DNA of 32,623 nt from Lachnospiraceae bacterium (GTDB lineage Bacteria > Bacillota > Clostridia > Lachnospirales > Lachnospiraceae): contig JAGBEV010000063.1 in assembly GCA_017936785.1 (NCBI GenBank), forward strand, positions 1 through 32,623. The letters are read 5' to 3'. Position 1 is the stretch's first letter, and each line of letters starts with the position of its first letter. Shown here in pieces: positions 1 through 32,623 of the stretch. The translations under genes and the position numbers were made by a program. The notes beneath the pieces were generated by a model that saw nothing but the letters and a program-made list of their open reading frames with translations, was not told the DNA's origin and made no database searches.

Positions 1-125
1 CCTCAAGATAAGATATCCCATTCTTCGGAAATAAGACCCCTTGAAGACTACAAGGTTGATAGGCTTAAGGTGGAAGTGCAGCAATGCATGGAGCTGATAA
101 GTACTAATCGGTCGAGGGCTTAACC
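1..125 (+). rRNA. 23S ribosomal RNA, 3' end (partial)
   Basis: The first ~125 bases match the conserved 3' end of bacterial 23S rRNA, ending in the typical GGTCGAGGGCTTAACC. The gene begins upstream of the window. The exact mature end is estimated from family convention. It is followed by a purine-rich spacer and tRNA genes rather than by a 5S gene. Confidence 0.93.
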
Positions 126-278
126 TGAGAGGTTTGGCGGATGGAAGAAGAAGCGGAGACCGGAGCGGAGAGTGAAGGAGGAAGCAGAAGGAGATCGGAG
201 AGAGAAGTCGTTGTTCGGTTTTGAGGGTGCTGCCGGAGGCAGACCTCAAGAGAAGACCCGTAAGGAACGGGGAAATGA
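126..278 (+). other. 23S-tRNA spacer, purine-rich, with hairpin; no 5S rRNA
   Basis: No 5S rRNA or protein gene is visible here. Positions about 139-208 are almost entirely purines on the plus strand. Bases 221-226 (TTGAGG) pair with 244-249 (CCTCAA), and an inner stem 230-234/238-242 closes a GGA loop. These are probably pre-rRNA processing structures; the purine tract may pair with a pyrimidine-rich segment upstream of the 23S gene, outside the window. The processing role is inferred. Confidence 0.55.
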
Positions 279-350
279 TCCTCGATAGCTCAATGGTAGA
301 GCACTCGGCTGTTAACCGAGTTGTTGCAGGTTCGAGCCCTGCTCGGGGAG
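279..350 (+). tRNA. tRNA-Asn (anticodon GTT)
   Basis: The acceptor stem pairs TCCTCGA (279-285) with TCGGGGA (343-349), with G350 as the discriminator base. The anticodon arm CTCGG/CCGAG encloses loop CTGTTAA, with anticodon GTT at 311-313. The TTCGAG T-loop is intact. No 3' CCA is encoded, so it must be added after transcription. It is the first of three tRNAs downstream of the 23S gene. Confidence 0.96.
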
Positions 351-382
351 TTGGCTTGGCAGGAAGTGCGAAGCGAAGATAA

Positions 383-454
383 GGCTCCGTGGTCAAGCGG
401 TTAAGACATCGCCCTTTCACGGCGGTAACACGGGTTCGATTCCCGTCGGAGTCA
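383..454 (+). tRNA. tRNA-Glu (anticodon TTC)
   Basis: The acceptor stem pairs GGCTCCG (383-389) with CGGAGTC (447-453), with A454 as the discriminator. The anticodon loop CTTTCAC carries TTC at 416-418, closed by a five-pair stem. The T arm ACGGG/CCCGT with TTCGATT loop is intact. CCA is not encoded. Confidence 0.96.
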
Positions 455-487
455 TTAAATGTCAACATGATTCATATAATTAAATAT

Positions 488-559
488 GGCGCAGTAGCCA
501 AGTGGTAAGGCAATGGTCTGCAACACCAGTATCCACCGGTTCAAATCCGGTCTGCGCCT
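488..559 (+). tRNA. tRNA-Cys (anticodon GCA)
   Basis: The acceptor stem pairs GGCGCAG (488-494) with CTGCGCC (552-558), with discriminator T559, as expected for tRNA-Cys. The anticodon loop CTGCAAC carries GCA at 520-522. The T arm CCGG/CCGG is intact. CCA is not encoded. A strong terminator follows within ten bases, so this is the last gene of the rRNA/tRNA transcript. Confidence 0.96.
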
Positions 560-567
560 CTCTTAGA

Positions 568-609
568 AATGCTTTAGATTCAATCAATATTGAATCTAAG
601 GCATTTTTT
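568..609 (+). terminator. Rho-independent terminator of the rRNA-tRNA operon
   Basis: A 17-pair stem (568-584 with 589-605, one T-G pair) closes a CAAT tetraloop and runs into six T residues at 604-609. It ends the rRNA/tRNA transcript. Confidence 0.93.
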
Positions 610-630
610 AAATTGTACTAAAATGAAAAC

Positions 631-658
631 TTGACTTTAAAAACCAGTGAGATATGAT
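631..658 (+). promoter_or_regulatory. Promoter for the AEC carrier gene
   Basis: TTGACT (631-636) and TATGAT (653-658) are separated by 16 bases, directly after the tRNA operon terminator. The predicted start point is near 665, which would make the leader very short. Confidence 0.65.
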
Positions 659-679
659 GTATTTAGGAGTGAAATACAT

Positions 680-1615
680 ATGAATACGCTAATTGTTTTA
701 CAACAGATGATCGTACTCTTTGCTATTATGATGGTGGGGTATTTTTGTTATAAGAAATCCTGGTTAGATAAAAATGCCTATGGAAAATTGTCAAAGATTG
801 TTGTAAATGTTATGAACCCTATGTTGATCATTAACGGAGTCATTAATAAGGATGCAGGAAATGATTATGGGAAAATTATTCAGAATCTTATATTGATCGT
901 TGTTTATTTTGTACTTTTAATATGTCTCAGCTTTCTTGTTGTTAAGATTTTAAAGCTGGAGAATTCTGTAGAAAGTCTTTACCGGCTGATGTTGGTCTTT
1001 TCTAATGTAGGGTTTATAGGAATTCCCATTATCAGCAGTGTATATGGAGAAACCAGCGTATTGTATATTGCTTTTTATATATTGGGATACAATTTTTTGT
1101 TATATACATATGGTTTACATTTAGTAAGTCTCAGCGTTCAGGGAGAGCAAAAGCAAACAGGAAAAGATTCATTTAAGAAAATGTTTAATGCCGGTGTTAT
1201 TGCCTGCATTGCGGCTATTATGATCTTTGCATGCAGGATTACGGTACCTGCGCCTGTAGAAGCTTTCATATCTTATATGGGAGAACCGGCAGTGCCTTTG
1301 TCAATGGTCCTGATCGGCGCATCCATGGCACAACAGGAGATGAAAAAGCTCTTTACGGATCTAAAGATGTATTTATTTTTGATCATCAGATTATTGATCA
1401 TTCCCATGGCGGCAGCATTGATTATCAGGAATTTTGCAGTTGATGCGGAAATTGCAGGCGTCTTTATTTTGATGCTGGCTATGCCTGTGGGCAGTATTGT
1501 CGTATTACTTGCAGCAGATCAGGGAGCGGATGAAACCTGTTGTACAAAGGGAAGTATTTTAAGCACATTATTCAGTGTCATTACCATACCGATTGTGTCA
1601 TTACTGCTTTTCTAG
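680..1615 (+). CDS. AEC family (auxin efflux carrier-type) transporter
   Basis: This is an integral membrane carrier of 311 residues, the usual size for bacterial AEC proteins, which export or exchange organic acids such as malate or lactate; the substrate cannot be read from the sequence. The chain is a succession of about ten hydrophobic helices with a charged central loop near residues 155-170. Family hallmarks are the N-terminal NPMLIINGV segment and the later repeat around PAVPLSMVLIGAS, matching the two-fold internal symmetry of the family. The reading frame extends upstream to 647, but the ATG at 680 has an AGGAG site ten bases before it and the upstream stretch is not hydrophobic, so 680 is preferred. 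It has its own promoter and is followed 59 bases later by the formate/nitrite-type channel without an evident terminator. Confidence 0.88.
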   Translation: MNTLIVLQQMIVLFAIMMVGYFCYKKSWLDKNAYGKLSKIVVNVMNPMLIINGVINKDAGNDYGKIIQNLILIVVYFVLLICLSFLVVKILKLENSVESLYRLMLVFSNVGFIGIPIISSVYGETSVLYIAFYILGYNFLLYTYGLHLVSLSVQGEQKQTGKDSFKKMFNAGVIACIAAIMIFACRITVPAPVEAFISYMGEPAVPLSMVLIGASMAQQEMKKLFTDLKMYLFLIIRLLIIPMAAALIIRNFAVDAEIAGVFILMLAMPVGSIVVLLAADQGADETCCTKGSILSTLFSVITIPIVSLLLF

Positions 1616-1674
1616 AGTAGTAATACATATAAAAGACAAAATGATAAAAATCAGAAAGGGTATAAGGAAAAATT

Positions 1675-2475
1675 ATGAATTCACCAGCAGAAATCGCAAA
1701 TAATTATTTAACAATAGGAACGGGAAAGGCTAAAATACCACCGGTAAAAATGTTTATGCTTGCAATTTTAGCGGGAATGTATATTGCCATTGCAGGAGTG
1801 GGGGCTTCTGTGGCAGCTGTAACCATCGAAAATGCATCACTTGCTAAACTGGTATCAGGATGTATTTTCCCTGCGGGTCTGGCAATGGTAATTTTGGCGG
1901 GAAGTGAACTTTTTACAGGAGACTGCTTAATGATCATCCCATGTATGTCCAAAAAGATCACTGTATGGGAAATGCTCCGCAGCTGGATGATTGTATATGC
2001 AGGAAATTTTGTAGGTGGAGTACTGGTCTCGGCAATGGTTGTATATGGGCATACATTTTCACTGTTTAATAACAAAATGGCAGAATCAGCAGTAGCCATT
2101 GCTGCAGGAAAAACGGCATTATCTTTTTCCGATGCGCTGATCAGGGGGATCATGTGCAATATTCTGGTATGTGTAGCTGTATGGATGGGATTTGCTGCAA
2201 AAGATGCAGCCGGTAAGATTTTGGCAATCTTTTTGCCGATCATGGTATTTGTTATCTGCGGCTATGAGCATAGTGTGGCTAATATGTACTACATTCCCTC
2301 CGGTCTGTTTGCCATGAACGAATATGGTATAGCGGCGGATGGATTGAACTGGGGAACATTTTTAATAAGAAATGAAATTCCGGTTACTTTAGGTAATATT
2401 ATAGGTGGACTGTTTGTGGGATTGATGTATTGGGGGATATATTTAAAAAAAGCCGCTGATAAAGGAAGGAACTAA
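1675..2475 (+). CDS. Formate/nitrite transporter (FNT) family channel
   Basis: This is a 266-residue pentameric-channel family protein of the inner membrane (FocA/NirC/HSC group) with six predicted helices. The family motifs are clear: the re-entrant segment with GSELFTGD (76-83), Asn162 in the CNILVCVAVW helix, and GYEHSVANMY (196-205) containing the conserved pore histidine His199. FNT members move formate, nitrite or hydrosulfide; the sequence alone does not settle which. In a formate-producing fermenter with a pyruvate formate-lyase locus 12 kb away, formate is a reasonable guess, though the gene is not in that operon. A weak AAGGAAA lies before the ATG. It is probably cotranscribed with the AEC carrier upstream. 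Confidence 0.9.
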   Translation: MNSPAEIANNYLTIGTGKAKIPPVKMFMLAILAGMYIAIAGVGASVAAVTIENASLAKLVSGCIFPAGLAMVILAGSELFTGDCLMIIPCMSKKITVWEMLRSWMIVYAGNFVGGVLVSAMVVYGHTFSLFNNKMAESAVAIAAGKTALSFSDALIRGIMCNILVCVAVWMGFAAKDAAGKILAIFLPIMVFVICGYEHSVANMYYIPSGLFAMNEYGIAADGLNWGTFLIRNEIPVTLGNIIGGLFVGLMYWGIYLKKAADKGRN

Positions 2476-2517
2476 AAAATAACTCCGTAACAATAGTTTG
2501 TGACAGGGTGGTTTTGC

Positions 2518-2546
2518 TTGCAAAGCATATATATATCGTATATAAT
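2518..2546 (+). promoter_or_regulatory. Promoter for the sensor diguanylate cyclase
   Basis: TTGCAA (2518-2523) and a perfect TATAAT (2541-2546) are spaced by 17 bases; the start point is expected near 2553, leaving a leader of about 60 bases. Confidence 0.72.
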
Positions 2547-2613
2547 TATTAAAACTGGGGATTTCTTTACGTCTTTACAATATGGTACTTATTTCCTATA
2601 GTGAGGCATGAAT

Positions 2614-4923
2614 ATGGGCAAAGAAAGATTGAATATTGGGCTGTTGATAAGTGAATATTGTGATACATTTGCAAGAGAAGTCTGCATAGGTGCTATGTAT
2701 GCGGCAGAAGAAATGGATGCAAATCTGTTTATTATGGCTGGCGGATATTTTGATGCGCCTTATATGGAACGTAACAAAAGCAAATATGAGTATCAGAATA
2801 ATTACATATATAACTTTGCCACAAAAGAAAATATTGATGTGTTGGTAGTGCTTTTAGGTACAATTGCCAGTAATGTGGATGAAAGTGTCCAAAAGAAGTT
2901 CCTGGAAGGTTATGAGGGAATACCTATTGTGACCATTGCCAACAAGGTAGATGGATATGCTAACATTTCTTTTGACAATAAGGCGGGATTTGCAAAAGAA
3001 GTGGAATATTTAATAAACTGCCTTGGAAAAAGAAAAATCGGTATTGTCTGTGGACCTGCCACCAATGAAGACTCTATTGAAAGACTATCCGCATACAAAG
3101 AGGTTCTGCAAAAAAATTCAATTCCTATAGATGATAAAAAAATTGTTTACGGTAATTTTACCGAATATAGTGAAGAAGCAGTAGAAGAGCTTTTGGATCA
3201 CAATCCGGATCTGGATGCCATTGTATTTTCCAATGATTATATGGCGTTAGGAGGGTATCGTGTGCTGGAGCGGCACGGGTTGAAACCCGGAAAAGATATT
3301 TCTGTAGTAGGTTTTGACGATTCTCCTTTTTCTGCGTTGATGGAGCCCAGCCTGACAACTACAAGGGCAGATTCTTCTGAATTGGGTTATCGGGCGATCA
3401 AGGAAGCCTGCAAACTGAAATTGGGGGAAGATACGGACATCCGTATTGAGACGGCATTTATTACGAGAGAATCCTGTGGCGGCAGAGGCAAAGATGCTCT
3501 TGCCAGAGTTGAAAAGAAATTTGAGTTTAATCCGGAGAAGGATGATGTGTCGGTCCTGGTAGCACAGATCAGCAATGTCCTTTTTGATGGATATACAGAG
3601 GAAAATGTTATTTCCATTATTGAGAAGGAACTGAAGAGGTTCATTGACTGGATGCTGAAAAATGCCTATAACAAAAAAATCAGTGACGATTTGTATGGTG
3701 AAGTATCCGATCATTTCCTGAGATTGACAACAGAGCTCCTCACTAAACTGGATAATGTAAATCTGGTCTATGAAATCAGTGAATATTTGATATTGTTATT
3801 TGCAAAATCTGTGGAATCCGACAGAGACAGGATTAAATTGTATTCAGCGTTGGCAGAATGCTATAAGAATATCCTGTTGATTCATGAAAGAAACAGGAAT
3901 CGGAATTCCCGGGAGAACGAGATGGTAAACCGGGTTACAATGGGAATCATGCGTGAACTGATCAGCGATGATGAGCAGGGAGAAAATTATGATGTACTGC
4001 TTTCCCAGATGCAGCTTTTGGATTTTGATAAAAGTTATGTGCTGATGTTTCCCAAGGTAGTGAAATGCCGCAAGAACGGAAAATGGGTAATGCCGGATAA
4101 ACTGCATATAAAGGCTTACCAAAAAGGAAAAAACAGCCATATACCGAAAAAAGAAGAACAGGAAATTTCCATTGAGAATATGTATAAGAATCCTTTCCTG
4201 GAGAATAACAAAAGAAAGACTTATGCTATGTCTTTCCTGTTTTCCAAAGATGAGCAGTATGGAATATTTGTGGTAGAGCCCAAGTATAACAACTTTATGG
4301 CAATAGAACCTGTGGCTTTTCAGATTTCATCGGCAATCCAGACTATGCGGCTTATTATGAGCAAGGATGAGGTCAGTGCCAAGCTGGCTGAAAGTCTGGA
4401 ACAGCTTAAGGAAACCAATGCCTTTTTGGATGAAGTGTCCAAATCCGATGAGCTGACGCAGATATATAACAGACGAGGTTTTCTGGTAACAGCCCGAAAG
4501 GTAATGAAGGAGCCGCAGAACCTTAATAAATGCGCAGTCATTATTTATGCAGATATGAATAATCTGAAGCTGATCAATGATAAGTTCGGTCATGAGGAAG
4601 GCGACTATGCATTGAAATCCATTGCGCAGATTTTAAAAGAGGCTCTTGGGGAAGATGAGATTATCGGACGTTTTGGCGGAGATGAGTTTGCAGCATTTTT
4701 ATTTGTGGAAGATAAAAATTATGAGCAGATTCTGAGAGGCAGGATAACAGATGCTACAGTCAGGCTGAATGACAGCAATGATAAGCCTTATTATATCAGC
4801 ATGAGCGTCGGTATGAGCTCTTTTGTCAATGATGAAGAAACGGCATTGGATGATGCCATGGTAAGAGCGGATGTGGATTTGTATCTGCAAAAGAAGCATA
4901 AGAGAAATAAGATCTTAAAATAA
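2614..4923 (+). CDS. Diguanylate cyclase with LacI/periplasmic-binding-protein-like sensor domain (GGDEF)
   Basis: A cytoplasmic protein of 769 residues (771 if the ATG at 2608 is used; GTGAGG is well spaced only for 2614). Residues 5-280 are a LacI/GalR-type ligand-binding fold: NIGLLISE at the start, then SNDYMALGGYRVLERHG and ISVVGFDDSPFS. There is no DNA-binding helix-turn-helix, signal peptide or membrane helix, so the sensor should read an internal metabolite. A helical middle region and a GAF-like segment (about 430-590) lead into a short coiled coil and a C-terminal GGDEF domain with intact RFGGDEF (GGDEF at 690-694 in the longer numbering) and the family's late ADVDLYLQKK motif. The RxxD inhibitory site usually nine residues before GGDEF is absent (GEDE there), so product inhibition is probably missing. 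Predicted reaction: two GTP to c-di-GMP, tuned by a bound sugar or similar ligand. Monocistronic: own promoter and terminator. Confidence 0.9.
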   Translation: MGKERLNIGLLISEYCDTFAREVCIGAMYAAEEMDANLFIMAGGYFDAPYMERNKSKYEYQNNYIYNFATKENIDVLVVLLGTIASNVDESVQKKFLEGYEGIPIVTIANKVDGYANISFDNKAGFAKEVEYLINCLGKRKIGIVCGPATNEDSIERLSAYKEVLQKNSIPIDDKKIVYGNFTEYSEEAVEELLDHNPDLDAIVFSNDYMALGGYRVLERHGLKPGKDISVVGFDDSPFSALMEPSLTTTRADSSELGYRAIKEACKLKLGEDTDIRIETAFITRESCGGRGKDALARVEKKFEFNPEKDDVSVLVAQISNVLFDGYTEENVISIIEKELKRFIDWMLKNAYNKKISDDLYGEVSDHFLRLTTELLTKLDNVNLVYEISEYLILLFAKSVESDRDRIKLYSALAECYKNILLIHERNRNRNSRENEMVNRVTMGIMRELISDDEQGENYDVLLSQMQLLDFDKSYVLMFPKVVKCRKNGKWVMPDKLHIKAYQKGKNSHIPKKEEQEISIENMYKNPFLENNKRKTYAMSFLFSKDEQYGIFVVEPKYNNFMAIEPVAFQISSAIQTMRLIMSKDEVSAKLAESLEQLKETNAFLDEVSKSDELTQIYNRRGFLVTARKVMKEPQNLNKCAVIIYADMNNLKLINDKFGHEEGDYALKSIAQILKEALGEDEIIGRFGGDEFAAFLFVEDKNYEQILRGRITDATVRLNDSNDKPYYISMSVGMSSFVNDEETALDDAMVRADVDLYLQKKHKRNKILK

Positions 4924-4932
4924 ATGAAATTG

Positions 4933-4970
4933 CGGGCTTGGACTGGGTTTGGTCTAAGCCCGGATTTGTT
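4933..4970 (+). terminator. Terminator after the diguanylate cyclase
   Basis: An eleven-pair stem (4933-4943 with 4952-4962, one G-T pair) is followed by a loose T-rich tract, ATTTGTTTG. Confidence 0.8.
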
Positions 4971-5011
4971 TGATTGAGCTTTTACGGATTTTGGAAATAA
5001 ATGGAGACATC

Positions 5012-5830
5012 ATGAACAAGGAAAAGAAAAAAGAGGAGAAACAGGAAAAGAAACAGGAGAAGAAAGGGATGCTCTGGAAAATATGGCTGGTTCTGGCAAT
5101 TGTTTGTCTGGCATATTTTGTGGGGCTGAATTTCTATACAGGCTTTACCAATGTATTTTATATGATCTGGCTGCCGGCAGGCATTTTCTTTTTAATATGT
5201 GCATGGATGGCGAAAACTCATTTTATCAAAAGGGTTATGCCTGGATGGCTTACTATTACCCTGGGCATTGTAATGGGAATTTTGCTGGTGTTCTTTTTAA
5301 CTATAGAGGGATTTATCCTTTCAGGATTTTATAAGACCCCGGCAGAAGATGTGGATTATGTTATTGTGCTGGGGGCACATGTAACAAACGGGAAACCCAG
5401 CAGGGTGTTGAAAAAGAGACTGGATGCAGCAGTGGAATATGCCGGGGGCCATAAGGATGTAAAGGTCATTGTATCCGGAGGACAGGGCAGCAATGAAACA
5501 ACGACGGAAGCCTTTGCCATGGCAGCATATCTGGAAGAAAAAGGTATAGAGCGGGAGCGGATACTATTGGAAGAAAAGTCTACAGATACCAATGAGAACC
5601 TTCGTTTTTCAAAGGAATTTGTGGAAGACGGTGCAAGGGTGGCAGTTGTCAGCAATGATTTCCATATATACAGGGCTGTTCATCTGGCAAGGAATATTGG
5701 CTATGAGGACCCTCAGGGACTTGGAGCAAGAGATGAGATGGGAACACTTCCGGCAAATCTTTTGAGGGAATTTTTTGGCGTTATGAAGGATTGGGTATGC
5801 GGAAATATGAAGTTATTTCCTTTGTGGTAA
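5012..5830 (+). CDS. YdcF/SanA-like membrane protein (DUF218 family)
   Basis: A 272-residue membrane protein. The first 18 residues are almost only Lys, Glu and Gln, followed by three hydrophobic helices (about 24-42, 47-66, 78-103) and a soluble DUF218 domain (about 112-250). Family signatures are VDYVIVLGAHV, VIVSGGQG, the STDTNENL segment and VVSNDFHIYRA. DUF218 proteins (YdcF, SanA, ElyC) are linked to envelope functions, but the reaction is not established. The frame opens at a TTG at 4970, but that start lies in the previous gene's terminator and lacks a site; the ATG at 5012 has GGAG five bases upstream. It is followed 33 bases later by the sirtuin gene and probably cotranscribed with it. 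Confidence 0.85.
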   Translation: MNKEKKKEEKQEKKQEKKGMLWKIWLVLAIVCLAYFVGLNFYTGFTNVFYMIWLPAGIFFLICAWMAKTHFIKRVMPGWLTITLGIVMGILLVFFLTIEGFILSGFYKTPAEDVDYVIVLGAHVTNGKPSRVLKKRLDAAVEYAGGHKDVKVIVSGGQGSNETTTEAFAMAAYLEEKGIERERILLEEKSTDTNENLRFSKEFVEDGARVAVVSNDFHIYRAVHLARNIGYEDPQGLGARDEMGTLPANLLREFFGVMKDWVCGNMKLFPLW

Positions 5831-5863
5831 AAGAGGAAATAGATGTTTTAGGGAGGAAAGAAT

Positions 5864-6586
5864 ATGAATGATGTTGAAAAGCTGCAGCAAATGATAGATG
5901 AGAGCAGTTCCATTGTATTTTTTGGCGGCGCAGGTGTTTCCACGGAAAGCGGTATACCGGATTTCAGAAGCGTCGATGGATTGTATCACCAGAAATATGA
6001 TTATCCGCCGGAAACCATTTTAAGTCACACCTTTTACAGGAGTAAGACAGAAGAGTTTTACCGGTTTTATAAGGATAAAATGCTGTGTCTTGATGCCAGA
6101 CCCAATGCGGCCCATTTAAAACTTGCGGAATTGGAAGCAGCAGGGAAATTAAAGGCGGTTATCACTCAAAACATAGACGGGCTCCATCAGGCGGCAGGAA
6201 GTAAAAGGGTGTATGAGCTTCATGGCAGTGTCCTGCGCAATTATTGCGAAAGCTGCGGCAAGTTTTATGATGCGGAGTATATTTTAAATTCCCGGGGAGT
6301 GCCTAAATGCACATGTGGCGGAGATATTAAGCCGGATGTGGTGCTGTATGAAGAAGGACTGGATAATGAGACCATAAGCGGTGCTATTAAAGCTATCAGT
6401 GAAGCGGATATGATGATCATTGGAGGAACTTCTCTGGTAGTTTATCCTGCGGCGGGACTGATCGATTATTACAGAGGAAATAAACTGGTGCTGATCAATA
6501 AGGCGCCTACATCCAGAGACAGCATGGCAGATCTGGTCATCAGCGGCCCGATAGGAGAAATCCTTTCCCAAATAGAAGTCCGTTGA
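5864..6586 (+). CDS. cobB: NAD-dependent protein deacetylase/deacylase, sirtuin (Sir2/CobB) family
   Basis: A soluble enzyme of 240 residues, standard for bacterial sirtuins, which removes acyl groups from lysines using NAD and yields nicotinamide and O-acyl-ADP-ribose. The NAD-binding motif GAGVSTESGIPDFR (22-35), TQNIDGLH (101-108) and the catalytic histidine His120 in YELHGS are all present. Four zinc ligands are visible: Cys128, Cys131, Cys149 and Cys151 (the last pair spaced C-x-C rather than C-x2-C). GGTSLVVYPAA near 196-206 is the second NAD-binding element. A strong GGGAGG site precedes the ATG. Lying between the YdcF-like gene and the YyzM-like gene with short gaps, it is probably part of a three-gene transcript. 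Confidence 0.95.
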   Translation: MNDVEKLQQMIDESSSIVFFGGAGVSTESGIPDFRSVDGLYHQKYDYPPETILSHTFYRSKTEEFYRFYKDKMLCLDARPNAAHLKLAELEAAGKLKAVITQNIDGLHQAAGSKRVYELHGSVLRNYCESCGKFYDAEYILNSRGVPKCTCGGDIKPDVVLYEEGLDNETISGAIKAISEADMMIIGGTSLVVYPAAGLIDYYRGNKLVLINKAPTSRDSMADLVISGPIGEILSQIEVR

Positions 6587-6642
6587 GGCAAAAAATGTAA
6601 CAAAAAGACCTGTGAAGGAAAAACAGAGGAAAGGAGCTGCAA

Positions 6643-6825
6643 ATGGATTATCAGGTAGGCGATATTGTCACTCTTAAGAAACAACATCCCTGCGGCAGCA
6701 GGCAATGGGAAGTATTGCGCATAGGCGCAGATTTCAGATTAAAGTGCTGCGGGTGCGGACATCAGATCATGATTGCCCGTAAACTTGTGGAAAAAAATAC
6801 AAAAGAAATACAGAAAAAGGCTTGA
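6643..6825 (+). CDS. DUF951 family protein (YyzM-like)
   Basis: A 60-residue protein that matches the DUF951 family: a compact beta-rich unit beginning DYQVGDIVTLKKQHPCG, then WEVLRIGADFRLKC and CGCGH. Cys residues at HPCG and in the KCCGCGH cluster could hold a metal, but no function is established. In Bacillus the homologue lies close to rpsF, as here, so gene order supports the call. AAAGGAG is correctly placed before the ATG. The rpsF promoter begins within its last codons. Confidence 0.88.
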   Translation: MDYQVGDIVTLKKQHPCGSRQWEVLRIGADFRLKCCGCGHQIMIARKLVEKNTKEIQKKA

Positions 6826-6850
6826 AATATGTGGAAAAGCATGGTATCAT
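6822..6850 (+). promoter_or_regulatory. Promoter of the rpsF-ssb-rpsR operon
   Basis: TTGAAA (6822-6827) and TATCAT (6845-6850) are spaced by 17 bases, with TGG just before the -10 giving an extended -10 element. Start point near 6857; leader about 67 bases. I could not recognise the S6:S18-binding leader motif in it. Confidence 0.8.
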
Positions 6851-6923
6851 ACATTTTCGTGATATATTATTCCTTGCTCCTTGCTTAGATGAGGGGCCAG
6901 AGACCAAAAGGAGGTAACGAAGC

Positions 6924-7214
6924 ATGAACAAATATGAGTTAGCCGTTGTTGTTAGTGCTAAAATCGAAGACGATGAAAGAGCTGCTACAATCGAAAAAGT
7001 AAAAGCTTATATCGAAAGATTCGGTGGAACAGTTACAAACGTTGATGAATGGGGCAAAAAGAGACTTGCTTATGACATTCAGAAAATGAAAGAAGCTTTC
7101 TACTATTTCATCCAGTTCGATGCTGAGGCATCTGTTCCTTACGAAGTTGAAAACAGTGTTCGTATTATGGAAAATGTCATCAGATATTTATGCGTAAGAC
7201 AAGACGAGGCATAA
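6924..7214 (+). CDS. rpsF: 30S ribosomal protein S6
   Basis: A 96-residue protein with the S6 ferredoxin-like fold. It begins MNKYELAVVVSAK and includes the conserved DEWGKKRLAYDIQKMKEAFY stretch and the ending IRYLCVR. S6 binds S18 on the platform of the small ribosomal subunit. A strong AAAAGGAGG site lies before the ATG. First gene of rpsF-ssb-rpsR, the standard order in Firmicutes. Confidence 0.98.
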   Translation: MNKYELAVVVSAKIEDDERAATIEKVKAYIERFGGTVTNVDEWGKKRLAYDIQKMKEAFYYFIQFDAEASVPYEVENSVRIMENVIRYLCVRQDEA

Positions 7215-7233
7215 TAGAAAGTAGGAAATAAAG

Positions 7234-7677
7234 ATGAATAAAGTAATTCTAATGGGACGTTTAACCAGAGATCCGGAAGTGAGATATTCACAGGGAGAAA
7301 CACCTCTTGCCATAGCAAGATATTCTTTAGCAGTAGACCGCAGAGGCCGTAATAATCAGGACGGACAAACTGCAGATTTTATTAACTGTGTTGCCTTCGG
7401 CAGACAGGGTGAATTTGCTGAGAAATATTTGCGTAAAGGCACAAAGATTGCCATTACAGGCCGTATCCAGACAGGAAGCTATACCAATAAGGATGGCGTA
7501 AAGGTTTATACAACAGATGTTGTTGTGGAGGAACAGGAATTTGCAGAGAGCAAATCCAGCCAGTCAAACGGCGGAGACAATGGTGGTTTCGTACCGATGC
7601 AGAGTGCAGCACCTGTTGCGGCAGGGGAAGGTTTCATGAATATTCCCGATGGAATCGAGGAATTGCCGTTCAATTAG
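7234..7677 (+). CDS. ssb: Single-stranded DNA-binding protein
   Basis: A 147-residue SSB with an N-terminal OB fold (about 1-105: MNKVILMGRLTRDPEVRY, FINCVAFGRQGEFAEKYLRKG, GRIQTGSYTNKDG), a glycine/serine-rich linker and a C-terminal tip ending EELPFN. The tip normally recruits partner proteins and ends in an acidic stretch plus Pro-Phe; here one Asn follows the PF. It protects single-stranded DNA in replication and repair. Its place between rpsF and rpsR is conserved in Firmicutes. Confidence 0.97.
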   Translation: MNKVILMGRLTRDPEVRYSQGETPLAIARYSLAVDRRGRNNQDGQTADFINCVAFGRQGEFAEKYLRKGTKIAITGRIQTGSYTNKDGVKVYTTDVVVEEQEFAESKSSQSNGGDNGGFVPMQSAAPVAAGEGFMNIPDGIEELPFN

Positions 7678-7704
7678 AAACCGATTAAGAATGGAGGCAA
7701 TAAC

Positions 7705-7968
7705 ATGGCTTTTAATAAGACAGAGAAATCCGATTCTCCTATGAAGAGAAGAGGCGGAATCCGTAGAAGAAAAAAAGTTTGTGTATTCTGTGGAAAAGAT
7801 AATGTTATCGATTACAAAGATGTTGCTAAGTTAAAAAGATACGTATCTGAGAGAGGAAAAATCCTTCCCAGAAGAATCACAGGCAACTGTGCAAAACATC
7901 AGAGAGCTTTAACAGTAGCGATCAAACGTGCACGTCACGTAGCTCTGATGCCTTATGTTCAGGACTAA
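7705..7968 (+). CDS. rpsR: 30S ribosomal protein S18
   Basis: An 87-residue S18 with a basic N-terminal extension ([11 protein letters not shown]), the CVFCGKDN segment, and [14 protein letters not shown], ending [13 protein letters not shown]. The CxxC plus later Cys and His suggest the zinc-binding ('C+') form of S18. It binds S6 on the small-subunit platform. Last gene of the operon, followed by a terminator. Confidence 0.98.
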
Positions 7969-8011
7969 ACTGATAAATAGGTATGGTTTTAGAAAGTGAG
8001 TAACAAAAGTG

Positions 8012-8046
8012 GACCAACTGCTTGATGGGCAGTTGGTCTTTCTTGT
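8012..8046 (+). terminator. Terminator of rpsF-ssb-rpsR
   Basis: A perfect ten-pair stem (8012-8021 with 8029-8038), seven-base loop, then TTTCTTGT. It lies only 13 bases before the next start codon, so the esterase gene downstream may depend on read-through. Confidence 0.88.
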
Positions 8047-8058
8047 ATAGGTTATAAA

Positions 8059-9162
8059 ATGAAGAAAAAAATGATGTTTTCGGCTGCGGCTTTTGTCATA
8101 TTGCTGGCTGCTGTTGTTATGATAAAAAAAGTAAATACGGGAATGGAAAGGGAACTGAAGGAAGAAAGGATGGAAGATGTATCTGTTCCGCTTTCCGGAA
8201 AGTATATAGAAACGGAGAATCCTGTGGAGTTTTCCGGACGTTGGTTTCCAAAGGAAATTGATGGGGAAAACCTGATGATTACTGTTAATGACGGTGCTAT
8301 GCTATATTTTAAAGTAAAGGGAACAGATAGTGTTACTGCCGAATTTGTAGAAATATCCCAATTGGAAACACCATATTTTGCTTATATAATCGATGAAGGA
8401 GAACCTGTGCGTCAAAAAGTTACCGATGGTGTGATTCCGCTGCCGGACCAGGGTGAGCATGTGGTACAGATCGTAATAGACGGAATGACGGAACGGGAAG
8501 ATAAATGGAATGGAGAAATTGGAGTAGCTTTTGATAAAATCGATAGTAATGGTGGGAAAATAACCGGAGTTGTGCCTGAGAAAAAAAGAATCCTGTTTAT
8601 AGGGGACAGTATAACAGAAGGGGTTATGGCATTAGGAGATGTGGCGGTCAGTGATTATAACAGCGCCACAAATTCATTTCCATGGTTTACGGCAAAAGAA
8701 CTGGAAGCAGAGCCGTATTTTATCGGTTTTGGCGCTACAGGAATCGTGGAAACGGGATCTTTTAACAACTGCTCCAACATGCTGGACTATTATTCTGCAT
8801 CCCGCACTGCAGAAATACCGGAATGTGATCTGATCGTTCTCAACACGGGAACCAATGATCTGGAAGCTGACAGCAGTGTATTTGTAGAAGGATACAGGGA
8901 AGTTGTGCTGAAGCTTCATGACAGATATCCGGATGTTCAGATTGTTTGTATGATTCCCTTTACCCAGCTTCACAGGGAAGATATCTACAATGCCGTAACA
9001 GATTATCCATGGTGTTGTGTTGCAGAGACAGCAGAATGGGAGCTGACTTATACGGAGGGGTTACATCCTGACCGGGAGGGAGCCAAGAAGGCTGCAGCGT
9101 ATTTGGCGGAATACATCAGAAGGAATTTAAAGGATTTTTATATTGGTAAAAATCATGTTTAA
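8059..9162 (+). CDS. Membrane-anchored SGNH/GDSL hydrolase, CE2-like carbohydrate esterase
   Basis: A 367-residue protein with an N-terminal signal anchor (about 7-22), then a beta-sandwich-like domain (about 45-165) and an SGNH hydrolase domain. Motifs: GDSITEG with nucleophile Ser184, GFGATGI (223-229, the block II glycine), GTND (264-267) and GLHPD with His336. The residue three before this His is Glu333 rather than the usual Asp. The two-domain form recalls family CE2 deacetylases of plant or wall polysaccharides; the substrate is not provable from sequence. The start has a weak ribosome site (only TAGG) and lies 13 bases after the rpsR terminator, with no obvious promoter of its own, suggesting low expression or read-through. 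Confidence 0.85.
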   Translation: MKKKMMFSAAAFVILLAAVVMIKKVNTGMERELKEERMEDVSVPLSGKYIETENPVEFSGRWFPKEIDGENLMITVNDGAMLYFKVKGTDSVTAEFVEISQLETPYFAYIIDEGEPVRQKVTDGVIPLPDQGEHVVQIVIDGMTEREDKWNGEIGVAFDKIDSNGGKITGVVPEKKRILFIGDSITEGVMALGDVAVSDYNSATNSFPWFTAKELEAEPYFIGFGATGIVETGSFNNCSNMLDYYSASRTAEIPECDLIVLNTGTNDLEADSSVFVEGYREVVLKLHDRYPDVQIVCMIPFTQLHREDIYNAVTDYPWCCVAETAEWELTYTEGLHPDREGAKKAAAYLAEYIRRNLKDFYIGKNHV

Positions 9163-9171
9163 TGTTATAAT
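9143..9171 (+). promoter_or_regulatory. Promoter of gdpP-rplI-dnaB
   Basis: TTGGTA (9143-9148) and a perfect TATAAT (9166-9171) are spaced by 17 bases, with TGT before the -10 (extended -10). It overlaps the end of the esterase gene; start point near 9178. Confidence 0.8.
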
Positions 9172-9230
9172 AAACAATATATGGACTTTAGTTCCATGAA
9201 ATGCTTGTAATTTTAAAGAGGCAGTTAGGT

Positions 9231-11282
9231 ATGAATAGGAAATTAAAATTTAAGGGAAGGCTGCGCCTGTATTTTCAGATGCCGGTGTGGTTTGGAATTC
9301 TGTTGGCAGCAACAGATGTTGCAATCTATACGATCGATGTCAGTGCGGGCATTCTTTTGTCCGGCTTTACTTTGATATACCTGATTTCCTTTTTGTTTTT
9401 GGAGCATTTTAACAGACCTGTTATCATGAATGAGCTGGTGAGCTTTGCGACTCAGTATGGACAGATACAAAAGAAGCTTTTGCGGGATTTGGAGCTGCCT
9501 AATGCCCTGTTGGATGAAAGCGGGCGGATTATTTGGGCAAATAAAGCCTTTCAGCAGATAGCGGGACGGGAAAAACCTGAAAATAAGACTATATACAATA
9601 TCTTTTCTGCTATTACAAAGGATAAACTTCCCGGTGGGGAACAGGATGAAACAGAAATGGATTTTCAACAGAATGACAGGGATTTCCATGTCAAGATGAA
9701 GAGAATCCCTTTGGCAGAGATGGTGGAAAACAGCGATATCTTTGAGTCGGATGAAGTTTATGAGGGATGTCTGATCGCTATTTATCTCTTTGATGAGACT
9801 GCTCTTAAAATTGCCTTACGTGAAAATGATAACCAGAGCCTGGCAGTAGGATTGTTATATATTGATAACTATGAGGAAGCATTGGACAGTGTAGAAGAGG
9901 TAAGGCGCTCGTTGCTGACTGCATTGATTGAGAGAAAGGTCAATAAATATTTTGCTTCTATTGACGGAATTGTCCGTAAAATGGAAAAGGATAAATTTTT
10001 CTTTATTCTGAGAAAGCAGTCTTTAAAGACTTTGCAGGAAAATCGTTTTGATCTGTTGGAGGATGTTAAGACTGTCAATATCGGAAATGAAATGTCTGTT
10101 ACTTTGAGCATCGGTGTAGGTGTGGGCGGTCTTACATATGCCCAGAATTATGAGTATGCCAGAACCTCCATTGATCTGGCATTGGGACGAGGCGGAGATC
10201 AGGCAGTTGTCAAGACCAAGGAAGGTGTAAGTTATTACGGAGGCAAGAGCCAGCGTGTGGAAAAGAACACCCGTGTGAAGGCCCGTGTAAAGGCACATGC
10301 CCTTAAGGAGATCATAACATCCAAAGACCGGGTTATCGTTATGGGACACCGGATGACGGATGTGGACAGCTTTGGAGCTGCAGTAGGTATTTACCGTATT
10401 GCAAAGACTTTGGGAAGAAGTGCTAATATTGTTATTAATGATGTTTCAACATCCATTAAGCCTATGGTAGATCATTTTATCAGTCATGAGGATGGGGAAG
10501 AGCTGATCCTTGTGAACAGCGCTCAGGCTGTTGAGCTGGCAGGAGCAAATACCTGTCTGGTGGTGGTAGATGTAAATAAACCCAGCATTACAGAATGCCC
10601 GGAATTGTTAAAGCAGTGCCGTTCCATTGTTGTTCTGGATCATCACAGACAGAGTGAAGAGGTTATTGAAAATGCTACACTTTCTTATATTGAGTCCTAT
10701 GCATCCAGCGCCTGTGAAATGGTTACAGAGGTTATACAGTATATTGAAAGCGGACTGAAGCTAAAGAGTGCAGAGGCGGATTGCCTCTATGGCGGTATCG
10801 TCATCGATACCAATAACTTTACAAGTAAAGCAGGTGTCAGGACCTTTGAAGCAGCAGCTTATTTAAGGAGAAACGGAGCGGATGTCACAAGAGTGAGAAA
10901 GATGTTCCGTGATGATGTGCTTGACTACCGTGCAAAGGCTGCAGCAGTCAGCAAGGCAGTTATTTTTAAGGATGTATTTGCTATTTCAGCCTGTGAGCCG
11001 GGAGAGGCACAGAATCCTACGATTGTAGGCGCTCAGGCAGCAAATGAGCTTTTGAATATAACAGGAATCAAGGCGAGCTTTGTATTGACGGATTACAACC
11101 AGGTAATTTATATCAGTGCACGAAGCATAGATGAAATCAACGTACAGATCATTATGGAAAAATTAGGCGGGGGAGGTCATTTGAATGTGGCAGCCGCCCA
11201 GTTAAGGGATGTATCCCTTGAAGAAGCAACGGAGCAGTTGAAGGCAACTTTAACTGCCATGTTAGAGGAAGGAGAAATCTGA
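9231..11282 (+). CDS. gdpP: Cyclic-di-AMP phosphodiesterase GdpP (DHH/DHHA1 type)
   Basis: A membrane-bound enzyme (683 residues) that cleaves c-di-AMP to pApA, controlling potassium and wall homeostasis in Firmicutes. Two N-terminal helices (about 17-55) are followed by a PAS domain, a degenerate GGDEF domain in which the signature is lost ([11 protein letters not shown] in its place), and DHH plus DHHA1 domains. Metal-binding residues are visible at His373, Asp377 and Asp379, the DHH motif at 470-472, and GGGGH at 646-650. The frame opens at 9201, but that ATG has no ribosome site and lies near the predicted transcript start; the ATG at 9231 has GAGG nine bases upstream. rplI follows after two bases, so translation is likely coupled. 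Confidence 0.95.
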
Positions 11283-11284
11283 TC

Positions 11285-11734
11285 ATGAAGGTTATTTTAT
11301 TGGAAGATGTAAAATCTCTCGGAAAAAAGGGAGATGTTATTGACAATGTAAAGGAAGGCTATGCGAGAAACTTTATTCTGGCTAAAAAGCTGGGGGTTGA
11401 AGCAACACCTGAGAATTTGAACAACCTGAAATTAAAGAAGGCAAATGATGACAAGGTAGCAGCCCAGATCCTGCAGGAAGCAAAGGAATTTGCAAAGGAA
11501 ATGGAGGACCAGAGCGTTACTGTGAAGATGAAGGCAGGAGAAGGCGGAAAGGCATTCGGTTCTGTTTCTACCAAAGAAATTGCTACAGCATATAAAGAAC
11601 AGTACAAAAAGGAAATTGACAAGAAAAAGATCGTACTTCCGGAAGCGATCAAAAATTTCGGCACTTATGAGATAAAGGTTAAACTTCACCCTCAGGTTGC
11701 AGGAGTGTTAAGGGTTAAAGTAGAGGAAGCATAA
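11285..11734 (+). CDS. rplI: 50S ribosomal protein L9
   Basis: A 149-residue L9 of usual length with the signature N-domain ([34 protein letters not shown]), a long connecting helix and the C-domain ending [14 protein letters not shown]. It binds 23S rRNA at the base of the L1 stalk. The start is two bases after the gdpP stop, with AGGAAGGAG inside the end of gdpP. Second gene of the conserved gdpP-rplI-dnaB operon. Confidence 0.98.
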
Positions 11735-11776
11735 TTTTCCAAAGAGTAACAAGGGATTTAAGAGAGAGTTAGATTT

Positions 11777-13141
11777 ATGGCAGCAGAGGAACAGGTAATC
11801 AAAAGAATAATGCCTCATAGCGTGGAAGCAGAGCAGTCCGTCATAGGTTCTATGATGATTGACCGGGATGCCATCATAACGGCATCGGAAATGCTGTTGC
11901 CGGAGGATTTTTATGGCAAGCAGTTTGGAACGCTTTTTGAGGCTATTGTGGAGCTTCAGGAAAGCGATGGAGTGGTTGATATTGTAACCCTTCAGGATAA
12001 ACTTAATGAAAAAGGTGTTCCCATGGAGATCAACAATGTGGAGTATCTGGGAAATCTGGTTGCCGCAGTTCCTACATCAGCTAATATCAAGCAGTATTGC
12101 CAGATCGTGTCTGAAAAGTCTTTATTGCGGAAGCTGATCCGTTTAAATGAAGATATTGCCAACGCATGTTATATGGGCAGGGAAGATACGGATGTGATAC
12201 TGGAGGAGACGGAGAAAAAGATTTTTTCCCTGGTGCAGAAGAGAAATACAAGTGATTACATACCTATCAGGGATATTGTTATGGAGGCTATGAACAAGAT
12301 TGAAAAGGCTTCCCAGACCAGCGGTACGGTTACCGGTATTCCTACAGGATTTTTGGATCTGGATTATAAACTTGCGGGTCTGCAGCCTTCAGATTTGGTT
12401 TTGGTAGCGGCAAGACCTTCTATGGGTAAAACAGCTTTTGTGTTGAATATAGCCCAGCATGTGGCGTTTAAACAGAATCTTACTGTAGCTATCTTTAGTC
12501 TGGAGATGTCAGAGGTTCAGCTGGTGAACCGTTTGTTTTCTCTGGAGTCCAATGTGAATTCGGGAAATATCAGAACAGGTAATCTGACAGATGATGACTG
12601 GGATAAATTAATCGAGACTGCAGGAGTAGTAGGTAATTCCAATCTGATCATTGATGCAACTCCCGGTATCAGTATTTCCGAACTGAGGAGTAAGTGCAGG
12701 AAGTATAAAATGGAAAAGGATTTAAAACTGATCATTATTGACTATTTGCAGTTGATGAGCGGTAGCGGAAGATCCGCATCTGAATCCCGACAACAGGAAA
12801 TTTCAGAAATTTCCCGTTCCTTAAAGGCTTTGGCAAGGGAATTGAATGTGCCTGTAGTAGCCTTGTCCCAGCTTAGCCGTGCAGTGGAGCAGAGACCGGA
12901 TAAGCGGCCTATGCTTTCTGACCTGCGTGAATCAGGGGCAATAGAGCAGGATGCGGATGTAGTTATGTTTATTTACCGTGATGATTATTATAATAAAGAT
13001 ACTCAGGAAATGGGTGTTGCGGAAATTAACATTGCAAAGCAGAGAAACGGTCCTATCGGTGTAGTAAAATTAGCATGGCTGCCAGATTATACTAAATTTG
13101 CCAATCTGGAGCGTCAGAGCGGACATTATGATGAAGGATAG
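11777..13141 (+). CDS. dnaB: Replicative DNA helicase
   Basis: A 454-residue hexameric helicase that unwinds DNA at the replication fork. The N-terminal primase-binding domain begins at PHSVEAEQSVIGSMM; the RecA-like C-terminal domain has Walker A ARPSMGKTA (212-220), Walker B IIIDYLQLM and the late motif SDLRESGAIEQDADVVMF. No intein is inserted at the usual sites. Third gene of gdpP-rplI-dnaB (called dnaC in Bacillus), followed after 90 bases by a strong terminator. Confidence 0.98.
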   Translation: MAAEEQVIKRIMPHSVEAEQSVIGSMMIDRDAIITASEMLLPEDFYGKQFGTLFEAIVELQESDGVVDIVTLQDKLNEKGVPMEINNVEYLGNLVAAVPTSANIKQYCQIVSEKSLLRKLIRLNEDIANACYMGREDTDVILEETEKKIFSLVQKRNTSDYIPIRDIVMEAMNKIEKASQTSGTVTGIPTGFLDLDYKLAGLQPSDLVLVAARPSMGKTAFVLNIAQHVAFKQNLTVAIFSLEMSEVQLVNRLFSLESNVNSGNIRTGNLTDDDWDKLIETAGVVGNSNLIIDATPGISISELRSKCRKYKMEKDLKLIIIDYLQLMSGSGRSASESRQQEISEISRSLKALARELNVPVVALSQLSRAVEQRPDKRPMLSDLRESGAIEQDADVVMFIYRDDYYNKDTQEMGVAEINIAKQRNGPIGVVKLAWLPDYTKFANLERQSGHYDEG

Positions 13142-13232
13142 ATTAACCTTCTTTTTTCCAATTGATGTAGTTGTAGATGAGTTGGATTTCATGATTGTTT
13201 ATTATCAGATTGAATGTAATAAGTTAGTACGA

Positions 13233-13270
13233 AAAAGACCATCCATTAGTTTTTTAATGGATGGTCTTTT
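13233..13270. terminator. Bidirectional terminator between dnaB and the ferredoxin gene
   Basis: A perfect 16-pair stem (13233-13248 with 13255-13270) with a six-base loop, flanked by A residues on the left and T residues on the right, so it can stop transcripts from both converging genes. Confidence 0.92.
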
Positions 13271-13283
13271 AGTATTGTTTTAA

Positions 13284-13454
13284 TTATTCTGCTGAAATAG
13301 CACCTGTAGGGCACTGACCTGCGCAAGTACCACAATCGATACATTTGTCAGGATCGATTTCAAATTTGCCGTCTCCCATGCTGATTGCGCCAACAGGACA
13401 AGCTCCTTCGCATGCGCCACAAGCTACACAAGCGTCACCAATTTTAAATGCCAT
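13284..13454 (-). CDS. 2[4Fe-4S] ferredoxin
   Basis: A 56-residue clostridial-type ferredoxin. Two cluster motifs are complete: C-x2-C-x2-C-x3-CP at Cys9, 12, 15, 19 and at Cys38, 41, 44, 48, in a clear internal repeat (ACVACGACEGACPVGAI and KCIDCGTCAGQCPTGAI). It is a low-potential electron carrier of the cytoplasm. An AAGGAGGA site precedes the ATG. It has its own promoter 60-85 bases upstream and lies just downstream of pflA on the same strand; pyruvate formate-lyase activase needs a low-potential one-electron donor, so this ferredoxin is a plausible partner, although it could equally serve general fermentative metabolism. Confidence 0.96.
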   Translation of the reverse strand: MAFKIGDACVACGACEGACPVGAISMGDGKFEIDPDKCIDCGTCAGQCPTGAISAE

Positions 13455-13511
13455 AATCATATCCTCCTTAGAAATATAAAACTTGATAAATTATTATCAA
13501 TCCATAATGTT

Positions 13512-13540
13512 ATTCTAATACAAATATATGCAGAAAACAA
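13512..13540 (-). promoter_or_regulatory. Promoter of the ferredoxin gene
   Basis: Read on the minus strand, TTGTTT (13540-13535) and TAGAAT (13517-13512) are spaced by 17 bases. A 12-base palindrome, TTTACATGTAAA (13567-13578), lies 27 bases upstream of the -35. Confidence 0.65.
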
Positions 13541-13554
13541 GTAGCAAATATTAG

Positions 13555-13593
13555 AAAATTGTACTATTTACATGTAAAATAAGAAACAATTTT
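13555..13593 (-). terminator. AT-rich nested inverted repeat after pflA, possible terminator
   Basis: AAAATTGT (13555-13562) and ACAATTTT (13586-13593) form an outer stem around TTTACATGTAAA (13567-13578). It begins three bases after the pflA stop codon and, on the minus strand, is followed by a T-rich run. It could act as a weak terminator for pflA; the inner palindrome could instead be an operator for the ferredoxin promoter. Confidence 0.5.
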
Positions 13594-13595
13594 CG

Positions 13596-14366
13596 TCAAT
13601 TATGATGGGTGATTCCCAGCTCTGCACGGCGTTTGCGGATACCGTTTAAAATAAATTCTTTTTTCTCCGGAATCAGCTTTTTATCCATAGGCGGGACATC
13701 TGCCAGCACATAGTCAATGCCAAGCTCTTTATATTTCTTCTTTGCCATATCATGGTAAGGAAGAACATCCAGGGCTTTCAAATTTGTGAACTGACCGATA
13801 AAATATCCCAGCTTGTAAAGGGATTCCTCATCATCTGTAATGCCGGGAACTACCACATGCCTGATCCACATATCTACTTTCTTTTCATTCAGATAGGCAG
13901 CAAAGGCAAGAATGCCGTCATTAGGCTGTTTTGTCAATTCTTTATGCTTTTCAGGATCAATATGTTTGATGTCCAGCATTACCAGATCGGTTAATTCCAT
14001 CAGTTTATCAAGTTTCTTATTATATTCCGTATTATCAGGTTTATATGCAATACCGGAGGAATCAATACAGGTGTGGATTCCCCGTTCCTTGCACAAAGTG
14101 AATAATTCTGTTAAGAAATCTATCTGCATCAATGGTTCGCCGCCGGTAACAGTAATGCCGCCGCCATTAGCATAAAAAGGTTTATTCCTTTCGTATTGTT
14201 CAATGATCTCAGAAGCTTCCATGATAGTGCCGCCGGTCATAGGCCATGTGTCGGGATTGTGGCAGTAGGCACACCTCATAGGACAACCCTGCACAAATAC
14301 AACAAAACGTGTACCCGGTCCGTCAACAGTACCAAAACTTTCTAAAGAATGAATTCTTCCACTCAT
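13596..14366 (-). CDS. pflA: Pyruvate formate-lyase-activating enzyme (radical SAM)
   Basis: A 256-residue radical-SAM enzyme that abstracts a hydrogen from the glycine of the PFL radical domain, using S-adenosylmethionine and a [4Fe-4S] cluster. The PFL-activase form of the cluster motif is present, C-x3-C-x2-C at Cys28, Cys32 and Cys35 (GCPMRCAYCHNPDTW), together with the GTVDGPGTRFVVFVQG lead-in and the TVTGGEPL segment. AAAGGAAG precedes the ATG. It is on the same strand as the split pfl genes but separated from them by a terminator and served by its own promoter. Its target should be the separate 80-residue radical domain. Confidence 0.97.
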   Translation of the reverse strand: MSGRIHSLESFGTVDGPGTRFVVFVQGCPMRCAYCHNPDTWPMTGGTIMEASEIIEQYERNKPFYANGGGITVTGGEPLMQIDFLTELFTLCKERGIHTCIDSSGIAYKPDNTEYNKKLDKLMELTDLVMLDIKHIDPEKHKELTKQPNDGILAFAAYLNEKKVDMWIRHVVVPGITDDEESLYKLGYFIGQFTNLKALDVLPYHDMAKKKYKELGIDYVLADVPPMDKKLIPEKKEFILNGIRKRRAELGITHHN

Positions 14367-14434
14367 AAAATGACTTCCTTTCTTTGAATTTTATAAATTG
14401 AAGTGTATTATTCTTGTGCTGTTCGCTAACAATC

Positions 14435-14463
14435 ATTATATCATATTATCAGGGAAAGAAAAA
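14435..14463 (-). promoter_or_regulatory. Probable promoter of pflA
   Basis: On the minus strand a perfect TATAAT (14440-14435) preceded by TGA makes an extended -10 element; the -35 position (TTTTTC, 14463-14458) is poor and overlaps the T tract of the preceding terminator. Confidence 0.55.
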
Positions 14464-14490
14464 GCCTTCCGGGATTTCCCGGAAGGCTTT
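14453..14490 (-). terminator. Terminator of the split pfl operon
   Basis: A 13-pair GC-rich stem (14461-14473 with 14478-14490) closes a four-base loop. On the minus strand it is followed by TTTTTCTTT. It lies 21 bases after the stop of the glycyl-radical domain gene. Confidence 0.92.
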
Positions 14491-14511
14491 AAAAACATAC
14501 CTGAAATCGAA

Positions 14512-14754
14512 TTAGATGGATTCGTGGAATGTTCTGCTGATAACGTCTGCCTGCTGTTCAGGTGTTAATTTGATGAAGTTAACAGCATAACCGGAAACAC
14601 GGATTGTTAACTGAGGATATTTCTCCGGATTTTTCTGAGCATCAAGTAAAGTGTCTCTGTTTAAAACATTAACATTTAAGTGATGTCCGCCTTTTGTAGC
14701 ATAACCATCTAATAAGTTTACCAAGTTATCAACCTGAGCTGTATTTTCTGCCAT
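14512..14754 (-). CDS. grcA: Stand-alone glycyl-radical domain of pyruvate formate-lyase (GrcA-like)
   Basis: An 80-residue protein equivalent to the C-terminal radical domain of an ordinary PFL. It contains [34 protein letters not shown] with the radical glycine Gly55, and the ending [13 protein letters not shown]. In E. coli PFL the same region is the last ~80 residues of one 760-residue chain; E. coli also has GrcA (YfiD), a spare domain that replaces a damaged one. Here the core gene lacks this domain, so this protein is likely an obligatory subunit rather than a spare. It has its own ATG and strong AGGAGGT site. It is the last gene of the operon, 71 bases after the small Cys protein, with a hairpin in the gap. 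Confidence 0.95.
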
Positions 14755-14780
14755 GATATATTACCTCCTGTTATAGTATA

Positions 14781-14803
14781 GGGGATGCACATGGGGCATC
14801 CCC
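14781..14803 (-). promoter_or_regulatory. Intergenic hairpin upstream of the glycyl-radical domain gene
   Basis: A perfect eight-pair, GC-rich stem GGGGATGC/GCATCCCC with a seven-base loop. On the minus strand it ends about 14 bases before the AGGAGG site of the radical-domain gene. No T run follows, so it is not an intrinsic terminator. It could be an mRNA-stabilising or processing element that sets the level of the radical domain relative to the core; that role is inferred. Confidence 0.6.
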
Positions 14804-14825
14804 CCGGTTTATTTTTGATTTAAGC

Positions 14826-15029
14826 TTATTCGTTTCCGTCTAAGCCTTCGTGAAGAGTAGGAACACTGCATGCAAATTGATTTTTGGAACACTCGGTGCA
14901 TCCCATAGTCTCTACGTTTTTAGAACCCTGTACCTTTTCATCAATGTCAACATTTACATGACCGATATTGTTTGCCATGCCATTATCAAGCTGTTTGATC
15001 AGGTCTTCAATCATTGCATTTTCGTCCAT
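14826..15029 (-). CDS. Small three-cysteine protein in the pfl operon, resembles part of a glycyl-radical domain
   Basis: A 67-residue protein of unknown function. The frame also allows a GTG at 15038, but AAAGGTG is spaced correctly only for the ATG at 15029. Its first half (IEDLIKQLDNGMANNIGHVNVDI) lines up with the start of the neighbouring radical domain ([23 protein letters not shown]): about 6 of 23 positions identical and 7 conservative, sharing the L-x2-LD helix and the H-x-NV strand. The [12 protein letters not shown] radical loop is absent; instead a tail carries Cys44, Cys47 and Cys54 (GCTECSKNQFAC). It lies 27 bases after the core gene and 71 before the radical-domain gene, so it is very likely cotranscribed. 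It may dock on the PFL core in place of the radical domain, or bind a metal or sense redox state; both ideas are inference. Confidence 0.85.
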   Translation of the reverse strand: MDENAMIEDLIKQLDNGMANNIGHVNVDIDEKVQGSKNVETMGCTECSKNQFACSVPTLHEGLDGNE

Positions 15030-15056
15030 AGCTTTCACCTTTCTAAATGTTATGAA

Positions 15057-17096
15057 TTATTTGTTTAAGTCGATCTCGATGTCGCCTGCAAATACCTGAT
15101 CTTCTTTACCAAGAGCTCCAGGAATGATTGTGAAGGTATTGGAGATACCGTCCTGAGCATCATTGAAAGGAAGTTTGGATACAGAAGATAAGGAAGCTAC
15201 TGCACCATGAGTATCACGTCCATGCATCGGGTTAGCACCAGGAGCGAAAGGCTGACCTTTTCTACGTCCGTCAGGTGTGTTACCTGTTGCTTTACCATAT
15301 GTTACGTTAGAAGTAATGGTAAGGATGGATGTTGTAGGAACACCATTTCTGTAAGTATGATGTCTTCTGATAGCTGTCATGAATTTGTGTACGATTTCCT
15401 GAGCGATCTCGTCTACGCGGTCATCATCATTACCGTATTTAGGGAATTCACCTGTTGTCTTGAAGTCAACGATGATTCCGTCTTCATCACGAACAACTTC
15501 TACTTTAGCATATTTAATAGCGGATAAGGAGTCAGCTACGATAGACAGACCGGCAACACCTGTTGCGAAGTAACGTTTAACGTCTCTGTCATGTAAAGCC
15601 ATCTGAGCTCTTTCATAGCAGTATTTGTCATGCATATAGTGAATGATGTTCAGAGTATTTACATATACATCTGCCTGCCATTCCATCATATCCATGAATT
15701 TATCCATTACATCATCATAATCAAGAACATCACCGGTAACAGGACGGTATTTAGGTCCAACCTGTTTCTTGGTAACTTCGTCGATACCGCCGTTTAAAGC
15801 GTACAGTAAACATTTAGCTAAGTTAGCACGAGCTCCGAAGAACTGCATTTCTTTACCGATTACCATAGAGGATACGCAGCATGCGATACCATAATCATCA
15901 CCGTGAGTTACTCTCATTAAGTCATCGTTCTCGTACTGGATGGAAGAAGTCTTAATGGACATCTTAGCACAGAATTTCTTCCAGCCTTCAGGTAATCTTG
16001 TGGACCAGAGAACTGTTAAGTTAGGTTCAGGAGAAGGTCCTAAGTTGTTTAATGTATTTAAGTAACGGAAGGACATCTTTGTAACCAGAGGACGTCCGTC
16101 AACACCAACACCACCGAGGGATTCTGTAACCCATACAGGATCGCCGGCGAAGATCTGGTTGTATTCAGGAGTACGAGCGAATTTGATGCAGCGTAATTTC
16201 ATGATGAAGTGATCAACGAATTCCTGAATCTGTTCTTCTGTAAATGTACCGTTCTTTAAATCTCTTTGAGCATAGCAGTCAAGGAATGTGGATGTACGTC
16301 CAAGGGACATAGCAGCACCGTTCTGCTCTTTAACTGCACATAAGTATCCGAAGTATACTGCCTGGATAGCTTCCTGTACGTTAGAAGCGGGTTTGGAAAT
16401 GTCGCATCCGTAGGAAGCAGCCATTTCTTTCATCAGCTTTAACGCTACCATCTGTTCGGAAAGCTCTTCACGAAGACGGATAACATCATCTGTCATAACA
16501 CGTCCTGTAGAAGCTTTCTGAGCTTCTTTGTCTTCGATCAGTCTGTCAATACCATATAAAGCAACACGTCTGTAGTCGCCGATGATACGTCCGCGTCCGT
16601 AAGCATCCGGAAGACCTGTGATGATATGGGAAGAACGACAAGCTCTCATTTCAGGATTGTAAGCATCGAAACAACCTGCATTATGTGTTTTTCTGTGTGT
16701 GGAGAAGAACTCGGAGATTTCGGGATCTACTGTATATCCGTTATCTGTACAAGCTTTCTCTGCCATACGGATACCACCGTAAGGCTGCATAGAACGTTTG
16801 AAAGGTTTGTCTGTCTGGAAACCTACGATAGTCTCTTTGCTCTTATCAAGGTATCCAGGACCGTGAGAAGTGATAGTGGAAACAACTTTGGTATCCATAT
16901 CAAGTACGCCGCCTGCTTCACGTTCCTTTTTCTGTAAGTCAAGCACCATGTTCCATAAATCTTTGGTGTTCTGTGTAGGTCCTGCTAAGAAACTCTCATC
17001 TCCCTCATAAGGAGTGTAGTTTCTCTGGATGAAGTCACGTACGTTGACTTCTTTGTCCCATTTGCCACCTACAAAATCTGTCCATTCTGGTCTCAT
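15057..17096 (-). CDS. pflB: Pyruvate formate-lyase catalytic core lacking the glycyl-radical domain
   Basis: A 679-residue formate C-acetyltransferase core that converts pyruvate and CoA to acetyl-CoA and formate. The PFL barrel is clear from the N-terminal WTDFVGGKW to the catalytic pair Cys406-Cys407 in GIACCVSSM (Cys418-419 in E. coli) and on to [20 protein letters not shown] and [17 protein letters not shown]. It then stops 18 residues after [10 protein letters not shown], where ordinary PFLs (about 740-760 residues) continue into the radical domain. The chain ends with a unique tail, [11 protein letters not shown]. Separate start codons and ribosome sites downstream argue against a frameshift. 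Strong promoter at 17188-17217; TAGGAGG lies before the ATG. Codon use is typical of highly expressed genes. Confidence 0.96.
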
Positions 17097-17187
17097 TTTG
17101 AAATAGCCTCCTATTAAAATATAATTTTTTTGAACGGATTTTAACCGTTAAGTAACGCATAAATAACTATGCTCATCCCATGCTTCA

Positions 17188-17217
17188 ATTATAGGTTAAA
17201 GGGAGTGGATACGTCAA
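17188..17217 (-). promoter_or_regulatory. Strong promoter of the split pfl operon
   Basis: On the minus strand TTGACG (17217-17212) and a perfect TATAAT (17193-17188) are spaced by 18 bases. Start point near 17181, giving a leader of about 85 bases with a small AACGG/CCGTT hairpin (17133-17149). Confidence 0.85.
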
Positions 17218-17287
17218 GATAAGGGTTGTACTTTTTTACATACATATTGCAGTAAAAACAAAAGATTTTCATAAATTTTTACTAAAA

Positions 17288-17318
17288 TTTCATGAAACAT
17301 TTTGAACATTCCGGAATG
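17288..17318. promoter_or_regulatory. Two palindromes in the pflB/DUF1858 divergent region
   Basis: TTTCATGAAA (17288-17297) and CATTCCGGAATG (17307-17318) are perfect palindromes of 10 and 12 bases. The second ends six bases before the -35 of the DUF1858 promoter. They are candidate regulator sites; I recognise neither as a known operator. Confidence 0.4.
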
Positions 17319-17323
17319 GAATA

Positions 17324-17352
17324 TTGATAAAAACACAAGATGGGGTTATACT
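17324..17352 (+). promoter_or_regulatory. Promoter of the DUF1858 gene
   Basis: TTGATA (17324-17329) and TATACT (17347-17352) are spaced by 17 bases; start point near 17359. Confidence 0.8.
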
Positions 17353-17388
17353 AACCAAAAATGACACTAAATACGAGGAGGAACAGAC

Positions 17389-17580
17389 ATGACAGGAATT
17401 ACCAAAGACATGACGATCGGAGAAATCATCAGAATCAATGCGGATGTTATTCCCGTTTTGATCAATGCAGGAATGCACTGCGTAGGATGCCCTTCTGCTC
17501 AGGGTGAGACTCTGGAAGAAGCTGCCATGGTACATGGAATGGATGTAGATGACCTGATGGCTAAGATCCAGGCATTATGA
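17389..17580 (+). CDS. DUF1858 domain protein
   Basis: A 63-residue protein made of one DUF1858 domain: [20 protein letters not shown], then [10 protein letters not shown] with a C-x2-C pair (Cys32, Cys35) and a helix of the form [12 protein letters not shown]. The same domain is found at the N-terminus of the ScdA/RIC iron-cluster repair family and next to redox enzymes in anaerobes; as a single protein its job is unknown. CGAGGAGG precedes the ATG. It is transcribed divergently from the pfl operon and ends at a bidirectional terminator facing mecA. Confidence 0.9.
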
Positions 17581-17603
17581 TAAGAACATGAAACAGGGTG
17601 CAA

Positions 17604-17643
17604 AAAAAAGGATATGCCTGCAGCAGGGGGCATATCCTTTTTT
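17604..17643. terminator. Bidirectional terminator between the DUF1858 gene and mecA
   Basis: A 15-pair stem (17604-17618 with 17629-17643) around a short loop, with an A tract on the left strand and T tract on the right, serving both converging genes. Confidence 0.92.
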
Positions 17644-17650
17644 GTTTGCT

Positions 17651-18418
17651 TTAAACTTCTGCCAGGGACTGCAGTGCATGCCCCAGACAGACAGGCTCAA
17701 AATGCTCTTTCAAATAAGAGTCCATGCCGGGAGCATTTTTGAGATAAAAACCATATTCGGAAAAGATATTGCAAAGTTTGTTAAAGCTTTCTGCAGAAAT
17801 ATTTTCGCCGCTGATGACCAGACGGTATTCTCCCGAAGACGTATCCTTATAAAGAGAATTGCTGCCCATGGAAATGTCGGAAACCACATGTGCAAGCCTG
17901 ATAATGTGATCTAAGCGGGAAAACCGATAAACTCTCGAAGGAATATGTTCCGGTGCAGAGACCGGTAATTTGTCAGAAGCCGGTTTTTCGGGAATGCTGT
18001 CAGAAAACTTTTCCACACGGGAAAGGTCGCTTAAAAGACCGCTTCCGGCATCCTGTACTTTTTGGAATAAATTCATCACTTCATCTGTGATATCTTCGCC
18101 GTCCAGATCCCCCATAGCTTCCTCATGAACGGAAGGGGCAAATTTGGAAAAGCGGGTATCCAGCTCCTCGGGATCTTCTACCTTAGTAATGGTTAAAACA
18201 ATGCATTCGGCACTGATAGGGACAGCTTCGATCATCAAGGGAATATCATCCGCTTCAAAACCACATTCATAAGAAGCCTGTTCCATCATATCTCTGAAAA
18301 GTGTTTTGGCTTTTTCACTGCCATAAGCCAATTCACTTATTTTAAGCTCTCTGTCAGCCAAATCATTTTTGGTCAAAGTACAGCGTATTTGATTTTCATT
18401 TATTTTTTCAATTTTCAT
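17651..18418 (-). CDS. mecA: Adaptor protein MecA
   Basis: A 255-residue adaptor that delivers substrates to the ClpC ATPase of the ClpCP protease. The N-terminal substrate-binding domain has the family start MKIEKINENQIRCTLTKNDL, followed by an acidic linker (about 95-160) and a C-terminal ClpC-binding domain (RLDHIIRLAHVV, SLYKDTSSGEYRLVI, LCNIFSEYGFYLKN). Length is slightly above the Bacillus protein (218). No ClpC gene lies in the window. It has its own promoter and a modest ribosome site, GTGAGG. Confidence 0.92.
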   Translation of the reverse strand: MKIEKINENQIRCTLTKNDLADRELKISELAYGSEKAKTLFRDMMEQASYECGFEADDIPLMIEAVPISAECIVLTITKVEDPEELDTRFSKFAPSVHEEAMGDLDGEDITDEVMNLFQKVQDAGSGLLSDLSRVEKFSDSIPEKPASDKLPVSAPEHIPSRVYRFSRLDHIIRLAHVVSDISMGSNSLYKDTSSGEYRLVISGENISAESFNKLCNIFSEYGFYLKNAPGMDSYLKEHFEPVCLGHALQSLAEV

Positions 18419-18460
18419 GTCCTCACATCCTTATCGGCAACTGAAAAAAATTGTAAAAGT

Positions 18461-18489
18461 ATCTTATACTTATTAGTTTATTAAGTCAA
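18461..18489 (-). promoter_or_regulatory. Promoter of mecA
   Basis: On the minus strand TTGACT (18489-18484) and TAAGAT (18466-18461) are spaced by 17 bases. Confidence 0.75.
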
Positions 18490-18539
18490 TAGAAGCAAGT
18501 GCCAGTTTTAAAAATTTTAATAAATTTATCATAAATATC

Positions 18540-18568
18540 TTGTCAAATTTTTAGAAATCAAATATAAT
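18540..18568 (+). promoter_or_regulatory. Consensus promoter facing the gene-free region
   Basis: TTGTCA (18540-18545) and a perfect TATAAT (18563-18568) are spaced by 17 bases. Start point near 18575, about 375 bases before the next convincing start codon at 18951. Confidence 0.85.
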
Positions 18569-18574
18569 GTCTCC

Positions 18575-18950
18575 ACAAGATGCTTCCGGGACAGTCCGTA
18601 AAGGGAAGGAGGCATAGGGATCTTAATATTATCTTATTAGAGGAAAGTGAATTCTTTAAAGCAAATCAAATTCACGTTCAAATACCCTTTGGGTAGTCTA
18701 AGGCTTCGTGCCTGATCGATGATTGAATCCAATTAAAATTCCAAACGTTATAATTAAAATTCAAAATGATATTTACACGTCCCGCTGCATTTCTTGTTGT
18801 TACTCAATTATATTATCGTCATATTCAGGAAAAGTATGATAACAAAATTTTTGGTAAAAATATATCACGCTCCTTTTGGAAAAGCCGAAGGTTATGTTGT
18901 TGTACATCTTATGTGGCAAAATCTGCCAAAATTTTCAAAGGAGGTTTTCA
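18575..18950 (+). ncRNA. Putative structured RNA or long regulatory leader (class unknown)
   Basis: This stretch has a strong promoter and no convincing gene. Local pairings are: AAGAT/ATCTT (18577-18581 with 18620-18624) enclosing TTCC/GGAA; GTGAATT/AATTCAC (18647-18653 with 18668-18674); TACCC/GGGTA (18683-18687 with 18690-18694, tight loop); AGGC/GCCT (18701-18704 with 18710-18713). An exact 11-base direct repeat, AATTAAAATTC, occurs at 18731 and 18752. No T-run terminator is visible, so it may be a leader of the 72-residue protein rather than a free RNA. I compared it from memory with common riboswitches, 6S, SRP, RNase P and T-box RNAs and recognised none. Confidence 0.45.
18870..18944 (+). 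promoter_or_regulatory. Possible ribosome-site switch upstream of the 72-residue protein
   Basis: CTCCTTT (18870-18876) is exactly complementary to AAAGGAG (18937-18943), the ribosome site of the next gene. The same CTCCTTT can instead pair locally: CCTTT and GG (18872-18879) with CC and GAAGG (18885-18891). A small hairpin TGGCA/TGCCA (18914-18918 with 18924-18928) lies just before the site. Two exclusive folds would hide or free the site. Confidence 0.4.
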
Positions 18951-19169
18951 GTGAATAAGACACAAAAGAAAAAGGCACAGAAAAAGTTAAAAGCGGATTT
19001 GTGCCAGTCCTTAAAGCAGGGTACATTGTTATATATGGACGGAAGGCTTGCTGCCCCATCTCATATCAGTGACAGAATGATGCGGGAAGAAAGCAGCTAC
19101 ATGGCAGATTATATTACAGATGAAACAGGTCATGTCCGGGAAATTCATTATAACAGGATTGAAATCTGA
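18951..19169 (+). CDS. Hypothetical small basic protein, GTG start
   Basis: A 72-residue protein that I do not recognise. It starts with a GTG six bases after a perfect AAAGGAGG site; the open frame continues upstream but without another good start. The first 15 residues are very basic (NKTQKKKAQKKLKADL), followed by a mixed globular-looking part with LLYMDGRLAAPSHISDRMMREE and DETGHVREIHYNRIEI. No signal peptide, membrane helix, cysteine pair or catalytic motif is visible. The basic start could bind nucleic acid, but that is a guess. A long structured leader precedes it and another foldable segment follows. Confidence 0.75.
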   Translation: MNKTQKKKAQKKLKADLCQSLKQGTLLYMDGRLAAPSHISDRMMREESSYMADYITDETGHVREIHYNRIEI

Positions 19170-19188
19170 ATCTGTCAGAAAGTCATGG

Positions 19189-19278
19189 CAATGCTTAACG
19201 GGTAATGTTGAAATCAGGTCCTTCTATGCTGATCGTTGTGTTGCCAAAAGGCAATGGGTAAGGGGAGTTTAAGCATTG
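19189..19278 (+). ncRNA. Foldable intergenic segment, possible three-way junction
   Basis: An exact ten-base inverted repeat, CAATGCTTAA (19189-19198) and TTAAGCATTG (19269-19278), encloses two further hairpins: ATCAG/CTGAT (19213-19217 with 19229-19233) and TTGCC/GGCAA (19241-19245 with 19250-19254, AAAA loop). This makes a compact multi-branch fold of 90 bases. The 3' strand of the closing stem overlaps the -35 of the GH18 promoter. It could be a regulatory RNA in the transcript from upstream; the class is unknown. Confidence 0.45.
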
Positions 19279-19304
19279 TGCAAGCGTCAATTCTTTGCTA
19301 TAAT
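19276..19304 (+). promoter_or_regulatory. Promoter of the GH18 hydrolase gene
   Basis: TTGTGC (19276-19281) and a perfect TATAAT (19299-19304) are spaced by 17 bases. Start point near 19311, just ahead of the GGAGGA site. Confidence 0.75.
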
Positions 19305-19327
19305 CATAACAATTGGAGGATATGCAA

Positions 19328-21004
19328 ATGAAAAAGAAATTAATCCCTGTAGCGGTAGCTGTCGGACTGATTGTGATTATTGTATTGATTGGGCTTGCAA
19401 CGGGCCTTCTGGAAAAATTTTCTTATTCTAAGGAACGGGCAGATCTATATCAATATTTCGGTATTACGGGTGGTGAAGAAACTGCCATCGTCTTAAATGA
19501 TGAAATTGTGGAAACAAATGGGCTGTATCGTGATGGACAGTGTTATCTTCCTATAGATTTTGTAAATACAAATATCAATAACCACTTCTATTATGATATG
19601 ACAGAAGGGCTGGTTTTATTTACAACAGATTTAGATAAGGTCAAAACACAGGTGGGAAGCACGGATTATACCATGTCGGACAGCTTCAGCTCAGAAGGTT
19701 ATGTGTTGACTGTCGCTGCAAATGATACAGTTTATCTGGCGGCAGATTTCCTGAGAAAATTCTGTAACTTTTCCTATATATATTATCCGGAACCCAATCG
19801 TATGGTGCTGGCTACGGAATGGGAAACGGAAACCCATGGGCAGATCAAAAAAGATACTCAGGTGAGAATCCTCGGAGGAGTTAAAAGTGAAATCCTGACG
19901 GACATAGCCAAAGGCTCAGATGTGGAAGTCCTGGAGGAGATGGAAACCTGGACCAAAGTAAAAACCGGAGACGGAATTATCGGTTATGTGGAAAATAAAC
20001 GGATTGAAAATCAGTCGGAGGTGACTCCTCAGGCAGTAAATGATGCAGCAGTCCCCCAATATGCTTCCATTAAGAAGGAAGGAAAAATCTGTCTTGTATG
20101 GAATATGGTAACCAATACAACAGCTAACGGTCTCGCAGGAGATCTGTTGAACAATACCCAGGGTGTCAATGTGATTTCACCTACCTGGTTTGCTCTCAGT
20201 GATAATGCAGGTAATTTTACCTCCCTGGCAGATGCCTCCTATGTGGAAAGCATGCATGCAAGAGGTGTTGAGGTGTGGGCACTGATCGATAACTTTACCA
20301 ATAACGTCAATACTGCGGAGGTCTTGAATGTAACCTCCCACAGGGAAAACCTGATCAACCAGTTGATCAGCACAATTCAGGCTTATGGAATAGACGGAAT
20401 CAATGTGGATTTTGAAAATGTAACCCAGGAAGCGTCTGACGGATATATTCAATTTTTAAGAGAGCTTTCCATAGAATGCCGCAAGAACGGAATTGTGTTA
20501 TCGGCGGATAACAGCCATCTGGTCAATTATGACCGTGCAAAACAAGGGGAAGTTGTTGATTATGTGATCATCATGGGTTATGACGAACACATTGCGGCTG
20601 CTGACGGACCTGGTTCGGTAGCTTCCGTGGAATTTGTACAGAGAGGAATTGAAAAGACCTTAGCTTTAGTGCCGGAAGAAAAGGTGATCAACGGAATTCC
20701 CTTTTACACCAGACTTTGGACAACTACAGGGGAAGTTTCCCAAACGGCATACGGTATGCAGGAAATAGAAAATTTTCTTGTGAATAATGGGGTACAGACA
20801 ACCTGGGACGAGACAACCTGCCAATATGTTGCGGAGTTTTCCATAGATGGTGTGGGTTATGCCGTATGGCTGGAGGAAAAAGAATCCCTGTCCGTAAAGT
20901 TAAATGTAATGAGCCAATATAATCTTGCAGGAGTGGCAGCCTGGAGGCTGGGACAGGAGAAGGCGGATGTGTGGGAACCTATTTCCCTGTATCTGCAGCA
21001 GTAA
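19328..21004 (+). CDS. Membrane-anchored GH18 family glycoside hydrolase with SH3 domain (SleL/YaaH/YdhD-like)
   Basis: A 558-residue surface enzyme. An N-terminal anchor helix (about 5-26) is followed by a region resembling the copper-amine-oxidase N-terminal fold (about 50-160), an SH3-like domain (about 170-225) and a GH18 barrel (about 255-555). The catalytic strand reads DGINVDFE with Asp361 and the acid Glu363; YVIIMGYDEH and the late AGVAAWRLG strand also fit. Relatives cleave peptidoglycan or spore cortex glycan. The frame opens at a TTG at 19313; the ATG at 19328 is seven bases from GGAGGA, while the ATG at 19322 is too close. The CwlD-like amidase follows within 50 bases, suggesting a shared role in wall or cortex remodelling. 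Confidence 0.88.
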   Translation: MKKKLIPVAVAVGLIVIIVLIGLATGLLEKFSYSKERADLYQYFGITGGEETAIVLNDEIVETNGLYRDGQCYLPIDFVNTNINNHFYYDMTEGLVLFTTDLDKVKTQVGSTDYTMSDSFSSEGYVLTVAANDTVYLAADFLRKFCNFSYIYYPEPNRMVLATEWETETHGQIKKDTQVRILGGVKSEILTDIAKGSDVEVLEEMETWTKVKTGDGIIGYVENKRIENQSEVTPQAVNDAAVPQYASIKKEGKICLVWNMVTNTTANGLAGDLLNNTQGVNVISPTWFALSDNAGNFTSLADASYVESMHARGVEVWALIDNFTNNVNTAEVLNVTSHRENLINQLISTIQAYGIDGINVDFENVTQEASDGYIQFLRELSIECRKNGIVLSADNSHLVNYDRAKQGEVVDYVIIMGYDEHIAAADGPGSVASVEFVQRGIEKTLALVPEEKVINGIPFYTRLWTTTGEVSQTAYGMQEIENFLVNNGVQTTWDETTCQYVAEFSIDGVGYAVWLEEKESLSVKLNVMSQYNLAGVAAWRLGQEKADVWEPISLYLQQ

Positions 21005-21053
21005 TATCAATGTTCTGAAAGACATATAATATGATAAGGTCTTTTGGAATGGT

Positions 21054-21746
21054 ATGGGAATGGAAAAGAAATCAGTCGTTCTTATCATGTCTGTTTTTCT
21101 GCTTGCAGCCATGTACTTTCTTGCAAAAGAAGCGGCAACGTATACGGTGGCACAGCAGTCTGAAGATAAAAAGGTTGTAGTGATCGATGTGGGTCATGGA
21201 GGAAATGATCCGGGAAAAGTAGGAGTTAATCAAATCCTGGAAAAGGATATAAATCTGCAGATCGCATTGAAACTGGAAAAATTTCTGCAGCAATCGGATC
21301 TTACTGTAATTCTCACAAGACGGGAAGATGTGGGATTGTATGATGAAAATGCGGATAATAAAAAAGTACAGGATATGAGAAGGCGCATTGCTCTGATAGA
21401 AGAGGTAAAAGCTGATCTGGTAGTCAGTATTCATCAAAACAGCTATAGTGACGGCTCTGTGAGAGGGCCCCAATGCTTTTTTTACAGAAATTCTCAGGAA
21501 GGAGAGCGGATCGCCATCATATTGCAGGATCAACTGAATGAAGGGCTGGAGGTAGAACGTCCCAGAGAAGCAAAAGCAAATGACAGTTATTATTTGTTAA
21601 AAAAATCCACTATTCCCACAGTAATAGCTGAATGCGGCTTTTTATCCAACCGGGAAGAGGCATTGCTTCTTGACAGTGAGGCTTATCAGGAAAAGCTGGC
21701 TTGGAATCTTTACATGGGAATCTTAAAGTATTTCAATACGGACTGA
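21054..21746 (+). CDS. cwlD: N-acetylmuramoyl-L-alanine amidase (Amidase_3, CwlD-like)
   Basis: A 230-residue exported amidase that removes peptide stems from muramic acid. An N-terminal signal anchor (about 8-24) is followed by a single Amidase_3 domain with the zinc ligands His48 (DVGHGGNDPG), Glu63 (ILEKDINL) and His127 (SIHQNS), and the catalytic Glu193 (IAECGFLSN). Size, anchor and lack of wall-binding repeats match CwlD, which makes muramic-delta-lactam in spore cortex; a vegetative role is also possible. The start could be the ATG at 21054 or at 21060; the ribosome site is weak for both. A TATAAT at 21025 lacks a good -35, so cotranscription with the GH18 gene is likely. Confidence 0.88.
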   Translation: MGMEKKSVVLIMSVFLLAAMYFLAKEAATYTVAQQSEDKKVVVIDVGHGGNDPGKVGVNQILEKDINLQIALKLEKFLQQSDLTVILTRREDVGLYDENADNKKVQDMRRRIALIEEVKADLVVSIHQNSYSDGSVRGPQCFFYRNSQEGERIAIILQDQLNEGLEVERPREAKANDSYYLLKKSTIPTVIAECGFLSNREEALLLDSEAYQEKLAWNLYMGILKYFNTD

Positions 21747-21759
21747 TTTGTGTTATACT
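21731..21759 (+). promoter_or_regulatory. Probable promoter of tsaC
   Basis: TATACT (21754-21759) preceded by TGT forms an extended -10; the -35 position 17 bases upstream (TTTCAA, 21731-21736) is weak. It overlaps the end of cwlD. Confidence 0.55.
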
Positions 21760-21781
21760 ATATCGATTGGAGATGGTTAGT

Positions 21782-22834
21782 GTGGACACAAAGTGGATAG
21801 AGATTTCCAAAGAACATATAGATAAAGAAGTGCTGAAAGAGGCAGGAGATATTATCAAAAAGGGCGGTCTTGTTGCATTTCCTACTGAAACCGTATACGG
21901 ACTTGGAGGCGATGCTTTAAATCCACGATCTTCCCAAAAAATATATGAGGCAAAGGGAAGACCTTCGGATAATCCTCTGATCGTGCATATTGCAAGGCTT
22001 GAAGATCTGCCGCAGATCGTATCTTACATTCCGGAATCGGCAAAGGTGTTGGCAGAGCATTTCTGGCCGGGACCGTTGACCATGATCTTTCAAAAAAGTG
22101 ATATTGTGCCCCATGAAACTACGGGAGGGCTTGAAACGGTAGCTGTAAGATTTCCTTCTGATGTTGTGGCACAGGAATTTATAAAAGAAGCCGGAGGGTT
22201 TGTGGCGGCACCCAGCGCAAATACATCGGGAAGACCTTCGCCCACCAGCGGACGCCATGTTTATGAGGACATGCAGGGAAAGATAGAAATGATCCTTGAC
22301 GGCGGAAGTTGTGAAATCGGTCTGGAATCAACGATCGTGGATCTGACAGAGGAAATCCCTGTGATCCTGAGACCGGGATATATTACCGAAGAAATGTTGG
22401 AAAGCGTGTTAAACAAGGTAAATGTGGACCGTACCATACTAAGCGCTGCATCGGGAATCGCTCCTAAAGCGCCGGGAATGAAATACCGCCATTATGCACC
22501 TAAAGGGGAGCTGGTCATAGTAAAGGGAAAAAGCGGCAAGGTAGTTTCCTATGTCAATGACAAACTGCGGGAAGGACATGCCCAGGGCAGGAAAATGGGA
22601 GTAATTGCCACTGATGAGACTATAGATCAATATGATGCATGCGTCAGAAAAAGCGTGGGAAGAAGGACTGATGAAGCATCTATTGCAAGAAGGCTCTATG
22701 AAATCCTGCGTGAGTTTGACCGGGAAGATGTAGAGGATATTTATGCGGAGGCATTTGACTGCAGCGGTATGGGACAGGCAATTATGAACCGGTTGTTAAA
22801 AGCAGCAGGACATAAAATAATAGAAATATCGTAA
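21782..22834 (+). CDS. tsaC: L-threonylcarbamoyladenylate synthase (Sua5/YwlC type)
   Basis: A 350-residue two-domain enzyme that makes threonylcarbamoyl-AMP from threonine, bicarbonate and ATP, the first step of the t6A modification of ANN-decoding tRNAs. The YrdC domain has KKGGLVAFPTETVYGLGGDA, KGRPSDNPLIVH and SANTSGRPSPT; the Sua5 linker motif GMKYRHYAP leads to the C-terminal domain. The open frame reaches back to 21701, but that would overlap cwlD. GGAG at 21769-21772 directly abuts the ATG at 21773 and is well spaced for the GTG at 21782, so 21782 is preferred. It leads the set rpiB-upp-comEB, similar to the ywl region of Bacillus. Confidence 0.95.
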   Translation: MDTKWIEISKEHIDKEVLKEAGDIIKKGGLVAFPTETVYGLGGDALNPRSSQKIYEAKGRPSDNPLIVHIARLEDLPQIVSYIPESAKVLAEHFWPGPLTMIFQKSDIVPHETTGGLETVAVRFPSDVVAQEFIKEAGGFVAAPSANTSGRPSPTSGRHVYEDMQGKIEMILDGGSCEIGLESTIVDLTEEIPVILRPGYITEEMLESVLNKVNVDRTILSAASGIAPKAPGMKYRHYAPKGELVIVKGKSGKVVSYVNDKLREGHAQGRKMGVIATDETIDQYDACVRKSVGRRTDEASIARRLYEILREFDREDVEDIYAEAFDCSGMGQAIMNRLLKAAGHKIIEIS

Positions 22835-22861
22835 AGGATAAAATGATAAGGAGGTAATATC

Positions 22862-23290
22862 ATGGTAGCAATCGGCAGCGATCATGGCGGATTTGATTTG
22901 AAGGAATTGGTCATCAGGCATCTGGAAGAAAAGGGTGTGGATGTAAATGACATGGGATGTTATGATAAAAATTCCTGTGATTATCCCGTTTACGGAAAGG
23001 CAGTAGCCCAGGCCGTGGCAGATGGAAGCTGTGACAAAGGAATTGTTATTTGTACAACCGGAATCGGCATTTCCATTACGGCTAATAAGGTAAAGGGAAT
23101 TCGTGCGGCTTTGTGTGCAGACAGCTTGTCAGCAAAGCTTACACGGCTTCATAATGATGCTAATGTGCTGGCTATGGGAGCAGGCATTGTAGGGCCCAAT
23201 CTGGCACTGGAAATCGTGGATACTTTCCTGGACACGGAATTTTCAGGAGAAGAACGCCATCAGAGAAGAGTAAATGCAATTGAAGAATAG
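22862..23290 (+). CDS. rpiB: Ribose-5-phosphate isomerase B
   Basis: A 142-residue isomerase that interconverts ribose-5-phosphate and ribulose-5-phosphate in the pentose phosphate pathway. RpiB signatures are IGSDHGGFDLK near the start, the active-site Cys64 in ICTTGIGISITANK, and LTRLHNDANVLAMGAG. Allose-6-phosphate isomerases are close relatives, but gene order (tsaC-rpiB-upp) favours RpiB. A strong AAGGAGGT precedes the ATG, 27 bases after tsaC. Confidence 0.95.
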   Translation: MVAIGSDHGGFDLKELVIRHLEEKGVDVNDMGCYDKNSCDYPVYGKAVAQAVADGSCDKGIVICTTGIGISITANKVKGIRAALCADSLSAKLTRLHNDANVLAMGAGIVGPNLALEIVDTFLDTEFSGEERHQRRVNAIEE

Positions 23291-23328
23291 AATAGGATAA
23301 AAGCAGAACATACGTGGGAGGAATACTT

Positions 23329-23958
23329 ATGGGTAAAGTTGTAATTATGGATCATCCGTTAATCCAGCATAAGATCGGTTATATCAGAAGAATTGATACA
23401 GGTACAAAGGATTTCCGTCAGACGATCAGTGAAATTGCCATGTTGATCTGTTATGAGGCAACAAGAGACCTGCCTTTAACTGATGTGGAAATTGAAACAC
23501 CGATCTGTAAAACAACAGCAAAGGAATTAAAGGGAAAGAAAATGGCAGTCGTGCCGATCTTGAGGGCAGGACTGGGCATGGTTGACGGTATGCTGAATCT
23601 GATCCCGGCAGCAAAAGTAGGACATATTGGGCTTTACAGAGATCCGGTCACAGTAAAACCGGTTGAATATTATTGTAAGCTTCCTGCTGATTGCAACGAA
23701 AGGGAAGTATTTGTAGTTGATCCCATGTTAGCTACGGGAGGCTCTTCTGTGGCAGCTATCCAGATGTTAAAGGATAAAGGCTGTAAAAATATTCATTTCA
23801 TGTGTATTATTGCAGCGCCCGAGGGAGTAAAGGCGATGCAGGAAGCACATCCGGATGTGGATATTTATATCGGGGCATTGGATGAAAGATTAAATGATCA
23901 CAGTTATATTGTTCCCGGATTAGGCGATGCGGGAGACCGGATTTTCGGTACAAAATAA
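23329..23958 (+). CDS. upp: Uracil phosphoribosyltransferase
   Basis: A 209-residue enzyme, exactly the usual length, that makes UMP from uracil and PRPP in pyrimidine salvage. It begins [14 protein letters not shown] and contains the PRPP-binding loop [12 protein letters not shown], the [11 protein letters not shown] segment and the C-terminal [17 protein letters not shown]. The frame reaches back to 23314, but GGGAGG (23316-23321) is spaced for the ATG at 23329. It lies between rpiB and the dCMP deaminase gene. Confidence 0.97.
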
Positions 23959-23984
23959 AAGAATGAACATAGCCGGGGGTAATT

Positions 23985-24470
23985 ATGGCAGGACAGAGAA
24001 AGGATTATATATCCTGGGATGAATATTTTATGGGAGTATCCATGTTATCGGGAATGCGGTCCAAAGATCCCAATACCCAGGTGGGAGCGTGTATTGTAGG
24101 CAGTGACCACAGAATTCTGTCTATGGGATATAACGGATTTCCCAATGGATGTAATGATGATTTGTTTCCGTGGGCGAGAGAAGGAGAGGAATTGGAAACC
24201 AAGTATCCTTTTGTAACCCATAGTGAGCTGAATGCTATTTTAAATTACAGGGGAGGAAACCTGGAAGGAACAACTCTGTATGTTTCCCTGTTTCCATGTA
24301 ATGAATGTGCAAAGGCAATCATCCAGGCAGGGATCAGGAAGGTTGTATATGCACAGGATAAATATAAGGATTCGCCCTCTGTTGTGGCATCCAAAAGAAT
24401 GTTTGATGCAGCAGGGGTAGCGTATTACCAGTATCAGCATACTGGAAAAAAAGTAGAACTGGATTTGTAG
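23985..24470 (+). CDS. comEB: dCMP deaminase (ComEB family)
   Basis: A 161-residue zinc deaminase converting dCMP to dUMP for dTMP supply. The zinc site is visible as His79 and the catalytic Glu81 (THSELNAIL), Cys105 and Cys108 (FPCNECAKAI). The N-terminal WDEYFMGVSMLSGMRSKDPNTQVGA is typical of the ComEB/dCMP deaminase group. GGGGGT precedes the ATG; upp ends 26 bases earlier, making a pyrimidine pair. Confidence 0.94.
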   Translation: MAGQRKDYISWDEYFMGVSMLSGMRSKDPNTQVGACIVGSDHRILSMGYNGFPNGCNDDLFPWAREGEELETKYPFVTHSELNAILNYRGGNLEGTTLYVSLFPCNECAKAIIQAGIRKVVYAQDKYKDSPSVVASKRMFDAAGVAYYQYQHTGKKVELDL

Positions 24471-24483
24471 GAGCAGAGGTGAA

Positions 24484-25635
24484 ATGATGAAAAAGGCGGC
24501 GCGGATAATCCCGGCGTTCATAATGGCAGCAGTGCTGTTTCTGGGAACAACGGCGGATATTTTTGCGTCCACCTACGGTCAGCTGCAGCAGGCCCAGAAT
24601 GAAAAAGAAGAGGCAGAAAGCGGCATTGATAATGCCCAGGATGATTTAAGCGACCTAAATACGGAAAGGGCAAGCCTTCAGACATATTTGGACCAGTTAA
24701 ACGGAGAGCTGGCACAGGCAAGTGGGGAATTAGCCAATATTGAGACGCTGATCAGCGAAAAAGAGCAAAAGATCCTGACAACCCAGGAAGAACTGGAAAA
24801 GGCGAAGGAAGATGAAGCGGCTCAGTACGAAGCCATGAAGGAACGTATTAAATTTATGTATGAGCGTGGGGATTCTGCGTATCTGGAGCTGTTTTTTCAG
24901 GCAGAAAGTTTTGCCGAGTTTTTGAATAAATCCGAATATGTTGAAAAAATGACCGAATATGACCGGGAAATGCTGGAAATCTATGTGCGGCTGCAGGAGA
25001 AGATACGCAAGGATGAGCAGGCACTGGTAGATGAAAGGGCGGCTTTGGATGTGCTCAGACAGGATGCACTTGCAAAGCAGAATGAAGTATCTGATCTCGT
25101 AACGGAAACCAGCGCCAATATGGTCGAATATGAAGAGCAGATTTCTGAAAAAGAGCAGGAACTGCTGGAATATGAAAGGCAGTTAGAGGAAAGTGAAAAT
25201 GATATTGCTACATTACAGGCAAAGCTGGAAGAGGAAAATAAGCTGACACAGCAGGCGGCTCTTGCGGGATTTTCTGATCTTTCCAGCATTCAGTTTGCAG
25301 CAGGAGACATTGATCTTCTTGCTGCCATCATAGAATGTGAGGCGGGAGGAGAATCTTATACAGGTAAAGTTGCAGTTGGAAATGTAGTTATGAATCGTGT
25401 TAAGAGCTCCGTATTCCCAAATACGGTATTAGAGGTTATTTATCAGAACCGCCAGTTTTCACCTGTAGGCAGCGGACGTTTTGCCATTGTACTGGCAAGA
25501 GGTGCCAATGCAGAATGTTATCAGGCGGCTCAGGAAGCTATGGCGGGGGCAGCTCCGGTAGGTAATTGTCTGTTTTTTAGAACTCCTATACCCGGTCTAA
25601 CAGGAATCCAGATCGGAGGACATATTTTCTACTAA
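24484..25635 (+). CDS. Secreted cell wall hydrolase: coiled-coil (PcsB-like) plus SleB domain
   Basis: A 383-residue exported protein. A signal peptide (about 1-29, cleavage after IFAS) is followed by a long coiled coil (about 31-255), rich in Glu, Gln and Ala and interrupted by a hydrophobic patch (LELFFQAESFAEFLNKSEYV), as in PcsB/EnvC proteins. The C-terminal third (about 273-383) is a SleB/CwlJ-type hydrolase domain: LLAAIIECEAGGESYTGK with the likely catalytic Glu286, then VAVGNVVMNRV and the ending GGHIFY. SleB enzymes are lytic transglycosylases of cortex peptidoglycan; with the PcsB-like coil this one may act in division and be held inactive by the coil, which is inference. GAGGTGA precedes the paired ATGs at 24484 and 24487. 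Last gene before a strong terminator. Confidence 0.9.
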   Translation: MMKKAARIIPAFIMAAVLFLGTTADIFASTYGQLQQAQNEKEEAESGIDNAQDDLSDLNTERASLQTYLDQLNGELAQASGELANIETLISEKEQKILTTQEELEKAKEDEAAQYEAMKERIKFMYERGDSAYLELFFQAESFAEFLNKSEYVEKMTEYDREMLEIYVRLQEKIRKDEQALVDERAALDVLRQDALAKQNEVSDLVTETSANMVEYEEQISEKEQELLEYERQLEESENDIATLQAKLEEENKLTQQAALAGFSDLSSIQFAAGDIDLLAAIIECEAGGESYTGKVAVGNVVMNRVKSSVFPNTVLEVIYQNRQFSPVGSGRFAIVLARGANAECYQAAQEAMAGAAPVGNCLFFRTPIPGLTGIQIGGHIFY

Positions 25636-25644
25636 AAATGAAAG

Positions 25645-25689
25645 AAATGGTTCCCTCAACCTGAATCTGAGGTTGAGGGAACCATTTTT
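25645..25689. terminator. Bidirectional terminator between the SleB-domain gene and the DUF402 gene
   Basis: A perfect 18-pair stem (25645-25662 with 25670-25687) with a seven-base loop and a T run at 25685-25689. The stop codon of the minus-strand DUF402 gene overlaps the T run. Confidence 0.93.
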
Positions 25690-26206
25690 AATTTTCATAT
25701 TGTTCGAGAAATTGTTTGTATTTTTGAAATTCGCCGGAATAGATCAGGTTCAGCAGATCATTCAGGCGGGTCAATGCTGCATTTAAAAGATTAGGAGTCA
25801 GGGCGCCGGTTTTAAAAGCCATGGCAAGTTCATCTAAATCCACTACCTTCACAAAGCCATCAGGATAAATGATAACATCTGCCAGCAGGTCGGTAGCCAT
25901 AAAATAAGATGAAGTGCTGTCATGGGCTGCAAAATCCGGTGACGGACTGCAGGGATATTCCACATCAATGATATCGCAATACCAGTATAATAGTTCTCCG
26001 TTTTCCCGATAGAATTTGCTGAGCTTGAAGCCCTGATCCCAGAAATAAACGGAGTAGCCGTGGTGAAGATCTTTTTTTGGTTTCAGAGCATGCCATTTTG
26101 TGACCAGAATGTGGTCGTCTTCCGAAAAACGAAGAATTTCATCATCCTTTAGACAGATGCATTCTTCCGGTATCAAGCGTTTGCGAAACAGAATGGGATT
26201 TGTCAT
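25688..26206 (-). CDS. DUF402 domain protein
   Basis: A 172-residue soluble protein of the DUF402 family: GYSVYFWDQGFKLSKFY, then YWYCDIIDVEY and LLADVIIYPDGFVKVVDLDEL, which contain the acidic residues that bind metal in relatives such as nucleoside tri/diphosphatases (NtdP) and FAU-1. Which reaction this member performs is unknown. A good AAAAGGAG lies before the ATG. Single gene with its own promoter, divergent from the ATP synthase operon. Confidence 0.88.
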   Translation of the reverse strand: MTNPILFRKRLIPEECICLKDDEILRFSEDDHILVTKWHALKPKKDLHHGYSVYFWDQGFKLSKFYRENGELLYWYCDIIDVEYPCSPSPDFAAHDSTSSYFMATDLLADVIIYPDGFVKVVDLDELAMAFKTGALTPNLLNAALTRLNDLLNLIYSGEFQKYKQFLEQYEN

Positions 26207-26244
26207 GGCAGACTCCTTTTTGGAAACGGTAATTATTTTTATAA

Positions 26245-26273
26245 ATACTACACTTTCATAAAGTAAAAGTCAA
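26245..26273 (-). promoter_or_regulatory. Promoter of the DUF402 gene
   Basis: On the minus strand TTGACT (26273-26268) and TAGTAT (26250-26245) are spaced by 17 bases. Confidence 0.78.
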
Positions 26274-26329
26274 CGAAAATCCAGTGGGATTTTTTGTGTA
26301 AAATTTATGCTAAATTTAGAAGTATTAAG

Positions 26330-26358
26330 TGGACACAAACTGGAAAAATTAGTATAAT
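26330..26358 (+). promoter_or_regulatory. Promoter of the ATP synthase operon
   Basis: TGGACA (26330-26335) and a perfect TATAAT (26353-26358) are spaced by 17 bases. Start point near 26365, leaving a leader of about 65 bases. Confidence 0.85.
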
Positions 26359-26430
26359 AAGTACTAGGTTTGCGATAAAGCAAAAAACTTCCGGATTTAA
26401 GAAAGGACATGGACAAAAGGGGCGTTATAT

Positions 26431-26679
26431 ATGAAGTATAATAAAAACGTATATCGTTCTCTTGTAATGATAACCCAGTTTGGTCTGAATATGCTGGTTC
26501 CCATATGTATCTGCTCATTTTTGGGAATATTCATGGACAAAAAACTGGGCACTTCTTTTTTTGTAATCATCTTCTTTTTCGTGGGAGCTTTGGCTGGATT
26601 TCGCAATGTGTTCCTTTTTGCCAGAAAGATTTATGAAGATAAGGAGAAACCGGATGAGAAAACTAAAAGAAATAAATGA
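26431..26679 (+). CDS. atpZ: AtpZ/AtpI family protein of the ATP synthase operon
   Basis: An 82-residue membrane protein with two helices (about 10-32 and 41-65) and a charged C-terminus. GIFMDKKLGTSFFVII and GALAGFRNVFLF match the AtpZ (F0F1-ATPase subunit, formerly 'putative') family, often found first in clostridial atp operons and proposed to help assembly or cation movement. AAAGGGG precedes the ATG. It overlaps the next gene by 26 bases, implying coupled translation. Confidence 0.85.
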   Translation: MKYNKNVYRSLVMITQFGLNMLVPICICSFLGIFMDKKLGTSFFVIIFFFVGALAGFRNVFLFARKIYEDKEKPDEKTKRNK

Positions 26680-27040
26680 TTCTCTGCCGGATCTGATCCT
26701 TGGGATTCTCATATTCGGATTTCTGGCAGAGATCATTCCTGTTTGGTTTGTTGCGGATAAGGCTGGATATACCATAGGTCTTTTGATCGGTGTTTTAACA
26801 GCAATATTTGTGGCATGGCATATGGCGTGGACAATGGACAAGGCTTTTGATTATGATGAAGGAACCGCCACAAAGCAGCTGCAGAAAAACAGCGCCTTGC
26901 GGTATGGAGTACAGTTGATTGTCCTCGGCATATTGATCGCAACGGGAATCGGAAATCCCATTGCGGCATTTATAGGAATGTGGGGATTGAAAGTATCGGC
27001 GTATTTGTCGCCGTTTACTCATAAATTATTTAGGAGGTGA
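26654..27040 (+). CDS. atpI: ATP synthase subunit I
   Basis: A 128-residue membrane protein with four hydrophobic helices, in the standard AtpI position before atpB. AtpI helps assemble the c ring. The open frame reaches back to 26606, but the ATG at 26654 has AAGGAGA six bases upstream, inside the end of atpZ. Sequence conservation in this family is low, so position in the operon and topology carry most of the weight. Confidence 0.82.
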   Translation: MRKLKEINDSLPDLILGILIFGFLAEIIPVWFVADKAGYTIGLLIGVLTAIFVAWHMAWTMDKAFDYDEGTATKQLQKNSALRYGVQLIVLGILIATGIGNPIAAFIGMWGLKVSAYLSPFTHKLFRR

Positions 27041-27044
27041 ATGT

Positions 27045-28066
<1,022 letters not shown>

Positions 28067-28105
28067 AAAGCCTTCCCAAAATAAAAAAGAAAGGAGGCTT
28101 AGGAC

Positions 28106-28684
28106 TTGAATACGTTAGTGAATACAGGACTCATCCTGCTTAGCGAAACAACAGCAGCAAATGCAGAGATGACAAGACTGTTTGATCTGGATTTCCAGTT
28201 ACTGCATGATGCGGTGCTGATGATCATCGCAATTTTTGTTTTATTCCTGATCGCGTCCAACAAGCTGTTCAATCCTGTCCGCAAGATGATGCAGAACAGA
28301 CAGGAGCGGATCGCCAATGATATTGAAAGCGCAAAGGAAGACAAAGAAAGCGCCAATGAGCTGAAACTGGAATATGAAGAGAAGTTAAAAAACATTGATA
28401 AAGAAGCTGAACAGATTTTAAGTGAGGCAAGAGCAAAAGCACTTAAAAATGAAGATCAGATTGTTGCAAAGGCAAAGGAAGAGGCAGCAGCAATCATTGC
28501 CCGTGCTAACAAAGAAGCTGAGCTTGAGAAACAGAGAGTTGCCGATGAGGTAAAGAAGGAAATGATCACTCTTGCAAGTATCATGGCAGGTAAAGTTGTA
28601 AAGGCTTCTATTGATACAACGGTTCAGGATGGCTTAATCGATGAAACATTAAAGGAAATGGGTGAGAGCACATGGCTAAGCTGA
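28106..28684 (+). CDS. atpF: ATP synthase subunit b (F0), TTG start
   Basis: A 192-residue peripheral-stalk subunit. A membrane helix (about 34-52, AVLMIIAIFVLFLIAS) is followed by the conserved KLFNPVRKMMQNRQERI and a long charged coiled coil. The start is a TTG nine bases after AAGGAGG; the first internal ATG would remove part of the N-terminus without a ribosome site. It overlaps atpH by 13 bases. Confidence 0.94.
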   Translation: MNTLVNTGLILLSETTAANAEMTRLFDLDFQLLHDAVLMIIAIFVLFLIASNKLFNPVRKMMQNRQERIANDIESAKEDKESANELKLEYEEKLKNIDKEAEQILSEARAKALKNEDQIVAKAKEEAAAIIARANKEAELEKQRVADEVKKEMITLASIMAGKVVKASIDTTVQDGLIDETLKEMGESTWLS

Positions 28685-29235
28685 TTTCAAAAACCTATGG
28701 AGATGCTTTATTTGAATTGGCTGTGGAAAAGCAGTGTGAGGACAGTATGCTCGCCGAAGCGGAAACCGTTTTGAAGGCACTGGACGAGAACCCTGATTTT
28801 TCCAAACTTATGAACCATCCCAAGATCTTAAAAGAAGAAAAGCTGAAGGTTTTGGAGGAAGTTTTTAAGGGACGTGTTTCCGATGAACTGACAGGCTTTA
28901 TGGCTATCATCATCAAAAAGGACCGTTTTGCTGAAATGGAAGAGATTTTCCGCTATTTCATTTCCAGGGTAAAAGAGTATAAAGGAATCGGAGTTGCGTT
29001 TGTTACAACACCCCTTCCGTTAAATGAGATCCAGAAGTCACAGGTGGAAGAGAGACTGCTTGAGACAACTTCTTATAAGAAGATGGAAATTCATTACGGA
29101 GTGGATGAGTCGCTTATGGGCGGAATGGTGATCCGTATAGGTGACAGGGTTGTGGACAGCAGCATCCGTACAAAGTTAGAAGAGCTGAAACGGCAGCTTT
29201 TAAAGGTACGGCTTGACTGTGCTGACCGTAATTAA
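28672..29235 (+). CDS. atpH: ATP synthase subunit delta (F1)
   Basis: A 187-residue subunit linking the peripheral stalk to the top of F1. Typical features are the N-terminal helical bundle (ISKTYGDALFELAVEK), FSKLMNHPKI and the C-terminal DESLMGGMVIRIGDRVVDSSIRTKL. Its ATG lies inside the last codons of atpF, so translation is coupled. Confidence 0.94.
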   Translation: MAKLISKTYGDALFELAVEKQCEDSMLAEAETVLKALDENPDFSKLMNHPKILKEEKLKVLEEVFKGRVSDELTGFMAIIIKKDRFAEMEEIFRYFISRVKEYKGIGVAFVTTPLPLNEIQKSQVEERLLETTSYKKMEIHYGVDESLMGGMVIRIGDRVVDSSIRTKLEELKRQLLKVRLDCADRN

Positions 29236-29251
29236 AAAGAAAGGTGCGTAA

Positions 29252-30763
<1,512 letters not shown>

Positions 30764-30800
30764 GTGTTAAATGAGCAACAGAAAGTAAAGGTGACAGACT

Positions 30801-32623
<1,823 letters not shown>

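Follow-up and report, generated by a model that had tools for sequence, protein, structure and literature searches.

A probable two-part pyruvate formate-lyase with a separate glycyl-radical subunit and a putative accessory protein in Lachnospiraceae

We analyzed a 32,623-nt stretch of DNA from a Lachnospiraceae bacterium (GCA_017936785.1, contig JAGBEV010000063.1; hereafter the window), in which pyruvate formate-lyase (PFL) is very probably a working enzyme built from two parts that are both obligate, namely a core and a separately encoded glycyl-radical subunit. The locus as a whole is best explained, with good confidence from comparative sequence analysis, as encoding a two-part PFL that is activated by PflA, arose by an old gene fission and is joined by an accessory third protein. 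In many fermenters, PFL is among the main sources of acetyl-CoA and formate, and the radical domain is its oxygen-sensitive point. A natural split makes it possible to test the exchange of damaged parts, the movement of the domain between core and activase, and the additions that let a split enzyme work.

The PFL locus and its genes

The genes are encoded on the minus strand in the order PFL core, 67-aa gene, 80-aa radical domain, terminator-like stem, pflA and small ferredoxin. The features of the locus, in window coordinates, were assigned as follows.

15057..17096, minus strand: PFL core without radical domain, 679 aa (TIGR01255; alignment to E. coli PFL 10-681)
15876..15881, minus strand: catalytic Cys406-Cys407 codons (both invariant across 40 aligned cores)
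14826..15029, minus strand: middle gene, 67-aa apparent chimera of a radical-domain first half and a cysteine module (sequence models; dN/dS 0.155)
14928..15029, minus strand: middle protein residues 1-34, radical-domain-like half (hhalign and genome searches)
14859..14900, minus strand: middle protein residues 44-57, cysteine module (invariant residues; likeness to core tails)
14512..14754, minus strand: separate glycyl-radical subunit, 80 aa, GrcA3-type (NF038360 at the cut-off; aligns to E. coli PFL 681-758)
14590..14592, minus strand: radical Gly55 codon (RVSGYAV motif)
14461..14490, minus strand: terminator-like stem 3' of the radical gene (13-pair stem, T-rich tail)
17188..17217, minus strand: candidate promoter of the core gene, TTGACG-18-TATAAT (11/12 matches, weak)
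13596..14366, minus strand: pflA, PFL activase, radical SAM (TIGR02493, 304 bits, over cut-off)
13284..13460, minus strand: small 4Fe-4S ferredoxin (NF058577, over cut-off)
17389-17580, plus strand: DUF1858/hybrid-cluster-associated redox disulfide protein, encoded divergently to the core gene (64/78 inspected loci, some of them short)

The core and middle genes are separated by 27 nt, and the middle and radical genes by 71 nt. The radical gene has its own ATG with AGGAGG 9 nt upstream; the middle gene starts at an ATG with AAAGGTG 6 nt upstream, and an alternative GTG start lies 9 nt earlier. Motifs resembling ribosome sites, scored with a loose motif list and without a shuffled control, preceded the start in 79/79 core genes, 75/80 middle genes and 78/79 radical genes of related loci. 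Core, middle and radical genes are likely carried on one transcript, since the terminator-like stem separates the radical gene from pflA; 7 such stems were found in the window versus 2.8 expected. Promoter-like sites numbered 15 versus 12.2 expected, and the candidate upstream of the core gene is hence a weak one. Among the 74 loci with room for further genes, pflA lies downstream on the same strand in 54 and the ferredoxin is present in 39; the ferredoxin is possibly the electron donor of PflA. A conserved hairpin between the middle and radical genes was considered and rejected: the window has one (-17.1 kcal/mol), and only 15 of 48 folded gaps gave a z below -2 against single-letter shuffles (78 loci were surveyed, of which 30 with a gap under 25 nt were left unfolded).

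The core scored 1090.7 bits against TIGR01255 (cut-off 994.2), covering only positions 2-665 of the 744 in the profile, and 733 bits against PF02901. End-to-end alignment with E. coli PFL (PDB 1h16) placed the core on residues 10-681 and the radical subunit on residues 681-758, and Gly55 of the subunit corresponds to Gly734 when counted through the alignment. Both hallmarks of PFL are present, the adjacent Cys406-Cys407 pair within the 679-aa core frame and the RVSGYAV loop in the 80-aa partner gene; the two parts are encoded in separate genes and not in the single chain of PFL. These assignments agree with an earlier reading made from the sequence only, which had also placed a third gene between the two. 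That reading had ended the core at the linker directly after a certain 10-residue stretch, which needs correction, as 11 further residues follow. The radical subunit reached 158 bits against NF038360 (GrcA3) when searched as a protein, equal to the cut-off of 158, and 156.8 bits, below the cut-off, in the genome search; against TIGR04365 it scored 101.8 bits (cut-off 170). The dN/dS values relative to the window were 0.044 for the core (71/77 pairs usable), 0.068 for the radical subunit (52/71) and 0.155 for the middle gene (15/57). All three genes are under purifying selection.

A full-length PFL was not found in this genome with PF02901 or the full TIGR01255 profile, to which the split core alone matched. 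The assembly is 100% complete with an estimated contamination of 8.77%. The remaining PF01228 matches in the genome are a second radical domain and two proteins that appear to be NrdD-like. The second radical domain (79 aa) is not linked to the PFL locus and was found on contig C54 of this genome (G000; L234:2275-2514). Second free copies were seen in 9/56 split genomes of the family, this one included, among the matches listed. In 4/9 loci examined (L234, L235, L236, and L272), the copy lies near a gene that is presumably spoIIIAA-like.

Conservation and history of the split

In each of the 80 nearest loci, which are the top-ranked of 496 confirmed relatives and hence not a random sample, the core gene is followed by the middle gene, and a whole radical gene comes next in 78. 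In the other two, the radical gene is cut by the contig end in one and the contig ends before it in the other. The regularity of the arrangement and the low dN/dS rule out a sequencing or assembly error, as well as gene decay, as the source of the split. We then surveyed 150 Lachnospiraceae genomes from 149 genera. PFL over cut-off was detected in 112 of them, split in 56 and full-length in 59, with both forms in three (G085, G119, and G132), so that 53/56 split genomes have no full-length PFL. A free radical domain was detected in 60 genomes, namely the 56 split genomes and four more (G022, G060, G128, and G129) in which contig ends interrupt the PFL core and the middle gene is present. No free radical domain appeared among the matches listed for genomes with full-length PFL only. 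The short frames in G034 and G142 are full-length-type genes broken by contigs. The sequence-only proposal that the two-part enzyme is the normal form is supported by these counts and by two of the checks it had suggested, a genome search for full-length PFL and the gene order in relatives.

Two explanations would deny that the locus encodes a two-part enzyme. The radical gene could supply an ordinary spare part of the GrcA type to full-length PFL that oxygen has cleaved; its similarity to YfiD, its match to NF038360 at the cut-off and the NCBIfam name would suggest this, and the unlinked copy on contig C54 may be a spare supply. However, the genome has no detected full-length PFL to repair, the core itself is encoded without a radical domain, and among the matches listed for the 150 genomes the free domain never occurs alongside full-length PFL alone. 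We therefore rejected the ordinary spare part for this genome, where no full-length PFL was found, and consider it very improbable; since the free domain is never listed with full-length PFL alone, "GrcA3" appears to be a required subunit here. It is harder still to credit that a cell without use for PFL keeps the core as a remnant, either decaying or regulatory. The lack of a radical domain in cis is what such a remnant would show, but the core is strongly constrained (dN/dS 0.044), its catalytic cysteine pair is invariant in 40 cores, the radical gene is linked to it and pflA often is. An old gene fission, not decay, is the best explanation of the split.

The history of the split was examined in three trees. 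A quick tree of 86 rows grouped all 56 split cores with five fused PFLs in a single clade (SH-aLRT 100), separate from the other 25 fused PFLs; the distribution can be explained by three changes, a single fission and two re-fusions when the root is placed on the fused side. In a careful tree built from 35 hand-picked rows, the split rows were monophyletic in 0/200 bootstrap trees, and the AU test spoke against split monophyly (p 0.0196); with the 86-row tree, that test gave no rejection (p 0.122). Re-fusion of the group of L123, L125, L128, and L134 appears likely from these placements.

The split is also found in other families. Among 391 genomes in a survey of the class, a GrcA3 match over cut-off was detected in 20, of which 16 are outside Lachnospiraceae, and all 17 loci fetched from other families (these 16 and one below the cut-off) were split. 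In a 114-row C-terminal tree requiring four changes, 16/17 of these rows fell within the same clade as the family's split rows, which points to horizontal spread of the split PFL. A fused PFL of another family (L261) joined the nested fused group. The 17th row, L258, sits on a long branch outside the main split clade and is possibly an independent fission; its core ends in LGKDD and has no cysteine module. Overall, the trees favor a single fission that spread in Clostridia and was twice reversed by re-fusion. The position of the middle gene between the other two is not fixed, as the order in L238 is core, radical domain and middle gene.

The middle gene and the cysteine tails of cores

Neither Pfam nor NCBIfam yielded a match to the middle protein up to E 1, and among PDB sequences, where no third protein was seen, there was only one unrelated match (E 0.66). 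The protein looks like a copy of the first half of the radical domain (the helix and the strand before the radical loop) joined to a cysteine module. Comparison of its first half with radical domains by hhalign gave E 3.4e-5 at a probability of only 45%. Stronger support came from the genome searches: positions about 3-34 of a model built from 27 middle proteins (A3) matched the starts of radical domains, both free and fused, in many genomes, with E down to 5.9e-7. Positions 47-66 of the same model matched two core tails (G092 and G018). C47, A53, C54, and P57 are invariant in 27 diverse rows, in which only two cysteines are invariant. Three cysteines spaced C-x2-C-x6-C are present in 99/110 middle proteins, close kin included. 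In the window, C54 lies 28 residues from the strand asparagine, equal to the spacing of Gly55 in the true domain, and other species vary. The middle proteins of L189 and L197 stop right after the first cysteines (GCTDCAK and GCTTCSQ) without the VPTL part.

The sequence-only reading had not noticed that the third gene combines half a radical domain with a cysteine module, nor that in many species without a middle gene the core carries a cysteine tail. We compared 55 split cores fetched from 55 family genomes. In 32, a middle gene is adjacent (L185 by ORF reading; shortened in L189 and L197) and none of these cores has a tail cysteine. In 21, there is no adjacent middle gene and the core ends in a tail with two or more cysteines, from which the radical-like half is absent. 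The remaining two (L212/G130 and L227/G002) have neither, and a middle gene is located elsewhere in the genome. The number and spacing of tail cysteines vary (C-x4-C, C-x-CC, CC, and others), and a re-fused PFL (L132) carries TCGCEEVTC between core and radical domain. A model of the second half of the middle protein scored 17 of 34 tails above the best of 680 shuffled tails (11/21 family cysteine tails and six from other families). The other 17 did not exceed the shuffles, including 10/21 family cysteine tails; 13/17 of them have CxCC, CC or no cysteine. For the non-matching cysteine tails, kinship with the module is indicated by place and cysteines only. On the tree, middle gene and tail were exchanged several times (8 changes of the middle-gene label, at least 4 of them forced by well-supported branches).

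Because a like module is now free and now fused to the core, we think that it probably acts at the core; our confidence is set a little lower than it might have been since only 11/21 family tails match the module by sequence. The module is locally absent from 4/17 split loci of other families (L242, L251, L252, and L258), and the middle-gene model detected no middle gene elsewhere in these four genomes, one of which is only 82% complete. An essential catalytic role of the module is disfavored because of these four loci. As far as we could see, neither the third protein nor its alternation with core tails has been described, and the protein family brought up here has no name in Pfam or NCBIfam.

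Known systems and a possible mechanism

The split enzyme shares with canonical PFL (PflB, TIGR01255; E. coli 1h16) the core, the catalytic cysteine pair, the radical loop and the activase, and differs in that two genes encode the chain, divided near the position of E. coli residue 681. YfiD/GrcA (TIGR04365, PDB 6owr) is likewise a free-standing radical domain that docks on the PFL core. It has about 60 disordered N-terminal residues with the shared stretch starting at 66, whereas the subunit described here has about 18 with the shared stretch starting at 19; YfiD rescues a damaged full-length PFL, whereas here no full-length PFL was found. For split genomes, the NCBIfam name of NF038360 (autonomous glycyl radical cofactor GrcA3) seems misleading, as its co-occurrence with split cores speaks for an obligate subunit. 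In 56 of the 112 PFL-bearing family genomes sampled, the annotated autonomous cofactor is thus indicated to be an obligate subunit. The chains of PDB 38la and 38lb, both titled "Formate acetyltransferase," match the core and are not among the 34 radical-domain matches; the tail of 38lb starts GECDMCEM with two cysteines visible. They seem to be split cores, so such cores are probably already known to others, and no paper on a natural split PFL, the third protein or PDB 38la/38lb was found among the best matches of broad queries in the open-licence PMC literature.

4-Hydroxyphenylacetate decarboxylase and benzylsuccinate synthase have small subunits that are small cysteine-containing partners of glycyl radical enzymes. 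To our knowledge these lack a radical-domain half, which the middle protein has; no sequence match of the middle protein to known small subunits of this kind was found in Pfam, NCBIfam, or PDB.

In the mechanism proposed by analogy with E. coli PFL and YfiD, PflA would generate the glycyl radical at Gly55, most likely with the small subunit docked to the core, and this radical would then be transferred to Cys406/Cys407 of the core. Damaged radical subunits could be exchanged, and the third protein would be an accessory whose cysteine module may serve as a guard, a plug or a recognition element. In E. coli, an artificial split consisting of PFL 1-695 and YfiD 61-127 had wild-type activity once activated (kcat 204 per s), with weak binding and poor activation (PMC8683613). 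Formate production by PflB with its own glycine replaced was supported by GrcA (PMC12338860). Swapping of damaged radical domains, which the sequence-only reading had proposed, is plausible and would fit the second unlinked copy in 9/56 split genomes. Its further suggestion, that the domain could leave the core freely for activation by PflA, is doubtful, as E. coli YfiD/GrcA was not activated unless the PFL core was present (PMC8683613).

The role of the third protein can be read in several ways. Our best guess, a tentative one, is that the module is a thiol guard or placeholder at the radical slot of the core, which it would hold or protect during the absence of the radical subunit. A bolder and doubtful version would make the middle protein a decoy radical domain, with the docking half kept and a cysteine-proline loop in place of the glycyl loop, which would plug the slot, shield or quench the active-site cysteines and permit exchange of the radical subunit without loss of the core; a core dimer could possibly hold the true domain in one half and the decoy in the other. 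The third protein or core tail might instead serve chiefly in assembly or recognition and restore affinity for the radical subunit, as residues 696-733 do for cleaved E. coli PFL. The first half of the middle protein is the same radical-domain segment, and PMC8683613 describes these residues as a recognition element, in whose absence binding of YfiD to the core was undetectable and activation 32-fold lower. But 21/55 split cores keep the cysteine tail alone, so that the cysteine part is the more constant one, and we consider recognition as the chief role possible though rather unlikely. That the module forms a zinc or iron-sulfur site, as in the small subunits of other glycyl radical enzymes, is improbable: the C-x2-C-x6-C spacing common among middle proteins would suit it, but only two cysteines are invariant in the 27 diverse ones, the tail spacing varies and no family match was obtained. 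A fixed metal site was rejected since the cysteine spacing is too variable.

A degenerate stretch resembling the middle gene was also seen on contig C38 of this genome (L233, about 1880-2011; E 2.7e-5 and 4.8e-5), in which HGCC replaces the usual module.
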